Shown piece by piece: positions 1-64,000 of a DNA stretch of 64,000 nt (the first letter of the stretch is position 1; each line of letters begins with the position of its first letter). The notes under the pieces are model-generated. The model ran no database searches and was not told the DNA's origin. It saw only the letters and a program-made list of their open reading frames with translations. The position numbers and the translations under genes were made by a program. This DNA is from Flavobacterium phycosphaerae (GTDB taxonomy: Bacteria; Bacteroidota; Bacteroidia; Flavobacteriales; Flavobacteriaceae), in assembly GCF_010119235.1 (NCBI RefSeq), contig NZ_JAAATZ010000001.1:2324501-2388500 (forward strand), given 5' to 3'.

Positions 1-1
1 C

Positions 2-610
2 TCATTTGGAAAAAACACCAACAAAATATGGGTACGACCAAACTTTTTCCCAATCGTTCAAGGAAGTACATATAAAGACTTACGCCAGCAATCAGCCGAA
101 TATATTGCCAATGCCGGAGCCGAAGGAAATGCCATCGGAGGCTTATCCGTAGGTGAACCAGCTGAAGAAATGTACGCTATGACCGAAGTGGTTACGGCCA
201 TTTTACCGCAAGACAAACCCCGTTATTTAATGGGAGTAGGAACGCCAATCAATATTTTAGAAAACATTGCCTTAGGGATTGACATGTTTGACTGTGTAAT
301 GCCAACACGTAACGCCCGAAACGGAATGTTATTTACCGCTAACGGTACCATCAATATTAAAAATAAAAAGTGGGAAGCTGATTTTTCGCCGATTGATGAA
401 ATGGGGCATACTTTTGTGGACACTGAGTATACAAAAGCTTACTTACGCCACTTATTTGCGGCCAACGAATATTTGGGCAAACAAATTGCTACGATTCACA
501 ATTTAGGGTTCTATATGTGGTTGGTTCGTGAAGCAAGAAAACATATCTTAGCAGGAGATTTCAGAACCTGGAAAGACATGATGGTAAAACAAATGAGTCA
601 AAGACTATAA
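2..610 (+). CDS. tgt: tRNA-guanine transglycosylase, C-terminal part (5' end outside window)
   Basis: This is the last roughly 200 residues of the enzyme that exchanges guanine 34 for a queuine precursor in tRNAs with GUN anticodons. The frame is open from base 2 and has no start in the window. Visible motifs are PIVQGSTYKDLR, AIGGLSVGE and FDCVMPTRNARNG, whose Asp is the family nucleophile. In most bacterial enzymes the next segment carries a CxCxxC zinc site before the AYLRHL motif. Here that segment reads EMGHTFVDTEYTKAYLRHL and has no cysteine, although the later zinc-ligand His in the IHNL motif remains. The gene ends 4 bases before an LptF/LptG-type permease, an order I know from other Flavobacteria. 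Identity is secure; the zinc-site loss is seen directly. Confidence 0.96.
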   Translation, partial: SFGKNTNKIWVRPNFFPIVQGSTYKDLRQQSAEYIANAGAEGNAIGGLSVGEPAEEMYAMTEVVTAILPQDKPRYLMGVGTPINILENIALGIDMFDCVMPTRNARNGMLFTANGTINIKNKKWEADFSPIDEMGHTFVDTEYTKAYLRHLFAANEYLGKQIATIHNLGFYMWLVREARKHILAGDFRTWKDMMVKQMSQRL

Positions 611-614
611 GCTC

Positions 615-1699
615 ATGTTAAAAATTATTGACAAGTACATACTCAAGCGATATTTAGTAACATTCTCTGTAATGTTGCTGATGTTTATTCCTATCGGAAT
701 CGTGATTGATGTTTCGGAAAAGGTCAATAAGATGATAGAAAACAAGGTGCCATTCAGTGCTATTGCCAAATATTATCTCGATTTTACCATTTATTTCGCT
801 AATTTACTGTTCCCTATATTTTTATTCTTATCCGTGATTTGGTTTACCTCTAAATTAGCGAACAATACAGAGATTATTGCCATATTGAGTTCGGGGATTT
901 CGTTCTCCAGATTCCTTCGGCCTTATATTATTGGTGCCACTATTGTTTCCTTGTTTGCCTTGGTGATGAGTATCTTTTTAGTGCCCAATGCCAGCGCCGG
1001 CTTTAAAGATTTCAGGTACCGATACCTCATTGGTAACGGCGTCAGCGAAATGCGAGACAACTCCGATGTCTTCCGTCAGGTTAGTAAAGACGAGTATATT
1101 TTTGTGAGTAACTTTCAGGATATTTCTAAAATAGCGTTCAATTTTTCGATGGAGAAATTCAAAGACGATAAACTCCAATACAAATTAACGGCTGGCAGAA
1201 TCAAATGGAATCCTAAAGACAGCACCTATACCCTCTATAATTATAACAAAAGAAAAATAGGGGAGTTTGGTGATATTATTGAATCCGGCGAGAAGAAAGA
1301 TACTGTTTTTAATTTCGATTTAGAAGATTTAGCTCCGGTGGTTTATATCGCGGAAACCTTGAATCTTAGAGATTTAAACAAGTTTATCGATAAAGAAAAA
1401 GCACGAGGATCTTCTAATATCAATGTGTATTTGGTGGTGTTATATAAAAATACAGTATCCCGGTTTCAGCTTTTATACTGACAATTATTGCGGTTGCGGT
1501 TTCGTCCATGAAACGAAGAGGTGGAATGGGAACTAACCTCGCCATAGGTATCATTTTGGCGTTTTCATTTGTCTTTTTTGATAAAATATTTGGCGTACTA
1601 GCCGAAAAATCAACCATGCCGCCCATCATAGCGGTTTGGATTCCTAATATTGTTTTCGGAATTTTAGCCATTTATCTGCTACGCAATGCCAAGCGATAA
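615..1699 (+). CDS. LptF/LptG family (YjgP/YjgQ) permease, frameshifted
   Basis: Inner-membrane permease subunit of the lipopolysaccharide export ABC complex that feeds the Lpt bridge. It has N-terminal membrane helices, a central periplasmic domain (roughly residues 120-270) and C-terminal helices, as usual for YjgP/YjgQ. The first frame stops at 1481. The C-terminal helices continue in another frame (KYSIPVSAFIL onward) to 1699. Adding one A to the A5 run at 1446-1450 joins them into a protein of 361 residues, the normal family length. The stop overlaps the next gene by 14 bases. LptG versus LptF cannot be decided from sequence alone. The break is probably a sequencing error. Confidence 0.9.
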
Positions 1700-2570
1700 T
1701 GTAAAAAGCTACCTGCACCTCCATTTAATAGTTTTTATTTGGGGATTTACGGCAGTGTTGGGCGCCTTAATCACACTTGATGCTTTGCCGTTAGTTTGGT
1801 TCCGTATGCTGTTTGCCGTCGGATTTATAGCCATTTATATTTATTTCAAAAAACTGCCGTTAAAAGTATCCGGTAAAGCGTTACTACAGTTTTTGTTTTC
1901 CGGATTGATTATCGCCCTGCATTGGTTTACATTCTTTCACGCGATTAAAATTTCGAACATTTCCATCACTTTAGCTTGTCTTTCAACCGGTGCTTTATTC
2001 GCCTCTTTGTTGGAACCTATTTTATATGGCAAAAAAATTGTTTGGTACGAAGTATTTTTCGGATTGCTGGTCGTAGTGGGATTGTATATCATTTTTAATG
2101 TAGAAGGCAGTTACTTTTTGGGAATGATTACCGCCTTGACTTCCGCTTTTCTTTCGGCTTTGTTTGCTGTAATTAACAGTAAATTGGTTAAGTCATACGA
2201 TGCTACGATTATCTCGTTTTACGAACTTAGCGGCGGCGTAATTTTCTTTACTTTTCTATTGTTATTCACCCATAGTTTTTCGCCGGACTTCTTCGTGCTT
2301 TCGGTTAAAGATTTGATTTATTTATTGATACTGAGTTCGGTTTGTACCGCTTATGCTTTTATTGCCTCAACTTCGGTAATGAAGTTTTTGAGTCCGTATA
2401 CGGTCATGCTGACCATCAATTTAGAGCCTATTTACGGAATAATTTTAGCCGTAATTGTCTTTAACGATAAAGAAAAAATGAGCGTTGAATTCTACATTGG
2501 AGCCGTTATTATCTTAGCCACAGTACTTTTAAATGCTTTCATTAAAAGCCGAAAGAAACGTTTAAATTAA
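1686..2570 (+). CDS. EamA-type DMT superfamily transporter
   Basis: Inner-membrane transporter of 294 residues with about ten hydrophobic helices in two halves, the typical EamA/RhaT arrangement. Typical features are the N-terminal LIVFIWGFTAVLG segment and a second-half region ending near NLEPIYGIILAVIVF. The family exports amino acids, nucleosides or other small metabolites; the substrate here cannot be inferred. The ATG overlaps the end of the upstream permease gene by 14 bases, so the two are probably translationally coupled. It ends 107 bases before accA, which has its own promoter. Confidence 0.9.
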   Translation: MPSDNVKSYLHLHLIVFIWGFTAVLGALITLDALPLVWFRMLFAVGFIAIYIYFKKLPLKVSGKALLQFLFSGLIIALHWFTFFHAIKISNISITLACLSTGALFASLLEPILYGKKIVWYEVFFGLLVVVGLYIIFNVEGSYFLGMITALTSAFLSALFAVINSKLVKSYDATIISFYELSGGVIFFTFLLLFTHSFSPDFFVLSVKDLIYLLILSSVCTAYAFIASTSVMKFLSPYTVMLTINLEPIYGIILAVIVFNDKEKMSVEFYIGAVIILATVLLNAFIKSRKKRLN

Positions 2571-2640
2571 GGTTAGCTGGTCGTTAATTTTTATTTAAAA
2601 CTAATCTTCAAAAAGTGCTTTTTATCACAATATAAAATTT

Positions 2641-2648
2641 TATATTTG
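2641..2648 (+). promoter_or_regulatory. Bacteroidetes -7 promoter element before accA
   Basis: TATATTTG matches the Bacteroidetes TAnnTTTG consensus and lies 30 bases before the accA ATG. No convincing TTTG was seen at the -33 spacing. Confidence 0.5.
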
Positions 2649-2677
2649 CTGTTCGATTAAACAAAACTAACAACCCT

Positions 2678-3630
2678 ATGGAATATTTAGATTTTGAACT
2701 TCCTATCAAAGAATTAGAAGAACAACTCGATAAATGCCAGTTAATCGGTGCCGAATCTAATGTAGATGTCACCGCTACTTGTAAACAAATTGAAAAAAAT
2801 TAGAGGAAACCAAACGTAAAATCTACAAAAATTTAACCGCTTGGCAACGTGTACAATTATCACGTCATCCTAATCGTCCTTATACTTTAGAACACATTAC
2901 GAACCTAACCAAAGGCACTTTTTTAGAAATGTTTGGCGACAGAAATTTCAAAGATGACAAAGCCATGGTTGGTGGTTTAGGTAAAATTGACGGACAGTCG
3001 TTTATGCTTATCGGACAACAAAAAGGAATCAATACCAAAATGCGTCAGTTGCGTAATTTCGGTATGGCCAGTCCGGAAGGTTATCGCAAAGCATTGCGTT
3101 TGATGAAAATGGCTGAAAAATTCAATGTTCCTGTGGTAACTTTAATTGACACCCCGGGAGCTTTCCCTGGTTTAGAAGCCGAAGAAAGAGGTCAAGGTGA
3201 AGCCATTGCCCGAAACATTTTGGAAATGGTACGTTTGAAAGTGCCAATCATCTGTGTTATCATTGGAGAAGGTGCTTCAGGTGGTGCTTTAGGAATAGGG
3301 GTTGGAGACAGAGTATTGATGATGGAAAACACTTGGTATTCGGTTATTTCTCCTGAGTCTTGTTCGTCTATCCTTTGGAAAAGTTGGGAGTATAAAGAGC
3401 AAGCGGCCGAAGCGTTGAAATTGACTTCTTCCGATATGAAAAAAATGAAATTGGTAGATGATGTTATTCCGGAACCACTTGGCGGAGCCCACTACGATAA
3501 AGAAACAACATTTAAAACCGTAGAGCAATATATTATCAAAGCGTTTAACGAATTGAAAGATTTATCAACAGAAGAATTAGTGGCGCAAAGGATGGATAAA
3601 TACAGCAAAATGGGCGAATACAAAGAGTAA
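2678..3630 (+). CDS. accA: Acetyl-CoA carboxylase carboxyltransferase subunit alpha, frameshifted
   Basis: Alpha subunit of the carboxyltransferase that makes malonyl-CoA for fatty-acid synthesis. The N-terminus ([17 protein letters not shown]) starts at 2678. Its frame hits a stop just after the A7 run at 2793-2799. The rest ([21 protein letters not shown], then [15 protein letters not shown] and the [11 protein letters not shown] and [10 protein letters not shown] motifs of the crotonase-like fold) is one base out of frame. Restoring one A gives 317 residues, the usual length. AccA is essential, so a sequencing error is the likeliest cause. A TAnnTTTG promoter precedes it and a terminator follows. 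Confidence 0.95.
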
Positions 3631-3650
3631 TTTCTTATAAAATATATCTT

Positions 3651-3683
3651 AATCCGAAGCCCAATGGTTTCGGATTTTTTTTT
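3651..3683 (+). terminator. Rho-independent terminator after accA
   Basis: AATCCGAA and TTCGGATT form a stem around a short loop, followed directly by a run of T. It lies 20 bases after the accA stop. Confidence 0.8.
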
Positions 3684-3770
3684 GGTTGTTAACAAAAAAT
3701 ACAAACTTATAAACATTGGTTTTGAATAACTCGATTCCGATACTTTTTACAAAATAGCTACTTTCGTCTC

Positions 3771-5317
3771 ATGGAAAACCTCAGAAATATTAACCCTATC
3801 AAAGTAGATAAAACTACCATTATCAACTTAGAAAAAGGAAAGCTCCCGCCACAAGCCATGGATTTGGAAGAAGCGGTGTTGGGTGCGATGATGATTGATA
3901 AAAAGGGAGTAGATGAGGTAATTGATATTTTGCAACCTGATGCTTTTTATAAAGACGCCCACAAACATATTTTTGAAGCTATTTTTCAGTTATTCACAGA
4001 TTCTCAGCCTATCGACTTATTAACCGTTTCGGCTCAATTAAAAAGAGCGGTAAGTTGGATTTAGCTGGCGGTGATTTTTACTTAATTCAGCTAACGCAAA
4101 AAATATCCTCTTCAGCGCATATTGAATTTCACTCCAGAATTATTCTTCAAAAATACATCCAACGAAGTTTAATCAAAATTTCATCCGAAATCATTGAAGA
4201 GTCGTATGATGAATCTACTGATGTATTTGATTTATTGGATAAAGCCGAATCTAAACTTTACGAAGTAACCCAAGGTAATATTAAACGTAGTTCGGAAACC
4301 GCGCAAAGTTTAGTAATCCAGGCGAAAAAACGTATCGAAGAAATTGCCAATAAAGAAGGGTTGAGCGGTATAGCCACAGGCTTTGAAAAATTGGATAAAG
4401 TAACTTCCGGTTGGCAACCATCCGATTTGATTATTATCGCGGCTCGTCCGGGTATGGGTAAAACAGCTTTCGTATTGTCGATGGCGCGTAATATTGCTAT
4501 TGATTTTGGTCATCCGGTAGCATTGTTCTCGCTGGAGATGTCTTCGGTACAGTTGATTACTCGACTAATTTCTTCGGAAACCACGTTGTCTTCTGAAAAA
4601 CTAAGAACCGGAAAACTAGAAAAACACGAATGGGAGCAGCTTTCTACCAAAGTTAAAGATTTGGAAAAAGCGCCATTGTATATTGATGATACGCCATCGC
4701 TTTCTATTTTTGATTTAAGAGCCAAAGCAAGACGTTTGTCATCCCAACATGGGATTAAGTTAATCATCGTCGATTATCTTCAATTAATGACGGCCGGCGG
4801 AAGCAATGGTAAAGGCGGCGGAAACCGTGAACAGGAAATCTCGACCATCTCCAGAAACTTAAAGGCCTTAGCTAAAGAATTAGAAGTACCGGTAATCGCC
4901 TTGTCACAGTTATCGCGTGCTGTGGAAACTCGTGGTTCGAGCAAACGACCTTTGCTGTCTGACTTGCGTGAATCGGGAGCTATTGAGCAGGATGCCGATA
5001 TCGTATCTTTCATCTACCGTCCGGAATATTATAAAATTGACGAATGGGATGACGATGAGCAAACACCAACAGCCGGGCAAGCGGAATTTATCATTGCGAA
5101 ACACCGTAACGGTTCCTTGGAAAATATTCGTTTGAAGTTCATCGGTAACCTTGGTAAGTTTGACAACTTAGAAGAATATGGCAGTGCGTTTGATGATTTA
5201 CCATCTAAAATGAATCACGATGACAATCCGTTTATCACTAAGAACCTGCCTTCAGCTCATGAAGCTTTTGGTAGTAATATCAACAGAGATGACGACGATA
5301 GCGATGTTCCATTCTAA
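3771..5317 (+). CDS. dnaB: Replicative DNA helicase, frameshifted
   Basis: Hexameric helicase of the replication fork. The N-terminal DnaB domain (LPPQAMDLEEAVLGAMMIDK) is in one frame up to a stop near 4064. The remainder, with linker and RecA-like ATPase domain, is in the next frame. The Walker A segment AARPGMGKTAF and Walker B segment LIIVDYLQLM are intact, as are the SQLSRAVE and DLRESGAIEQDADIV motifs. Adding one A to the A5 run at 4040-4044 rebuilds KKSGKLDLAGGDFYL and a 515-residue protein of normal size. The helicase is essential, so the break is most likely a sequencing artefact. A terminator follows. Confidence 0.95.
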
Positions 5318-5324
5318 ATAATAC

Positions 5325-5350
5325 AATCCCGATTCACTCGGGATTTTTTT
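5325..5350 (+). terminator. Rho-independent terminator after dnaB
   Basis: AATCCCGA and TCGGGATT form a stem with a five-base loop, followed by a T7 tract just after the dnaB stop. Confidence 0.82.
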
Positions 5351-5375
5351 ATGTTTTTCTTCACAGTAAATCTGT

Positions 5376-5383
5376 TATCTTTG
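5376..5383 (+). promoter_or_regulatory. -7 promoter element
   Basis: TATCTTTG matches TAnnTTTG and sits 20 bases before the ATG at 5404. Confidence 0.5.
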
Positions 5384-5403
5384 GTTTGTAATTTTTAATA
5401 GCA

Positions 5404-6663
5404 ATGTTTAAAAAATCACTCTATATTTTCCTTTTATTGATTTCCTTTTCCATAAAGGCCAACTTTATTTTGCTGCCTATGGATGAGACCACTCAAAAGA
5501 ATCATCTCAAAGCCTATGGTATTACTTATTGGGCTCTGGACAAACACTATAAGGCCAGTTGGTTGTTAAATTATCGTGGAGGTTCATTCCTGTTACCGGA
5601 TGTTCCTGAAATTCGAAAAGAGTGTCAAATCAGAGGCGTAAGTTTTGAAGTCATGTCTGATGGTGAAATGCAGTCTGTTTTGGATGAAATTTCAAGTCCG
5701 TCACAAAATATGGAAACGGTAGTTTTAGAAAAAGCTCCTAAGATTGCCGTGTATTCGCCACCAGGGAAACAACCATGGGACGATGCGGTGACGATGGTTT
5801 TAACGTATGCGGAAATTCCGTTTAAAGTGGTTTATGATGAAGAAGTATTAAGCGATCAGTTACTTTTATACGATTGGTTGCACTTGCATCACGAAGATTT
5901 TACCGGACAGTACGGAAAGTTCTACGGTGCTTACAGGAATGCTCCTTGGTATATCGAACAAAAGAAAGACGCCGAAGCGTTGGCTGCTAAATTAGGTTTT
6001 GCCAAAGTCTCTCAGGAGAAATTGGCCGTAGCCAAAAAGATTCGCGATTTTGTTATTGGCGGTGGTTTTATGTTTGCGATGTGTTCTGCAACAGATAGCT
6101 TTGATATTGCACTTTCCGCAGAAGGAGCTGATATTTGTGAACCTATGTTTGATGGCGACGACAGCGAACCCAATTACCAATCCAAAATCGATTATAGTAA
6201 AACGTTTGCCTTTAAAGATTTTATTTTAGACCGAAGACCTGACCACTATGAGTTTTCAGATATTGATATGACCGAAAAACGCAAGATTCCGTTTGAAAAA
6301 GATTATTTCACTTTAATGGAATTCTCTGCCAAATGGGATGTGATTCCAAGTATGCTTTGTCAAAATCACACCCAACTTATCAAAGGTTTCATGGGACAAA
6401 CGACTTCGTTTGACAGCAGTTTGATAAAATCAAGTGTACTAGTTTTAGGAAAAAACGAAATCAACGATGAAGCGCGATACATACACGGGCAAAAAGGAAA
6501 AGGTTTCTTTACATTCTATGGCGGACACGACCCCGAAGATTACCAGCACCGAGTAGGTGATGAGCCAACAGTATTAGATTTGCATCCCAACTCACCGGGT
6601 TTCCGTTTGATACTTAACAACGTTTTGTTTCCTGCAGCCAGAAAGAAACCACAGAAAACATAA
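5404..6663 (+). CDS. Conserved secreted Flavobacterial protein (often labelled asparagine synthetase B)
   Basis: A 419-residue protein with a clear signal peptide (LYIFLLLISFSIKA). The mature N-terminus reads NFILLPMDETTQKNHLKAYG. Close homologues in Flavobacteria are often annotated as asparagine synthetase B, but I see no N-terminal catalytic Cys of a class II amidotransferase and no PP-loop ATP-binding motif, so the name looks unsupported. The segment PKIAVYSPPGKQPWDDAVTM followed by GGGFMFAMCSATDSFD resembles a flavodoxin-like or class I amidotransferase-like layout, where the Cys could be a nucleophile; this is inference. It lies just before the TPR kinase, with 9 bases between them, and may share its transcript. 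Confidence 0.75.
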   Translation: MFKKSLYIFLLLISFSIKANFILLPMDETTQKNHLKAYGITYWALDKHYKASWLLNYRGGSFLLPDVPEIRKECQIRGVSFEVMSDGEMQSVLDEISSPSQNMETVVLEKAPKIAVYSPPGKQPWDDAVTMVLTYAEIPFKVVYDEEVLSDQLLLYDWLHLHHEDFTGQYGKFYGAYRNAPWYIEQKKDAEALAAKLGFAKVSQEKLAVAKKIRDFVIGGGFMFAMCSATDSFDIALSAEGADICEPMFDGDDSEPNYQSKIDYSKTFAFKDFILDRRPDHYEFSDIDMTEKRKIPFEKDYFTLMEFSAKWDVIPSMLCQNHTQLIKGFMGQTTSFDSSLIKSSVLVLGKNEINDEARYIHGQKGKGFFTFYGGHDPEDYQHRVGDEPTVLDLHPNSPGFRLILNNVLFPAARKKPQKT

Positions 6664-6672
6664 TCCTTGCGT

Positions 6673-8688
6673 ATGAGTAAAAAAGTACTTCTTTTATTGC
6701 TGCTGTTTGGCTTTTCATTTTCGTATGCCCAAAATGAAAAAGTTATCGATAGTTTACAAAAAGAATTACTTCGATTCAAAAAGAAAAATGCTGCACCCTT
6801 CACTTTACGCGATTCAACACGGTGTAACTTACTGCTTGATATTGCTAACGCTTATAACGAATCCAATCCGGATAAAGCCTTTGCTTATGCTAAAGAAGCC
6901 TTGGTACTCAGCAGCAAAATCAACTTTCAAAAAGGAGTAGCATTAGCTCATACCACTTTCGGAAAAATTTATAACGGCAAAGGGGATTTCAATGTGGCCA
7001 TTACACACATCACTAAAGCCATTGCTATAAACAAAACACTCCAGGTTCCTGAAAATCTGGCTGACAGTTACTTTACACTGGGACAATCGTACTTGTTTTT
7101 AAACAATTATACCTCTTCTTTAAAAAATCTCAATCTGGCTTTAAGTGGTTTTGAAAAATTACATAAAAAAGCTAAAGCAGCCCGGATTTACAATAATATG
7201 GCCATTCTTTACGGCAAATTAGACAATGCCAAAGAAGAATTACGGTATTATAATATGGCCCTGAAGATGCTGCAAAATGATCATACAGCGTATGGCCAAA
7301 ATTTAAAAAACGTTGTCAGCACTAATATTGGCAATGTGTATTCCGGGAATAAGGAGTACAGTAAATCCAATGCCATTTTGGAAAAGAATATTGAATACGT
7401 TATTAAGCAGAATAAAGTCAATGGTTTGGGTTTGATTTACTTGAGAATGGGAGCCAACTACCTCGGGCTAAAACAGTTTGATAAATCATTAGCCTATTTG
7501 AATAAAGCTTTAGATTGTTTCCGAAAAATTTCCAACAAATCGGGAGAGGGAGATGCTTTGCGGGGTATCGGGAAAACGTATTATGCTATGAACCAGTTGA
7601 CCAAAGCTGAGACTTACACGTTACAAGGGTTGGAGCTTTCAAAACAAATCGGGGAATTAGAATCGGTTAAATTTGCTTATGAGATTTTGGCGGATATATA
7701 CAGCAAAAGCGGAAAGTATAAGCAGGCTTATGAAAACCAGGTTCTCTTTAAAAAAGTCAGTGACGCTATGTTTAATGAGCAAATCAGTTCGAAGCTGACT
7801 CAGATTCAAATGACGCATGAATTTGAACGAAAACAGGCCGTTTTAAAAGCGGAACAAGAAAAGAAAGATGCCATTCTTAAAAAAGAAGCCCTTCGGCAAA
7901 AAAGAATAAAATCAATTGTATTACTGACTTTATTGTTTGTGAGTGTCATTGCCTTGGGCGTTTACATGAATTTAAAACGTTACAAGAAACAAAAAGAGAT
8001 TATTGAATCACAGAAAGAAGTCGTAGAACAACAAAAGGAACAAATACAGGATTCTTTGCTGGAAAAAGAAACGTTGTTGCGCGAGATTCACCATCGGGTC
8101 AAAAATAATCTTCAAATTATATCGAGTTTGCTCAACATGCAATCCGAAGAAATTCAGGATGAACAGGTGTTGGCTTCCATACAAGAAGGGCAGAGCAGGG
8201 TGCAGGCCATGAGTTTAATACATCAAAATTTGTATCAATCAGAGGAAATAGACAAGGTAGATGTTGAAAATTACCTGCATCAATTGGTAGATTATCTTGC
8301 TCAAATGTTTGTCGGTAACGCTAAAAATATTGCTGTACAAATTGAAACGTCCAACATTCGATTTGACTTTGAAACGGCCATTCCGTTGGGATTAATTGTA
8401 AATGAATTGGTTTCTAATGCTTTCAAGTATGCTTTTCAAACCAAAGAAAACGGTACGATTTCCATCAAAATAAAGGCTATAAACGAAATAGATTATGAAT
8501 TAAAAGTAGAAGATGATGGCAATGCGCTTCCGGAAGATTTAGATATTACCAACTCCAAATCACTCGGACTGAAATTGGTAACCCTATTGAGCAAACAATT
8601 AAGAGGTAATTTTACGGTTGAAGGTAAAGAGGGAAAGACTACTTTTATAGTGTTGTTTAAAGATTTAAAAAAATATCAATCGGTGTAA
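6673..8688 (+). CDS. TPR-containing sensor histidine kinase (HisKA_2 type)
   Basis: Membrane histidine kinase of about 671 residues. A signal peptide ([14 protein letters not shown]) is followed by tetratricopeptide repeats over roughly residues 40-350, one membrane helix (about 415-434), a coiled coil rich in K, E and Q, then a HisKA_2 dimerisation domain. That domain has the motif [20 protein letters not shown] with the first His near 473. The HATPase domain follows, with the N box [18 protein letters not shown] prefer the ATG at 6673; a TTG lies two codons upstream. The response regulator gene starts 13 bases later, so the two form a two-component pair. Such TPR kinases in Bacteroidetes sense unknown periplasmic signals. 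Confidence 0.92.
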
Positions 8689-8701
8689 TATAAAACAAGA
8701 A

Positions 8702-9433
8702 ATGGTTAAAATTCTACTTATTGAAGACGAGTTAATAATTGCCGAAGATGTGAAACGAATGCTCGCTAAAATGGGGTATCATATTATAGGTACTGCCATG
8801 GATTATGATGAAGCGCTTACAATTTTGGAACAAGAAACGCCTGATTTGATACTGTTGGATATTAATTTAAACGGCAAAAAGGACGGCATTGATTTGGCTA
8901 ATACCATTAATGCTAAATACAAAATCCCCTTTGTTTATACGACTTCTTACTCTGATTCAGCCACTTTAGCCCGAGCCAAAGCTACCAATCCTATCAATTA
9001 TTTAGTAAAGCCTTTTAAAGAAGAGCAATTGTTTACAGCCATAGAATTAGCGTTGTACAAATTGGCTGAAACCCATGAAAAAACCATAAACGAGCCTAAG
9101 AATGATGAGGCCTTAATTATTAAAGATGCCTTGTTTATTAAAGACAAATTCAAATACACCAAGCTTAACATCAATGATATTCTTTGGATAAAATCAGATG
9201 GCAATTATCTTGAAATTCAAACCACCAACAAGGAAGAACTTATAAGAGCGACACTCACTAATTTCATTGAAAAACTAAACAGCGACACTTTCTTTAAAAC
9301 ACATAAATCCTATATAGTGAATCTGGATTACCTGACCAAACTGGAAACCCATAGTGTTACTATTGTCGATAAGCAGGTACCTATCTCTAAAAACTATTAC
9401 GAAGAACTGCTCAAAAAACTGAATATCGTTTAG
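8702..9433 (+). CDS. LytTR-type response regulator
   Basis: A 243-residue regulator. The receiver domain has acidic residues E8 and D9, the phospho-acceptor Asp 53 in LILLDINLNG, a Thr in the TTSYSD segment and the Lys of YLVKPF. A LytTR DNA-binding domain occupies the C-terminal third, with KTHKSYIVNLDYL typical of the family. It is co-oriented with the upstream TPR histidine kinase and 13 bases from it. LytTR proteins bind pairs of 9-bp direct repeats one or two helical turns apart. A matching array with 21-bp period lies directly downstream at 9516-9566, which suggests its target is the small gene at 9630. Confidence 0.93.
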   Translation: MVKILLIEDELIIAEDVKRMLAKMGYHIIGTAMDYDEALTILEQETPDLILLDINLNGKKDGIDLANTINAKYKIPFVYTTSYSDSATLARAKATNPINYLVKPFKEEQLFTAIELALYKLAETHEKTINEPKNDEALIIKDALFIKDKFKYTKLNINDILWIKSDGNYLEIQTTNKEELIRATLTNFIEKLNSDTFFKTHKSYIVNLDYLTKLETHSVTIVDKQVPISKNYYEELLKKLNIV

Positions 9434-9515
9434 TCTTTCTTTTTAGTACTTTCATCTTTACTAAATAACCAACCGCAGGGTATTATGGGCGCTTTGTCAT
9501 TTGTTGGCGTAAAAT

Positions 9516-9566
9516 GATATCACAAACAGCGTGTGTTTCATCACAACTTCCTAGTACTTCATCACA
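9516..9566 (+). promoter_or_regulatory. Phased direct repeats, candidate LytTR operator
   Basis: The 9-mers GATATCACA, TTCATCACA and TTCATCACA begin at 9516, 9537 and 9558, exactly 21 bp apart. The last two are identical. Direct 9-bp repeats with a 12-bp gap are the known layout of LytTR binding sites. The array lies between the LytTR regulator gene and a small membrane-protein gene, so regulation of the latter is inferred. Two further hairpins follow, ATAACTG/CAGTTAT (9575-9597) and TTAGGA/TCCTAA (near 9599-9617). Confidence 0.5.
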
Positions 9567-9629
9567 TTTATTTTTATAACTGCGACACTATCAGTTATTT
9601 TAGGACTGTTAATCCTAAAGCTAAAGATT

Positions 9630-9770
9630 ATGAAATCATTATTATCCTTCAGCAAAAAAGATTTATCTAAAAACGGCTTACATTATTTGAAAATTTTGGG
9701 AATGATTGCTCTGGCAGGATGTTTACTCACTTACATAGTCCTCATTGCAGAATACACTTCCGAAAGATAA
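9630..9770 (+). CDS. Small single-pass membrane protein
   Basis: A 46-residue open frame starting with ATG, MKSLLSFSKKDLSKNGLHYL, followed by the hydrophobic segment ILGMIALAGCLLTYIVLI and a short charged end. It has no family I recognise. It follows the kinase and LytTR regulator genes and the phased repeats, and is followed by a terminator at 9865. Its size, charge distribution and setting fit a small regulated membrane peptide, but expression is not proven. Confidence 0.5.
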   Translation: MKSLLSFSKKDLSKNGLHYLKILGMIALAGCLLTYIVLIAEYTSER

Positions 9771-9864
9771 CGAGTAAACTATTCGTCTGTTGTTTACCTG
9801 GGGGAAACAATAGGTAATAGTTAGGTTTGGTTAAAAAGGTTTGAGAGACTCCTTTACCAAAACG

Positions 9865-9895
9865 AAGAACCACCCTTTGGGGTGGTTCTCTTTTT
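9865..9895. terminator. Terminator hairpin, probably bidirectional
   Basis: AGAACCACCC and GGGTGGTTCT form a strong stem followed by CTTTTTA on the plus strand. It lies between the plus-strand small gene and the end of the minus-strand S9 peptidase gene. Confidence 0.75.
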
Positions 9896-9912
9896 ATAGT
9901 TACATCCTGATG

Positions 9913-12050
9913 TTACTTATTGTTATCAATCACATAGTTCAGGACCTTGGTCATCAAATGCACGCGGTCTTTGCCCAAAACATTGTGTTTGTGCATAGGA
10001 TACGCAAAGAAGTCAACTTGTTTTTGTGCTTCTACAAACTTCTTAATCAATGAGAAGTTGTTTTGCATAACCACCACATCATCGCTGGTACCGTGAATTA
10101 AAAGTAATTTACCTTTTAAATCTTTTACATAGTTTAAAGTACTGGCTTCGTCAAACCCTTTTTGGTTTTCGGCAGGCGTATCCATATAACGCTCTCCGTA
10201 CATTACTTCATAATATTTCCAATCCGTAACCGGTCCGCCGGCAACCCCTACTTTAAATACATCGGGCTTTCTCAACATGATGGAAGTTGTCATGAAACCT
10301 CCAAAACTCCAGCCATGAACGGCTAAACGATTCCCGTCAACATAAGGCAGTGATTTCAAATAATCCACTCCTTTCATTTGGTCATCAATCTCGTTAACGC
10401 CCAATCTTCCGTGAATCACACTTTCAAAAGCAAATCCTCTGTTGTCTGAACCGCGATTGTCAACAGTAAATACTAAATACCCTTGTTCTGCCATCCAATA
10501 CATCCAAAGATTAGCGCCATCCAAATAAGAATTGGTAATCATTTGTGCATGCGGTCCGCCGTATACATAAACTAAAACAGGGTATTTTTTAGTTGGGTCA
10601 AAATTACTCGGTTTGATTAAACGGGTGTACAAATCGGTGGTGCCGTCGGCTGCTTTAATCGTTTTGATTTCGGCCGTTCCCATTACGTAACCATCGTATT
10701 TGTTTTTGCTTACTAATAAAGTCGTAGCTTTCAAATTCTTATCATACAACACTGATTTTGATGGTGTTGAATGATTGGAAAATTCGTCAAAAAACCAATT
10801 GCCATCGGTAGAAACAGAAACTGCATGTACGCCTTCCTCTTTAGTGATCAGGGTTTGTTTTCCTTTTAAATCTACTTTATACGCCAACATATTGATTGGA
10901 TTAGCTCCGGTAGCGGTGAAATAAATTTCGGTTCCGGTAGGATTGCTGCCCAAAATTTCTCGGGTTGGGAATTTATTCGATGTCAGTTGTTTAATCAACT
11001 TTCCGTCAATAGAGTAGTAGTATAGGTTCTGAAAACCGTCTTTTTCACTAAACCAAACAAAGTTATTCGATTTTGAATTCGGAAAGAAAGCTTCGTGCTC
11101 TGGTTCCACCCAATTCGGATTTTTTTCGTTCAAAATACTTCTGACATAAGCTCCCGTAGCGGCATCATATACATTCAAAGACATATCATTTTGTCCTCGG
11201 TTTAACTCTGCTATCAACACATATTTTTCATCGGGCGACCAAGAAAGGTTGGTCAAATAATCATCAACATTGCCTCTTGGGGTAATAAAAGCTGTTTTTT
11301 GGTGGCTAAATTGTAAATGCCCACTCTCGGTCTTTCCGATTTTTGGCCAATCATAGGATATTTGATATTCTCTAATTTACCCGGAGTTTCGTTGATATCC
11401 AACAAAGGATAATCGGCTACATCAGTTTGGTCTTTTTGGTAAAAGGCTAAAAAAGTGGCTTTTGGCGACCAGAATATGCCGTTGTTAATACCAAATTCAT
11501 TACGAGCGATAAATTGTCCTGAAACGATAGCTTCATTTGTTTCATTGGTAACCGCTATCTTTTCTTTGCTGCTATTGTAGTAGTATAAATTGTTTTTTTC
11601 AGTAAAGGCTAAATTGGCATGGTTGGCGTCAAACGTTGGGTTTTCCCCAATTTCACTAGTGGTTTGAATCAGCTTCCCTGTTTTGGTAGCCACATTGTAA
11701 GTGTAATAATTAGCCGCATCTGTAATAAGAAGGGTATTGGCATCAATGAAGGTTACTCCCGCAAAGTTTTTAAGTTTGGTTCCTAACTCTTTGTTGATAT
11801 CCGTTAACGTAATTAGTTCTGAGGCTTTGCTGTCTTTGGTGTTAGCCGTCATCATTTTGGTGAAAGTATCCGCAAAATAAACATAGCGATTGGTATTTGG
11901 AATCCATTGAAATCCTAACAGTTTATCTGCTCTGAAAGCCCTGTTTTGCTGCATTACAGCTTCGTCTAAAGAGATTTTCTTCAGCTGTGCCTGCATAGAA
12001 ACGACAGCTATAAAGAAAGCGAAAGTCAAAAGTATTTTTTTGTTCATCAT
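9913..12050 (-). CDS. S9 family prolyl peptidase (dipeptidyl peptidase IV-like), frameshifted
   Basis: Exported serine peptidase that would cleave dipeptides after Pro or Ala. A signal peptide (ILLTFAFFIAVVSMQA) leads into a DPP-IV-type beta-propeller and a C-terminal alpha/beta-hydrolase. The nucleophile Ser is in HGWSFGGFM, the Asp in HGTSDDVV and the His in MHKHNV. The N-terminal frame ends at 11253 and the C-terminal frame begins just before. Adding one base to the six-T run at 11295-11300 (plus strand) rebuilds KKTAFITPRGNVDDYLTNLSW and a 712-residue protein of normal size. The break is therefore probably a sequencing error. Confidence 0.92.
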
Positions 12051-12078
12051 AAGGATTTGTTTGTTGCGGTAAATGTAT

Positions 12079-12116
12079 AAAAAAAGGATACTCTTTAGTA
12101 TTGAAAAAGTATCCGG
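12079..12116 (-). terminator. Terminator of the Crp/Fnr regulator gene
   Basis: Read on the minus strand, GGATACT and AGTATCC form a stem followed by a T7 tract, about 45 bases after the regulator stop. Confidence 0.7.
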
Positions 12117-12158
12117 CGTTACAGTTGGTTCTGATTTCTTTTTAAGACAAGCGAAAAT

Positions 12159-12845
12159 TTAATCGGCCAAACGGCGTAGTTTATTTTTGTCAACAATTTT
12201 GATACGTTTGCCTACCAATTCAATCAGGTTACTTTTGTTGAGTTCAGATAATAAACGAATACAACTTTCGGTGGCGGTACCAATCATTCCGGCCAATTCT
12301 TCGCGGGATAGTTGCAGGCGCAAGGTGCCATCGGTTTCATTGCCAAAGGTTTCTTCCAAATAAATCAGCGTTCCGGCCAAACGTTCCTTCACACTTTTTT
12401 GAGCCATATCAACCATGTGTACGTCAGCTTCTTTTAAATCACCGCAAATGCTTTTCATCACATTCATCGAAAAATTGTTATTCTGATTGAAGAACTGCAT
12501 GATTTCCGTTTTCGGAATAAAACAAACTTCCATATCTTCTAAAGCTACGGCTGTTAAGTTAGCCGGTTCATCGCTTATCATGGAACGCTGCCCTAATAAT
12601 TCGCCGGGTTTAACCAATTTTACAATTTGGTCTTTACCGTTAGAACTTAGTTTAGAAAGTTTACAAACCCCGTCTTTTACGCAATAAATACCGTTGGTCA
12701 TTTCGCCTTCCTCAAAAATAGGTTCGCCTTTTTTGATAGTATAGGAAGTTTTGCAGTCCGCCATTTTGAGCAGTTCTTCTTTGCTCAATGCTTTGAGCGA
12801 ACTAAACTGTCTTACGATACATTGCTCACACTTATTCATATTCAT
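12159..12845 (-). CDS. Crp/Fnr family transcriptional regulator
   Basis: A 228-residue regulator with an N-terminal cyclic-nucleotide-binding-like beta-roll (about 20-140), a dimerisation helix and a C-terminal HTH_Crp domain, whose segment LSREELAGMIGTATESCIRLL holds the recognition helix. The N-terminus has a CEQC pair, and further cysteines occur at ADC, EVC and SIC, so an Fnr-like iron-sulphur cluster is possible but the spacing is not the E. coli one. The gene is divergent from ccoI and next to the whole cbb3 oxidase cluster. A palindrome in the shared intergenic region recurs before ccoS and hemN, so this protein is the likely oxygen-responsive regulator of all three (inference). Confidence 0.88.
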   Translation of the reverse strand: MNMNKCEQCIVRQFSSLKALSKEELLKMADCKTSYTIKKGEPIFEEGEMTNGIYCVKDGVCKLSKLSSNGKDQIVKLVKPGELLGQRSMISDEPANLTAVALEDMEVCFIPKTEIMQFFNQNNNFSMNVMKSICGDLKEADVHMVDMAQKSVKERLAGTLIYLEETFGNETDGTLRLQLSREELAGMIGTATESCIRLLSELNKSNLIELVGKRIKIVDKNKLRRLAD

Positions 12846-12863
12846 GTTCGGGTTTTGTCGTTA

Positions 12864-12871
12864 CAAATATA
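12864..12871 (-). promoter_or_regulatory. -7 element of the Crp/Fnr regulator gene
   Basis: Read on the minus strand, TATATTTG matches TAnnTTTG. Its centre is 20 bp from the centre of the palindrome at 12881-12894, so the operator would overlap the -33 region, a position that suggests autorepression. Confidence 0.45.
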
Positions 12872-12880
12872 TTCAAAAGT

Positions 12881-12924
12881 ATGACAAATATCATTTTTTG
12901 AAGGGAAACATAATTTGACCTTTG
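12881..12924 (+). promoter_or_regulatory. Fnr-like operator and -7 element before ccoI
   Basis: The palindrome ATGACAAATATCAT (12881-12894) is followed by GACCTTTG (12917-12924), one base from TAnnTTTG. The centre-to-centre distance is 33 bp, the same as before ccoS and hemN and equivalent to an activator at about -41. Confidence 0.6.
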
Positions 12925-12947
12925 TCACAGGTAAAAATGAGCAAATT

Positions 12948-15317
12948 ATGACTACATCACAGTGTTTCCATTGTGGTAATGAAATCCAGAAGAATGAAGA
13001 AATTCTTTTTGATGCTAAACAATTTTGTTGCAATGGGTGTAAAACCGTCTACGAAATTTTCAGCCAAAACGATTTATCTTGTTACTATGATTTCCAAGCA
13101 GCGCCGGGCGCTACACCACAGGATATTAAAGGAAAATATGATTTTTTAGCCAATGAAAGTATTGTTGACAAATTATTGGAATTCAAGGAGAATACAACAC
13201 ATATTGTTTCACTCTACATTCCTCATATACACTGTAGTTCGTGTATTTGGATTCTGGAAAATCTACAAAAACTTCAAGCAGGAATAAGCACCTCGCAGGT
13301 AAACTTCCCTGAAAAAAAAGTACGCATTACTTACCACCCCGAAAAGACATCGCTGCAGGACATTGTGGAGATGCTTTGTTCTATTGGGTACGAACCATAT
13401 ATCAGTTTAGAAAACTTTGACGAAGGCAAAAAGAAAGTGGACCGCTCCCTTATTTATAAAATAGGGGTGGCATTCTTTTGTTTCGGCAATATCATGCTGC
13501 TGTCGTTTCCCGAATATTTTGAAGTCAATGAATTTTGGATAGACCAATACAAAGATTTCTTCCGTTGGCTGATTTTTGCCCTTTCCTTACCGGCTTTTAT
13601 TTACTCGGCCTCAGGATATTATGTAGCCGCTTGGAAAAGCATCAGACAAGGCATGCTCAATATTGAAATACCGATTGCTTTAGGGATAGTGGTAATGTTT
13701 ATTCGTAGTACGGTAGATATAGTGTTCAACTACGGACAAGGGTTCTTTGACAGCATGTGCGGGCTGATTTTCTTTATGTTGTTGGGCAAACTGTTCCAGC
13801 AAAAAACCTATGACTTTCTCTCTTTTGAACGCGATTATAAATCCTATTTCCCTATTGCTATTACCAAAATTCTGCCTAACGGAAAGGAAGTAGCGGTTCA
13901 GGTATATGATATTGAAAAAGGCGATCGATTGTTAATCAGAAACCAGGAGTTGATTCCTGTTGACGGTATCTTGATTTCTGAATCGGCCTCTATTGATTAC
14001 AGTTTTGTTACCGGAGAGGCGGTTCCTATTGCCAAACAATCGGGAGACAAAATATTTGCCGGAGGAAAACAACTGGGAAAAGTGATTGAAATGGAAGTGT
14101 TGTTCTCCGTTTCTCAGAGTTACTTAACACAATTGTGGAGCAACGATGTGTTTCAAAAAAGGGTAGAGCAGAAGCATAAATCCATCACCGATAAAATCAG
14201 TCGCTACTTCACCCCGGCCTTGCTGGTATTAGCTGTTGTGTCTTTTATGTATTGGGTTTTTATAGATGTTACTACAGCATTTAATGTATTTACTGCCATA
14301 CTGATTGTCGCCTGTCCGTGTGCTTTGGCCCTGACGGCCCCTTTCACTTTAGGTAATGTGTTGCGCATTATGGGCAATCGAAAATTGTATTTAAAAAACG
14401 CCATAGTGGTCGAGCAATTAGCCAAAGTGGATACCATCGTTTTTGATAAAACCGGAACGATAACTACCCATAAAAAATCGGCTATAGTTCAGCATGGCGT
14501 TTTTGAGGAAGCTGATTTGGCTATACTAAAAAATGCCCTCCGAGGGTCTAACCACCCATTAAGCAGAAGGTTGTATGATTATTTACCCGAATATCCAAAA
14601 GCCACGGTTCATGATTTTGAAGAACTCACCGGAAAAGGAATTCAGGCCCTTGTTGATGGTAAAACCATTAAGATTGGTTCCGCTTCATTTGTGGGCGATG
14701 CTGACGAAAACGTACTGAAACAAACCAATGTATATGTGAGTATCGATGGCATTTATAAAGGAAAGTTCATTTTTGATAACCAATACCGCGATGGTTTAGA
14801 AGGACTGTTTGCGCAACTCAGCAAGCAATACGAAATCAAAGTCCTTTCCGGAGATAATGAAGGCGAAAAAGAAGCGCTGGAACAATTACTGCCTAAAAAC
14901 ACCGAGTTAGTTTTCAACCAAAAACCGGAGCAGAAACTGGCTTTTATCGAAAACCTGCAAAAACAAGGCAAGAACGTCTTGATGATTGGTGACGGTTTAA
15001 ACGATGCCGGAGCCTTAGCACAAAGTAATGTCGGGATTTCTATATCCGAAAATGTGAATGTCTTTTCACCGGCTTGTGATGGTATCCTTGACGCGTCTCA
15101 GTTTAAGAAAATTGATTTCTTTTTAGGCTATTCTAAAAATGCGATGCGCACTATTTACATGAGTTTTGGGTTGTCGTTATTGTATAATGTGGTTGGATTG
15201 AGTTTTGCCGTGTCCGGAAATTTATTGCCCATAGTGGCGGCTATCATTATGCCATTGAGTACGATTACTATTGTCGGTTTTGTAACTGTGATGAGTAACT
15301 ATTTCGCCCGAAAATAA
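12948..15317 (+). CDS. ccoI: Copper-translocating P-type ATPase of the cbb3 assembly type
   Basis: Inner-membrane P1B ATPase of about 789 residues that supplies copper for cbb3 oxidase assembly. An N-terminal cysteine-rich segment (CFHCGNEI, then FCCNGC) precedes an HMA domain with CSSC. The transmembrane CPC motif is in ACPCALALTAP, the phosphorylated Asp is in VFDKTGTIT, and the hinge motif is GDGLNDAGAL. I chose the ATG at 12948 because the upstream codons overlap the promoter and the Cys-rich domain starts immediately. It is divergent from the Crp/Fnr gene and precedes ccoS and ccoNO, the standard setting for CcoI (FixI). Confidence 0.95.
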   Translation: MTTSQCFHCGNEIQKNEEILFDAKQFCCNGCKTVYEIFSQNDLSCYYDFQAAPGATPQDIKGKYDFLANESIVDKLLEFKENTTHIVSLYIPHIHCSSCIWILENLQKLQAGISTSQVNFPEKKVRITYHPEKTSLQDIVEMLCSIGYEPYISLENFDEGKKKVDRSLIYKIGVAFFCFGNIMLLSFPEYFEVNEFWIDQYKDFFRWLIFALSLPAFIYSASGYYVAAWKSIRQGMLNIEIPIALGIVVMFIRSTVDIVFNYGQGFFDSMCGLIFFMLLGKLFQQKTYDFLSFERDYKSYFPIAITKILPNGKEVAVQVYDIEKGDRLLIRNQELIPVDGILISESASIDYSFVTGEAVPIAKQSGDKIFAGGKQLGKVIEMEVLFSVSQSYLTQLWSNDVFQKRVEQKHKSITDKISRYFTPALLVLAVVSFMYWVFIDVTTAFNVFTAILIVACPCALALTAPFTLGNVLRIMGNRKLYLKNAIVVEQLAKVDTIVFDKTGTITTHKKSAIVQHGVFEEADLAILKNALRGSNHPLSRRLYDYLPEYPKATVHDFEELTGKGIQALVDGKTIKIGSASFVGDADENVLKQTNVYVSIDGIYKGKFIFDNQYRDGLEGLFAQLSKQYEIKVLSGDNEGEKEALEQLLPKNTELVFNQKPEQKLAFIENLQKQGKNVLMIGDGLNDAGALAQSNVGISISENVNVFSPACDGILDASQFKKIDFFLGYSKNAMRTIYMSFGLSLLYNVVGLSFAVSGNLLPIVAAIIMPLSTITIVGFVTVMSNYFARK

Positions 15318-15485
15318 TAAGAAAAGGGAACTCAGCTTATCGCTTTTTTATGGAAGTACTTTCACGGGTACTCATTTAAAATTAGAGTCGCTTTATTTTC
15401 TTGCGACATAAAACAAAACCTAATTTATAAAAGATGGTTTACTTGAATAATCCATTACAAAAATAGCATAAGGTATCGGTATATT

Positions 15486-15578
15486 ATTTTCCTGTTACGC
15501 TTCGACTTTTGTTCGATGTTGGTTCGCAAAGGGGTAGTACAATACCGAACAAAACCCGAACAAAACCGCAAGGAAAAT
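15486..15578. repeat. Long imperfect inverted repeat, possible structured RNA
   Basis: Arms begin ATTTTCCT and end AGGAAAAT, and include TTTTGTTCG opposite CGAACAAAA; the loop is near AAAGGGGTAGTACAATA. The arms are about 35 bases each with internal bulges. It lies before the ccoS promoter. Confidence 0.45.
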
Positions 15579-15625
15579 AGACCAAGTCAGACGTCGTTTT
15601 ACAATTCCTGTTTTAATTTCAACAG

Positions 15626-15670
15626 TATGATAAATATCATATTTTAAGAATAACCCCAACAGTAACTTTG
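15626..15670 (+). promoter_or_regulatory. Fnr-like operator and -7 element before ccoS
   Basis: The perfect palindrome TATGATAAATATCATA (15626-15641) is followed by TAACTTTG (15663-15670), a full match to TAnnTTTG. Their centres are 33 bp apart, placing the operator near -41, the class II activator position. The ccoS ATG is 19 bases downstream. Confidence 0.7.
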
Positions 15671-15688
15671 CTTACACAAATTAGAGGT

Positions 15689-15910
15689 ATGAGTGTCATT
15701 TATTTATTAATATCCATCAGTATTATCGTAGCAGGAGTGTTTTTATACGCTTTTTTAAGAGCCGTGAAAACGGGTCAGTATGACGATGATTACACCCCAT
15801 CGGTTCGAATGCTTTTTGACGATGAGTTGGTTAAAGGAAGTACCAAACCGGAGCTTCCAAATTCAGAAACAGAGAATATCAAAACTAGAATAAAAACCAA
15901 AATAATTTAA
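15689..15910 (+). CDS. ccoS: cbb3-type cytochrome oxidase assembly protein CcoS
   Basis: A 73-residue protein with one N-terminal membrane helix (MSVIYLLISISIIVAGVFLY) and a short cytoplasmic tail that includes GQYDDDYTPSVRMLFDDE, typical of CcoS. The family is needed for cofactor insertion into cbb3 oxidase. The ATG at 15689 follows AGAGG; a TTG seven codons earlier falls inside the promoter and is rejected. It ends 3 bases before ccoNO and is the first gene of the oxidase operon. Confidence 0.9.
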   Translation: MSVIYLLISISIIVAGVFLYAFLRAVKTGQYDDDYTPSVRMLFDDELVKGSTKPELPNSETENIKTRIKTKII

Positions 15911-15913
15911 ACA

Positions 15914-18097
15914 ATGGAAATGCAACAATTTTATTACGACAACAAAATTGTAAAGAAGTTTCTCTACGCCAGTATCATTTTTGGCTTAGTAGGAATGCTG
16001 GTAGGGCTATTATTAGCCGTATTTTTTCTTTTCCCGAACTTAACTGACGGTGTATCGTTTTTAAGCTTCGGTCGATTGAGACCTTTACATACCAATGCGG
16101 TAATTTTTGCCTTTGTAGGTAACGCTATGTTTGCCGGAGTGTATTACTCTTTGCAACGTTTACTAAAGGCCAGAATGTACAGTAATTTTTTAAGTAATCT
16201 TCACTTCTGGGGATGGCAGTTAATTATCGTTGCGGCGGCTATTACGCTGCCTTTAGGTTACACTACCTCTAAAGAGTACGCCGAATTAGAATGGCCTATT
16301 GATATTGCCATCGCTTTAATTTGGGTAGCTTTTGGTATTAACATGATTGGTACCATTATTAAAAGAAGAGAGCGTCATTTATATGTGGCAATTTGGTTTT
16401 ACATAGCCACTTTTGTTACCGTAGCCGTATTGCATATTTTCAATAGTTTAGAATTACCGGTTTCGGCTTTAAAAAGTTATTCGGTTTATGCCGGAGTACA
16501 AGATGCCTTAGTACAATGGTGGTACGGACACAACGCGGTGGCCTTCTTCTTAACCACTCCGTTCTTGGGAATGATGTACTATTTTGTACCCAAAGCGGCT
16601 AACCGTCCTGTTTATTCTTATAGATTATCCATCATCCACTTCTGGTCATTGATTTTCCTTTACATCTGGGCAGGACCACACCACTTATTGTATTCTTGTT
16701 TACCGGATTGGGCACAAAACTTAGGAGTAGTATTCTCTATTATGTTGATTGCACCATCTTGGGGAGGTATGATTAATGGACTATTAACCTTAAGAGGGGT
16801 TTGGGACAAAGTGCGTACGGATTCAGTATTAAAATTCTTCGTAGTAGCAATTACCGGTTATGGTATGGCCACTTTTGAAGGCCCTATGTTATCTCTTAAA
16901 AATGTAAATGCTATTGCTCACTTTACCGATTGGATTATTGCTCACGTGCACGTTGGGGCTTTAGCTTGGAACGGATTCTTAATCTTCGGTATGATTTACT
17001 GGTTGATTCCACGTTTGACAAAAACTACGCTATATTCTGAAAAACTAGCCAATTTCCATTTCTGGATTGGAACTTTAGGAATTGTATTGTATGCTTTACC
17101 AATGTATGTGGCCGGATTTACACAGGCTTCTATGTGGAAACAATTCAAACCGGACGGAACGTTACAATATGGTAACTTCTTAGAAACCGTAACGCAAATT
17201 ATGCCAATGTATTGGATGAGAGCTATTGGAGGTTCTTTATACTTAATCGGTATGCTTGTATTGATTTACAATATTGTAAAAACAGTAAAACAAGGAAGCA
17301 CTGTAGAAGATGAATTAGCGGAAGCTCCTGAGTTATCTAAAATTACTACCGGAAGATTGAAAGGTGAAAAATTCCACCCTTGGTTAGAAAGACGTCCTAT
17401 TCAATTGACCATCTTAGCTACTGTTGCTATCTTAATTGGAGGTATTATTCAAATTGTACCAACCATTATGGTAAAATCAAACATACCAACGATTGCTGCG
17501 GTAAAACCTTATACACCGCTTGAATTACAAGGACGTGATTTATACATCCGTGAAGGTTGTGTGGGTTGTCACTCTCAAATGATTCGTCCGTTCCGTTCAG
17601 AAGTAGTTCGTTATGGTGATTATTCTAAATCAGGTGAATATGTATACGATCACCCATTCTTATGGGGTTCTAAACGTACCGGTCCGGATTTACACCGTGA
17701 AGGAGGTAAGTATAATGACAACTGGCATTTTAACCACATGTGGAGTCCACAAAGTATTTCACCGGGTTCTATTATGCCGGCTTACAAATGGTTGTTTGAT
17801 AACAAAGCCATGGACTATTCAAGTACAGAAGCAAAAATGAAAGTAATGCAAACCATGGGCGTGCCTTACACAGAAGCTGATATTACTAATGCCAAACAAA
17901 GTATCGAAGCTCAAGCTTCAACTATCGAGAAGAATCTTTACAACGATCCTGATTTTGTAAAATCATACGAAGCCAGTAAAGCCAAAGCCGTAGCTAAGGG
18001 AGAAGCTTTTGTACCAATGAAAGACAGAGAGATTGTAGCCTTGATTGCATACTTGCAACGTTTAGGAACGGATATCAAAGTAAAAAACACTAAATAG
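15914..18097 (+). CDS. ccoNO: cbb3-type cytochrome c oxidase, fused CcoN-CcoO subunits
   Basis: Catalytic core of the high-affinity terminal oxidase in one 727-residue chain. The first roughly 500 residues are the multi-helix haem-copper subunit CcoN, with the copper-site region WWYGHNAVAFFL, the segment IWAGPHHLLY and the haem-ligand region IIAHVHVGALAWNG. The C-terminal part is CcoO, anchored by a helix and carrying one haem c site, EGCVGCHSQMIRPF. CcoN and CcoO are separate in proteobacteria; the fusion is common in Bacteroidetes. It is followed by ccoQ and ccoP in the same operon. Confidence 0.96.
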   Translation: MEMQQFYYDNKIVKKFLYASIIFGLVGMLVGLLLAVFFLFPNLTDGVSFLSFGRLRPLHTNAVIFAFVGNAMFAGVYYSLQRLLKARMYSNFLSNLHFWGWQLIIVAAAITLPLGYTTSKEYAELEWPIDIAIALIWVAFGINMIGTIIKRRERHLYVAIWFYIATFVTVAVLHIFNSLELPVSALKSYSVYAGVQDALVQWWYGHNAVAFFLTTPFLGMMYYFVPKAANRPVYSYRLSIIHFWSLIFLYIWAGPHHLLYSCLPDWAQNLGVVFSIMLIAPSWGGMINGLLTLRGVWDKVRTDSVLKFFVVAITGYGMATFEGPMLSLKNVNAIAHFTDWIIAHVHVGALAWNGFLIFGMIYWLIPRLTKTTLYSEKLANFHFWIGTLGIVLYALPMYVAGFTQASMWKQFKPDGTLQYGNFLETVTQIMPMYWMRAIGGSLYLIGMLVLIYNIVKTVKQGSTVEDELAEAPELSKITTGRLKGEKFHPWLERRPIQLTILATVAILIGGIIQIVPTIMVKSNIPTIAAVKPYTPLELQGRDLYIREGCVGCHSQMIRPFRSEVVRYGDYSKSGEYVYDHPFLWGSKRTGPDLHREGGKYNDNWHFNHMWSPQSISPGSIMPAYKWLFDNKAMDYSSTEAKMKVMQTMGVPYTEADITNAKQSIEAQASTIEKNLYNDPDFVKSYEASKAKAVAKGEAFVPMKDREIVALIAYLQRLGTDIKVKNTK

Positions 18098-18106
18098 TAA
18101 ATCGCC

Positions 18107-18274
18107 ATGTTAAAGTTTGTGCAACATAATTTAGAATCTATTGCCGGAGTAGCAATATATCCTATCATTTCCTTACTGATTTGCTTTACTTTTTTCGTAG
18201 GTCTGTTCTTTTGGGTGTTTACCTATAAAAAAGAAAAGATTCAGGAATTGAGCGAGCTTCCTATCAAAGAATAA
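18107..18274 (+). CDS. ccoQ: CcoQ/FixQ-like small subunit
   Basis: A 55-residue frame, ATG at 18107, starting MLKFVQHNLESIAGVAIYP. It has one membrane helix (about 15-38) and a short charged tail ending ELPIKE. Its place between ccoNO (9 bases before) and ccoP (19 bases after), its size and topology fit CcoQ, which stabilises the oxidase. Sequence similarity in this family is weak, so the call rests mainly on position. Confidence 0.8.
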   Translation: MLKFVQHNLESIAGVAIYPIISLLICFTFFVGLFFWVFTYKKEKIQELSELPIKE

Positions 18275-18293
18275 TAAATCAAAAGTTATAATC

Positions 18294-19238
18294 ATGAAAA
18301 AATTAATCCCAGTATATGTCAGAGTACCGTTGATTTTTGCCAGTGTTTTTGCAGCATTGGAATACTTCATCGACTCAGGCGACCGCCCAGCTTTTATCAA
18401 ATACCCGATGGTAGCTTTGTTTTTAGTAGTATTTCTTTTCTTGCTGGTTGCCATTGAAATGGTCATTAGTGCGGTAGACAATGTGACCTATCACATGTTG
18501 TCCGAAGAACAGAAAAAACAATTGGCCGAGGCTCAGTCTGTGCCTTTCACCGAAAGTGCTTTCTACCAAAGTATCTTGAAAAAATTAACCCGTTCTAAAA
18601 GCGTTGAACAAGAAGCCGATGTTATGCTAGACCATAACTATGATGGTATTCGCGAGTTAGATAATGTGTTACCACCATGGTGGGTATACTTGTTCTATGG
18701 TACGATTATTTTTGCCGGTATTTACTTGGTACGTTTCCACATTATGGGCGATTACAATCAGGATCAGGAATTTCAAACCGAGATGAATGAGGCTAAAGTT
18801 GCTGTTGATGCTTATATGAAAACCGCTCCGGATATGATGAGTAAAGACAAAGTAACCTTGTTAACAGATGCTCCTAGTCTAGCAGCCGGTAAAACGATAT
18901 TCCAAACCAACTGTATTGCTTGTCACCGAGCAGATGGTGGTGGGCAAATCGGGCCGAACCTTACCGATGAGTTTTGGATTAACGGTGGTGGTATTAAAAA
19001 TGTGTTCAACACCATTATGGAAGGTGGTCGTGACGGTAAAGGAATGGTTTCTTGGAAAGCGACTATCAAGCCATCCGATATTCAAAAAGTAGCTAGTTAT
19101 GTCCTTTCATTACAAGGTTCAAAACCGGCGAATCCGAAACCTACAGAGCAAGAAGCTAAGGAGTGGAAAGAAGAGGGCGCTGCTACGGCTCCGGCTGCAC
19201 CAGCAGTGGCTGACAGTACTAAAGTAGCCGTAAAATAA
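18294..19238 (+). CDS. ccoP: cbb3-type cytochrome oxidase subunit CcoP (one haem c)
   Basis: A 314-residue membrane-bound cytochrome c that passes electrons to CcoO and CcoN. It has two N-terminal hydrophobic segments, then LDNVLPPWWVYLFYGTIIF, the CcoP anchor motif, and a periplasmic cytochrome c domain with NCIACHRADGGGQIGPNL. Only one CxxCH site is present, whereas proteobacterial CcoP has two. The C-terminus is low-complexity and rich in Ala and Pro. It lies 19 bases after ccoQ and 32 before ccoG. Confidence 0.93.
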   Translation: MKKLIPVYVRVPLIFASVFAALEYFIDSGDRPAFIKYPMVALFLVVFLFLLVAIEMVISAVDNVTYHMLSEEQKKQLAEAQSVPFTESAFYQSILKKLTRSKSVEQEADVMLDHNYDGIRELDNVLPPWWVYLFYGTIIFAGIYLVRFHIMGDYNQDQEFQTEMNEAKVAVDAYMKTAPDMMSKDKVTLLTDAPSLAAGKTIFQTNCIACHRADGGGQIGPNLTDEFWINGGGIKNVFNTIMEGGRDGKGMVSWKATIKPSDIQKVASYVLSLQGSKPANPKPTEQEAKEWKEEGAATAPAAPAVADSTKVAVK

Positions 19239-19270
19239 TTAAATAAACGTTTTTACTAAAACGCAATACC

Positions 19271-20692
19271 ATGTCCGACAAGCACGAAGATGATAGTTTC
19301 AGAGATAGTATAAGTACTATTGATGCCAAAGGCAAAAGAGCTTGGATTTTTCCAAAAATTCCGAAAGGAAAATTATATGAGCGCAGAAAATGGTTGAGTT
19401 ACTTCTTACTGTTGTTTCTGTTTTCTGCGCCCTTTATAAAGGTAAATCACCATCAGTTTATGATGTTTAATGTGTTAGAACGTCGTTTTAACTTATTTGG
19501 TTTTCCTTTTTGGCCACAAGATTTCCACATTTTCGTAATCATCATGATTATTGGTGTGGTAGGATTGACCCTATTTACAGTGGCATTCGGGCGGATCTTT
19601 TGTGGTTGGTTTTGTCCGCAAACCATCTTTATGGAAATGCTGTTTCGCCGCATTGAATTTTGGATAGATGGTGATCGTGGTGCCCAAATTCGGTTAGCCA
19701 AACAAGAATGGAATGCCGAAAAAATTAGAAAACGATTAACCAAATGGTTCATTTTCTTTGTGATTTCGTTTTGGATAGCCAATGTGTTTTTAGCCTACTT
19801 AATCAGTAGCGATAAATTAATTCTGCTAATAAAAGAAGGACCGGCCAATAATACGTCAACGCTCATTGCTTTATTGATTTTTACTGCCGTATTCTATTTT
19901 ATCTATGCCTGGTTCAGAGAGCAAGTCTGTATTATTGCTTGTCCTTATGGCAGAATGCAAGGGGTTTTATTGGATAACAAATCCATCAACGTTGCCTACG
20001 ATCATGTGCGGGGTGAAAAAGAAAAAGGAAGAGCCAAATTCAATAAAAATGAAGACCGAGCGGCTTCCGGAAAAGGCGATTGTATTGATTGCAGTTTGTG
20101 TGTGCATGTATGTCCAACCGGAATCGATATTAGACACGGAACGCAACTAGAATGTGTGAATTGCACAGCTTGCATTGATGTTTGCGACAGCATGATGGAA
20201 AACGTAGGCTTGCCAAAAGGCTTAATTCGCTACGCCAGTGAAGATGAAATTGTCAAAAAAGAAAAGTTTGTTTTCACCAACCGTATGAAAGGCTATGTAG
20301 CGATACTGGCCATATTAACGGGGGTATTCATTGGAATGTTGTTTTTAAGAAACGAAGTAGAAGCAACCATATTGCGTCTTCCGGGACAATTGTTTCAACA
20401 CAAAGGAGATAAAATCAGCAATATTTACACCTTCAAAATTGTCAATAAAACTTCAATAAACTTTGATAAAGTGCACATCGAATTAGTCAATCAAAAAGGC
20501 GAAGTCAAAATGGTAGGACCGCGTTATTTTAAAGTAAAAAGAGAAGGAATCAGCGAAGGAACCCTATTTATTGAAATCAAAGAAGCGCTTTTAGAAAGTG
20601 ACAAAACAAAATTAGTATTAGACGTTTACAATGATAACAAGTTAATCGATACCGAAACTACCAATTTCCTTGGGCCGAGAAGTTTCGAATAA
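19271..20692 (+). CDS. ccoG: Cytochrome c oxidase accessory protein CcoG
   Basis: A 473-residue membrane protein of the CcoG/RdxA/FixG family, proposed to reduce copper for cbb3 assembly. It has several membrane helices, the segment RIFCGWFCPQTIFME, and two [4Fe-4S] ferredoxin-type clusters (CIDCSLCVHVCP and CVNCTACIDVC). A C-terminal Ig-like domain (FixG_C) follows from about residue 360. It lies between ccoP and ccoH, the usual order. Confidence 0.95.
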   Translation: MSDKHEDDSFRDSISTIDAKGKRAWIFPKIPKGKLYERRKWLSYFLLLFLFSAPFIKVNHHQFMMFNVLERRFNLFGFPFWPQDFHIFVIIMIIGVVGLTLFTVAFGRIFCGWFCPQTIFMEMLFRRIEFWIDGDRGAQIRLAKQEWNAEKIRKRLTKWFIFFVISFWIANVFLAYLISSDKLILLIKEGPANNTSTLIALLIFTAVFYFIYAWFREQVCIIACPYGRMQGVLLDNKSINVAYDHVRGEKEKGRAKFNKNEDRAASGKGDCIDCSLCVHVCPTGIDIRHGTQLECVNCTACIDVCDSMMENVGLPKGLIRYASEDEIVKKEKFVFTNRMKGYVAILAILTGVFIGMLFLRNEVEATILRLPGQLFQHKGDKISNIYTFKIVNKTSINFDKVHIELVNQKGEVKMVGPRYFKVKREGISEGTLFIEIKEALLESDKTKLVLDVYNDNKLIDTETTNFLGPRSFE

Positions 20693-20707
20693 CACAAATT
20701 AAAAGGT

Positions 20708-21163
20708 ATGAGAATCAAAATTAATTGGGGAACTGCAATCGTGATAGCGTTTGCATTATTTATGAGTTTTATATTGTTTTTTGTCTTCCGTGTACAATCG
20801 GACAGCAAATATGACAATGAGTTAGTAACCGAGGAATATTATAAAAAAGAAGCCTTGGTACAAGATGATATTAACAGTGTACAAAACGCCAATGCGTTAA
20901 GTCAAAAACTAACCATCGGAAACACTGCGGAAGGTATTATGATAAGCTTTCCAAAAGATTTAGATTATAAGAAAATTAAAGGTAAAGTATCCCTTTACAG
21001 ACCGTCCAACAAAAAGTTAGATTTTGCTAACCCAATTGCACTAGCTAACTCCGATTTGCTCATACCTAAAAAGAATCTGGTGGGCGGTCTTTGGGATATT
21101 ACTGTCGAATGGACTTACGACGGACAAACTTATTTGAACAAAGAAGAATTGTATTTTCAGTAA
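20708..21163 (+). CDS. ccoH: FixH/CcoH family protein
   Basis: A 151-residue protein with one N-terminal membrane helix (TAIVIAFALFMSFILFFVF) and a periplasmic domain. The YDNELVTEEYYKKEALVQDD segment is typical of FixH. It helps cbb3 oxidase assembly. It sits 15 bases after ccoG and 3 bases before the SafE-family gene, in the same operon. Confidence 0.9.
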   Translation: MRIKINWGTAIVIAFALFMSFILFFVFRVQSDSKYDNELVTEEYYKKEALVQDDINSVQNANALSQKLTIGNTAEGIMISFPKDLDYKKIKGKVSLYRPSNKKLDFANPIALANSDLLIPKKNLVGGLWDITVEWTYDGQTYLNKEELYFQ

Positions 21164-21166
21164 GTC

Positions 21167-21871
21167 ATGCTTTACACTGCACTATTATTTGGCTTAATCT
21201 CCAGTTTGCACTGCGTAGGTATGTGTGGCCCTATCGCCATGATGCTACCGGTTTCGAGAAGCAATCCTGCCAAAAAAGTAATTCAGATTATGTTGTATCA
21301 TGCCGGAAGGTTAACTTCTTATGCTACACTTGGATTTCTTTTCGGGCTATTGGGAAAAGGGTTGTACTTGGCCGGAATACAGCAAAACATTTCAATAGTA
21401 GTAGGAGTGTTAATGATTACTATAGCTATACTACCTGAAAAGGTTTTTGCTCGATATAATTTTTCAAGACCTATTTATAGACTCATTTCAAAAGTAAAAA
21501 GCAGCCTGGGACAACAATTCAAACGAAAAACGCCGGATGCTTTGTTTACCATTGGGTTGTTCAACGGCTTGTTGCCTTGCGGATTGGTTTATGCCGCTTT
21601 GTTCGGAGCTATTGCTATGCAGCATGTAGGTATGAGTATGCTTTATATGTTGCTTTACGGAGCAGGAACGATTCCGTTAATGAGCGCTGTGGTTTATGTG
21701 TCTAATTTTTTAACGCTGCCTTTTCGCCACAAACTCCAAAAAATTGTACCTTTAGTTACCGTAGTTATAGGAGTGCTGTTTGTCTTGAGAGGCATGGGCT
21801 TAGACATCGCTTATGTGTCGCCCAGTAACATGCATTTATTCGTTCAGGCTGTTGCCAATTGCCATAAATAA
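21167..21871 (+). CDS. Sulfite exporter TauE/SafE family protein (UreH/CcoA-like) of the cbb3 cluster
   Basis: A 234-residue membrane protein with about six helices and the N-terminal motif LHCVGMCGPIAMMLP. A second LFNGLLPCGLVYAAL motif has the same Cys and Pro pattern. Proteins of this kind follow ccoH in many Bacteroidetes and are thought to help metal handling during oxidase maturation. It starts 3 bases after ccoH and ends the run of oxidase genes. Confidence 0.88.
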   Translation: MLYTALLFGLISSLHCVGMCGPIAMMLPVSRSNPAKKVIQIMLYHAGRLTSYATLGFLFGLLGKGLYLAGIQQNISIVVGVLMITIAILPEKVFARYNFSRPIYRLISKVKSSLGQQFKRKTPDALFTIGLFNGLLPCGLVYAALFGAIAMQHVGMSMLYMLLYGAGTIPLMSAVVYVSNFLTLPFRHKLQKIVPLVTVVIGVLFVLRGMGLDIAYVSPSNMHLFVQAVANCHK

Positions 21872-21896
21872 AAATCAATAACCAAAATAATATAGT

Positions 21897-22127
21897 ATGG
21901 AAAAACACGATTTATTACACGAATTCCCGGAACATAAGGATAAAATTCACGAGCTTAAGATTTCGAATGAGCATTTCAGAAAACTGTTTGATGAATACCA
22001 CGAAATTGAGCATCAAATTCACCGTATAAATATGGGTTCAGAGCTGGCCAATGATACCTTTGTTCACGAATTAAAAGCCAAATTGTTATTCATGAAAGAT
22101 GAAATTTATTCTTATTTGAATAAATAG
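21897..22127 (+). CDS. YdcH-like DUF465 family small protein
   Basis: A 76-residue, highly charged, helical protein. HDLLHEFPEHKDKIHELK and HFRKLFDEYHEIEHQIHRI match the DUF465/YdcH pattern, a short coiled-coil hairpin of unknown role. It follows the SafE-family gene by 25 bases and is closed by a terminator, so it probably belongs to the end of the oxidase transcript. Confidence 0.82.
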   Translation: MEKHDLLHEFPEHKDKIHELKISNEHFRKLFDEYHEIEHQIHRINMGSELANDTFVHELKAKLLFMKDEIYSYLNK

Positions 22128-22143
22128 TTAGAATTAATTGGAA

Positions 22144-22172
22144 AAAAACCACGTTACTGGCGTGGTTTTTTT
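22144..22172. terminator. Terminator hairpin, probably bidirectional
   Basis: AAACCACG and CGTGGTTT form a stem with A-rich and T-rich flanks, between convergent genes. Confidence 0.82.
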
Positions 22173-22175
22173 GTG

Positions 22176-22907
22176 TCAAATTGTTTGGATAACCCGGATG
22201 GCCGTTATAATTCCGGTAATTAAAATCAATACCAATACTGTTTTTTTGAATTGTTCTTCGGATATTTTATTCAGTATTTTTTTTCCGATAAAAGTGCCAA
22301 TGATGCTTACGACCAACAATATCGGAATCAGATACAAATCATCTTTGTGGATATAACCATTCAATCCGTAAACGACAGTTCTGCTGCTGTCAATAGCCAA
22401 ATCAATAATGGCGGAAGTAGCTATGAAAACTTCCATTTTTAAATTAAAAGCCGCCAAAGTTATACCTCTGATGGCACCACCGGTTCCCAGAATTCCGGCA
22501 ATAAACCCTGAAGCTATGCCGCCGCTAACACTGTTTAAGGTAGTGGGTTGAATCACGATGTTTTTAAAAATGAGGAACGTTAAGCTTAAGAGGATTAAGA
22601 AGACTGCTAAGCCCATTTCCAACCACTTAGTGGCAATGAATTGACTTAAATAAGCACCAAGAATAACAAACACAACGGCCGGAACGCCCAGGCTGACAAT
22701 CAGTTTTTTATCAAAGCCTTTATGAAAAAAACTAATTTTGGTCACATTACTTAGTACATGAAACATGGCGGTAACACCCAGCACAGAATGAAAGTCCAAA
22801 AAGTAACTGGCTATCGGAATAAAAAACAAAGATGAGCCAAAACCACCAACCGTCCCAAGGACTTCGGCTAAGAGTGCCAGCAGTATAAAATAAACGAGAT
22901 AATCCAA
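22176..22907 (-). CDS. Sulfite exporter TauE/SafE family permease
   Basis: A 243-residue membrane protein with about seven to eight helices. It opens LVYFILLALLAEVLGTVGGFG and repeats a GFIAGILGTGGAIRG motif in the second half, the pattern of TauE/SafE permeases. The family exports sulfite or other organosulphur anions; the substrate here is unknown. It lies between the oxidase cluster and hemN, on the same strand as hemN, 44 bases after its stop. Confidence 0.88.
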   Translation of the reverse strand: MDYLVYFILLALLAEVLGTVGGFGSSLFFIPIASYFLDFHSVLGVTAMFHVLSNVTKISFFHKGFDKKLIVSLGVPAVVFVILGAYLSQFIATKWLEMGLAVFLILLSLTFLIFKNIVIQPTTLNSVSGGIASGFIAGILGTGGAIRGITLAAFNLKMEVFIATSAIIDLAIDSSRTVVYGLNGYIHKDDLYLIPILLVVSIIGTFIGKKILNKISEEQFKKTVLVLILITGIITAIRVIQTI

Positions 22908-22951
22908 TTGTGACTGGTTTTAGAAGCAAAATTAAAGGTACTGAAAAGTGC

Positions 22952-24319
22952 TTAAACCGTCATGGAAAACAATTGTGTTTTTGGAGATTTTCTTTTTAAA
23001 CGCAAGTCAAAGGCCATACAAATGTTGCGCACAAAGGGTTTGCCTTTTTCTGTTACCGTTAATGAGTTCGAAGTAATTTCTATTAAACCATCACTTTCCA
23101 GTTCCTCCATATGAGATAAAATTTCGGGAAGCAGTACTTTGCTGTAAAAAGAATCATTTTCCCAAGTAGTGACGAAACGACACATCAGGTTTAAGATATG
23201 CTGGCGAATAATTAAATCTTCGTCCGACAAGACATGACCTCTGAAAACCGGTAATTCGTTTTGTGCTAATCGTGCATAGTAGGTTTCCAGTTCTTTTTCA
23301 TTTTGAGCAAATGCGTACCAACTGTCGCTGATGGAAGATACTCCCAACCCAATCATCAATTGTGTTTTGGAAGCGGTGTATCCCATGAAATTACGGTGTA
23401 GTTTTCCTTCTTTAAAAGCATCAAACATGCTGTCATTGGCCAAAGCAAAATGATCCATGCCAATTTCGTGATATCCTTTTTGAGCCAACAGCTCTTTTCC
23501 GATTTCATACAATTCCCGTTTTGCCTCATCTTTGGGCACATCTTCATCTTTGAAACCTCGTTGTCCATTGCCTTTTATCCACGGAACATGGGCATAACTG
23601 TAAAAAGCTAATCGATCCGGAGCCAGTGAATTGGTTTTGTCTATGGTATCGATTACGTTAGCTAAGGTTTGAAATGGCAATCCAAACACCAAATCATGAG
23701 AGATGGAAGTATAGCCTATCTCTCTGGCCCAAAAGGTTACTTTAGCAACATTATGAAAAGGCTGAATACGATGAATAGCGGTTTGCACCTTTTCTGAATA
23801 ATCCTGAACTCCGAAACTCACTCGGCGAAAACCTAAATCGTATAATTGCTGCAAATGAGCACGAGTTGTATTGTTAGGATGACCTTCAAAACTGAATTCA
23901 TACTGTTTTGCTTTTTCCGACAGACTTAAAATTCCGGTAATTAATCGTTTTAAATTTTCCGGAGAAAAAAAGGTTGGTGTCCCACCGCCTAAGTGAATTT
24001 CACGAATAATTGGTTTTTCGGGAAACAACGCACAATACAGTTGCCATTCTTTCAAAACCGCTTCAATATAAGGATTCTCTACCTCATGTCGTTTTGTAAT
24101 GCGTTTGTGACACCCACAAAACGTGCATAGGCTTTCGCAAAAGGGTAAATGAATGTAGAGGCTAATGCCTTCCGTTGTATTACTTTCTTGAAAACTCTTG
24201 ATAAATGTTTTTTGCCATTTTTTAGAGGTGAAAGTGCTTTCGTCCCAATAGGGAACCGTAGGATAACTGGTGTATCTTGGCCCTGGAACATTGTATTTTT
24301 GTACTAATGAAATTGACAT
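22952..24319 (-). CDS. hemN: Oxygen-independent coproporphyrinogen III dehydrogenase
   Basis: Radical SAM enzyme that converts coproporphyrinogen III to protoporphyrinogen IX without oxygen. The cluster motif CESLCTFCGC follows LYIHLPF, and the N-terminus KYNVPGPRYTSYPTVPYW is typical of HemN. I chose the ATG at 24319 (MSISLVQKY): the longer frame would start with TTG inside a palindromic operator and its leader is not conserved in character. About 455 residues, normal for HemN. It would supply haem for the cbb3 oxidase under low oxygen, and its upstream operator matches those of ccoI and ccoS. Confidence 0.95.
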   Translation of the reverse strand: MSISLVQKYNVPGPRYTSYPTVPYWDESTFTSKKWQKTFIKSFQESNTTEGISLYIHLPFCESLCTFCGCHKRITKRHEVENPYIEAVLKEWQLYCALFPEKPIIREIHLGGGTPTFFSPENLKRLITGILSLSEKAKQYEFSFEGHPNNTTRAHLQQLYDLGFRRVSFGVQDYSEKVQTAIHRIQPFHNVAKVTFWAREIGYTSISHDLVFGLPFQTLANVIDTIDKTNSLAPDRLAFYSYAHVPWIKGNGQRGFKDEDVPKDEAKRELYEIGKELLAQKGYHEIGMDHFALANDSMFDAFKEGKLHRNFMGYTASKTQLMIGLGVSSISDSWYAFAQNEKELETYYARLAQNELPVFRGHVLSDEDLIIRQHILNLMCRFVTTWENDSFYSKVLLPEILSHMEELESDGLIEITSNSLTVTEKGKPFVRNICMAFDLRLKRKSPKTQLFSMTV

Positions 24320-24339
24320 TTCCTTATAATTTGCAAGGT

Positions 24340-24383
24340 CAAAAGTAGCATCCTGCATACGGAATAAAAATGACAATTATCAT
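24340..24383 (-). promoter_or_regulatory. Fnr-like operator and -7 element before hemN
   Basis: Read on the minus strand, the palindrome ATGATAATTGTCAT (24383-24370) is followed by TACTTTTG (24347-24340), a match to TAnnTTTG. The centres are 33 bp apart, identical to the ccoI and ccoS promoters. Confidence 0.68.
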
Positions 24384-24388
24384 AGAAA

Positions 24389-24418
24389 CGAAAAATCCTC
24401 CGAGAGGAGGATTCTTAT
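24389..24418 (-). terminator. Terminator of ilvE
   Basis: Read on the minus strand, AATCCTCC and GGAGGATT form a stem followed by T-rich sequence, just after the ilvE stop and just before the hemN operator. Confidence 0.75.
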
Positions 24419-24431
24419 TGGTGTAATCAAT

Positions 24432-25499
24432 TTAGATTTTCACGGTCCAGCCAAAAGTATCTTCGGCCAGTTTGTATTGAATTTTGGTTAGTTTCTCTTT
24501 CAACTGTAAGGCAATAGAGTCCTCCGTTTTCGGCAATTCATGATAAGTTTCTTTGTATTGAAAACCTACAATAGGGCTTACCACAGCGGCCGTACCGGCT
24601 CCGAAGATTTCTTTTAAACTTCCGTCTTTGGCGGCGGCCACCAACTCATCTACTAAAACCGAACGTTCTTCTACTTTGATACCTTCGCGTTTCGCCAATT
24701 CGATTAAGCTTTTACGGGTAACACCATCCAGAATTCTTTCACTAACAGGTGCAGTAAATAAGGTATCGTTGATTCGGAAAAAGACATTCATGGTTCCGGC
24801 TTCTTCCAGTTTGGTATGCGTGGCGTCATCGGTCCAAATGATTTGTTGAAAACCTTGTTCCTGTGCTAACTTTTGCGGATAAAACTGAGCAGAATAATTT
24901 CCGGCGGCTTTGGCAGCACCAATTCCTCCATTGGCTGCTCTACTGTAATGTTCGGCAATAATCACCTTAACTTCACCCGAATAATAGGCACGGGCCGGCG
25001 AAAGGATAATCATAAAACGGTATTGTGTTGAAGGCTGAGCGATAACGCCCGAACCAATGGCAATCATAAAAGGTCTTATGTATAATGTATTGCCTAATCC
25101 TTTTTTCACCCAGTTTCTTTCTAAATCAACGATGGTTTTTAGGCCGTCAATGAAAATAGATTCCGGGACTTCGGGCATGGCCATTCTTACGGCTGATTTA
25201 TTGAAACGATCTAGATTTTGATCCGGTCTGAAAAGCCACACCTCCTCGTTTTCATCTTTGTAAGCTTTCATACCTTCAAATATGGCTTGGCCGTAATGAA
25301 AAACTTTTGCCGAAGGATCAATCAGGAAAGGTTCGTAAGGTTTGATGATTGGCTTTTGCCATTGTCCTTCTTTGAAATCACACACTAACATGTGATCTGT
25401 AAATACATTTCCGAAGGCAAGGTTTTCAAAATCGACTTCGTTAATTTTAGAAGAGGGAACTCTAACTATATCGATTTCGGAAGTATTTTTTAACATCAT
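24432..25499 (-). CDS. ilvE: Branched-chain amino acid aminotransferase
   Basis: PLP-dependent enzyme of 355 residues for the last step of Leu, Ile and Val synthesis or the first step of their breakdown. The segment FHYGQAIFEGMKAYK and the PLP-lysine region GIGAAKAAGNYS are typical of type II BCATs, as is the DGVTRKSLIELA motif. Two ATG codons are adjacent at the start. It is transcribed alone toward a strong terminator. Confidence 0.96.
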   Translation of the reverse strand: MMLKNTSEIDIVRVPSSKINEVDFENLAFGNVFTDHMLVCDFKEGQWQKPIIKPYEPFLIDPSAKVFHYGQAIFEGMKAYKDENEEVWLFRPDQNLDRFNKSAVRMAMPEVPESIFIDGLKTIVDLERNWVKKGLGNTLYIRPFMIAIGSGVIAQPSTQYRFMIILSPARAYYSGEVKVIIAEHYSRAANGGIGAAKAAGNYSAQFYPQKLAQEQGFQQIIWTDDATHTKLEEAGTMNVFFRINDTLFTAPVSERILDGVTRKSLIELAKREGIKVEERSVLVDELVAAAKDGSLKEIFGAGTAAVVSPIVGFQYKETYHELPKTEDSIALQLKEKLTKIQYKLAEDTFGWTVKI

Positions 25500-25748
25500 T
25501 TAGGTTTGGTTTTTGTCAAGAGAAAAGTATAATAAATTGATAATCAATTTTTTACTACTGTTTCTTGAAAATTAGTGTTGTGTTGTTAGTTTTTTGTAAA
25601 ACTAATAAAAATATGTTTGTCTTTTGCATCGCCAAAAAATATTGAAAACTTTTTCCGAAATCCTAATTTCAGCTTGTTGAGACCAACTAATTTCACAAGA
25701 ATTCGGAAAATTAATTGTTAATATATTATGTGAATTTGTTAATCTGTT

Positions 25749-25756
25749 TACATTTG
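25749..25756 (+). promoter_or_regulatory. -7 promoter element
   Basis: TACATTTG matches TAnnTTTG and lies 25 bases before the ATG at 25782. The roughly 280 bases between ilvE and this gene are AT-rich and otherwise featureless. Confidence 0.5.
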
Positions 25757-25781
25757 TAACTCAATTATAAAAACTAAACTT

Positions 25782-26285
25782 ATGAAGACTATAAAAACTA
25801 TCTTATTTGCTCTGGCAATGTTCGTTAGTGTAGGCGCAATGGCACAATCAGCCACTAAAGCCGCAAAGAAATTTGACAGCAAAGACTACGCTTTATTTGG
25901 CGAAAAATTTAAAGTGAGCAAGATTTTGACCAAAGATCAAATGCTTAAAAAATACAAAACCCTTAAAAAAGGCGATACTATTACAGTACAATTTCAATCT
26001 AATATTAAAGCCGTTTGTAAAAAGAAAGGCTGTTGGATGAAAATGGAACTAGCCGGTGATGATGATTCATTCGTGAAATTTAAAGATTACGGATTCTTTG
26101 TTCCGCTTAATGCTGACAACAGTGACGCTATTGTGAATGGGAAAGCTTTTGTAGACGTAGTTTCGGTTGATGAGTTAAAACATTACGCCAAAGATGGTGG
26201 AAAATCGGCCGCTGAGATTGCCAAAATCACTAAACCCGAAGTTACTTATTCCTTTACTGCGGATGGGGTTTATATCAAAAAATAA
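25782..26285 (+). CDS. DUF4920 domain-containing secreted protein
   Basis: A 167-residue exported protein with a signal peptide (TILFALAMFVSVGAMAQ). The rest matches my memory of DUF4920: ALFGEKFKVSKILTKDQML, an AVCKKKGCWMKMEL segment with two cysteines, and a beta-rich fold with conserved DYGFFVPLNA. The Cys pair may bind a metal or form a disulphide. Function unknown. The next gene, a haem lipoprotein, starts 12 bases later, so both may work in the periplasm. Confidence 0.82.
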   Translation: MKTIKTILFALAMFVSVGAMAQSATKAAKKFDSKDYALFGEKFKVSKILTKDQMLKKYKTLKKGDTITVQFQSNIKAVCKKKGCWMKMELAGDDDSFVKFKDYGFFVPLNADNSDAIVNGKAFVDVVSVDELKHYAKDGGKSAAEIAKITKPEVTYSFTADGVYIKK

Positions 26286-26297
26286 TTAGGCCATAAC

Positions 26298-26762
26298 ATG
26301 AAAAAATTATTCCTGGTTGTTTTAACGATAAGCTTATTTTCTTGCCAAAAGAAAGAAGAAAAAAAAGAGGTTAAAAAAGAGGTTAAAAAAGAAGAAAAGC
26401 AATGCTCCTCAGGTTCCGGCAAAAAGTTGGAAATGTACCAGATGTCTGAAATGGCTGCTTTGATGGAACAAATGTATGTGGATAATCAACGATTGAAAGA
26501 GCGCATTAAAAAAGGCGATACGATTGGTCAGTTTCCGCAACATTTTCTCAAAATCCACAAAGCCGTGATGACTGATGATTCTGATAATGATGCTTTTTTT
26601 AAAGAACAAGCCGCTAAGTTTATCAAAGCTCAGGAATTGATTTATAAAGATCCAAAGAATGCAAAGGAGCATTTTAATGATGGAGTTGATGCTTGTATTC
26701 AATGTCACCAACAAAAATGTGGTGGCCCGATTCCGAGGATTAAGAAACTTTATATTGAATAA
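26298..26762 (+). CDS. Lipoprotein with one c-type haem site
   Basis: A 154-residue lipoprotein with a signal and lipobox ending LFSC, followed by a Lys/Glu-rich linker with repeated KKEVKKE. The C-terminus holds CIQCHQQKCGGPIPRIKKL, a CxxCH haem c site. The middle is helical. It is probably a monohaem periplasmic cytochrome tied to a membrane. It is 12 bases after the DUF4920 gene and 3 bases before mnmD. Confidence 0.78.
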   Translation: MKKLFLVVLTISLFSCQKKEEKKEVKKEVKKEEKQCSSGSGKKLEMYQMSEMAALMEQMYVDNQRLKERIKKGDTIGQFPQHFLKIHKAVMTDDSDNDAFFKEQAAKFIKAQELIYKDPKNAKEHFNDGVDACIQCHQQKCGGPIPRIKKLYIE

Positions 26763-26765
26763 GTT

Positions 26766-27437
26766 TTGAAACGCGAAATCATCACCACCGATGATGGTTC
26801 GACTACCATTCATTTGCCGGAATGGAATGAAAGTTATCATTCTAAACACGGAGCTATTCAGGAAGCATATCATGTATTCATTAAAAATGGGTTTTCTCTT
26901 TTCGGAGGAAGACCCATTTCTATTTTGGAAATAGGTTTCGGCACCGGACTCAATTGTTTTATTACCTATTTAGAGGCCAAAAAAAAGAATCAAACTATTG
27001 ACTATGTTGGAGTAGAGGCGTATCCAATTCCAATGGAAGAAGCATTGCAAATGAATTATGCCCATACGATTGAAGCTGATGAAAGTGCTGTTTTTGAGCA
27101 AATCCATCAGCATCACTGGGAAGAAAAAAATACCATCTCTCAAGATTTCACGCTAACCAAGCGTAAGCAGTTTTTTCAGGATATTAACGATGAGAATGCT
27201 TTTGATTTGATTTACTTTGATGCTTTCGGCTTTCGGGTGCAACCTGAATTATGGTCGGAGGCCATTTTTGCTCAAATGTTTCGAGCTTTAAAATCAAACG
27301 GAGTCTTGGTTACTTATGCTTGTCGAACTTCCATTAAAAATGCGATGCTATCAGCAGGTTTTTCTGTAGAAAAGCTGCCCGGTGCTCCCGGCAAAAGAGA
27401 GATGTTGCGCGCTACTAAAGCTGTTGCCAAACTTTAA
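26766..27437 (+). CDS. mnmD: tRNA 5-methylaminomethyl-2-thiouridine methyltransferase MnmD
   Basis: SAM-dependent methyltransferase of 223 residues that completes mnm5s2U at the tRNA wobble position. It has the SAM-binding motif ILEIGFGTGLN, then FDLIYFDAFGFRVQPELWSE and a C-terminal PGAPGKREMLRA segment, all typical of the MnmD domain. There is no FAD-dependent MnmC domain, so it is the single-domain type. The start is TTG, 3 bases after the upstream stop; no ATG is nearby that keeps the N-terminus. Confidence 0.92.
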   Translation: MKREIITTDDGSTTIHLPEWNESYHSKHGAIQEAYHVFIKNGFSLFGGRPISILEIGFGTGLNCFITYLEAKKKNQTIDYVGVEAYPIPMEEALQMNYAHTIEADESAVFEQIHQHHWEEKNTISQDFTLTKRKQFFQDINDENAFDLIYFDAFGFRVQPELWSEAIFAQMFRALKSNGVLVTYACRTSIKNAMLSAGFSVEKLPGAPGKREMLRATKAVAKL

Positions 27438-27493
27438 CATTTTACATTGTTATTTTTAACTTTAAATTTGATTGAGCCAAAAAGGATATTCTT

Positions 27494-27501
27494 TATTTTT
27501 G
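27494..27501 (+). promoter_or_regulatory. -7 element before the first small paralogue
   Basis: TATTTTTG matches TAnnTTTG, 53 bases before the ATG at 27555. Confidence 0.4.
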
Positions 27502-27554
27502 AGAAACCAAATTCGTTCTTACTTAATTATTTTAACTTAATCTAATTACTTTTT

Positions 27555-27752
27555 ATGTCTAAATCAATGTTAGACTTCACTAAGTCTGTATTGAAAAGAG
27601 TAAGTTTTGATGTCTCTCTTTTTACCAAAGAGCTTGAAAAAGCCTGTAAGGTGTTATTGCCTTACGAATTAGAAGAATTAACATCTTGGCTTTTACAATT
27701 TACCAAAGAAAAGCCGGAATTGCAGCATTGTATGTTGCGTATTAATAATTAA
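27555..27752 (+). CDS. Small conserved protein, paralogue 1 of 3
   Basis: A 65-residue soluble, helical protein. MSKSMLDFTKSVLKRVSFD is followed by LFTKELEKACKVLLPYELEEL and a C-terminal LLQFTKEKPELQ segment. It is clearly related to the next two small genes, sharing the DYTKS-like N-terminus, FxKEL, LLPYE and F(T)xxxPEL. I know similar short proteins in many Flavobacteria but no function. It has its own promoter-like element and terminator, so it is probably transcribed alone. Confidence 0.8.
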   Translation: MSKSMLDFTKSVLKRVSFDVSLFTKELEKACKVLLPYELEELTSWLLQFTKEKPELQHCMLRINN

Positions 27753-27759
27753 TAAAACT

Positions 27760-27788
27760 AAAAGGAACTTAAACGGTTCCTTTTTTTA
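27760..27788 (+). terminator. Terminator after the first small paralogue
   Basis: AAAAGGAAC and GGTTCCTTTT form a stem with a T run. Confidence 0.75.
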
Positions 27789-27864
27789 TTTTATTGGCAG
27801 GGAAATTTTGTTCGTAATTGTTTTACGTATATATAGTCGTATTAACTTTTAAAACGGAGAAATC

Positions 27865-28080
27865 ATGGGACGAATGCTTTATGATTATACAAAATCCTGC
27901 ATTATAAAAGGAAGTCACAATAAGTCACATTTTGTGAAGGAATTGGTAAGAGCGTCAAAAACTTTGATGCCTCACGAACAAGAAAATTTAATTAACTGGT
28001 TATTTTATTTTACGGCTGACAAGCCCGAATTGCAAAATTGGCTTTATGAGTACTTAGATAAAAATAAATTAGTAAGTTAA
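27865..28080 (+). CDS. Small conserved protein, paralogue 2 of 3
   Basis: A 71-residue relative of its neighbours and the most divergent of the three. MGRMLYDYTKSCIIKGSHN is followed by HFVKELVRASKTLMPHEQENL and FYFTADKPELQNWLYEYL. The ATG is preceded by GGAG. Shared positions with the paralogues are DYTKS, KEL, LxPxE and PEL. The conserved SFD segment is replaced by SHN, which may mark a change of role. Function unknown. Confidence 0.78.
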   Translation: MGRMLYDYTKSCIIKGSHNKSHFVKELVRASKTLMPHEQENLINWLFYFTADKPELQNWLYEYLDKNKLVS

Positions 28081-28228
28081 AACCTTAAAAAAATATTAAA
28101 TAGTGCATTTCAACGATTAAAATCGTGAATAAACGATGTTTTTTTATAAAAATCATTGTGATAAAACTTTTTTTGTTTTACATTTACTAAACGTTCTTAC
28201 ACTAAGATAACCCCAAATCTTAACCACT

Positions 28229-28423
28229 ATGCCTAGAATGATTTATGATTACACAAAATCGGTACTCGAAAGAGTGAGCTTCGACCCGATTCTTTTTGCT
28301 AAAGAATTAAAAAAAGCAGTAAAAAATTTACTGCCTTATGAGGTTGAACAATTAAAAAAATGGCTTCAATATTTCACAACCGAACATCCGGAGCTGAAGC
28401 AATGTTTATCTGTAGTTAGTTAA
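28229..28423 (+). CDS. Small conserved protein, paralogue 3 of 3
   Basis: A 64-residue relative with MPRMIYDYTKSVLERVSFD, then FAKELKKAVKNLLPYEVEQL and YFTTEHPELKQ. It looks closest to the general family form. It is followed by a strong terminator shared with oxyR. Three adjacent, separately transcribed copies point to tandem duplication followed by divergence. Function unknown. Confidence 0.8.
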   Translation: MPRMIYDYTKSVLERVSFDPILFAKELKKAVKNLLPYEVEQLKKWLQYFTTEHPELKQCLSVVS

Positions 28424-28430
28424 CAGAAAG

Positions 28431-28468
28431 AAAATAAGGAGTTGGTGCAACAGCTCCTTATTTTTTTT
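28431..28468. terminator. Bidirectional terminator between small paralogue 3 and oxyR
   Basis: AATAAGGAG and CTCCTTATT form a stem with A-rich and T-rich flanks. The minus-strand oxyR stop lies inside its downstream arm. Confidence 0.78.
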
Positions 28469-29399
28469 GCAGCGGACTGATAATTTGTACATTCTGAAAC
28501 GCAATCGCTCCTTTGATAACTCCTGAAATGGTACTTCTTAAAGCATCAATAATGTGAATTTTTAATTCGTTTTTAGGAAAAATTAAACTCACTTCACGCG
28601 CCGGTTTCGGTTCGGCAAAATGTTTTAATTTCAGTTGATCTTTTTCGCTTAAATTTAAAGTGTGCAAATAGGGAAGGAGCGTTATTCCTAATCCTTCATC
28701 AGCTAATTTAATCAAGGTTTCAAAACTTCCGCTTTCAATTTGAAAATGGTTTTTCTCATTCTGATTCTGATTTTTGCACAAGTTCAGTATACCATCTCGG
28801 AAGCAATGTCCATCCTGCAGCAACAAAATCTCATCAATATTTAAATCATCTATTTCGATTTCTTTTTTGTTGTAAGCAGTATTGTTTTCCGGAATGTAAG
28901 CTACAAAAGGTTCGAAATACAAAACGATTTCCTTTATTTTTTCTTCTTCCAATGGTGTAGCCGCTATAGCCGCATCCAAATGCCCGTTTTTTAATTTTTC
29001 AATAATGTCATTGGTGTTCAACTCTTCAATAACCAATTTCACTTTGGGGTATTTTTTAATAAAATTGTTTAAGAACATTGGCAACAATGTTGGCATCACG
29101 GTAGGAATGATACCTAGGCGGAATTCACCACCGATAAACCCTTTCTGTTGGTCAACGATATCTTGAATTCTATCAGCTTCATTAACTATATTCTTAGACT
29201 GATTCACAATTTTTTGTCCGATTTCCGTAAGCTGAATCGGTTTTTTGGTTCGGTCAAAAATCTGAATCTCTAATTCTTCTTCTATTTTCTGAATTTGCAT
29301 GCTCAAGGTGGGTTGTGTCACAAAACACTTCTCAGCTGCCAGTGTAAAATTTTTATGCTCGGCCACGGCCAAAACATATTTAAGTTGAGTAATAGTCAT
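28458..29399 (-). CDS. oxyR: LysR family hydrogen peroxide sensor OxyR
   Basis: A 313-residue LysR-type regulator. The N-terminal winged helix (TITQLKYVLAVAEHKNFTLAA) is followed by a substrate-binding-type regulatory domain. The segment DGHCFRDGILNLC has two cysteines with eight residues between them, the spacing of the redox pair C199 and C208 of E. coli OxyR. Oxidation by peroxide would form a disulphide and switch on defence genes. It is divergent from a small secreted protein and the SulP/carbonic anhydrase pair. A T-N11-A palindrome lies upstream. Confidence 0.93.
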   Translation of the reverse strand: MTITQLKYVLAVAEHKNFTLAAEKCFVTQPTLSMQIQKIEEELEIQIFDRTKKPIQLTEIGQKIVNQSKNIVNEADRIQDIVDQQKGFIGGEFRLGIIPTVMPTLLPMFLNNFIKKYPKVKLVIEELNTNDIIEKLKNGHLDAAIAATPLEEEKIKEIVLYFEPFVAYIPENNTAYNKKEIEIDDLNIDEILLLQDGHCFRDGILNLCKNQNQNEKNHFQIESGSFETLIKLADEGLGITLLPYLHTLNLSEKDQLKLKHFAEPKPAREVSLIFPKNELKIHIIDALRSTISGVIKGAIAFQNVQIISPLQKK

Positions 29400-29429
29400 T
29401 TATAGTAAAATTTGATACAAATATAAAAC

Positions 29430-29448
29430 CTATCAATTTACTTTATAG
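29430..29448. promoter_or_regulatory. LysR-type T-N11-A palindrome upstream of oxyR
   Basis: CTAT and ATAG are separated by 11 bases, the standard LysR-type box. It lies 31-49 bases before the oxyR ATG, in the divergent intergenic region, and probably serves OxyR autoregulation. Confidence 0.5.
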
Positions 29449-29512
29449 TAATCAGTTGTTAAATTTTTTATAATAGCTATTTATTCACCTAATGAATCAC
29501 TATTTTTGCGGC

Positions 29513-29800
29513 ATGAAACAGGTATCAAGATTGCTATTACTCTTGTTCGTTACTTTTCTTTCAACACCAACCATAGTGACTTTGATTGAAAAGAACACTG
29601 ATATTTCTGTTTTCTATAATTTTTCTGAAGAAGAAATTCATAAGAATGTAAAAGAGATTAAAGCCAATTTAAATGTAGATACTCCCATTGTATTCTTCGA
29701 TTGGAGTCAACAAAAGAATTCTAAAATTACTTTTGAAAACTTATCTAAACACGATAATGTTTTTTCAACCATTTTTTCACCACCACCCGAATTGATTTAA
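29513..29800 (+). CDS. Small secreted protein of unknown function
   Basis: A 95-residue protein from the ATG at 29513. It has a hydrophobic N-terminus (QVSRLLLLLFVTFLS) that looks like a signal peptide or anchor, then NFSEEEIHKNVKEIK and a C-terminal FSTIFSPPPELI. The -7 element TATTTTTG (29501-29508) lies only a few bases upstream, so the message may be nearly leaderless. It precedes the SulP transporter gene by 63 bases. I recognise no family. Confidence 0.65.
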   Translation: MKQVSRLLLLLFVTFLSTPTIVTLIEKNTDISVFYNFSEEEIHKNVKEIKANLNVDTPIVFFDWSQQKNSKITFENLSKHDNVFSTIFSPPPELI

Positions 29801-29863
29801 TACATCTGATGATTCAAAACTCTGTCTTTACAGAGTCATTATGTATTTAATTAATTTATAGGT

Positions 29864-31459
29864 ATGACAAAAAAAATCAATCTTTTGGCGAACCTTAAAG
29901 CTGATTTTGCATCAGGTTTAGTGGTTTTCCTAGTGGCGTTACCTTTATGTCTTGGCATTGCCTTGGCGAGTGGCGCTCCTTTATTTTCCGGGATTATATC
30001 CGGAATAATTGGCGGAATTGTAGTTGGCTATCTCAGTCAGTCTCATCTAAGCGTTTCCGGTCCTGCTGCGGGCTTAACAGCAATAGTATTAACCGCGATA
30101 ACAGATCTTGGTGCATTTAATATATTTTTACTTGCTGTTCTTTTGGCGGGATTAATACAGCTGGCATTAGGATTTATCAAGGCGGGTTCCATATCCAATT
30201 ATTTTCCCACCAATGTTATAGAAGGAATGTTAGCAGGTATAGGGGTTATTATTTTTCTTAAACAAATCCCTCATGCTTTTGGCTATGATCCTGATTATGA
30301 AGGCGACATGGGGTTTTTACAACCCGATGGTGAGAATACATTCTCGGAGTTATTTTCGGTAGTGCACCATATTCAATTAGGCTCTATAATTATTACCATT
30401 ATTTCATTATTTATTCTAATTGCTTGGACAAAAATTGAGTTTTTAAAGAAGCTAAAATTAGTCCCGGCAGCTTTAGTAGCAGTTATTGTGAGTGTACTAC
30501 TCAATGAGTTTTTTATTCAATCAGGAAGTAATTTAGCCATTACTAAAAATCATTTGGTGAGCTTACCGGTTCCTACTTCGCTCGAGGAATTTAAGGCAAT
30601 AATAATAATGCCTGATTTTGGAGCAATTGGTAATGCCAAAGTATGGATAGTAGCCATTACGATAGCAGTTGTAGCCTCTATCGAAACACTCTTATGTATT
30701 GAAGCAGCCGACAGAATGGACGCGCAAAAACGCTATACAGATACCAATGTGGAGTTGAAAGCCCAAGGTATCGGTAACATGATTAGCGCTCTTTTAGGAG
30801 GCTTACCGATGACTTCGGTAGTGGTAAGAACTACGGCCAACAATACGGCAGGAGCCAAGTCGAAAATGTCTACTATCATTCATGGGCTTTTATTGCTGAT
30901 CAGTGTTTTGACTATTCCGGTTATACTTAACAAAATACCTTTGGCAACGCTGGCCGCTGTGTTATTATTAGTAGGCTATAAGTTGGCAAATCCCAAGACT
31001 ATCAAACATTTTTGGGAAAAAGGAAAGTATCAGTTCATTCCCTTTATCGCTACTTTTGTAGCCGTAGTTTTTACCGATTTGCTTAAAGGAGTTGCACTCG
31101 GAATGATAATCAGTGTTATTTTTGTACTGAAAGGAAATATGAAACGTGCTTATTTATTCCGAAAAGAAGAATATCAGGATGGTGATGTCATTCACATCGA
31201 TTTGGCACAAGAAGTTTCTTTTTTAAACAAAGCTGCCATTAAGGCCACGCTCAACTCAATTCCGGAGAATTCCAAAGTAATTATTAATGCCGATGACACG
31301 GTGTATATCGCTCATGATGTATTGGATTTAATTAAGGAATTCAAAAAAATCAGAGCCAAAGAAGAAAATATAAAAGTTAAATTAGTAGGGTTCAAAAAAT
31401 CATATGATTTAGTGAATTCCGGCGAAGAAGAAAAACACGTTTTTGTTGAACACAAATAA
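29864..31459 (+). CDS. SulP family anion transporter with STAS domain
   Basis: A 531-residue inner-membrane transporter. DFASGLVVFLVALPLCLGIA and SGPAAGLTAIV are typical of SulP helices, and the region near SIETLLCIEAADRMDAQKR is the family loop. A C-terminal STAS domain starts around residue 445 (IHIDLAQEVSFLNKAAIK). SulP proteins carry sulfate, bicarbonate or other anions. The next gene, 12 bases on, is a beta-carbonic anhydrase, so bicarbonate is the most likely substrate (inference). Confidence 0.92.
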   Translation: MTKKINLLANLKADFASGLVVFLVALPLCLGIALASGAPLFSGIISGIIGGIVVGYLSQSHLSVSGPAAGLTAIVLTAITDLGAFNIFLLAVLLAGLIQLALGFIKAGSISNYFPTNVIEGMLAGIGVIIFLKQIPHAFGYDPDYEGDMGFLQPDGENTFSELFSVVHHIQLGSIIITIISLFILIAWTKIEFLKKLKLVPAALVAVIVSVLLNEFFIQSGSNLAITKNHLVSLPVPTSLEEFKAIIIMPDFGAIGNAKVWIVAITIAVVASIETLLCIEAADRMDAQKRYTDTNVELKAQGIGNMISALLGGLPMTSVVVRTTANNTAGAKSKMSTIIHGLLLLISVLTIPVILNKIPLATLAAVLLLVGYKLANPKTIKHFWEKGKYQFIPFIATFVAVVFTDLLKGVALGMIISVIFVLKGNMKRAYLFRKEEYQDGDVIHIDLAQEVSFLNKAAIKATLNSIPENSKVIINADDTVYIAHDVLDLIKEFKKIRAKEENIKVKLVGFKKSYDLVNSGEEEKHVFVEHK

Positions 31460-31471
31460 AATAAAAGAACT

Positions 31472-32107
31472 ATGAAAGCACATACATTAGAAACACAATC
31501 CTCCTTAACTCCATACAAAGCCCTTCAATTTTTAAAAGAAGGAAACAAACGCTTTATGAGTAATTTAAAAGTAAACCGTAACCTATTAGAGCAGGTAAAT
31601 GATACCAAAAATGGGCAGTGGCCTTTTGCCATTATCTTAAGTTGTATTGATTCGAGAACTTCTGCTGAGCTTATTTTTGATCAAGGTTTGGGTGATATTT
31701 TTAGCGTGAGAGTTGCCGGAAACATACTGAACGATGATATCATAGGCAGTATGGAATTTGCTTGTAAAGTAGCCGGTTCAAAATTAGTGGTTGTCTTAGG
31801 ACACAGCAAATGCGGTGCTATTAAAGGAGCTTGCAGTAATGTACAACTGGGGCATCTTACCGGACTTTTGGATAAAATAAAACCGGCTATACACGAAGTT
31901 TCAGCTCAAGGAAAAACAGATGAATCGTCGTCTGAATTTGTTGAAGAAGTGGCGCATTTTAACGTAATTCATTCTATGGATGAAATCTTAAAACGCAGCG
32001 ATGTCTTAAGAGAAATGTTTAATAACGGAGAAGTTGGTTTTGTAGGCGGTTATTATGATGTAGAAACCGGGGAAGTAGAGTTTTTAAAAGAAATTCTCCA
32101 CGATTAA
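31472..32107 (+). CDS. Beta-class carbonic anhydrase
   Basis: A 211-residue zinc enzyme that interconverts CO2 and bicarbonate. SCIDSRTSAELIFDQGLGD holds the first zinc Cys and the Asp-Arg dyad, and VVLGHSKCGAIKGA holds the zinc His and second Cys. It lies 12 bases after a SulP transporter and is closed by a terminator, a pair that would import and use inorganic carbon. The SCIDSR form (Ile) instead of Met is common in this group. Confidence 0.95.
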   Translation: MKAHTLETQSSLTPYKALQFLKEGNKRFMSNLKVNRNLLEQVNDTKNGQWPFAIILSCIDSRTSAELIFDQGLGDIFSVRVAGNILNDDIIGSMEFACKVAGSKLVVVLGHSKCGAIKGACSNVQLGHLTGLLDKIKPAIHEVSAQGKTDESSSEFVEEVAHFNVIHSMDEILKRSDVLREMFNNGEVGFVGGYYDVETGEVEFLKEILHD

Positions 32108-32122
32108 GATGGAAAGGAAAAG

Positions 32123-32151
32123 AAAAAAGTCGCTTTAAGGCGACTTTTTTT
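32123..32151. terminator. Bidirectional terminator
   Basis: AAAAAAGTCGC and GCGACTTTTTT form a strong stem between the convergent carbonic anhydrase and LETM1-related genes. Confidence 0.82.
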
Positions 32152-32155
32152 ATGC

Positions 32156-33349
32156 TTATTCTGCGTTTTCGTTGAAGGCTGACGGCAGCATTTTGGGGAT
32201 AAATTTTATCAAGATAGGTAGCAATAAACTCCCGCCCGGTAAAAGAAAAATGGTCAAGGAAGGAACGGTTTTACATATATCGAGCAATTGCTTTTTGATT
32301 TTTTTCTTCTCGTCTTTATCTAAATCTTTATGGGTTGATTTGGCCAAAAGTTGCATCAGTTCTTTGCTCTCGGTGATTTCTTTCAAGAAGCGGTTTTTGT
32401 TTCTTTTGATTAGCACCACCACACTATCGGTAGTTTGATCGTAAAACGTTTTAACCGGATTAGAGTTGTTGAAATAAGGAATTTCCGCTTTGTATTTAGA
32501 AATAAAAGTATTGACAAAAGTAATACTGTCTAAGACAAATGTATCTGCTATACCTAGTTTTTCTCCTAGTTTATATAGAAAATACCGTTCTTCATTTTCC
32601 ACTTGCTCATCGCTCCACAAACTGATGCCGGCCAAATCGATGATGTAGAATTTTTCCAAATCATTTTGCAAATAACTTAAATCCAACGCCTCTATGTTGG
32701 GAATGGTTGTCGGACTGAACTTATTATACCTAACGGAAGATTCAAATAGTTTCAGCAACAAATCATCGTGAGCCGAAATACCGGTTTTGGTTTTTAGCGA
32801 AAGCGAAATCACACTGATGACACTATCTTCAATTCGGTTGAAATACTTTTCAGGTAAAGCCCCTTTATCCAAATATTGCTTGAAAGCCAACACATCAATA
32901 AACAGCAGCGCATTGGTGATCACATGCGAAAAATTCTTGCTGAATAAATCTTCGTTGGTTTGGACTCTTTCGTGTATGATTTTCTCCAGTTTACTGGCGG
33001 GTGAACTGCTGGCCAACATTTTCTGCAACGGATTAAATCCTTTTGGGGTTAACAGATTATAAAAGGCTACGGTTTCATTAATAAAGTGCCCGAAATCATT
33101 GTTTTGCCTTGTCAAACGGTACATTTGAAACAAAGTATTCAACATGCCCAGTTTTGAAATCTCTTCCGGCAGCCAATCTTGTTGAGCTATAGGTTTTGGT
33201 GTGTCAAAGCTGATGATGTGCCCAAATATAAATCCGGTAGCGCGGGTTTGGCTATAGAATGCCAACTCATCACTAGGGAAAGTCTGAGGCAAAGGTTGCT
33301 GTTCTGCAAAGTATTTATCGATCCAACCGTGTACTGATGGGTTAATCAT
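32156..33349 (-). CDS. LETM1-related protein
   Basis: A 397-residue protein conserved in Flavobacteria, where it is often called a LETM1-related biofilm-associated protein. The middle is helical with no clear motif. The C-terminus, PSLTIFLLPGGSLLLPILIK followed by FIPKMLPSAF, matches the signature of mitochondrial LETM1 cation exchangers. Only this one hydrophobic segment is seen. An N-terminal TerB-like region is possible but I cannot show it. Role unknown. It is transcribed alone toward the bidirectional terminator. Confidence 0.75.
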   Translation of the reverse strand: MINPSVHGWIDKYFAEQQPLPQTFPSDELAFYSQTRATGFIFGHIISFDTPKPIAQQDWLPEEISKLGMLNTLFQMYRLTRQNNDFGHFINETVAFYNLLTPKGFNPLQKMLASSSPASKLEKIIHERVQTNEDLFSKNFSHVITNALLFIDVLAFKQYLDKGALPEKYFNRIEDSVISVISLSLKTKTGISAHDDLLLKLFESSVRYNKFSPTTIPNIEALDLSYLQNDLEKFYIIDLAGISLWSDEQVENEERYFLYKLGEKLGIADTFVLDSITFVNTFISKYKAEIPYFNNSNPVKTFYDQTTDSVVVLIKRNKNRFLKEITESKELMQLLAKSTHKDLDKDEKKKIKKQLLDICKTVPSLTIFLLPGGSLLLPILIKFIPKMLPSAFNENAE

Positions 33350-33419
33350 TAGCTCCTAATTTGGTTCTGCAAAACTAAATCATTTTTGTGATGATTGTGT
33401 AACCGAAGCGTTATCAAAT

Positions 33420-33995
33420 TTAAAACGTGCCCCGTGCTTTTATATTTTGCTCACAAAGGCTGACTATTTCAATGATTCGGTTGGCTCGGGTTTCTTCCCG
33501 CTTGGCTTGATTGAGCCAATACAAATAGCTTTTCCGGTAGGTTTTACTAAAGTTGTTGTAGTTGTCAAAAGCCGTTTTATTCTTCTTAAAAGCAGCTTCC
33601 AAATCTTTCGGTACAATTAAATCTTCTACATGGTCTAAAGATTCCCATGAACCGTTTTGCTTGGCCAGCTCAATTTTACGCAAGCCACTTTCGTGCATTA
33701 AGTTCTCGGCAATCAGTTTTTCTATATAGGTTTTGTTGAGTTTGCTCCAAACACTTTTGTCTTTACGAGGGGTAAACATTTGGCGTCTTCGTTCGTCGTC
33801 TAATCTTTTGACGGTAGAATCTATCCAGCCGTAACAAATAGCCACCTGAACCGCTTCTTCCCAGCGCATGCTTTCGTACGTACTGTCAACCCGATAAAAG
33901 ATTAAATAAACTCCGGTTGAAGTGTGATGATTTTCGTGCAACCACTCGCGCCATTCCTGAGCATTTTTGAAGTATAAATGTTCCTTTTCTTCCAA
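33420..33995 (-). CDS. YdeI/OmpD-associated family protein
   Basis: A 191-residue protein with an N-terminal domain (FKNAQEWREWLHENHH and EEAVQVAICYGWIDSTVKRL) and a C-terminal helical bacteriocin-protection-type region (FSKTYRKSYLYWLNQAKREE). This is the YdeI/OmdA pattern. Members have been linked to antimicrobial peptide tolerance in enteric bacteria; the biochemical role is not known. It ends about 70 bases from the LETM1-related gene and lies 6 bases downstream of sodC. Confidence 0.85.
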   Translation of the reverse strand: MEEKEHLYFKNAQEWREWLHENHHTSTGVYLIFYRVDSTYESMRWEEAVQVAICYGWIDSTVKRLDDERRRQMFTPRKDKSVWSKLNKTYIEKLIAENLMHESGLRKIELAKQNGSWESLDHVEDLIVPKDLEAAFKKNKTAFDNYNNFSKTYRKSYLYWLNQAKREETRANRIIEIVSLCEQNIKARGTF

Positions 33996-34001
33996 ACGAA
34001 A

Positions 34002-34529
34002 CTATTTTATGATGGCCGAGCAGGCTACTCTTCCGCCGGCATTTCCGGTAGGTTGTGTAGTGTAATCATCCGGATTGGCGTGTACTATCAGTCCTTTGTT
34101 TAAAATATCTTTGGTAGCATCACCACAGCCAATACACCACTCATCGGTTTTGAATAATACGGTAGCATTTCCGTCAACATCGGCAGTAAAGTTGCCTATA
34201 TCGCCTTTGTGGTGTTCAGCATCGCCCCATTTACCGTGTTTTTTGAAAGTGGGATTCCAATGACCACCGGCTGAAGCGGCATCGGCTGCAGAACAATCAG
34301 CTTTTTCATGAATGTGGATGGCATGGATGCCCGGTTTTAATCCGGTGAGCTTGGCCAAAAGTGTTACTTCGCCGTTTTTTTCGGTAAAGACCGCATTTCC
34401 TTTTACGTTACTACCGCTTTTTGATTCAAAAGTAATCTCCAACTTTTTAGTATTGTCATTGGTACTTGAACTTTTGCAACTGAATATCAGCAAACCTACT
34501 GCTGCGATTCCTAAGATTATTTTTTTCAT
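34002..34529 (-). CDS. sodC: Copper/zinc superoxide dismutase, lipoprotein
   Basis: A 175-residue periplasmic enzyme that dismutates superoxide. A lipobox (GLLIFSC) indicates membrane anchoring. Copper and zinc ligands are seen in HAIHIHEKADCS, GGHWNP, HHKGDIGNF and LIVHANPDDY, and the C-terminal GRVACSAI completes the disulphide. The mature part is of normal length. It precedes the YdeI/OmdA gene by 6 bases and probably shares its transcript. Confidence 0.95.
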   Translation of the reverse strand: MKKIILGIAAVGLLIFSCKSSSTNDNTKKLEITFESKSGSNVKGNAVFTEKNGEVTLLAKLTGLKPGIHAIHIHEKADCSAADAASAGGHWNPTFKKHGKWGDAEHHKGDIGNFTADVDGNATVLFKTDEWCIGCGDATKDILNKGLIVHANPDDYTTQPTGNAGGRVACSAIIK

Positions 34530-34600
34530 GAGAACTTATTTTTTAGAAGCATAAATGTACGCAATTGCCCAATGAAATTCGTTTAAAATAAGGTTAAAGT

Positions 34601-35124
34601 TTACTTGGTTTTTTCGCCTACAAAATAATCACTTTGCGATTTGAACAATACGTTGAAAGTGGTTAAACTACCGTAAATACGCGTGATGTATTGTTGCAGT
34701 TCTACTTTTTCAATTTCTTCCAAGTTACTGGCGTTGATTTTTGTTCCATTACCCTAAGACGGTCGCGGAGCATTACAATTTTGTGAAAGAAGGTATCAAT
34801 CGGCACGTCTTTTCCGGCCAACCCCGCTTGTCCCGGTTCCAGTTTCATGTTGCCGCCTTTCCATTTGTCGGCTATGGCTACCGGTTCTCCCAGGCCATTC
34901 CATTTTTTCAGGATAGTTAATAAACTTTGCTCAACATCATAAAAGCTGATGGTGTCAACTTCGTTTTCAGCGGCTTCGATTACTTCAAATTCGCTGTCAA
35001 TGGCTATGGTTTCTAATCCGCCGTCAATAAAAGTTACCCAATAGTCTTTGGAAGATACATTGGTTACTACGCCTTTTCCGTATTCGGAGTGATTGATTCT
35101 GGAGCCTATTCCAAGTAGTTTCAT
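34601..35124 (-). CDS. Conserved protein with CarD/SH3-like N-terminus, frameshifted
   Basis: The N-terminal 60 residues ([20 protein letters not shown], then [12 protein letters not shown]) look like a small beta-barrel of the CarD/SH3 type. The rest is helical. The frame as sequenced stops at 34702. Adding one base to the T5 run at 34738-34742 extends it through [20 protein letters not shown] to a stop at 34601. The longer protein, about 174 residues, is the natural form in my view. Function unknown. Confidence 0.7.
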
Positions 35125-35177
35125 ATAAATAGTATTAAGCCACTAAAATAGCAATTTGCCTGAAATAAAAAAAGGGT

Positions 35178-36020
35178 CTACAGTTTCAGTTCCATTTCAT
35201 ATTGTGAAACGGTTTTTTGGAATCCTGAGTTTTGTAAAAAGGCGATAGTGGTTGCTGAAGAAGAATCTATGTTAATCATCGAAACTTCAGGAGTATAGTT
35301 GGCGGCAATGAAACCAATCAATTGACCGGCCAGTCCTTTATTTCGATGGGTTTTAGCAATGGCAAATTGTTGAATACGGTTGCTTTTCGGATTAAAAATT
35401 AAATACCCGCAGAGCTCCTTATTTTGATAAATACCTAAGGAAACTAAATCGGTTTTACTTTTTTCGATAGCGGGAGCGGCATTTTGCCAAGAGGGTTGCC
35501 AGTCCCAAAAGGCGGTTAACTGTTTCCAATCTAAACTATTCATCACTTGGATATCAGCAGTGCCGAGCATAACTTTTTGTTGGATAGTGCCTTTGAAGCA
35601 ATCTAAAGTCCGAATCGTTTTAAAGCCTGTTTTTTCATAAGTAACGATGGCCGGTTTATTAGTGGTAATCACTTCCAATGTAACGGAATCTATTTGTTTT
35701 TCACGAAGTTTCGGTAGCAGGTAGTCGTATAGTAAAGCGGTGAGTTTGTTGCCTCTTTTGGAAGGAATAACACCGGTTCCGCCATTGTAAATCAGGTGTT
35801 TGTTGTTATTGATAGTGTAACCATGCAAGATGAATGCGATTAATTCATTATCCTCAAAAGCGCCAACGGAATAGTCTAACCGTATGTTTTCGGCATTGAT
35901 TTTATGAAGCAATTGTTCTTTGGTAATCCGCATCGGGACCACATAATCGGAAAACGCTAAATTAAAAGTACTTAGGATAGTATCAATGCTCGTATTTTCG
36001 AGGGTTTGTAGTGTAATCAT
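35178..36020 (-). CDS. GNAT family N-acetyltransferase with two domains
   Basis: A protein of about 280 residues with two GNAT-like halves. The first has GGTGVIPSKRGNKLTALLYD, an acetyl-CoA-binding loop, and the second has FAIAKTHRNKGLAGQLIGFI. I place the start at the ATG at 36020 (MITLQTLENTSID); the 18 extra residues of the longer frame overlap the upstream gene. The substrate is unknown. The upstream membrane-protein gene ends 7 bases before, so the two form an operon. Confidence 0.85.
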   Translation of the reverse strand: MITLQTLENTSIDTILSTFNLAFSDYVVPMRITKEQLLHKINAENIRLDYSVGAFEDNELIAFILHGYTINNNKHLIYNGGTGVIPSKRGNKLTALLYDYLLPKLREKQIDSVTLEVITTNKPAIVTYEKTGFKTIRTLDCFKGTIQQKVMLGTADIQVMNSLDWKQLTAFWDWQPSWQNAAPAIEKSKTDLVSLGIYQNKELCGYLIFNPKSNRIQQFAIAKTHRNKGLAGQLIGFIAANYTPEVSMINIDSSSATTIAFLQNSGFQKTVSQYEMELKL

Positions 36021-36027
36021 ACTCTTT

Positions 36028-36411
36028 TTAAAACAATAGGAATCGGTTCTTTTCGGCTGAATAGGTTCCGACATAAATCAATGTTAAGGCACAACTCAAA
36101 GATAAAGCATGCACCAAGCAACCCAGTAGAAAGTAAGCTAAAGAATCGTCCGGTTGACTATAGTTGTGCATGGCAATATAAGCAATCAATATGGTTAGGG
36201 TGATCAAACTAATCAGGATGCCATACCCCAAGTAAAATAATCGTTTATTGACCAGTAAGGGGAGGGAAGCTATAGCTAAAAGTACTATATCGCGCCAAGC
36301 AAAGGCTTTTGAATTCCATAGGGTTTCTGCCAGACTCAAGGCGGCAATGAGCATAAAATACCCGGTGGCGATATACTTCAGTGTTGTTATGTTTGGTTTA
36401 TTTTTTACCAT
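36028..36411 (-). CDS. Hypothetical membrane protein
   Basis: A 127-residue protein with four hydrophobic helices (near YIATGYFMLIAALSLAETL, DIVLLAIASLPLLV, YGILISLITLTILIAYIA and LLGCLVHALSLSCALTLIYV). No family recognised. Its start overlaps the end of the upstream small gene by 14 bases, and the GNAT gene follows 7 bases later. Confidence 0.7.
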   Translation of the reverse strand: MVKNKPNITTLKYIATGYFMLIAALSLAETLWNSKAFAWRDIVLLAIASLPLLVNKRLFYLGYGILISLITLTILIAYIAMHNYSQPDDSLAYFLLGCLVHALSLSCALTLIYVGTYSAEKNRFLLF

Positions 36412-36616
36412 TAGTGTGGGTATCCATGTGATGTTGCAGTTGCGATTTTAGTGTTTCCAAGTATTGCGCTAAATCGGTGGTGCTGATCTTTTTTTCGGTA
36501 GCTTCGCCCAAGGCCATAGGAGTTTCGCTCAAATACTTATACAGCTCAGGATAATGTGTTTCAATTACTGTAGTCAGTTGTATAATGTCCTGCATGAGTT
36601 GGTTCAGTGTTTTCAT
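36398..36616 (-). CDS. Small conserved helical protein
   Basis: A 72-residue soluble protein, MKTLNQLMQDIIQLTTVIE, with YPELYKYLSETPM and a C-terminal YLETLKSQLQHHMDTH. It reads as two helices. Similar short proteins occur in Flavobacteria; function unknown. It overlaps the next gene by 14 bases and is the first gene of a three-gene minus-strand operon. Confidence 0.7.
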   Translation of the reverse strand: MKTLNQLMQDIIQLTTVIETHYPELYKYLSETPMALGEATEKKISTTDLAQYLETLKSQLQHHMDTHTNGKK

Positions 36617-36723
36617 GATGCGTCATTTGGGATTTGTATGCCTTAAACAGTATCCAAATTTAATCAAAAAAGCTGAGGGAGAATCTTTGGTGCTACGGTT
36701 ATTTTCGGATTTGGTAATTTGCT

Positions 36724-36731
36724 TATCTTTG
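36724..36731 (+). promoter_or_regulatory. -7 promoter element
   Basis: TATCTTTG matches TAnnTTTG, 21 bases before the ATG at 36753. It decides against the longer upstream start. Confidence 0.5.
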
Positions 36732-36752
36732 GTCACCAAAATCAATTATACC

Positions 36753-36986
36753 ATGTCTAAACAAATCAAAGCTTTTCTATACAACTTACTTTCGTTTGTG
36801 GTGTTGTTTGTGCCATTAATCTTTATTTTACAACGCTATACAAGCCTTACAGGGTTTTGGGTACCGGTTACCGCTTTTGTGGTGTTAACGTTGGCCGGAC
36901 CAAAGTTCCAAGCCGTTAAAACCAAAGATGGGGAGAAGCTGTTTGTGAAATGGATATTCCTGAAAGGAGTGAAGGAGGTTAAATAA
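36753..36986 (+). CDS. Small two-helix membrane protein
   Basis: A 77-residue protein from the ATG at 36753 (MSKQIKAFLYNLLSFVVLF) with two hydrophobic helices and a basic C-terminus. The upstream extension of the open frame lacks coding character and overlaps the divergent operon's promoter region, so I reject it. No family recognised. Its stop runs into an AATTACG repeat. Confidence 0.6.
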   Translation: MSKQIKAFLYNLLSFVVLFVPLIFILQRYTSLTGFWVPVTAFVVLTLAGPKFQAVKTKDGEKLFVKWIFLKGVKEVK

Positions 36987-37090
36987 TTACGAATTATGAA
37001 TTACGAATTACGAGTTTCAGTTGATAAGAATATATAAGAGTTACTAATCAACATTATCCATTCCTAATTCATAATTTCTAATTCGTAATT
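36984..37090. repeat. AATTACG microsatellite forming an inverted repeat
   Basis: The left arm (36984-37014) repeats the 7-mer GAATTAC/GAATTAT. The right arm (37063-37090) is its complement (CTAATTCATAATT, then TCTAATTCGTAATT). The pair lies exactly between convergent genes and could fold into a large hairpin. Confidence 0.7.
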
Positions 37091-37091
37091 G

Positions 37092-37847
37092 TTACTTCTT
37101 CTTCTCTGTCTTTTTTGCTTTTACCGTTGATTTGTATAACGGAAGGAAATACGAAACGGTATAGTTGAAGCCTACGCCGAAATTACCATTATACGTTCGG
37201 TTGAAGCCCGGAATGTACAGGTTGTCAAAAGTATCGGGTTTCTTTTGTGACATCAGGCGGTTTAAACGAAAGCTGAAGCCCACATAAAAGTTATTGAAAA
37301 CCTGAGCTTTTACCCCCGCTACTACTTCTATCCATTGTGCGGATAATCCATTGAATTTATCTCCTGACGGGACTTCTGTTGCTTCACCAAAGTAAGGATA
37401 CGGGTTATAAATTTTATAGCTGTTCAATGTTTGACTAAAACTACTGACACCATAGCGTAAGCCCACATAAATCATGTTTTCCATGTTGCCCCAATTTTGA
37501 TAGGTGTTGTAATCAAAACCGGCTTTGATATAAGTTCCTTTGGTGGTAAAGTTTACGCGGTCGTCGTCAACGGTTTTGTCTTCATTCCCAATTTCAGCAG
37601 CCAAGTAATGTCTTCTGGTCAAACGGTAATCGCCCACGAGCTCTAAACCGCGATAGTCTTTTTCGTAAAAGGAACGCGTTAGTTTGAATAAATCAACTCC
37701 CACTCGTAATCCGTAGCGCTCTTTTTTGGGAGCGATACTGTCCTTCTTTATGCTATCTTTTTGCGTAGTATTCTTTTCTTGAGCCTTGCCTGTCAACGAA
37801 AGCAACACCAAGAGTATACTAAAAGTAAATTTTGATATGTGTTTCAT
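37092..37847 (-). CDS. DUF6048 family outer-membrane-type protein
   Basis: A 251-residue exported protein with a signal peptide (FTFSILLVLLSLTGKAQ) and a predicted beta-barrel-like body rich in alternating aromatic residues (YIKAGFDYNTYQNW, MIYVGLRYGVSSFSQ, FGVGFNYTVSYFLPLY). It matches DUF6048 in my memory. It sits directly downstream of a DUF6452 lipoprotein gene and overlaps it by 29 bases, and rlmD is upstream, an order conserved in Flavobacteria. Function unknown; probably envelope. Confidence 0.8.
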   Translation of the reverse strand: MKHISKFTFSILLVLLSLTGKAQEKNTTQKDSIKKDSIAPKKERYGLRVGVDLFKLTRSFYEKDYRGLELVGDYRLTRRHYLAAEIGNEDKTVDDDRVNFTTKGTYIKAGFDYNTYQNWGNMENMIYVGLRYGVSSFSQTLNSYKIYNPYPYFGEATEVPSGDKFNGLSAQWIEVVAGVKAQVFNNFYVGFSFRLNRLMSQKKPDTFDNLYIPGFNRTYNGNFGVGFNYTVSYFLPLYKSTVKAKKTEKKK

Positions 37848-38316
37848 TTTCAGAGGTAATAGCGTTGGTTTGAATAGTTAAGTTTTGAACCCAAGGAACA
37901 TCAGGTGAGGCCGCGTTGCTTTGCACTACACCATCATCAGCATTGAGCTGATAAACGACTTTATAGCCACAAGCTCTGGACACATAAACGGTTTGGGTGG
38001 TATAATTAAATTCCAGAAAATCTTCATTAGCCGAAGTGCTGGTGCTGTTCATAATCAAGCTGTATTTGACTGAGTTTTTAGTGGGGTCAAGCGGTAACTT
38101 AATCTTACTTTCTGCATTAAAAACATCAAGGTCTAGGTCATTAAGCGCTCCTTCGCCTTTGACTTTCAGGTTCACTACATTTTTAACGTTGGCCGGATTA
38201 GAACTGTCATAAAACTCTAAAACCAAACGCGGGGTAGTGTCCTCGGTACAGATGTCATCCTTCTCACAACCGGAGAACGAAACAGCAATTAATAACAGTA
38301 ACAGTATTTTCTTCAT
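37819..38316 (-). CDS. DUF6452 family lipoprotein
   Basis: A 165-residue lipoprotein with a signal and lipobox (LLLIAVSFSGC) followed by EKDDICTEDTTPRLVLEFYD, typical of DUF6452. The mature part is beta-rich. It overlaps the DUF6048 gene by 29 bases and follows rlmD by 39 bases that hold an AATTACG-type repeat. The pair probably forms one envelope unit; function unknown. Confidence 0.8.
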   Translation of the reverse strand: MKKILLLLLIAVSFSGCEKDDICTEDTTPRLVLEFYDSSNPANVKNVVNLKVKGEGALNDLDLDVFNAESKIKLPLDPTKNSVKYSLIMNSTSTSANEDFLEFNYTTQTVYVSRACGYKVVYQLNADDGVVQSNAASPDVPWVQNLTIQTNAITSENETHIKIYF

Positions 38317-38321
38317 AACAC

Positions 38322-38354
38322 AACTCGTAACTCGTAATTCGTGACTCGTAATTA
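38322..38354. repeat. AATTACG-type repeat (degenerate)
   Basis: Repeated CTCGTAA and TAATTCG units, the complement of GAATTAC, fill the gap between rlmD and the DUF6452 gene. Confidence 0.6.
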
Positions 38355-38355
38355 A

Positions 38356-39768
38356 TTATCTTTTCTCCAAAAGTACAACATTTTCAACATGATGCGTTTG
38401 CGGAAACATATCTACCGGTCGTACGCGGGTTACCTTGTAATGTTCGTCCATCAAAGCTAAGTCACGGGCTTGGGTAGCGCTGTTGCAGCTTACATAAACC
38501 ACTTTCTCAGGCGCTATTTTCAGGATTTGTTCCACTACATCTTTGTGCATCCCGTCACGCGGTGGGTCGGTGATGATGACATCGGGTTGGCCATGTTGTG
38601 CAATGAAGTCGTCATTGAAAACATTCTTCATATCGCCTACATAGAACTCACAGTTGGTGATGCTGTTGCGCTTGGCATTTTCTTTAGCATCTGCAATAGC
38701 TTCAGGAACGGCTTCTACACCAATCACTTTTTGAGCTTGTTTGGAAACAAATTGCGCAATGGTTCCGGTGCCGGTGTATAAATCATATACCACTTCGTTA
38801 CCGGTAAGTCCGGCAAATTCACGAGTGATTTTGTATAGTTCGTAAGCTTGGTCCGAATTGGTTTGGTAGAACGATTTGGCGTTAATGCTAAAATGCAAGC
38901 CTTCCATTTCTTCTAAGATATACTCTCGGCCTTTGAACAGTTTGATGTCTTGGTCGTAAAGCGTATCATTGGCTTTGCCGTTAATCACATATTGCAAAGA
39001 GGTAATTTGCGGAAACTTCTCGTAAATATGGTTCAGCAACAGTTCGCGTTGGGCTTTGTCTTCTTTGTAAAACTGCAACAGCACCATTATTTCTCCGGTA
39101 GAGGCGGTACGAATCATCAGCGTACGCAATAGGCCGGTATGATGACGAGCGTTGAAGAACTCTATGTTGTTGTCAGTAGCAAAGTGTTTGATTTCGTTGC
39201 GAATGGCATTCGAAGGGTCTTCTTGCAAATGGCATTTTTCAATGTCTAAGATTTTGTCCCACATACGCGGAATGTGAAAGCCTAAGGCATTTTTATTGCC
39301 AAATTCGACTCCTGATTGTATTTCGGCATCGGTCATCCAACGGGTGTCGGAGAAACCGAACTCCATTTTGTTTCGGTAAAAGAATTGTTTGGCTGAACCT
39401 AAGATGGGCTCAAAGGTGGGCAACTCAATTTTACCGATGCGTTTAAGGTTGTTGAATACCTCTTGGTTTTTATAGAACAACTGTTTGTCGTAGTTCATGT
39501 TTTGCCATTTGCAGCCGCCACAAGCCCCGAAATGCTGACAAACCGGGTCAACCCTGTCGGCAGAATACTGGTGGAATTTAATGGCTTTGCCTTCAAAGTA
39601 GGCTTTTCTTTTCTTGAGGGTTTGTACATCCACCACATCGCCAGGTACGACGTTGGGGATAAAGATGACTTGACCTTCGGGGGCTTTGGCTACCGATACG
39701 CCTTTGGCACCGGCATCTAAAACCGTTATGTTTTCAAATATGACTTTGTTGGTTACTTTTCTTCCCAT
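38356..39768 (-). CDS. rlmD: 23S rRNA (uracil-5-)-methyltransferase RlmD
   Basis: A 470-residue SAM-dependent enzyme that methylates U1939 of 23S rRNA. An N-terminal TRAM domain (VTNKVIFENITVLDAGAKG) is followed by a [4Fe-4S] Cys set (VCQHFGACGGC plus the Cys in IEKCHLQ) and the methyltransferase domain with LYTGTGTIAQF. The catalytic Cys is in VYVSCNSATQARDL. Full length. It starts a minus-strand operon with the DUF6452 and DUF6048 genes. Confidence 0.93.
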   Translation of the reverse strand: MGRKVTNKVIFENITVLDAGAKGVSVAKAPEGQVIFIPNVVPGDVVDVQTLKKRKAYFEGKAIKFHQYSADRVDPVCQHFGACGGCKWQNMNYDKQLFYKNQEVFNNLKRIGKIELPTFEPILGSAKQFFYRNKMEFGFSDTRWMTDAEIQSGVEFGNKNALGFHIPRMWDKILDIEKCHLQEDPSNAIRNEIKHFATDNNIEFFNARHHTGLLRTLMIRTASTGEIMVLLQFYKEDKAQRELLLNHIYEKFPQITSLQYVINGKANDTLYDQDIKLFKGREYILEEMEGLHFSINAKSFYQTNSDQAYELYKITREFAGLTGNEVVYDLYTGTGTIAQFVSKQAQKVIGVEAVPEAIADAKENAKRNSITNCEFYVGDMKNVFNDDFIAQHGQPDVIITDPPRDGMHKDVVEQILKIAPEKVVYVSCNSATQARDLALMDEHYKVTRVRPVDMFPQTHHVENVVLLEKR

Positions 39769-39784
39769 GGCGCAAAAATAGAAT

Positions 39785-39850
39785 TTAATTACGAATTATG
39801 AATTACGAATTACGAATTAGGGATTAGGGATTAGGAATTAGGAATTACAA
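39785..39850. repeat. AATTACG/AATTAGG microsatellite
   Basis: A run of 7-bp units changes from GAATTAC to GAATTAG and GGATTAG along its length. It is the longest uninterrupted copy in the window and lies just upstream of rlmD. Confidence 0.75.
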
Positions 39851-39970
39851 TTTTATTTTGGATTTTGTAGGTGGGTGAGGGGAGATGAATCTATGCCTTT
39901 TTGGGGTGAAAAAACGGTTTATGGCACTATAGAAACTGCCTTTATGGCAATGTGTGGCACTCTTGCCGCA

Positions 39971-40044
39971 CTCTAGAGGCAATCTAGAAGCAATCTAGAA
40001 GCAATCTAGAGGCAATCTAGAGGCAATCTAGAGGCAATCTAGAG
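39971..40044. repeat. 11-bp tandem repeat with TCTAGA core
   Basis: About six and a half copies of AATCTAGAGGC, with AATCTAGAAGC variants in the first copies. Each unit holds the palindrome TCTAGA. The 11-bp period is one helical turn and does not keep a reading frame. Confidence 0.85.
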
Positions 40045-40112
40045 AAATTTAAAAAAGACAATTGAGGACCTATGAAAAGCATCGAAATTTAACAGTTGTT
40101 GTAGGAAATTTG

Positions 40113-40120
40113 TATATTTG
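40113..40120 (+). promoter_or_regulatory. -7 element in the position of a cassette promoter
   Basis: TATATTTG matches TAnnTTTG and lies 80 bases before the first cassette boundary. It could drive the array, but no TTTG at -33 is seen. Confidence 0.35.
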
Positions 40121-40227
40121 GGAAAATTACAATGACTAATTTATACCGGCTCTTAAATAGAGTTAAGTGAATGACTAATGGTTGTTCGGGTATTAATGAG
40201 TTATAGCCAATTTTAGGACGACCGAAA

Positions 40228-40728
40228 ATGAAAGAACAAACAGAAATATATAAACTTGACAAAAGTATCTGGACACATGACGACTTTGAAGAAATGGGTT
40301 GGCATGACGCAAACATTTATGGGCTGACAATTGAGAAAAGCAAAGATAATTGGACAGCAGACTTCTTGCTCGACTTAGACTACATTTTTAAATGGGTTCA
40401 TCCAATTCCTCCAGCACAGACATTTACATTTTGGGTTGCTCCATGTACTCTAATTTTTAAAGAGTGTTTTGACTTGCATATTGACTTCAAAACAGATGGT
40501 GGTTGTCTTGACTTAATGGAAATAGCTGACCTTTATTTAAAAAGCAAAATAGAGCAAGAGAAAAATAAGTTTGTTTACGAATGGACAATCGAGTTACAAC
40601 AAGGACAAATAACTTTGAAGTCATATGGTCTTGAACAAATTGTAAGACAACAACCCAAATACGTGCACGGACAAGTGTTAACTTTGGACGAGCGTGGTGG
40701 AATAAATTTTGGACGGAAACCATGCTGA
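40228..40728 (+). CDS. Orphan cassette gene 1, hypothetical protein
   Basis: A 166-residue soluble protein with no signal or membrane segment. It contains MGWHDANIYGLTIEKSKDN, DFLLDLDYIFKWVHP, FTFWVAPCTLIFKE and a C-terminal LTLDERGGINFGRK. The WHDxxIyG-type motif recalls short proteins in variable regions of Bacteroidetes, but I cannot name the family. The ATG is 22 bases after the cassette boundary GTTATAG and the stop is 17 bases before the attC-like palindrome. That packing is typical of gene cassettes. Confidence 0.72.
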   Translation: MKEQTEIYKLDKSIWTHDDFEEMGWHDANIYGLTIEKSKDNWTADFLLDLDYIFKWVHPIPPAQTFTFWVAPCTLIFKECFDLHIDFKTDGGCLDLMEIADLYLKSKIEQEKNKFVYEWTIELQQGQITLKSYGLEQIVRQQPKYVHGQVLTLDERGGINFGRKPC

Positions 40729-40744
40729 CAGAAAGAAAAACTGG

Positions 40745-40876
40745 CTATAACAGGCGTTTGGCAAAAGTGGCGGTTCAGTTCTCCGCAGACGGTTTTGGGG
40801 TTCTCCAAAGTTTGGTTCTCCGCATCAACATTTGTGGTGAAAATCGCCACCTTCGCCAAGCGCCAAAACGTTAGCG
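40745..40876 (+). repeat. attC-like site 1
   Basis: It starts with CTATAAC (40745-40751) and ends with GTTAGCG (40870-40876). The left arm GGCGTTTGGCAAAAGTGGCG pairs with the right arm CGCCACCTTCGCCAAGCGCC at 17 of 20 positions, one of the three mismatches being G-T. The central part has two copies of GTTCTCCGCA. Length 132 bases, within the range of long attC sites. Confidence 0.7.
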
Positions 40877-40907
40877 GTAAGCATAAACACACTCAACATA
40901 TAAAGAC

Positions 40908-41501
40908 ATGGAAAAAAATTATCGAGCATATTTTTTGAACTGGACGACAATTAATCAAGTCGGAAAAATTAAACTTTTAAGATCTGCTTTTGTAATATTC
41001 TTTTTATTACCAATAATTGCGCAATTAATTGAGAAGTATCAAATACACTTTGAAATACCAATTTCATGGCTATTGTTATATTACAGTACATTGTCTATTT
41101 CACTAGGAACTCTTTTATATGGAATTTTTTGCCCTGAAATTGTTTCAAAATTCGAATCTTTTGAAGATTTTGATAAATCTGGAAAAGGAGGAGCATATCT
41201 GTATAATCAATTATCTAAAATAATGTCCAAACAGAAGACTCAAGGAAATTTAATTGAATTATTACAAAAATACACTTTTGCACATCTGAAAAATGAAGCT
41301 GGCATCGAAGATATAATAACGCGTACCATTTGGGGTGGACATAAAACTGATTTTTGGTTTGTTCATGATACTCTAAACTACTCTAAACCGATAATTCGAA
41401 TTGCTTGTTCATTATTCTATTTTACCGGTTTTGTACTGCTTGCTATTGTTTTCATCGAAAAAATATTTACTGTTACAGAGTATCTAATAAAAATTCAATA
41501 A
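40908..41501 (+). CDS. Orphan cassette gene 2, hypothetical membrane protein
   Basis: A 197-residue protein with a pair of hydrophobic helices near residues 24-75 (LRSAFVIFFLLPIIAQLIE and ISWLLLYYSTLSISLGTLLY) and one or two near the C-terminus (IACSLFYFTGFVLLAIVFIE). The middle is soluble and charged (FESFEDFDKSGKGGAYLYNQ). No family recognised. It begins 31 bases after the boundary GTTAGCG and ends 8 bases before the complementary CGCTAAC, so the gene fills the cassette. Confidence 0.72.
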   Translation: MEKNYRAYFLNWTTINQVGKIKLLRSAFVIFFLLPIIAQLIEKYQIHFEIPISWLLLYYSTLSISLGTLLYGIFCPEIVSKFESFEDFDKSGKGGAYLYNQLSKIMSKQKTQGNLIELLQKYTFAHLKNEAGIEDIITRTIWGGHKTDFWFVHDTLNYSKPIIRIACSLFYFTGFVLLAIVFIEKIFTVTEYLIKIQ

Positions 41502-41509
41502 ATGCCTAC

Positions 41510-41639
41510 CGCTAACAGCGGTTTCACGCAATAGTTGCAATCGATTTTCCTTAAACGGAAAATCGAGAGGAAATTTACATATCTTTACAACTAACCGCTA
41601 ACCTTCCCGCCACTGACGCGAAGCCGCGGTACGTTAAGT
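41510..41639 (+). repeat. attC-like site 2
   Basis: It starts with CGCTAAC (41510-41516) and ends with GTTAAGT (41633-41639), which fits the core consensus GTTRRRY exactly. The left arm AGCGGTTTCACG pairs with CGCGAAGCCGC on the right. Inside is a perfect 10-bp hairpin, TCGATTTTCC with GGAAAATCGA (41541-41566). Confidence 0.65.
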
Positions 41640-41659
41640 GCAAATTTAAACCCTTTACA

Positions 41660-42229
41660 ATGAAGAACCTTTTTATCATTACACTACTCACATTTGGAAT
41701 TAATTTTACAAATGCTCAGCAGAACATTTCGATTGAAGCAAAAGGAAACTTAGAATCTCCAAAACCTTGTGGATGCATTGATTTATCCGAAGTTACAAAC
41801 GAAAATAACCCTGCAGATATTCTAACTGGAATGGGAAAGTGCATTGAATTAAAACAATTTGAAAAGGCTGCTCGCCTATTTGCTATTGCAGGAGTATATG
41901 GAAAATATGACACTTTTAGAGTTAAAGATAAAAGTGCACATCAAGCTTTAATGGTTCTCCAAATGAGTATTTTGGAAAATATTGACGAAAACGACAAAAC
42001 CAATTTGATGGATAGTTTAAAAAAAGAACTTAAATCAGGCTCTAAAGAATTAAGTAATATTTGCCAAACAATTCAACAAGTTGGAATTCCAAAATATCAC
42101 CCAAAATACATGGTTCAGCACGGAATTCAAGCATTTACTGATAATAATGGAAACGGTCTGGTTGATGGATTTAACAGCCAGGAATCATGGAATTTAGCTT
42201 TAAAAAACTACTTGCATTGTGGAGAATAA
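41660..42229 (+). CDS. Orphan cassette gene 3, secreted hypothetical protein
   Basis: A 189-residue exported protein with a signal peptide (NLFIITLLTFGINFTNAQ). The mature part has CGCIDLSEVTNENNPADIL, helical repeats rich in Lys and Glu, and a C-terminal TDNNGNGLVDGFNSQESWN that resembles a calcium-binding loop. No family recognised. The ATG is 20 bases after the core GTTAAGT. The following attC-like site keeps only its left half. Confidence 0.7.
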   Translation: MKNLFIITLLTFGINFTNAQQNISIEAKGNLESPKPCGCIDLSEVTNENNPADILTGMGKCIELKQFEKAARLFAIAGVYGKYDTFRVKDKSAHQALMVLQMSILENIDENDKTNLMDSLKKELKSGSKELSNICQTIQQVGIPKYHPKYMVQHGIQAFTDNNGNGLVDGFNSQESWNLALKNYLHCGE

Positions 42230-42236
42230 AATCTGC

Positions 42237-42262
42237 ACATAACAGCGGTTTCGCGCAATAGT
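42237..42262 (+). repeat. attC-like half site 3
   Basis: ACATAACAGCGGTTTCGCGC continues with AATAGTT. The part from TAACAGCGGTTTC to AATAGTT matches the left arm of site 2 except for one base. No complementary right arm or core follows before the DUF1697 gene, so the site is truncated. Confidence 0.6.
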
Positions 42263-42319
42263 TCCTTCCAATTCCCCAACCAAAAATATTTTATTATCTT
42301 TAGAACTAAATACTAGTGT

Positions 42320-42868
42320 ATGAAAACCCACTTAGCCCTTCTTCGCGGCATCAACGTTTCGGGACATAAAATGATTAATATGGTTGCTTTGAAAAAGGCC
42401 TTAGAGGGTATTGGTTTTACCAATGTGGTAACCTATATCCAATCGGGGAATGTGTTTGTGGATACCGAAGAGGAGAGTCCGGGTAAGGTTGGTTTCGACA
42501 TCAAGCAGGAAATTTTTAAACAGTTTGGTCATGATGTTCCGGTGATTGTTATTGGTCAGGAAGACTTGCAGGCCTGTTTAGACCGCAATGGGTTTTTGAA
42601 CGAGGAAGGGGTTGATTTGAAAAAGCTGTATGTGTCTTTTATTTCTTCGGAACTGCCCGATAATATGATTACCCAGCTCAATCTGAACTTTATTAAACCC
42701 GACGAAATACAGTTGGACGGCAAGCGCATTTATTTGAAATATGACATTTCACCGGCCAAAACCCGATTAGACAACAAATGGATTGAGAAAAACATGAACG
42801 TGATGTCGACCACCCGCAATTGGAATACGGTGAATACTTTGTTGAAAATGTTTCAGGAGCGACTTTAG
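42320..42868 (+). CDS. DUF1697 domain-containing protein
   Basis: A 182-residue cytoplasmic protein. ALLRGINVSGHKMINMVALK and TYIQSGNVFVDTEE are the defining DUF1697 motifs. The family has two ferredoxin-like halves and no established function. It is the first ordinary chromosomal gene after the cassette array, 58 bases beyond the half site. Confidence 0.92.
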   Translation: MKTHLALLRGINVSGHKMINMVALKKALEGIGFTNVVTYIQSGNVFVDTEEESPGKVGFDIKQEIFKQFGHDVPVIVIGQEDLQACLDRNGFLNEEGVDLKKLYVSFISSELPDNMITQLNLNFIKPDEIQLDGKRIYLKYDISPAKTRLDNKWIEKNMNVMSTTRNWNTVNTLLKMFQERL

Positions 42869-42911
42869 AACAGCGCTATTTAATTGTAAATTAGCAAAAA
42901 TCTACTAAAGT

Positions 42912-43613
42912 ATGGGAACCAAAACCACTTTTAAAAGTTCAATTTCGGGTGCTGATTTTCCGGAAAGCGATAGAGTTTGGGGCAAGTCAATACGCTCGGC
43001 TATTTTTAATTTAATCAAAAAAGACTATCCTGATTTTGATGTCAACGGCTGTATTGCCGGTAGTGAACTCAATGTTTATCGGGAGAAATATATAGCGGCC
43101 TTTTTGCAATCGGAAGTGGGAGAGCTTACAGATTTGCACAAAAACGTTATGAAATCTTTGGGGACTGATAAATCCTTTGTTTCTAAAGTAGAGGAAGAGG
43201 AAGACACCCGAACGGTAGGGCAGGTGGTTGCTGATAAAGTAGCTGATTTTGGCGGAAGCTGGACCTTTATTATTTCGTTTTTTGTTTTTATCTCCTTATG
43301 GATAGCTTCTAATGTTGTTTTACTCTTGAACAAAGGCTTTGATCCTTATCCCTTTATTTTACTGAATCTGATACTTTCTTGTGTTGCAGCGCTTCAGGCA
43401 CCGGTGATTATGATGAGTCAAAACCGTCAGGAAGAAAAGGACCGCGAAAGAGCTAAAAAAGATTATATGATTAATTTGAAATCAGAACTTGAAATTAGAA
43501 TGCTGGATGAAAAATTAGACCATCTTATCATGCACCAACAACAGGAGCTGATTGAAATTCAGAAAGTACAAATTGAGATGATGAATGATATCCTTGAACG
43601 GATTAAGAAATAA
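42912..43613 (+). CDS. DUF1003 domain-containing membrane protein
   Basis: A 233-residue protein. The DUF1003 core has two helices (GSWTFIISFFVFISLWIASN and PFILLNLILSCVAALQAPVI) followed by MMSQNRQEEKDRERAKKDY, the family signature. An N-terminal domain of about 90 residues and a C-terminal coiled coil flank it. Function unknown. It lies 43 bases after the DUF1697 gene and runs into an AATTACG repeat. Confidence 0.92.
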   Translation: MGTKTTFKSSISGADFPESDRVWGKSIRSAIFNLIKKDYPDFDVNGCIAGSELNVYREKYIAAFLQSEVGELTDLHKNVMKSLGTDKSFVSKVEEEEDTRTVGQVVADKVADFGGSWTFIISFFVFISLWIASNVVLLLNKGFDPYPFILLNLILSCVAALQAPVIMMSQNRQEEKDRERAKKDYMINLKSELEIRMLDEKLDHLIMHQQQELIEIQKVQIEMMNDILERIKK

Positions 43614-43787
43614 TTACGAATTACGAGTTACGAATTACGAATTACGAATTACGAATATAAATAGTATAAGCTGAGGTTAAGGAAAATGTAGTTCAGGTTA
43701 AAAGTTATGATTTTGCAATTAAAGTTGTGTAACTATATCAACATTACGGACTAACAATTCGTAATTCATAATTCGTAATTCGCAATT
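43612..43787. repeat. Pair of AATTACG arrays in inverted orientation
   Basis: Arm 1 (43612-43655) has about six GAATTAC-type units and arm 2 (43755-43787) has the complement (CAATTCGTAATTCATAATTCG). About 100 bases of unique sequence lie between them. The right arm lies just before the ornithine aminotransferase promoter. Confidence 0.7.
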
Positions 43788-43793
43788 AAATTT

Positions 43794-43801
43794 TACTTTT
43801 G
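43794..43801 (+). promoter_or_regulatory. -7 element before the ornithine aminotransferase gene
   Basis: TACTTTTG matches TAnnTTTG. The leader to the ATG at 43889 would be about 80 bases. Confidence 0.5.
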
Positions 43802-43888
43802 TACAACATGGATGATTTCTCTCCACAAGAAGGAATGGCGATTTAATAAAGTAATCTGTAGTGAGAGCAGATTAAAAATTCAATTACA

Positions 43889-45169
43889 ATGTCAGTTTTA
43901 GAAAAAGTAACTTCAACCGATGCCATTGCATTAGAAAACAAGTATGGAGCCCACAATTATCACCCTTTACCGGTTGTACTCAACAGAGGAGAAGGCGTAT
44001 ATGTTTGGGATGTAGAAGGTAAAAAATATTATGATTTCCTTTCGGCTTATTCGGCCGTGAATCAGGGTCATTGTCACCCTAAAATTGTGGGAGCTATGAC
44101 AGCGCAGGCGCAAACGTTAACCTTAACGTCGCGTGCTTTTTACAATGATAAATTAGGCGTTTACGAAGAGTATATCACTAAGTATTTTGGTTTTGACAAA
44201 GTATTGCCGATGAATACCGGTGCCGAAGCTGTAGAAACCGCTTTGAAATTGTGTAGAAAATGGGCTTACGAAAAGAAAGGCATCTCCGAAAATGAAGCGC
44301 AAATCATTGTTTGTGAAGGCAACTTCCACGGAAGAACGACTACTATCATTTCGTTTTCCAATGATGAAAATGCCCGTAAAAACTTTGGTCCGTATACTGC
44401 AGGATTTATAAGAATACCTTACGATGATATCGAGGCGTTGGAAAAAGCCATCAAGTCGTCTAAAAATATTGCCGGATTCTTGGTAGAACCTATACAAGGA
44501 GAGGCCGGTGTTTATGTACCAAGTGAAGGGTATCTGGCTAAAGCCAAATCATTGTGTGAAGACAATAACGTATTGTTTATAGCCGATGAGGTTCAAACCG
44601 GAATTGCTCGTACCGGTTCGTTATTAGCCGTTTGCGGTAATTGTAGTTGCGAAAAACAATGTGAAAAACAACCCACATATGTTGCCCCGGATATTTTAAT
44701 TTTAGGAAAAGCTTTGTCAGGTGGCGCTTATCCGGTATCGGCTGTATTGGCTAATGATGCTATTATGAATGTAATTAAACCGGGACAACACGGTTCTACT
44801 TTTGGCGGTAATCCTATCGCTGCGGCAGTAGCTATTGCTGCTTTGGATGTAGTAACTGAGGAAAAATTGGCCGTAAATGCAAGACGTTTAGGTAAACTTT
44901 TCCGTTCTGAATTGGCTAAGTATATTGAAACGTCCAATATTGCTACGTTGGTTCGTGGTAAAGGATTACTTAATGCTGTAGTGATTAATGATACCGAAGA
45001 AAGTGATACCGCCTGGAATATCTGTATGGCTTTACGTGATAACGGTTTATTGGCCAAACCCACTCATGGTAATATTATTCGTTTTGCACCGCCTTTGGTT
45101 ATGAATGAAGAGCAATTATTGGATTGTGTTTCGATCATTATCAAAACCTTAAAGCAGTTTGAAAACTAA
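43889..45169 (+). CDS. rocD: Ornithine--oxo-acid transaminase
   Basis: PLP enzyme of 426 residues that converts ornithine and 2-oxoglutarate to glutamate semialdehyde and glutamate. [20 protein letters not shown] and [19 protein letters not shown] are diagnostic, the PLP Asp is in [10 protein letters not shown], and the PLP Lys is in [13 protein letters not shown]. Between TGSLLAV and APDILI it carries the Cys-rich segment [17 protein letters not shown], longer than the usual turn there. The gene is followed 34 bases later by a DUF5362-like membrane protein. Confidence 0.95.
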
Positions 45170-45203
45170 TCAGTAACCTTTTAACCAACCAACCTTTATA
45201 TTT

Positions 45204-45683
45204 ATGGAAAACCAAAACAATTTAACGTTAAATGATCAAGCTGTTGATGCCCTTAGAGTAAGTGCTAAATGGACTATGTTTTTATCAATTCTCGGTTTTA
45301 TCGGCATCGGATTTATGTTGCTGGTGGGCCTATTCATGTCGGTCGCAATGTCTGCTATGCCAACAGAAGCACCCGTAATGGGTGGCGGTATGATGGGCGG
45401 AATGCTCGGTGCCATGAAAGGAGTTATAGCAGTTGTATATATTGTCCTGGCATTAGTTTATTTCTTCCCTATTTATTATTTGTACAAATATTCAAAAGGA
45501 ATTAAAGACGCGATTGATAGCAGTAACAGTGATTTATTGTGCAATGCTTTGGTTAACTTAAAATCACACCATAAGTTTTTAGGGATAGTTGCCATAGTGT
45601 GTATTTCGATGTACATCTTGTTTTTTATTGGTATTGCCATATTTGCTGCCAGTTTCGCAAGCAGTGCAGCATCCGGAATGTAA
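45204..45683 (+). CDS. DUF5362-like membrane protein
   Basis: A 159-residue membrane protein. The N-terminal part (TLNDQAVDALRVSAKWTMFL) enters a helix, a Gly/Met-rich loop follows (PVMGGGMMGGMLGAM), then two or three more helices, with YLYKYSKGIKDAIDSSNSD between them. This resembles DUF5362 proteins in Flavobacteria. Function unknown. It lies 34 bases after rocD, ends before a terminator, and may be cotranscribed with it. Confidence 0.72.
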   Translation: MENQNNLTLNDQAVDALRVSAKWTMFLSILGFIGIGFMLLVGLFMSVAMSAMPTEAPVMGGGMMGGMLGAMKGVIAVVYIVLALVYFFPIYYLYKYSKGIKDAIDSSNSDLLCNALVNLKSHHKFLGIVAIVCISMYILFFIGIAIFAASFASSAASGM

Positions 45684-45703
45684 TAAAAAAATATATACAG
45701 TTT

Positions 45704-45732
45704 AAAACCAGCTTATCCGGCTGGTTTTTTTA
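45704..45732 (+). terminator. Terminator after the DUF5362-like gene
   Basis: AAACCAGC and GCTGGTTT form a stem around a seven-base loop with a T tract. Confidence 0.78.
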
Positions 45733-45755
45733 TTTTTGAGCATTAAAGAAATGTT

Positions 45756-45971
45756 ATGAAAAAACTAATACTGCCCGTAATGCTTGTGGCTATAGTGGTT
45801 GGTTTATACGAACAAACCAAGGCCAAGCCTAATATATTTATCTTAATCATTGCCATCGTAATCTTTATGTATGGTATGATGCGATTGAGTGCTAAAACAT
45901 TGCACAACCAGAATCACAGTATTGAAGACAAAACCATAGAAGAGGAAGATGATGCTAACGAAGGGAGATAA
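45756..45971 (+). CDS. Small membrane protein upstream of the Smr gene
   Basis: A 71-residue protein with two hydrophobic segments (LILPVMLVAIVVGLY and IFILIIAIVIFMYGMM) and an acidic C-terminus (DKTIEEEDDANEGR). No family recognised. Its last 20 bases overlap the next gene, so the two are translationally coupled. Confidence 0.7.
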   Translation: MKKLILPVMLVAIVVGLYEQTKAKPNIFILIIAIVIFMYGMMRLSAKTLHNQNHSIEDKTIEEEDDANEGR

Positions 45972-46488
45972 GGTTTCGGTTTTAGACGATGCTATTGACG
46001 GCATTGTGATGGAGGTTAAAGGTTCGGAGGTTACTATTGAAACCACAGACGGTTTTATGATGACCTTCAAAAGCAGTGAGCTGATTAAAACAGCCGGTGC
46101 TATGAATATTAATTTCAATAAAAATCAGGTCATCAGCGAAAAAGAAGTTGCCAAGCCCAACTATACCAATAAAGAAAAGAAGAATAAAAGAGAAAATCCG
46201 ATTCCCGAATTTGATTTGCATATTGAGAAGTTAGTCAAAAGCTATAAAGGGATGAGCAATTACGAAATCTTAACCCTGCAATCGGAAACTGCTAAAAAGC
46301 ACATTGAGTTTGCTCTTAGAAACCGAATTCCCAAAATAGTATTTATTCATGGAGTAGGTGATGGGGTTTTAAAAGCGGAACTCGACTTTATGTTGGGGCG
46401 TTATGAGATGATAACCTTTCAAGATGCCAACTATCAAAAATATGGTATAGGCGCCACCGAAGTTTATTTCAAACAAAACACTAAATAA
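45952..46488 (+). CDS. Smr-domain protein (DUF2027-like N-terminus)
   Basis: A protein of about 178 residues. The N-terminus (LTKGDKVSVLDDAIDGIVME) is a small SH3-like barrel, similar to the start of DUF2027 proteins. The C-terminal Smr domain has FDLHIEKLV at its start and the motif IPKIVFIHGVGDGVLK, where Smr proteins have HGxGxG. The family is linked to nuclease activity and ribosome rescue or DNA mismatch processes. I use the second of two adjacent ATG codons. It overlaps the upstream small gene by 20 bases. Confidence 0.88.
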   Translation: MLTKGDKVSVLDDAIDGIVMEVKGSEVTIETTDGFMMTFKSSELIKTAGAMNINFNKNQVISEKEVAKPNYTNKEKKNKRENPIPEFDLHIEKLVKSYKGMSNYEILTLQSETAKKHIEFALRNRIPKIVFIHGVGDGVLKAELDFMLGRYEMITFQDANYQKYGIGATEVYFKQNTK

Positions 46489-46517
46489 AAAAGTCCCGAT
46501 TCTTATCGGGACTTTTC
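46488..46517. terminator. Bidirectional terminator after the Smr gene
   Basis: AAAAGTCCCGAT and ATCGGGACTTTT form a strong stem between convergent genes. Confidence 0.82.
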
Positions 46518-46571
46518 ATTTCCAAAACTAACCAAATTATATATTTACTCTAAACTAAACTTTATTATTAA

Positions 46572-46945
46572 TTAAGCTACTGCGCTTTCTTGAGAAACAA
46601 CTTTTTTCAAGATAGATCTAACCAAAACACTGTTAGTAGTAACACCGGCGTTGATTAATTGTTTTTTACCGAAGTTAGAAGCGTTTGTTTTTACTTTGTT
46701 AGTGTTGTTTCCTCCAACTAACCAAGAAGCAACATCCATAGTGTTAGAAGCTACTGCAGTTTCAGTTGTAACAACCATTGTAGTTTCTTTAGCAACAGAA
46801 ACTTGAGTTGTAGTAGTTGGTAAAACTTTAGTAGTAGTGTTTTGTCCAAATACTCCAGTTGATGATAATACTAATAAAACGAATAAAACAAATAATCTAA
46901 CGTTAGTTACATTTTTTGAGTTGAAGTGTTATTAGCTGTTGTCAT
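46572..46945 (-). CDS. Thr/Val-rich secreted small protein, frameshifted
   Basis: The ATG at 46945 starts MTTANNTSTQK, after which the frame stops. Adding one base to the six-T run at 46912-46917 (plus strand) gives a 124-residue protein. It then has a signal-like hydrophobic stretch (VRLFVLFVLLVLSSTGVFG), a Thr-rich region (NTTTKVLPTTTTQVSVAKET) and a C-terminal part with NASNFGKKQLINAGVTTNS. No family recognised. The Thr/Asn-rich composition suggests an exported surface or matrix protein; this is inference. The joined frame is my reconstruction. Confidence 0.6.
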
Positions 46946-47302
46946 GATATTTTGTTTTTGTTGTTATTTCTTGAGTCAAAACTACGGCGACAGTCCTCAC
47001 AGCGGAAATATTTTCGATAACTAACCTCAAAAGTCGTTTAATCGACAAAACCAATGAATTCGGGGGTTTTCAGCGTTTTTTTTGTGTCGTTCGTCTAGGA
47101 AATGTTAAAAAAACGTGTAGTTTACCGATGAAAAACCAATAAATTCCATGAACGACATTACCCTTTACATTTTATCGACCGGATAGTCGATGAGTGACCA
47201 AATCTTAGTAAATTAGCGTCATATTATTATTTAGGATTTGGGAATTAGGAATTAGGATTTCAAACTTTTCAAAAATCCTAAATCATCAAATCCTTAATCA
47301 AA
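46946..47302 (+). other. Intergenic region with a shared motif and an AATTAGG repeat
   Basis: This 357-base stretch has no gene. It has the 15-mer GTGTAGTTTACCGAT (47115-47129), seen again before the CAP lipoprotein gene. A short AATTAGG-type repeat (about 47224-47260) lies near the next gene. Several TCGAT and TCGAC words are scattered through it. Confidence 0.55.
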
Positions 47303-47635
47303 ATGAAAGTAGAACACAAAGGCCACACCACTATTATTAAAAACACCCAAGGCAATACAGCGGATTTTTTGCAAAAGCTGCTTCACGAATGCCATTCGTA
47401 TAAAAACCAAAACCTAATCCTCGACCTATCGCACGACAAAGAACTCACCATGGAGGATGTAAAAGCATTTGCTGATATAACCAAATCACATAAAAAGGAG
47501 AAAAAGTCTTTGGTTTTGGTAGCCGATAATGTGAACTACAATGCTGTGCCTAAAAGCATTACTTTGGTGCCCACACTATTGGAAGCGCATGACATCATAG
47601 AAATGGAAGAAATTGAACGCGACTTAGGATTTTAG
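47303..47635 (+). CDS. STAS-like small protein upstream of ribonuclease Z
   Basis: A 110-residue soluble protein with MKVEHKGHTTIIKNTQGNT, LILDLSHDKELTMEDVKAF and a C-terminal LEAHDIIEMEEIERDLGF. The alternating strands and helices suggest a STAS/SpoIIAA-like fold. Similar genes precede ribonuclease Z in Flavobacteria. It ends 4 bases before that gene, so the two are an operon. Function unknown. Confidence 0.72.
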   Translation: MKVEHKGHTTIIKNTQGNTADFLQKLLHECHSYKNQNLILDLSHDKELTMEDVKAFADITKSHKKEKKSLVLVADNVNYNAVPKSITLVPTLLEAHDIIEMEEIERDLGF

Positions 47636-47639
47636 TATA

Positions 47640-48548
47640 ATGAAATTAACCATACTGGGCTGCTACGCTGCCACCCCAAGATCGATTACCAATCCCACGG
47701 CTCAAATTCTGGAAATAAGAAACCGTATGTTCCTTATTGATTGTGGCGAAGGAACGCAGGTGCAGTTGCGCAAAAACAAGCTCAAGTTTTCCAAAATCAA
47801 CCACATCTTTATTTCGCATTTGCATGGCGACCATTTTTATGGACTTGTTGGGTTGATTTCTACCTTCATGCTGCTCAACCGACAAACCGATTTGCATGTG
47901 TACGGACCCAAAGGCATTAAAGAAATAATATTGTTGCAACTGCGCTATTCTAATTCTTTTACGGGCTATAACCTGTATTTTCACGAACTGGAATCCAAAG
48001 AGAGCGAAGTGGTTTTTGAAGATGAGAAAGTAGTGGTTAAAACCATTCCGCTAAAACACCGCATTTATACCAATGGTTTTTTGTTTCAGGAGAAAGCCAA
48101 AGAAAGAAAGCTAAATGTTGCAGCAGCCGAAGACTATAATATAGATCCCGTTTATTACCGAAAAATAAAGTACGGCGGCGACATCACTTTAGATGACGGA
48201 ACCATCATTCCAAATGCCGAATTAACCTTTGACCCTGAACCGGCGAAAAGCTACGCCTTTTGCAGTGACACTATGTATGATGAATCCATTATTCCGATAA
48301 TTCAAAACGCTGACGTGCTTTACCACGAAACCACTTTCCTGGAAACCGAAGCCGACAAAGCCGAAAAAACCATGCACAGTACCGCCAAAGAAGCCGCTAG
48401 AATTGCTCTTAAAGCCAATGTGGGCGAATTGATTTTGGGCCATTACAGCACGCGTTACAGCAATATTGAACTTTTTAAAGAAGAAGCGGTTACCATTTTT
48501 CCTCACACGGTCTTGGCTGATGATGGTAAAGTATTCGACTATAAGTAG
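47640..48548 (+). CDS. rnz: Ribonuclease Z
   Basis: Metallo-beta-lactamase-fold endonuclease that trims tRNA 3' ends. The 302-residue protein has the zinc motif SHLHGDHFYGLVG, a second zinc Asp in AFCSDTMYDESI and His in LYHETTFLE and LILGHYSTRYS, all in order. The long insertion EKAKERKLNVAAAEDYNIDP is part of the flexible arm in this family. It is 4 bases after the STAS-like gene. Confidence 0.95.
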   Translation: MKLTILGCYAATPRSITNPTAQILEIRNRMFLIDCGEGTQVQLRKNKLKFSKINHIFISHLHGDHFYGLVGLISTFMLLNRQTDLHVYGPKGIKEIILLQLRYSNSFTGYNLYFHELESKESEVVFEDEKVVVKTIPLKHRIYTNGFLFQEKAKERKLNVAAAEDYNIDPVYYRKIKYGGDITLDDGTIIPNAELTFDPEPAKSYAFCSDTMYDESIIPIIQNADVLYHETTFLETEADKAEKTMHSTAKEAARIALKANVGELILGHYSTRYSNIELFKEEAVTIFPHTVLADDGKVFDYK

Positions 48549-48584
48549 GAGCGAAAGGCTCGGGCTTTGTGAGTAATCGCAATT

Positions 48585-48640
48585 CCTGCTGTCCGCGCTA
48601 CACGGTAGCCACTCCCATCAGGGCTAAAGAGGAGTCCTTA
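48585..48640 (-). repeat. Dispersed hairpin repeat, copy 1
   Basis: Read on the minus strand, AGCCCTGATGGGAGTGGCTA leads into CCGTGTAGCGCGGACAGCAG. Its core GCTACCGTGTAGC is a hairpin. It closely matches the copy at 63013 and shares its ends with the copy at 51606. Confidence 0.7.
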
Positions 48641-48687
48641 TTTTACCTAAAAACTTAGTAACTTTACACCAAGAGAATCCTACTATA

Positions 48688-49332
48688 ATGAAAGACTTAA
48701 GCAACTATAGAAAATCCTACGAGAAAAGCGAACTGCTGGAAACCAACATTCCGGAAGATCCTATCAACCTATTCCATAAATGGTTTTACGAAACCGAAGC
48801 GTTTAACGGTACCGAAGAAGTTAATGCTATGACGGTCGCTACTCATGGTTTAGATGGTTTCCCAAAATCTCGTGTGGTATTACTCAAGAAGTTCAACGAA
48901 GAAGGATTTATTTTCTACACCAATTACAATTCTGAAAAAGGAAAAGCCATAATTGCCAATCCTAAGGTATGTCTTTCGTTTTTTTGGCACAGTATGGAGC
49001 GTCAAGTTATAATTAAAGGAATAGCCGAGAAAACCGCTGAAATCATTTCGGATAATTACTTTGATTCCAGACCCGATGGCAGCAAGCTGGGCGCTATTGT
49101 TTCGCCACAGAGTGAAGTGATTCCGTCACGCGATTTTTTGGATGAAAAATTAAAACAACTTGAAACCGACTTAGCAGGAAAAACCATAGTAAGACCTGAG
49201 CATTGGGGTGGCTTTTTAGTCCGTCCTGTTGAAGTAGAATTTTGGCAGGGAAGAGCCAATCGTCTTCATGATAGGATACGTTATCAACTCCAAGACGATT
49301 ATGCTTGGAAGATTGATCGTCTGTCACCTTGA
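48688..49332 (+). CDS. pdxH: Pyridoxamine 5'-phosphate oxidase
   Basis: FMN enzyme of 214 residues that makes pyridoxal 5'-phosphate. Typical motifs are NAMTVATHGLDGFPKSRVVL, FYTNYNSEKGKAI, RQVIIKGIAEK and the C-terminal EFWQGRANRLHDRI and WKIDRLSP. It is full length and followed by a terminator. The product, PLP, is the cofactor of the nearby aminotransferases. Confidence 0.96.
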   Translation: MKDLSNYRKSYEKSELLETNIPEDPINLFHKWFYETEAFNGTEEVNAMTVATHGLDGFPKSRVVLLKKFNEEGFIFYTNYNSEKGKAIIANPKVCLSFFWHSMERQVIIKGIAEKTAEIISDNYFDSRPDGSKLGAIVSPQSEVIPSRDFLDEKLKQLETDLAGKTIVRPEHWGGFLVRPVEVEFWQGRANRLHDRIRYQLQDDYAWKIDRLSP

Positions 49333-49362
49333 AATAATATAAACAAATCGTGTAATTATATA

Positions 49363-49386
49363 AGCCACTCTTCGGAGTGGTTTTTT
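49363..49386 (+). terminator. Terminator after pdxH
   Basis: GCCACTC and GAGTGG form a stem with a TTCG loop and a T tract. Confidence 0.8.
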
Positions 49387-49462
49387 AGTTTTGGCGGTAT
49401 GCAATTTCAGCATCGATGAAATGCACTTAAGTAAGAATTACTCTTATATAAAACAATAAAAA

Positions 49463-49477
49463 GTGTAGTTTATCGAT
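49463..49477 (+). promoter_or_regulatory. Motif shared with the 46946-47302 region
   Basis: GTGTAGTTTATCGAT matches the sequence at 47115-47129 at 14 of 15 positions. It lies about 130 bases before the CAP lipoprotein gene. Possible binding site; the factor is unknown. Confidence 0.4.
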
Positions 49478-49604
49478 TTTATTTGTGTTTTAAACGATAA
49501 AATACGTAAAATTGTCTAACCAAATCAAACAATACGTTCTGTCAATATTAATTCAATAAAGTGTTTGCCCCACATCTACTTTATTAAAAACTTAACCTAC
49601 TACT

Positions 49605-50108
49605 ATGAAAGCAAAAATGTTTAGAGCATTGTTGCCGTTAGCAATCGTGTTCACTATGGTATCTTGTTCTTCTGATTCTTCTGAAGACACTACAGCAGAC
49701 AAAAAAGTTGTAACTACCTACAATTACAACGACACTGAGTCAAAGCTGGTTACTTTAATCAACAATTACCGTCAAAGCATTGGATTGAATACTTTAGAAG
49801 TTATCAATCACATCTCTTACAAATCAGAAGAGCACAACCTTTACATGATTGAGAATAAAGTGGTAAACCACGATTACTTTCAACAACGCTCAGACAATTT
49901 CAAACAAGTATTAGGAGCAGAAAGAGTAGGCGAAAACGTAGCTTACAATTACAACACTGCAGAGAGTGCTTTCAGTGCCTGGATGAACAGTCCGACACAC
50001 AGAGCCAACATTGAAGGGAATTTCACCCATTTCGGAATTTCCGTAACGACTGACCCGGTATCCGGGAGAAAATATTACACTAACATGTTTATTAAAAAAT
50101 TACCTTAA
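49605..50108 (+). CDS. CAP-domain (SCP-like) lipoprotein
   Basis: A 167-residue lipoprotein with lipobox VSC and a Ser/Asp-rich linker (SSDSSEDTTADKK). The CAP domain starts LVTLINNYRQSIGLNTLEV and contains VVNHDYFQQR, VGENVAYNY, WMNSPTHRANIEG and a C-terminal YYTNMFIKK. CAP proteins are secreted and of mixed function (lipid binding or protease-like). It is transcribed alone with a long leader of about 270 bases. Confidence 0.9.
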   Translation: MKAKMFRALLPLAIVFTMVSCSSDSSEDTTADKKVVTTYNYNDTESKLVTLINNYRQSIGLNTLEVINHISYKSEEHNLYMIENKVVNHDYFQQRSDNFKQVLGAERVGENVAYNYNTAESAFSAWMNSPTHRANIEGNFTHFGISVTTDPVSGRKYYTNMFIKKLP

Positions 50109-50171
50109 TAACCATGCGTACAAAGAGAAAATAATAGTTTGATTATTGTTTTGTTTGATTTTGACAGATCT

Positions 50172-50200
50172 AAAAACCCACTTCCCCAAGTGGGTTTTTT
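50172..50200. terminator. Bidirectional terminator
   Basis: AAAAACCCACTT and AAGTGGGTTTTTT form a stem between the convergent CAP lipoprotein and fumC genes. Confidence 0.82.
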
Positions 50201-50202
50201 AG

Positions 50203-51588
50203 TTATATCATATCCTCCGGTTTTACCCAAGCTTCAAAATCTTCAGCTGTTACATAGCCCAAACGAATGGCTTCTTCTTTTAAGGTGGTTCCATTTTGGT
50301 GAGCAGTTTGTGCAATTTCGGCAGCTTTGTAATATCCAATCTTGGTATTTAAAGCGGTAACCAGCATCAGTGAATTGTTTACCAACTCTTTGATGCGTTT
50401 GTAATTGGGTTCAATACCTTGAGCGCAATGTTCGTCAAACGAAGCACAAGCCTCACCTAACAAGCGTGCCGATTGTAAAAAGTTGGTTGCCATCATGGGT
50501 TTAAAGACATTCAGTTCGTAATGCCCTTGCAGCCCGCCAACCGTAATGGCTACATCATTGCCCATGACTTGAGCACAAACCATAGTCAAAGCTTCGCATT
50601 GGGTGGGATTCACTTTACCGGGCATAATAGACGAACCCGGCTCGTTTTCAGGAATGAGGATTTCTCCAATTCCGGAACGCGGACCTGAGGCCATCATTCT
50701 GATATCGTTGGCGATTTTCGTTAAGGCAACGGCTAATTGTTTTAAAGCACCATGACTTTCGACTATTGCATCGTGGGAAGCTAAGGCTTCAAATTTGTTG
50801 GGCGCTGTTACAAACGGATGGCCGGTAAATTGAGCAATGTATGCGGCGACTTTGACATCATAACCAATCGGGGCATTCAAACCGGTTCCAACCGCTGTGC
50901 CGCCAAGCGCCAATTCGGAAAGATGAGGTAAGGTATTTTTAAGTGCTTTAATTCCGTGATTGAGTTGTGCAACATAACCTGAAAGTTCTTGACCCAGCGT
51001 TAATGGGGTAGCATCCATCAAATGAGTGCGGCCAATTTTAACTACGTCTTTGAAAGCGTTGGCTTTGGTATCTAATGTATCGCGGAGTTTTTCAATATTA
51101 GGAATTGTAGTTTCTATAACCATTTTGTAGCACGCAATATGCATGGCTGTTGGAAAAGTATCGTTGGAGGATTGTGATTTGTTGACCTCGTCATTGGCTT
51201 TTAAAACGGGTTCGCCTTCGCCAATTTTAAAACCGGCGCGTACTTGAGCCCTGTTGGCAATGACTTCATTCACGTTCATGTTGCTTTGGGTGCCTGAACC
51301 GGTTTGCCAAATGACTAAGGGGAATTGGTCTTCTAATTGTCCGGCGAGGATTTCGTCACAGACTTGAGCAATGGCATCTCGTTTTGCTGCGGAAAGTACT
51401 CCTAAATCACAATTGGTATAGGCTGCTGCTTTCTTCAGATAGGCAAAACCGTAAATAATTTCTTTGGGCATAGAAGCAGTTGGCCCGATTTTGAAATTGT
51501 TTCGGGAGCGTTCGGTTTGGGGGCCCCAGTATTTATCGGCAGGGACTTTTACTTCGCCCATGGTATCACTTTCTATCCTAAATTCCAT
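50203..51588 (-). CDS. fumC: Class II fumarate hydratase
   Basis: A 461-residue enzyme of the TCA cycle that hydrates fumarate to malate. Signature [19 protein letters not shown], with the catalytic Ser, plus [19 protein letters not shown] and the [15 protein letters not shown] motif. Full length. A dispersed hairpin repeat lies just upstream of its start. Confidence 0.96.
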
Positions 51589-51605
51589 AATATGTGTTGT
51601 TTATA

Positions 51606-51694
51606 GGAGGAACCCTAGCCCGGATGGTAACGGCATCCTTTTGGCTCGTTGCAAACGAGGCAAAAGATATAGTGGACAGCCGGAACAGCTCCTA
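51606..51694 (+). repeat. Dispersed hairpin repeat, copy 2
   Basis: It opens GGAGGAACCCTAGCCCGGAT and closes GTGGACAGCCGGAACAGCTCC. The centre TTTTGGCTCGTT pairs with AACGAGGCAAAA, one mismatch. I know this pattern from other Flavobacterium intergenic regions; it may correspond to a structured RNA family such as Flavo-1, which needs a covariance search. Confidence 0.65.
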
Positions 51695-51746
51695 ATGATT
51701 ATTAACAAATTTACGGTTAAAACTGTTGAATAAAAATAGTTTTGTT

Positions 51747-51778
51747 TTTGGTCGACTGAATTATTCAACTTACATTTG
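51747..51778 (+). promoter_or_regulatory. Bacteroidetes promoter with -33 and -7 elements
   Basis: TTTG (51747-51750) and TACATTTG (51771-51778) have centres 26 bp apart, the ideal spacing. The ATG at 51806 follows. Confidence 0.7.
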
Positions 51779-51805
51779 CGTATAATTCAAAAAATTCCGG
51801 AAAAC

Positions 51806-51979
51806 ATGTTTGAATTTCAACAGTATTTAGGTTTCTTAGCGTTCTTAACCATTTTAACCATTGGTTTTTGGTTGATGATGTTCTTAGTCACTTTCATCGT
51901 TCCTTATTGGATTTTTGGTGGTGTGAAAGAATTATTGCAAGAAAGAAAAGCAAAAAGAGAAGCCGAACAAACAGCGTAG
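51806..51979 (+). CDS. Small membrane protein
   Basis: A 57-residue protein from the ATG at 51806 (MFEFQQYLGFLAFLTILTIG) with one long or two short hydrophobic segments, then VPYWIFGGVKELLQERKAKR and an acidic end. Its own well-formed promoter and terminator make expression likely. No family recognised. Confidence 0.72.
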   Translation: MFEFQQYLGFLAFLTILTIGFWLMMFLVTFIVPYWIFGGVKELLQERKAKREAEQTA

Positions 51980-51998
51980 TTTAAAACTAAGCGTTTAT

Positions 51999-52029
51999 AA
52001 AAAAGTCCCGATAATTCGGGACTTTTTTG
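51999..52029. terminator. Bidirectional terminator
   Basis: AAAAAGTCCCGA and TCGGGACTTTTTT form a stem between the small membrane protein gene and the convergent receptor gene. Confidence 0.82.
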
Positions 52030-52034
52030 TTATG

Positions 52035-54584
52035 TTAACCGGGGAAATCGCCGTTATCGTCTTGTTGGTTTCCTTTTGGTCTTTTGTCTTTCTCCTTGTC
52101 GTTTTTCATTTTGTTGAAACGGTAAGTGAAAGAAAGATTGATTTGACGTTGACGCCATTGTTGTTCGCTGTAGGCATTTAATGTAGCCAGATTGGTTTCG
52201 CTGATTCTTTTTCGAGAATTGAAAACATCGTTTACGTTTAAGGCGATAGTGGCTTGGTCTTTCAGGATGTCTTTGCTGAAGGCTAAATTGGCGCTCAATA
52301 CACCCAAACTTCTTCCTTGTGCATTGGTTTGCGGTGCATTGTAAGTGGCGTTGGTTTGCCAGTCAATTTTATACGGCAGGTTTATTTTAGAAGAAACGCG
52401 GGTAAACCAGCTGGCAGCGGTATTGCCAAAATCCTGATAAACTGTTTCTTCGGTATTTTCTAAGGTGTAAGAGTAATTTCCATAGGTTTTGCTTTGGAAA
52501 AAGTTGAAGTTCCCGTTTAGCTTCCACCATTTGTAGGGTGTATAATTGATATTAAACTCAAACCCGAAACGTTCTTCTTTGGATAAATTGATAGGCGTAG
52601 ACAAAATCACCGGTGTGGTAATATCGGCACCGCCTACGACTTGAATTACTTGTCCGTTTTCATTCAGTATGTCAGCACCGTCAACAACTGTAGTCACAAC
52701 ATAATTTCCACTGGGTCTTCTTATGAATTGAAAAACGTCTTTCGTGGTGTTAAAATACATAGAGGTGGAGAAGGTAACTTTTCCCCATTTGTTCATATAG
52801 CCAACATCAAAAGCATCGGTTAGTGACGGATTGATGTCGGGGTTTCCTTGAAAAATATTTACGTTACTCGAATAATTGGAAAACGGATTGATAAAACGGG
52901 AACGTGGTCTTGAAATACGTTTGCTGTAATTCAATGAAACGGTACTTTCTTCATTCAATTGATAGGTTAGGAAGGCACTAGGGAAAAAGTTATGGTATCT
53001 TTTATTATTGAAATCATTTGTGGTCAACAGGTTGATATCGATGTTGGAATCTTCATAGCGCAAGCCTAACAAATAAGAGAATTTATTGATTTTAGAACCA
53101 AATTGAGTGTACAAAGCATTGATTTTTTCTTTGTAGTCGAGTTTGTTGGTGTAGTTGGCATTTGGAATGTAATTTCCACTTCCATCAATATTGCCTACTC
53201 TGAAATCGGTTAACAGTTCATTAAAATCACCTTTGTAGCCGGCTTCAAACTGACTGTTTTTACCTATTGGCAATACATAATCTGATTGGAATAAGTTTCT
53301 TTTTTGGGTTTGTAAATTCAGTGTTGATTCTTGTTTTGCTAAACTTTCCTGTCCCAATACATAATCTGTGATGGTGGAATCGTCATCATCCAAATTGTTA
53401 GAGAAGGAGCCGTCAACCGTTAATTTATGGCCGTCTTTTTTGAATTTCTTAGTAAAATTAAAAGCATATTCTAAATCTCGGGTATTGGTGAATTGGTCGT
53501 TGTAACGATTTCGGATGTAATTGTTGTTGGTTTCATAATTATACAAAAACACATTATCCGGGTTAGCGCCGTCATTTTTTCTATAGTTGAACGAGTTTGT
53601 CCATGTCAACGATTTGTCTAAATACCAATCCATACCGATGGTGTAATTGAATCCTTTTCGACCTCTTTCTCTGGTACTTCTTTCGTTGATGGTTTTTTGA
53701 ATACTTCCGTCAGGGTTCAGGTAATCGGTATCGGTTAAAGATTTTCCGGGAGATTTGCTGTCATTGTAGCCAACGGTGGAGAACAGATTGAAATTTTCGC
53801 TTTTGAAATTGACATTGGTTACTAATCCGTAGTTTCTCGGATCACCAACGGTAGCGATTACAGTTCCGTTAATACCTTGGTTTTTTCCTTTTTTCAATAC
53901 AATATTGATGATTCCGCCACCGCCTTCAGCATCATAACGCGCTGATGGATTTGTGATTACTTCAATTTTATCTAAAGCATCTGCCGAAATGGTTCGCAAA
54001 GCATCGGCTATATTAATGGCATTGGAAGGTCTTCCGTCAATTAAGATTTTGACATTATCATTGCCACGCAGGGCTACATTCCCATCAGCATCAACAGTTA
54101 CAGAAGGTACGTTATCCAATACATCGCTGGCCGTTCCTCCTTTTACAATCATGTCTTGTCCAACGTTGTATACTTTTTTATCCAGTTTGATTTCCACCGT
54201 AGTTTTTTCGGCACGAACCACCACTTCGTTTAATTGTGTAGCATCTTCTTCTAAACCAATCGTCCCTAAATTAGTAGCTTCGGTTAATTTTTTTTGAGCC
54301 ATTACGGTTGGCTTAAATGAAATGAATTCCAGAGTAACATCATAAACGCCGGGATTAATTTCAACTGAATAGTCACCTTTGTTATCCGTTATTCCTCCAA
54401 AAATCATTTTCGGATTTTTACTGTTTTTTAAAGTAATCGTAGCATATTCCAGAGGAAGTTTACTGGTTTTTTCAATTACTTTTCCGGTGATAGTGATTTT
54501 GGCTCGTTCTTGTTTTTGTTGCGAAATAGCTAAGAAGGTAGTGCATAAAAGCAATAAGGTAGCAATAATCTGGAAGTTTCTCAT
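52035..54584 (-). CDS. TonB-dependent receptor-like outer membrane beta-barrel protein
   Basis: An 849-residue outer-membrane protein. A signal peptide is followed by a carboxypeptidase-regulatory-like domain (ITGKVIEKTSKLPLEYATIT), a plug domain (GGTASDVLDNVPSVTVDADG, then ALRGNDNVKILIDGRPSN), and a large beta-barrel of the outer-membrane-protein family type found in Bacteroidetes. Imported ligand unknown. The C-terminus is charged (NDKEKDKRPKGNQQDDNGD). No SusD-like partner is nearby. It is transcribed alone. Confidence 0.9.
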   Translation of the reverse strand: MRNFQIIATLLLLCTTFLAISQQKQERAKITITGKVIEKTSKLPLEYATITLKNSKNPKMIFGGITDNKGDYSVEINPGVYDVTLEFISFKPTVMAQKKLTEATNLGTIGLEEDATQLNEVVVRAEKTTVEIKLDKKVYNVGQDMIVKGGTASDVLDNVPSVTVDADGNVALRGNDNVKILIDGRPSNAINIADALRTISADALDKIEVITNPSARYDAEGGGGIINIVLKKGKNQGINGTVIATVGDPRNYGLVTNVNFKSENFNLFSTVGYNDSKSPGKSLTDTDYLNPDGSIQKTINERSTRERGRKGFNYTIGMDWYLDKSLTWTNSFNYRKNDGANPDNVFLYNYETNNNYIRNRYNDQFTNTRDLEYAFNFTKKFKKDGHKLTVDGSFSNNLDDDDSTITDYVLGQESLAKQESTLNLQTQKRNLFQSDYVLPIGKNSQFEAGYKGDFNELLTDFRVGNIDGSGNYIPNANYTNKLDYKEKINALYTQFGSKINKFSYLLGLRYEDSNIDINLLTTNDFNNKRYHNFFPSAFLTYQLNEESTVSLNYSKRISRPRSRFINPFSNYSSNVNIFQGNPDINPSLTDAFDVGYMNKWGKVTFSTSMYFNTTKDVFQFIRRPSGNYVVTTVVDGADILNENGQVIQVVGGADITTPVILSTPINLSKEERFGFEFNINYTPYKWWKLNGNFNFFQSKTYGNYSYTLENTEETVYQDFGNTAASWFTRVSSKINLPYKIDWQTNATYNAPQTNAQGRSLGVLSANLAFSKDILKDQATIALNVNDVFNSRKRISETNLATLNAYSEQQWRQRQINLSFTYRFNKMKNDKEKDKRPKGNQQDDNGDFPG

Positions 54585-54671
54585 TTGAAATTTTTAGCGC
54601 TTAGAACTGCAAAAGTACGTTTTGGTTTAAGCTCAATTTCACAAATCTTTGTTAAATAACAGTTGTTGAAG

Positions 54672-55013
54672 CTAAATGAAATCGTTCAGTTTGTCCAGTT
54701 CCCGACCAATAATGGCTTTATCTCCGTCAATAACAATAGGTCTTTCCAACAAGATTGGATATTTAGCAATGGCTTCGATTATGGCTTTGTCTGACAGTGT
54801 TTTTCCTTTGTATTGTTCTATCCAAATGGACTCTTTTTGACGAACAATTTCAATTGGTTTTACCTTAAGTTTTTGGAGCAGCACTTCTATTTCATCTACC
54901 GAAAGAGGGTGGGTTAAGTAGTTGATGATTTCGTATTCTTTGTGGGAATCATCCAGAAAAGCCAAGCAGGTTCTTGATTTTCCGCATCTTGGGTTATGAA
55001 GTACTTGTACCAT
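54672..55013 (-). CDS. ArsC/Spx-like thioredoxin-fold protein
   Basis: A 113-residue protein with the ArsC motif NPRCGKSRTCLAFLDD near its N-terminus and the C-terminal segment LLERPIVIDGDKAIIGRE. The active Cys is in CGKSR. The family contains arsenate reductases and Spx-type regulators; no other arsenic genes are nearby, so the role is open (a general glutaredoxin-dependent reductase or the YffB/ArsC-like group). Confidence 0.88.
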   Translation of the reverse strand: MVQVLHNPRCGKSRTCLAFLDDSHKEYEIINYLTHPLSVDEIEVLLQKLKVKPIEIVRQKESIWIEQYKGKTLSDKAIIEAIAKYPILLERPIVIDGDKAIIGRELDKLNDFI

Positions 55014-55082
55014 CTTTTTTTCTGCAAAGTAATTAATATTCCTAGAAAAAAGTTAATTTAGGCAAAACAAAAATACAAGCAT

Positions 55083-56038
55083 ATGTTTTTAGAAAACGGT
55101 TTTTTTCCACACAATAAATTTTGGAAATATATTGTAGGCTCTATATTAATTATTTTGGCAGCTACTATTGGTCAAATTCCTTTAGCTATTGCTGTTGCGT
55201 TTAAATCATTTTCCAGCGGAAAACCTTACCCAACGACTGATACTGGAATGATGAAGTTTTATCTCCAAATCTGACTTTATTTCTCATCTTGCTTTCCTTT
55301 GTTTTTGCTTTTGTGGGTATAATTTTGGTGGTACGCCATTTTCATAAACAAACCTTTTTATCGGTCACCACTTCAAGAGAAAAAGTAGATTGGAGCAGGA
55401 TATTTTTCTCTTTTGCTGTTTGGGGAACCTTTACCGCCGGGTCAACCTTGGTAATGTATTATAGCAACCCGAGTGACTTTGTTTATAATTTTAAACCGAT
55501 TCCGTTTTTGATTTTGGCGATAATTGGTATACTGATGATTCCCATTCAAACTAGTACAGAAGAATATGTTTTTCGAGGATATTTGATGCAAGGTTTCGCG
55601 CTTTTGGCTAAGAACCGTTGGTTTCCTCTGGTATTGACTTCAGTGATATTTGGGAGCATGCATATTTTCAATCCGGAAGTCAGCAAAATGGGCTACATCA
55701 TTTTGGTTTATTATATAGGAACAGGTTTCTTTTTGGGTATTATAACATTGATGGATGAAGGAATGGAACTGGCTTTGGGGTTTCATGCTGCCAATAACTT
55801 GGTTGGTGCTTTGCTGATTACTTCAGACTGGTCTGCTTTTCAAACGAATTCGATCTTTAAAGATACTTCTACACCTTCAGTTGGGTTTGAAATTTTGGCT
55901 CCTGTTCTTATCATTTTCCCGTTGCTATTATTTATCTTTAGTAAAAAATACCATTGGACCAATTGGAGAGAAAAGCTAATGGGTAATATTGTCGAAACTA
56001 CTGCAACACCAACACAAAACATCGAAAATTATGAATAA
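55083..56038 (+). CDS. CPBP family intramembrane metalloprotease, frameshifted
   Basis: A membrane protease of the CAAX/CPBP type. Motifs are STEEYVFRGYLMQGF (with Glu-Glu and Arg) and FGSMHIFN and LGFHAANNLVG (with His). The N-terminal helix region is in one frame up to a stop near 55274. Adding one T to the run at 55257-55260 joins it (MKFLSPNLTLFLILLSFVF) to the main frame. The combined protein has about 318 residues. The break is probably a sequencing error. The stop overlaps the next gene by 8 bases. Confidence 0.9.
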
Positions 56039-57071
56039 CCCAACCTACGAAAATGTACACAATCAGTTTAAACTGAATGGATTTCATCTTAACCGAGAGG
56101 ATTTGTGCCGTGTGGCGTACAGTTTCATTAAAGAAGGAGAAGATTTTGAAAAGCCGGTGGGCGATTTTCTACTGGATTGGTTTGATTCTAAAGATTATAT
56201 TGAAATGCAAACCTCGGGAACCACAGGAACGCCTAAAACCATCAGTGTAAGTAAGCAGGCGATGGTGCATTCGGCTTTAGCTACGGGAGATTTCTTCGAT
56301 TTGCATCCCGGTGATAAGGCTTTGCATTGTTTACCGGTAAAATACGTAGCCGGAAAAATGATGCTGGTACGTGCTATGATTTTGGGGTTTGATTTAGAAT
56401 TTACGGCGCCAAGTTCTCATCCGTTGCGTAATAATGAAACCGAATTTGATTTTGTGGCTATGGTTCCTTTGCAGGCACAGCATTCGGTAGCAGAATTAAA
56501 GAAAGTGAAAAAGGTCATTATTGGCGGGGCAGCCCTTAATAAAACATTAGAGAAACAATTATTAAAACTGAAAACCGAGGTATATGAAACCTATGGGATG
56601 ACCGAAACCATTACTCACATTGCGGCTCGTAAATTGGGAGAAAAGGCATTCACGGTTTTGCCTGACGTTACTATTTCTTATGATAATAGAAATTGTTTGG
56701 TTATTCATGCACCCCGAATTTCCGATGATGTTATTGTGACAAATGATATTGTAGAATTAGTTAATGAAAATCAGTTTGTGTTTTTAGGACGTATGGACAA
56801 CGTAATTAATAGTGGCGGGATAAAACTGATTCCTGAACAGATAGAGCAGAAATTGTCCGGTAAAATTCATCAGCGCTTTTTTATTGCTGCTAAACCCGAT
56901 ACGGAGTTGGGCGAAAAAGTTATACTGGTTGTAGAAGGGGCTGAGGAGAATTTTGAAACAACGTTATTTGATGCATTAGACAAATATGAAAAACCTAAAG
57001 AGGTTGTTTTTCTTCCCAAGTTTAAAGATACTCCCACCGGCAAAATCCTCAGAAAAGAAAGTTTACTATAA
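56031..57071 (+). CDS. menE: AMP-dependent ligase, probable o-succinylbenzoate-CoA ligase
   Basis: A 346-residue acyl-CoA synthetase-like enzyme. The AMP-binding motif is MQTSGTTGTPKTISVSKQ, followed by the ETYGMTETITHIA motif and C-terminal GKILRK. The short length and the lack of an obvious acyl specificity domain fit MenE of menaquinone synthesis. I chose the ATG at 56031, which overlaps the CPBP gene by 8 bases; the 14 extra residues before it are in the CPBP coding sequence. Substrate is inferred. Confidence 0.8.
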   Translation: MNNPTYENVHNQFKLNGFHLNREDLCRVAYSFIKEGEDFEKPVGDFLLDWFDSKDYIEMQTSGTTGTPKTISVSKQAMVHSALATGDFFDLHPGDKALHCLPVKYVAGKMMLVRAMILGFDLEFTAPSSHPLRNNETEFDFVAMVPLQAQHSVAELKKVKKVIIGGAALNKTLEKQLLKLKTEVYETYGMTETITHIAARKLGEKAFTVLPDVTISYDNRNCLVIHAPRISDDVIVTNDIVELVNENQFVFLGRMDNVINSGGIKLIPEQIEQKLSGKIHQRFFIAAKPDTELGEKVILVVEGAEENFETTLFDALDKYEKPKEVVFLPKFKDTPTGKILRKESLL

Positions 57072-57078
57072 TCAAAAA

Positions 57079-57114
57079 CGCGCTAAAAGAACAAACTCTT
57101 AGCGCATTTTTTTT
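57079..57114. terminator. Bidirectional terminator
   Basis: GCGCTAA and TTAGCGC form a stem followed by a T8 tract. It lies between the convergent menE and DoxX genes. Confidence 0.72.
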
Positions 57115-57137
57115 GTTGCGTTTGGGAACAAGCAACT

Positions 57138-57563
57138 TTATTTTTCCATTTTGAAATAATAATCGGCCGAGTGTTTTCCGCCACCGTAGAAGGCATAAAA
57201 CAGACTGATTCCAAAAATAACTAAGGCTAACAGCAAATTACCGACATTCATTTGCCCAAAGAAATTAATCAGAATGGCTCCTGCCAAAATGGGTAATTGT
57301 GCAATAATAGCCCATCGGGTAAGCAACCCGAAAATAATCATGATGCCACCCATAATGTGCGCTGCAGCTATGTAATGAAAGGTAAGCATGCCCCCCATAA
57401 AATTACTGACAGGTGAAATTAAATCTTCAAAATCTTGATTATTGGTAATAAAATGAGCGCCTTTGTAGATGAAGAAAACGCCTAAAGCAATTCGAAGTGC
57501 GTCTAGCCAATAATTTGTGTGAGCGTTAGCCCATTTGTTCAAACCTTTTACTGAAGTATCCAT
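57138..57563 (-). CDS. DoxX family membrane protein
   Basis: A 141-residue membrane protein with four helices. NYWLDALRIALGVFFIYKGA and IMGGIMIIFGLLTRWAIIAQ are typical of DoxX. The family is linked to redox and thiosulfate-related reactions in some species; the function here is unknown. It is transcribed alone. Confidence 0.9.
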   Translation of the reverse strand: MDTSVKGLNKWANAHTNYWLDALRIALGVFFIYKGAHFITNNQDFEDLISPVSNFMGGMLTFHYIAAAHIMGGIMIIFGLLTRWAIIAQLPILAGAILINFFGQMNVGNLLLALVIFGISLFYAFYGGGKHSADYYFKMEK

Positions 57564-57644
57564 AATAACAAAGTTTAAAATTCAATCTAAGTTACTATTT
57601 ATTAGTGAGATATAAAAATTTGAGCTTAAAAAGTTAGCAACCGT

Positions 57645-59255
57645 TTAATTAACATTAATAAAAAAATCATTGGTCAACACTTCTACTTCTGAAAGGTTGG
57701 TTACTTTGTATTTAGAAGTTTTCCAACTTGTGGTAGGTTGGATTCTGATTTTTTCGCCCTTTATTTTAATATCAACCGGCATGTCAAAATCTTCGACCAT
57801 GGCTATCCATTGGTATTCCAATCGGTTTTTGTTAATGCGATATTCCAATCTCGGAATGGTTCCGTAACGCAAATATTGATTAAAGACTTTGGTTAAATCC
57901 ATTCCCGTTTCGGTGTTGAAAAAGGCAATAGCTGTTGACCCGTCAATGATTTGATGACGGTAGGTTTCAGCATATTTCAAAAGTATTTTCCACCATTTGT
58001 CATCATCATTAAGTAAATGACGAATTGTATTGAGCATCAACGCTCCTTTAGAATACATATCGCCCGAACCTTCATGATTCACACCATATTTTCCAAGGAT
58101 AGGTCCATCATTATTAACAGTTTTTTTTAATCCGTTGACATAGATTTGCCCTTCGTTGTACCCATATTGACACTCCACATATACCGCTTCACTGTATGTG
58201 GTAAAACTTTCGTGCAGCCACATATCGGCTATATCTTTGGCTGTGATACTGTTGCCGAACCATTCGTGTCCGCTTTCATGCACAATAATATAATCGAAAT
58301 TCATTCCGATTCCGGTTTCAGAACGATCGTGTCCTAAATAACCTTTCAGGTACATATTGCCATAGGCTATAGCGCTTTGATGTTCCATACCTAAATATGG
58401 CGTTTCCACTAGTTTGTATCCGTCTTCAGCAAATGGATAGGTGCCAAATTTAGACTGAAAACAATCCAACATTGGTTTTACTCCTTCAAATTGCTTTTTG
58501 GCTCTTTCTTCGTTGTCACGCAAAACATAATAATCTAAGTCCAGCCCTTTGTAATTGTCATGAAAATGCACGAAATCGGCAATAGTTACATTGATATCAT
58601 AACTGTTAATCGGATTTTTAACTTCCCAATCCCACCGAGTATATCCATTAGATAGGTCTTCGGAGCCTAACAGTTTTCCGTTAGAAACGGCTGTTAAACC
58701 GGTAGGCGCAGCAATTTTCATAGTGGCTCCAAAATCAGGTTCATCGCTTTGAGAATCTTTGCAAGGAAACCATAAGCTGGCTCCGGTGCCTTGACAGGCT
58801 ACACCAACCCAAGGTTTTTTTTGAATATCTGTAGCAAAAACAAAACCACCATCCCAAGGCGCACGCTTAGCGATTATAGGTTTTCCCGAATAATAGAAGC
58901 GAATCTTTTGCTCAGCACCGGCAGTTAGTTTTTCAACGAAATCAAGAAAAACGGCATTAAATTCTCTTTTGTAACGTACTTTTTTGGTATTGCAAATAAT
59001 GGAATCAATCTGCATGTTTTTAAACAGATCCAATTGTATTTTAGCCGTATTGTCAACTACTTTGAAAGTAATGTCATTATATCCGGTAATTGATTTATCG
59101 TCCGGGTTGATTTTGATGTTTAAGTCATAACGCAGTACATCATAACAAGTGCGCTCCGGGCGCAAACCGCCTTGCAACGAATCTTTTCTGGTAAATTGTG
59201 CCCAAAGCGATTGAAAACTAATTAAAGCAAAACTAAAAATCAATATTTTTTTCAT
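57645..59255 (-). CDS. M1 family metallopeptidase
   Basis: A protein of about 536 residues. A signal peptide (ILIFSFALISFQSLWAQ) is followed by the M1 N-terminal beta domain (YDVLRYDLNIKINPDDKS) and catalytic domain. The substrate-binding motif is GMEHQSAIAYGN, and the zinc site is HESGHEWFGN with the distal Glu in WLHESFTTY. I place the start at the ATG at 59255; the upstream TTG adds three residues only. It lacks the C-terminal domains of larger M1 enzymes. Confidence 0.93.
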   Translation of the reverse strand: MKKILIFSFALISFQSLWAQFTRKDSLQGGLRPERTCYDVLRYDLNIKINPDDKSITGYNDITFKVVDNTAKIQLDLFKNMQIDSIICNTKKVRYKREFNAVFLDFVEKLTAGAEQKIRFYYSGKPIIAKRAPWDGGFVFATDIQKKPWVGVACQGTGASLWFPCKDSQSDEPDFGATMKIAAPTGLTAVSNGKLLGSEDLSNGYTRWDWEVKNPINSYDINVTIADFVHFHDNYKGLDLDYYVLRDNEERAKKQFEGVKPMLDCFQSKFGTYPFAEDGYKLVETPYLGMEHQSAIAYGNMYLKGYLGHDRSETGIGMNFDYIIVHESGHEWFGNSITAKDIADMWLHESFTTYSEAVYVECQYGYNEGQIYVNGLKKTVNNDGPILGKYGVNHEGSGDMYSKGALMLNTIRHLLNDDDKWWKILLKYAETYRHQIIDGSTAIAFFNTETGMDLTKVFNQYLRYGTIPRLEYRINKNRLEYQWIAMVEDFDMPVDIKIKGEKIRIQPTTSWKTSKYKVTNLSEVEVLTNDFFINVN

Positions 59256-59300
59256 GTTACCCAAATTGTTTGCGGATTAGTAGTTGGTTTAAAGGTTTTG

Positions 59301-60950
59301 TTACTCAAAGTCAGCCGCCACGGTAATCGTCATCATTTCTTTCGAGATAGGATGTTGAAAGGTAATACTTTCGGCATGCAAATGCAACCGATTAGCTTTT
59401 GTTCCATACAAATCATCGCCAACGATAGGAGCGTTTAAACCCGATGGATGTGCGGCATGAACCCTCAATTGATGCGTTCTGCCTGTTATAGGATAGAAAT
59501 GAATTAACGTTTGATTGGGTTTTCTTGTAATTACTTCCCATTTTGTCTGAGCCGGTTTGCCATAGTCATAACAAACCAATTGATTAGGACGGTTGTCTAA
59601 ATCAACTCGCAAGGGTAAATCGATTAGGCCTTTGTCTTCTTTTATGTAGCCATCTAATAAGGCGATGTAGCACTTTTGAACTTGTCGTTTGATGAATTGG
59701 GATTGCAGTTTTTTGTGGACTTCGGCTGTTTTGGCGATAAGCAACAAACCGGAAGTCGACATATCCAAACGATGCACCACTAAAGGGCCGGTGGCTTGCT
59801 GATATCGTTCTTTCATTCGGCTATAAACAGAATCTTTCACTTGCTTTCCGGGAACCGAAAGAAATTCTGAAGGCTTATTGACCAAAGCCAAATACTCATC
59901 TTCAAAAACAATGGTTAATTCTTTTCCTTCCGCCGGATTGACTTTAAAAGGATTGTCATCCATAAGAATGTCTTTCAGCATGTGTGCCAAAATGGGTTCA
60001 CACTTTCCGGTACAGGCCGGGTAGAATTGCTCGTGTTTTCGGACTTCAGATTTTGGGGATTGTCCCCACCAAAACTCCGCCATGGTTATGGGTTTCAAAT
60101 CGTGTTGAAAAGCATAATGCAACAACTTGGGTGCGGCACATTCTCCTGCTCCCGCCGGTGGATTTCCGTTAAATATTTCCCCTAAACTTTTCAACTCATT
60201 GTACTGATTTAAGAAGGCGTATTCCTCAAATAATTGTTGTTGTAAAGCAGCCGATTTTTGACGACGGCTTTCTTTGAGTTGGTTGATTTTGGTGGTAAAT
60301 TCTTCTGCTTTTTTTTCTGCTTCCTCAATTTTGTATTGCCAATATTGAGTCATTTTTTTGAGCAAAATCCCTTCTTCCTGACTTTCTTTATTGAGGGTTT
60401 CTAAGTCGATAGCAGAGGTTGGATTCTTTCTGATTTCGGCACGAGTTTTTTTACCTGATTTTATTTTTATTTTTTGTTCAAAAATTTCTTTTTCAGCTTG
60501 TTGTGTGACTTTTTGCAAATTATCAATTGAAGCTAAATAATCGGTCGAATTCTCTAAAATTTCAATGTCGCGATTAAGCTGATTGATGTTGATTTCCTCT
60601 TTTTTAAAGAAACCATCGTGGTCTAGCATGTCAAATACCGTAGGCACAAATAAAGGCCAATGATTTTGTTCAGCCAATTTTCCGGAAAAGGCCCATAAAT
60701 AGCCTAATTCCCCTTGTTGATTTTGCACTACCAATACGCCAAACATTTTTCCGATTACAAGGCCTTGCTGACTTTCATTTAAACCAAAATTGTGCTCAAA
60801 ATCGGTTTGTGATTTCAGGTAGTCTTGTAGTTCCTTAGCGGCAATGAGGCTCAACGGATGCGGCTCGTAATAAAACGGAAAAGTGAATTTCTCAGGCATG
60901 GGAATGCTCGAGATGTTTTGTTGGAACTTTTGAAATAAAGTTTTAGGCAT
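59301..60950 (-). CDS. RluA-type RNA pseudouridine synthase with long N-terminal extension
   Basis: A 549-residue protein. The C-terminal third is the RluA catalytic domain with the motif VVHRLDMSTSGLLLIAK (catalytic Asp) and GRTHQLRVHAAH. The N-terminal 300 or more residues include a coiled-coil region rich in Lys and Glu (near QQAEKEIFEQKIKIKSGKKT). Cysteines in GECAAPKLLHYAF and YPACTGKC may bind a metal. The extended form is known in Bacteroidetes; target RNA uncertain. It lies 5 bases after the carboxylase gene. Confidence 0.88.
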   Translation of the reverse strand: MPKTLFQKFQQNISSIPMPEKFTFPFYYEPHPLSLIAAKELQDYLKSQTDFEHNFGLNESQQGLVIGKMFGVLVVQNQQGELGYLWAFSGKLAEQNHWPLFVPTVFDMLDHDGFFKKEEININQLNRDIEILENSTDYLASIDNLQKVTQQAEKEIFEQKIKIKSGKKTRAEIRKNPTSAIDLETLNKESQEEGILLKKMTQYWQYKIEEAEKKAEEFTTKINQLKESRRQKSAALQQQLFEEYAFLNQYNELKSLGEIFNGNPPAGAGECAAPKLLHYAFQHDLKPITMAEFWWGQSPKSEVRKHEQFYPACTGKCEPILAHMLKDILMDDNPFKVNPAEGKELTIVFEDEYLALVNKPSEFLSVPGKQVKDSVYSRMKERYQQATGPLVVHRLDMSTSGLLLIAKTAEVHKKLQSQFIKRQVQKCYIALLDGYIKEDKGLIDLPLRVDLDNRPNQLVCYDYGKPAQTKWEVITRKPNQTLIHFYPITGRTHQLRVHAAHPSGLNAPIVGDDLYGTKANRLHLHAESITFQHPISKEMMTITVAADFE

Positions 60951-60955
60951 TGTAT

Positions 60956-62584
60956 CTAAACCTGTATCACTCCCAAATTAAATTTCTTTTCAATAGGAGC
61001 ATGGTTGGCGGCTTCGATTCCCATGGAAATCCAAGTTCGTGTTTCTAACGGATCAATGATGGCGTCTGTCCATAATCTTGCTGCGGCGTAATAAGGAGAC
61101 ACCTGGGCATCGTAACGCGCTTTAATTTTATCAAACAGTTCTTGTTCTTTTTTCTCGTCAATGACTTCTCCTTTGGCTTTTAGCGAAGAGGCTTCGATTT
61201 GTGCTAATACTTTTGCGGCTTGTGTTCCGCCCATTACCGCTAATTCGGCACTTGGCCAGGCAAAGATTAATCGAGGGTCGTAGGCTTTGCCACACATGGC
61301 GTAGTTGCCGGCACCGTAGCTGTTTCCTACTATTACAGTGAATTTTGGCACAACCGAATTGGAAACGGCATTTACCATTTTGGCACCGTCTTTAATAATA
61401 CCACCGTGTTCTGATTTAGAGCCTACCATAAATCCGGTAACGTCTTGCATGAAAACTAACGGAATTTTCTTTTGGTTGCAATTGGCAATAAAACGCGTGG
61501 CTTTATCCGCAGAATCAGAATAGATTACGCCACCAAACTGTATTTCGCCTTTTTTGGTTTTGGAAACTGTTCTTTGATTGGCCACAATTCCTACTGCCCA
61601 ACCGTCAATGCGGGCGTAGCAAGTGATAATGGATTTCCCGTAATCAGGCTTGTACATGTCCATTTCGGAGTTGTCAACCAAGCGTTTGATGATTTCCATC
61701 ATATCGTATTGGTCGCTGCGTGATTTTGGTAGTATGCCGTAAATATCTTTTTCTTCTAAAGTCGGTTTTTGAGGAGTTTCTCTGTTGAAACCTGCTTTGT
61801 CATAATCGCCAATTTTCCCGACTATGCTTTTGATTCGGTCTAAAGCGTCTTTATCGTCTTTGGCTTTATAATCGGTTACCCCTGAGATTTCGCAGTGGGT
61901 TGTCGCTCCGCCCAGGGTTTCGTTATCAATGTTTTCACCGATAGCTGCTTTTACCAAATAGCTTCCGGCCAAGAAGATGCTTCCCGTTTTGTCTACTATC
62001 ATGGCTTCATCGCTCATGATGGGAAGATAAGCACCACCGGCAACGCAACTGCCCATGACAGCAGCGATTTGAGTAATGCCCATGCTGCTCATCACCGCAT
62101 TGTTTCGGAAGATACGTCCGAAGTGTTCTTTATCGGGGAAGATTTCATCCTGCATTGGGAGATACACTCCGGCTGAATCGACCAGGTATATTATAGGTAA
62201 TCTATTTTCTATGGCTATTTCTTGGGCACGTAAGTTCTTTTTTCCGGTGATGGGGAACCAAGCTCCGGCTTTTACGGTGGCGTCATTGGCCACGACGATG
62301 CATTGTTTTCCTTTGATGTAGCCTATTTTTACCACCACACCGCCTGATGGACACCCACCGTGTTCGGCATACATACCATCGCCGACAAAGGCACCGATTT
62401 CGATGCTTTTGGCTTTTGGGTCGAGTAGGTAATCGATGCGTTCGCGGGCGGTCATTTTGCCCTCTGAATGCAGTTTTTCAATGCGTTTTTGACCTCCGCC
62501 TAATTTTACTTTGGCGAAATGCTGTTTTAAATCGGATAGTAAGAGTTTGTTGTGGTCTTCGTTTTTATTGAAGTTGATGTCCAT
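60956..62584 (-). CDS. Acyl-CoA carboxylase beta subunit (propionyl- or methylcrotonyl-CoA type)
   Basis: A 542-residue carboxyltransferase subunit. Motifs are GKMTARERIDYLLDPKAKS, GGCPSGGVVVKIGY, LPIIYLVDSAGVYLPMQDE and FMQDVTGFMVGSKSEHGGII. It is the usual size for beta subunits of propionyl- or methylcrotonyl-CoA carboxylase. No biotin-carrying alpha subunit is in the window, so the substrate is open. The pseudouridine synthase gene follows 5 bases later. Confidence 0.9.
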   Translation of the reverse strand: MDINFNKNEDHNKLLLSDLKQHFAKVKLGGGQKRIEKLHSEGKMTARERIDYLLDPKAKSIEIGAFVGDGMYAEHGGCPSGGVVVKIGYIKGKQCIVVANDATVKAGAWFPITGKKNLRAQEIAIENRLPIIYLVDSAGVYLPMQDEIFPDKEHFGRIFRNNAVMSSMGITQIAAVMGSCVAGGAYLPIMSDEAMIVDKTGSIFLAGSYLVKAAIGENIDNETLGGATTHCEISGVTDYKAKDDKDALDRIKSIVGKIGDYDKAGFNRETPQKPTLEEKDIYGILPKSRSDQYDMMEIIKRLVDNSEMDMYKPDYGKSIITCYARIDGWAVGIVANQRTVSKTKKGEIQFGGVIYSDSADKATRFIANCNQKKIPLVFMQDVTGFMVGSKSEHGGIIKDGAKMVNAVSNSVVPKFTVIVGNSYGAGNYAMCGKAYDPRLIFAWPSAELAVMGGTQAAKVLAQIEASSLKAKGEVIDEKKEQELFDKIKARYDAQVSPYYAAARLWTDAIIDPLETRTWISMGIEAANHAPIEKKFNLGVIQV

Positions 62585-62814
62585 GGCTAGAATTGTGCTT
62601 TATTGGGTGTTGTTTTAGTATATGTTAACTGTTAAACGAACTAAAGTTCGTGTACCTGAAGCCCACTGGGCTTCCTCCTCTTAATATCAAATGTGCGCTA
62701 AAATACGAAAACGTTTTCAAAATTTGAAAGTAAATGTGTTGAGATTAACGGCCGCATTTTTTGCGCCTATTCGGTTTTACTGAGGTAGTACTTGTTATTA
62801 CTTTAGGTTGTGCC

Positions 62815-62945
62815 AAGCTGACTAGGCAATGTCCCGAACTGACTAAGCAATGCGCCGAGCTGACTAGGCAATGTTGCGAACTGACTAGATTATGTTCCGA
62901 GTTGACTAAGCAATGTTCTGAACTGACTAAGCAATGTACCGAACT
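62815..62945. repeat. 21-bp tandem repeat with heptad coding potential
   Basis: Six full units of the type GAACTGACTAAGCAATGTTCC and a partial seventh. The frame stays open through all units because the period is three times seven; the peptide would be a heptad such as ELTKQCS. No ATG or ribosome-binding site precedes it, only a TTG at 62761, so I treat it as a repeat and not as a gene. Confidence 0.85.
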
Positions 62946-63012
62946 TTTTGGTTAGGTGTCTTTGTTTGGGTAGTTTTTATTTTTTCCTGAAGACCACCCA
63001 ACGTACTTTTTA

Positions 63013-63058
63013 GCCCCGATGGGAGCGAGCTACCGTGTAGCGCGGACAGCGGGACAGC
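63013..63058 (+). repeat. Dispersed hairpin repeat, copy 3
   Basis: GCCCCGATGGGAGCGAGCTA is followed by CCGTGTAGCGCGGACAGCGG. It has the GCTACCGTGTAGC hairpin and is near identical, in the opposite orientation, to the copy at 48585. Confidence 0.7.
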
Positions 63059-63184
63059 ACGTACTGATAAAGTTTTGAGTGGTGCTCTTGAAGTTGGAAA
63101 AGGCGTTTGGGCGAATGTTAAGAAATTGTAAACACAAACAGGTTATTGCATGGATAAGTTAATATTGAGTTAACATAATATAAA

Positions 63185-63192
63185 TACCTTTG
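63185..63192 (+). promoter_or_regulatory. -7 element before the DUF47 gene
   Basis: TACCTTTG matches TAnnTTTG, 21 bases before the ATG at 63214. It decides against the upstream start. Confidence 0.5.
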
Positions 63193-63213
63193 CAGCATCA
63201 AAAAATCAATAAA

Positions 63214-63858
63214 ATGTCTTTAAACAGTATTTTCCAGTTTTTAGTTCCTAAGGATAAAAAATTCTTTCCTTTATTTGAGCAAGCCTCAGCCAATTTAATT
63301 CTGTTAGCCGAAACCCTGCACGAAGCGGTAAACGCTCCGAAATCGGAAAGAGAAGAATATTACAGAAAAGTGGAAGAGCTTGAAGCTACCATAGAAGAGA
63401 TAACGCATAAAACGCACTTAGAATTGAGTCGTAACTTTATCACGCCGTTTGACCGTGAGGATATTCACTCGTTAATCAAAGCGATTGATAACGTGGCGGA
63501 TAACATGCATGGTGCTGCCAGTAGAATGCGTTTGTACCAAATTGAGAAAATCACCAAATCGATTCGTAAATTGACGGAAATCAACTTAGAAGCTTGTCAA
63601 TTGATTGGTGTTGGAATTAAAGAATTGAAAGATTTGAAGAATCCGAAAGCGATTAAAGATACTTGTAAAAAAATCAACAAATTGGAAAGCAAAGCCGATT
63701 CGGTTTTTGACAAAGCCGTTGCGGATATTTTTGAAAACGAGACCGATGCTAAAAACATTATCAAATATAAAGAAGTATTGTCTGCCTTGGAAATGGCTTC
63801 TGATAAATGTAAAAGTGTGTCTAACGTAATGGAGCAAATCTCTGTTAAACACTCATAA
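63214..63858 (+). CDS. DUF47/PhoU-like protein, partner of a Pit transporter
   Basis: A 214-residue helical protein from the ATG at 63214 (MSLNSIFQFLVPKDKKFFP). Conserved segments are EELEATIEEITHKTHLELSR and TPFDREDIHSLIKAIDNVAD, typical of DUF47, a PhoU-like fold. It lies 21 bases before a Pit phosphate permease gene, the usual pairing, and probably regulates phosphate uptake. Confidence 0.93.
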   Translation: MSLNSIFQFLVPKDKKFFPLFEQASANLILLAETLHEAVNAPKSEREEYYRKVEELEATIEEITHKTHLELSRNFITPFDREDIHSLIKAIDNVADNMHGAASRMRLYQIEKITKSIRKLTEINLEACQLIGVGIKELKDLKNPKAIKDTCKKINKLESKADSVFDKAVADIFENETDAKNIIKYKEVLSALEMASDKCKSVSNVMEQISVKHS

Positions 63859-63879
63859 ATTATAACCAATTAGGAAATT

Positions 63880-64000
63880 ATGACATTACTAATTGTAATT
63901 ATAGTTCTGGCCCTGATATTTGACTATATCAATGGTTTTCACGATGCGGCTAACTCTATTGCTACGATTGTTGCCACTAAAGTATTAACGCCATTTCAAG
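63880..64000 (+). CDS. Pit family inorganic phosphate transporter, N-terminal part (3' end outside window)
   Basis: The first 40 residues of a membrane phosphate permease. MTLLIVIIVLALIFDYINGF followed by HDAANSIATIVATKVLTPFQ is the Pit signature, including the NGFHDAANSIAT motif. It runs off the end of the window. It lies 21 bases after the DUF47/PhoU-like gene and forms an operon with it. Confidence 0.93.
   Translation, partial: MTLLIVIIVLALIFDYINGFHDAANSIATIVATKVLTPFQ

Follow-up and report, generated by a model that had tools for sequence, protein, structure and literature searches.

The window analysed here (the whole stretch of DNA, 64 kb) carries three consecutive genes that an initial annotation had described as an integron-like cassette array, set between housekeeping genes and lacking an integrase. 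The locus raises the question of whether these genes are integron cassettes and, if so, which recombinase would move them. Judged from sequence comparison, the array is very probably a three-cassette satellite of a chromosomal integron-like platform, whose XerA-like recombinase would cut in GTT and act on folded bottom-strand hairpins.

Three cassettes and their surroundings in the window

The array occupies positions 40200-42243 of the + strand and consists of three one-gene units separated by palindromic bodies of about 117 nt (118 and 116 nt). Its features are given below; "parent" refers to an array of matching build elsewhere in the genome.

40191..40202, + strand: left junction, putative attI-like secondary site, TATTAATGA followed by GTT; resembles the parent-array junction, TATAAACTA followed by GTT
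40200..40751, + strand: cassette 1, ends GTTATAGCCAATTTT and AAAACTGGCTATAAC; arms 40200-40214 and 40737-40751, 14/15 complementary
40228..40728, + strand: ORF of cassette 1, 166 aa, without a Pfam family; relatives encoded in 2 of the 198 other genomes of the genus
40752..40869, + strand: attC-like body 1, 118-nt palindrome of a divergent type; inner arm with compensatory changes relative to other types
40870..41516, + strand: cassette 2, ends GTTAGCGGTAAGCAT and ATGCCTACCGCTAAC; arms 40870-40884 and 41502-41516, 14/15 complementary
40908..41501, + strand: ORF of cassette 2, 197 aa, without a Pfam family; a relative encoded in 1 of the 198 other genomes of the genus (G389)
41517..41632, + strand: attC-like body 2, a 116-nt sequence of a type shared with many parent sites; 95% identity to one parent site over 128 nt
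41633..42243, + strand: cassette 3, ends GTTAAGTGCAAATTT and AAATCTGCACATAAC; arms 41633-41647 and 42229-42243, complementary at 9/10 scored positions
41660..42229, + strand: ORF of cassette 3, 189 aa, without a Pfam match above cut-off; relatives encoded in 3 of the 198 other genomes of the genus
42244..42310, + strand: last attC-like body, incomplete, left half only; first 23 nt identical to the parent type

The reciprocal 7-mer cores described in the initial annotation, GTTATAG/CTATAAC and GTTAGCG/CGCTAAC, are both present and their complementarity is real, but seven bases were too few: the pairing in units 1 and 2 spans 15 nt, with 10 bp followed by one mismatch and then 4 bp. This mismatch, at position 11, is identical in all three units (A on the left, C on the right). 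The third unit, whose end had been left unpaired, qualifies as well, with an additional mismatch at position 5, which bears out the array of three cassettes. The annotated match to the GTTRRRY consensus holds for GTTAAGT, one core of the three, but not for GTTATAG and GTTAGCG.

A strict end rule (GTTA, A at position 11 with C opposite, and at least 9 of the 10 other positions complementary) was derived from the parent array and is independent of the window. Across the 64 kb it matches exactly three times on the + strand, at the three units, and never on the − strand; 50 dinucleotide shuffles gave a mean of 0.02 matches and at most one. The left junction is the weak part of the array, because its loose pattern matches three times in the window versus 0.29 expected. 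On direct reading, no closing GTT arm of the last body was seen before the DUF1697 gene, and an Rfam search returned no match for the array. As defined in a passage of PMC9668308, a CALIN has two or more attC sites, spaced by less than 4 kb, and no adjoining integrase. The array, with two full bodies and one partial, is a CALIN in this sense when counted with sites of its own system rather than with the canonical attC model.

All three proteins lack a Pfam family above cut-off, in agreement with their annotation as family-less; that of cassette 2 we take, on the word of the initial annotation, to be a membrane protein. Among 199 genomes of the genus (the present one included), gene 1 was found in 3, gene 2 in 2 and gene 3 in 4, and no two of them co-occur in any other genome. 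Four of the six relatives adjoin attC-like sites by eye: the cassette 1 relative in G315 lies directly behind such a site, that of cassette 2 in G389 is followed by a decayed one, and two cassette 3 relatives (G311 and G424) stand beside them, whereas the relatives in G382 and G384 do not. The G311 relative carries G at position 7 of its two ends and the window unit T at each, so that the ends have changed and are still complementary.

Of the two annotated neighbours, the DUF1697 gene on the right is supported by Pfam, while the name rlmD on the left is that of the initial annotation and was tested only as a conserved neighbour of DUF1697. The start of rlmD lies beside DUF1697 in 18 of 29 loci fetched from relatives, the other 11 being uninformative. 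The gap between the two genes measures 77-154 nt in 15 of these 18 relatives and 258, 393 and 839 nt in the others. Comparison among relatives, as had been proposed with the initial annotation, thus reveals a site that varies and genes that are scattered. Given the cassette-free gaps in relatives and this scatter, the window array appears to have been inserted within this lineage. Tandem repeats occur nearby: several copies of an 11-nt unit (GGCAATCTAGA) lie directly left of the array (39957-40043), and repeats of the AATTACGA type flank the region on both sides (39787-39849 and 43610-43660).

The parent array, the adjacent recombinase and their spread among Bacteroidota

With one attC-like site as query, 36 matches were found in the genome, 24 of them at C1:2132865-2157456. 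This parent array lies about 205 kb from the window array, directly behind a tyrosine recombinase gene on the same strand (C1:2158146-2159186), and was parsed into 28 consecutive cassettes, all head-to-tail, mostly with a single gene each and built like the window units. The reported lack of an integrase is correct for the window itself, into which none of the genome's 10 PF00589 matches falls, but not for the genome, where the XerA-like tyrosine recombinase, a candidate integrase, heads the parent array. This enzyme, one of the ten, is assigned to the sites only by adjacency.

The ends of the 28 parent cassettes are complementary in all cases at positions 1-9, in 22 at position 10, in none at position 11, in 28, 27, 28 and 25 at positions 12-15 and in 15 at position 16, with values near chance from position 17 on. 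Positions 1-4 were searched for and the best-matching opening was chosen, so the strength of the pattern lies in positions 5-15 and the fixed mismatch. None of the 28 openings fits GTTRRRY. The first cassette begins 102 nt behind the recombinase stop, with an attI-like site between. The longest ORF is on the array strand in 27 of the 28 cassettes, fills at least 86% of the cassette in 20 and is no transposase in 26, the two exceptions being IS30-like by eye. Among 10 of the 28 proteins searched against Pfam, two were over cut-off (one an ion-channel protein, the other putatively of AbiC type), AhpC/TSA and lipocalin-like matches fell just under it, and six had nothing.

The two IS30-like cases are cassettes 3 and 25 (C1:2155865-2153984 and 2137555-2135784), two long cassettes that are identical over 1130 bases and in both of which a transposase-like ORF starts at offset 68 from the cassette start; this common offset suggests that an insertion sequence may target cassette starts. 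Other satellites of the genome (L042, L043 and L044) hold attC-like pieces, with one clean cassette in L042 and, in L043, one cassette without the fixed A/C pair.

The linked recombinase has 347 aa. Its best-scoring NCBIfam family is NF040815 (XerA), at 224.1 bits only just above the cut-off of 220, and its nearest named relatives are Flavobacterium records with 67-71% identity. No protein of the genome exceeded the cut-off of the IntI profile TIGR02249 in the profile search (203 bits for the linked recombinase, the best protein, versus 265). The distance from the KDR strand to the RHR box is 63 residues in this enzyme and 62-63 in all 40 scorable proteins of the family (40 of 41, own included; L095 is truncated), compared with 104 in 10/10 IntI of the phylum and 70 and 68 in two other Xer-like proteins of the genome. 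The insertion of about 40 residues found in IntI is therefore absent. IntI formed a separate group (100/100) in a tree of 52 proteins, and the 40 family rows were joined there with only 86/88 support. An N-terminal extension of about 70 residues had no reliable Pfam match; of 23 relatives, six gave DUF5710 (best E 0.00065) and one gave HARP. In one recombinase of the same genus (L077, G127), the match starts at residue 39 and Ser is aligned to the first catalytic Arg, yet cassettes lie behind it; this locus is perhaps a dead platform.

At the level of the family, 157 of the 249 genomes have a recombinase match at E ≤ 1e-40; at that of the genus, 73 of 199 have a close relative (E ≤ 1e-100). 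Forty family loci were taken from 37 of the 157 genomes by score and closed assembly, not at random, and at least one strict cassette lies behind the integrase in 32. In these loci, 152 strict matches (a few of which overlap) lie downstream on the integrase strand, 5 on the opposite strand and none upstream, the latter a weak contrast because only ~2-4 kb was fetched upstream, far less than downstream. The first strict cassette is less than 200 nt from the stop in 18 of the 40 loci. Only 6 of the 152 matches fit GTTRRRY, just GTT/AAC being kept. Eight loci have no strict cassette: L105, L106, L109 and L111, which form their own group in the tree, and L075, L082, L089 and L091, where an attI-like sequence is seen by eye. 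An attI-like motif, under a pattern composed after examples had been seen, lies within 220 nt behind the stop in 29/40 loci versus 8/40 before the start.

In 29 loci of the genus, with flanks of up to 1.5 kb, a strict cassette was found in 14 and the attI-like motif, in a narrower pattern, in 24. Among 47 named records (up to 10 kb on each side, 16 of them ending less than 700 bases from the recombinase match), 16 have strict cassettes downstream, with 41 matches downstream, 3 upstream and 1 on the opposite strand. These 16 include Flavobacterium, Pedobacter, Chitinophaga pinensis, Cecembia, Indibacter and Pontibacter, as well as Bacteroidetes bacterium UKL13-3 with three loci; also among them are two metagenome bins, one labelled Deferribacteres and one Thermodesulfobacteriota, with one match each. 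The same layout is found on the Chryseobacterium plasmid NZ_CP041688.1 (L204). Plasmids L205, L206 and L207 have no strict cassette on the recombinase strand, with one on the opposite strand in L207, and a phage search with the recombinase gave 13 records, none covering 80% of the protein. L206 is a mobilizable Flagellimonas plasmid (NZ_CP092416.1) on which a gene annotated xerA adjoins erm(F). Partial relatives of the recombinase were seen on plasmids of Acinetobacter, Klebsiella, Sinorhizobium and others, and in L205 a tyrosine recombinase adjoins an IS91-family transposase; the wider enzyme family therefore seems to have other roles.

These results bear on whether the window array is a canonical integron or CALIN served by an ordinary IntI encoded elsewhere in the genome. 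The shared architecture of cassettes, attC-like hairpins, attI-like site and reciprocal cores would agree with this. However, the genome has no IntI over cut-off, the stretch before the RHR box is of 62-63 rather than 104 residues throughout, and GTTRRRY is absent from the parent openings and nearly so from the family matches. Moreover, the strict end rule matches just twice in 12 canonical IntI loci (219,857 bases); it finds nothing in 94 kb of the genome's own DNA without arrays. An 8-mer reciprocity scan of the canonical loci was replaced by the strict rule, being strand-symmetric by construction and giving many chance matches. Canonical IntI over cut-off occurs in 107 of 392 genomes of the phylum; among the 110 with any IntI match at the limit, one belongs to the same class, none to the same genus and the rest to the same phylum only. 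Service by an ordinary IntI is thus highly improbable, and this reading is largely refuted already.

Folded sites and signs of cassette movement

Sites were folded with the cassette's own ends, as they would stand in an excised circle. The bottom strand is the more stable in 166 of 168 sites, by 4.45 kcal/mol on average, although this preference depends on the energy parameters and partly on the fixed mismatch, which gives C.A on the top and G.T on the bottom strand. In the window, body 2 reaches -38.1 kcal/mol on the bottom and -29.3 on the top strand (difference 8.8), whereas the values for body 1 hardly differ (-32.4 and -31.9, difference 0.5). Folding of the linear sites (z -2.0 and -5.9) is less telling.

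Inner arms pair best with their own partner (score 11.8, versus 6.8 with other sites of the same genome and 5.6 with arms of other genomes). A named structure of 15 pairs, scored on 15 of the genome's sites, is paired in 98.2% of cells, and its inner helix in 97.6%; slid versions pair at 32-43%. Five of the 11 inner pairs have changed on both sides, a number matched by 2 of 500 shuffles, and the covariation score of the structure was reached by none of 500. The sites thus share with attC an imperfect palindrome, cassette-specific reciprocal ends and a preferred bottom-strand fold. Reciprocal ends and bottom-strand hairpins uphold the annotated integron-like array of single orphan genes amid housekeeping genes. 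Canonical attC status of the sites is not supported, as two of the three cores depart from the consensus and the linked enzyme is without the IntI domain.

A promoter-like box, TANNTTWR, which resembles the -7 box of Bacteroidota, is present on the top strand in 121 of 168 bodies (e.g. 41517-41632) versus 46.6 in shuffled sequences, and on the bottom strand in 53 versus 56.3. Of its 138 occurrences, 102 lie 30-79 nt ahead of the next cassette. The strict -7 box, TANNTTTG, was not enriched in the attC bodies (top strand 7/168, shuffled 9.6); the looser forms were picked after inspection, and related sites are not independent. The top-strand enrichment and placement of TANNTTWR suggest that the attC-like sites may also start transcription of the next cassette.

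Several pairs of cassettes bear signs of movement. In the parent array, a 729-bp cassette is duplicated together with its attC, with limits from GTT to GTT; the two identical bases before GTT belong to the preceding attC. In UKL13-3, an 847-bp cassette with its attC is 100% identical in two arrays of one chromosome, from the G of GTT (no identical bases before it) to the next GTTA, and one copy stands first behind attI. Two other loci of UKL13-3 have a 630-bp cassette in common (100%), whose similarity continues past the AAC end; not every shared copy therefore has clean limits. A cassette on the Chryseobacterium plasmid L204 has a counterpart on a chromosome from Flavobacteriaceae (L084), with 84% identity over 850 nt. 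This alignment begins 2 nt before GTT and ends at AAC; the 1 kb upstream cannot be aligned, and the downstream comparison covers 20 nt of L084. On L204 (16261-17300), an IS110-family transposase gene starts 38 nt behind the AAC end of a cassette, an arrangement that looks like insertion of this element into the attC-like site.

Shuffling of dif-like modules, in which units bounded by inverted Xer sites are moved by the housekeeping XerC/XerD with no dedicated enzyme, would suit the Xer-like character of the linked recombinase and the likeness of an arm-flanked core to an Xer site. The boundaries, however, are hairpins of about 117 nt with cassette-specific arms and not one short constant site, and the sites cluster behind the linked recombinase, none of the 36 attC-like matches of the genome lying near the two other Xer-like genes; there is thus very little chance that such shuffling accounts for the arrays. 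That the units are small transposons or REP/MITE-like elements with terminal inverted repeats, and the arrays nested insertions, has a next to negligible probability: each unit does have terminal inverted repeats and near-identical palindromes are many, but end sequences vary between units with complementarity kept, all parent units are head-to-tail and mostly free of transposase ORFs, and the clean moved copies are bounded GTT to GTT.

Relation to known systems and proposed mechanism

The integron-like platform proposed here has much in common with integrons and CALINs: one-gene cassettes in one orientation, reciprocal cores, an attI-like site beside a tyrosine recombinase, hairpins more stable as the bottom strand, large chromosomal arrays, integrase-less satellites and a plasmid copy. 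It differs from IntI integrons in that its recombinase is without the IntI-specific domain and its cores fall outside GTTRRRY. The ends of classical integron cassettes are complementary over about 7 bp, compared with 15 nt with a fixed mismatch here. In classical integrons the integrase gene is divergent from the cassettes, whereas here the array follows the integrase gene at its 3' end and on its strand. The integrase gene of the Treponema denticola integron is likewise oriented as its cassettes, although the enzyme there is a true IntI.

The recombinase resembles XerA, NF040815 being its best-scoring family. XerA acts in dimer resolution in archaea, whereas the recombinase here heads cassette arrays and carries the additional N-terminal residues. 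The NCBIfam product name of NF040815 is "site-specific tyrosine recombinase/integron integrase", and annotators had therefore seen the likeness to integrons; no literature explaining "integron integrase" in this name was found. Movement by Xer-type recombination is shared with the pdif modules of Acinetobacter plasmids, which are gene modules with short constant sites; these are not known to have a hairpin body or a dedicated adjacent recombinase.

Literature consulted for context comprised parts of PMC9668308, PMC9024848, PMC8138268, PMC8618304 and PMC8371274. In the part of PMC9024848 consulted, IntegronFinder 2.0 is reported to find one complete integron in Salinibacter ruber, where only In0 elements had been found for Bacteroidetes before. 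No description of this cassette system appeared in titles or abstracts among the matches listed, a weak result given that preprints and most subscription papers fell outside the scope of the search.

We propose the following mechanism. GTT is preceded by C in 167 of 168 attC bodies and mostly by A or T (by eye) at attI sites, and the fourth core base depends on the cassette; from these differences we infer that the recombinase would cut and join within the conserved GTT. A cassette would be excised as a circle, in which its own two ends would form the attC-like site as a long hairpin of 10 bp, a G.T pair and 4 bp on the bottom strand, followed by a short asymmetric loop, the inner arm and a variable head. 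Recognition of this hairpin as folded bottom-strand single-stranded DNA would fix the orientation of insertion. The target could be attI, another attC or, in rare cases, a secondary site resembling attI, for example the gap between rlmD and DUF1697. The enzyme would act without the IntI-specific domain, and its N-terminal extension may, more speculatively, take over hairpin binding.

The system appears to work like an integron but fails two tested IntI-type features, the IntI domain and the GTTRRRY core. With moderate confidence, we consider it a second kind of integron, with a XerA-type enzyme without the IntI domain and with its own attI and long-armed attC, which would be common across Bacteroidia, occur on plasmids and move folded single-stranded bottom strands. 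If so, a large integron-like system in this class of Bacteroidota has been overlooked so far, plausibly because available tools seek the IntI domain and the GTTRRRY core. It would open a large pool of cassette genes, be relevant to tracking gene exchange in these bacteria, and serve as a natural experiment on which parts of IntI the recombination of hairpin DNA requires. The integron way of life would then have arisen, or would persist, without a domain thought necessary for it, and Bacteroidota may swap genes by a parallel version of the mechanism best known for the spread of antibiotic resistance.
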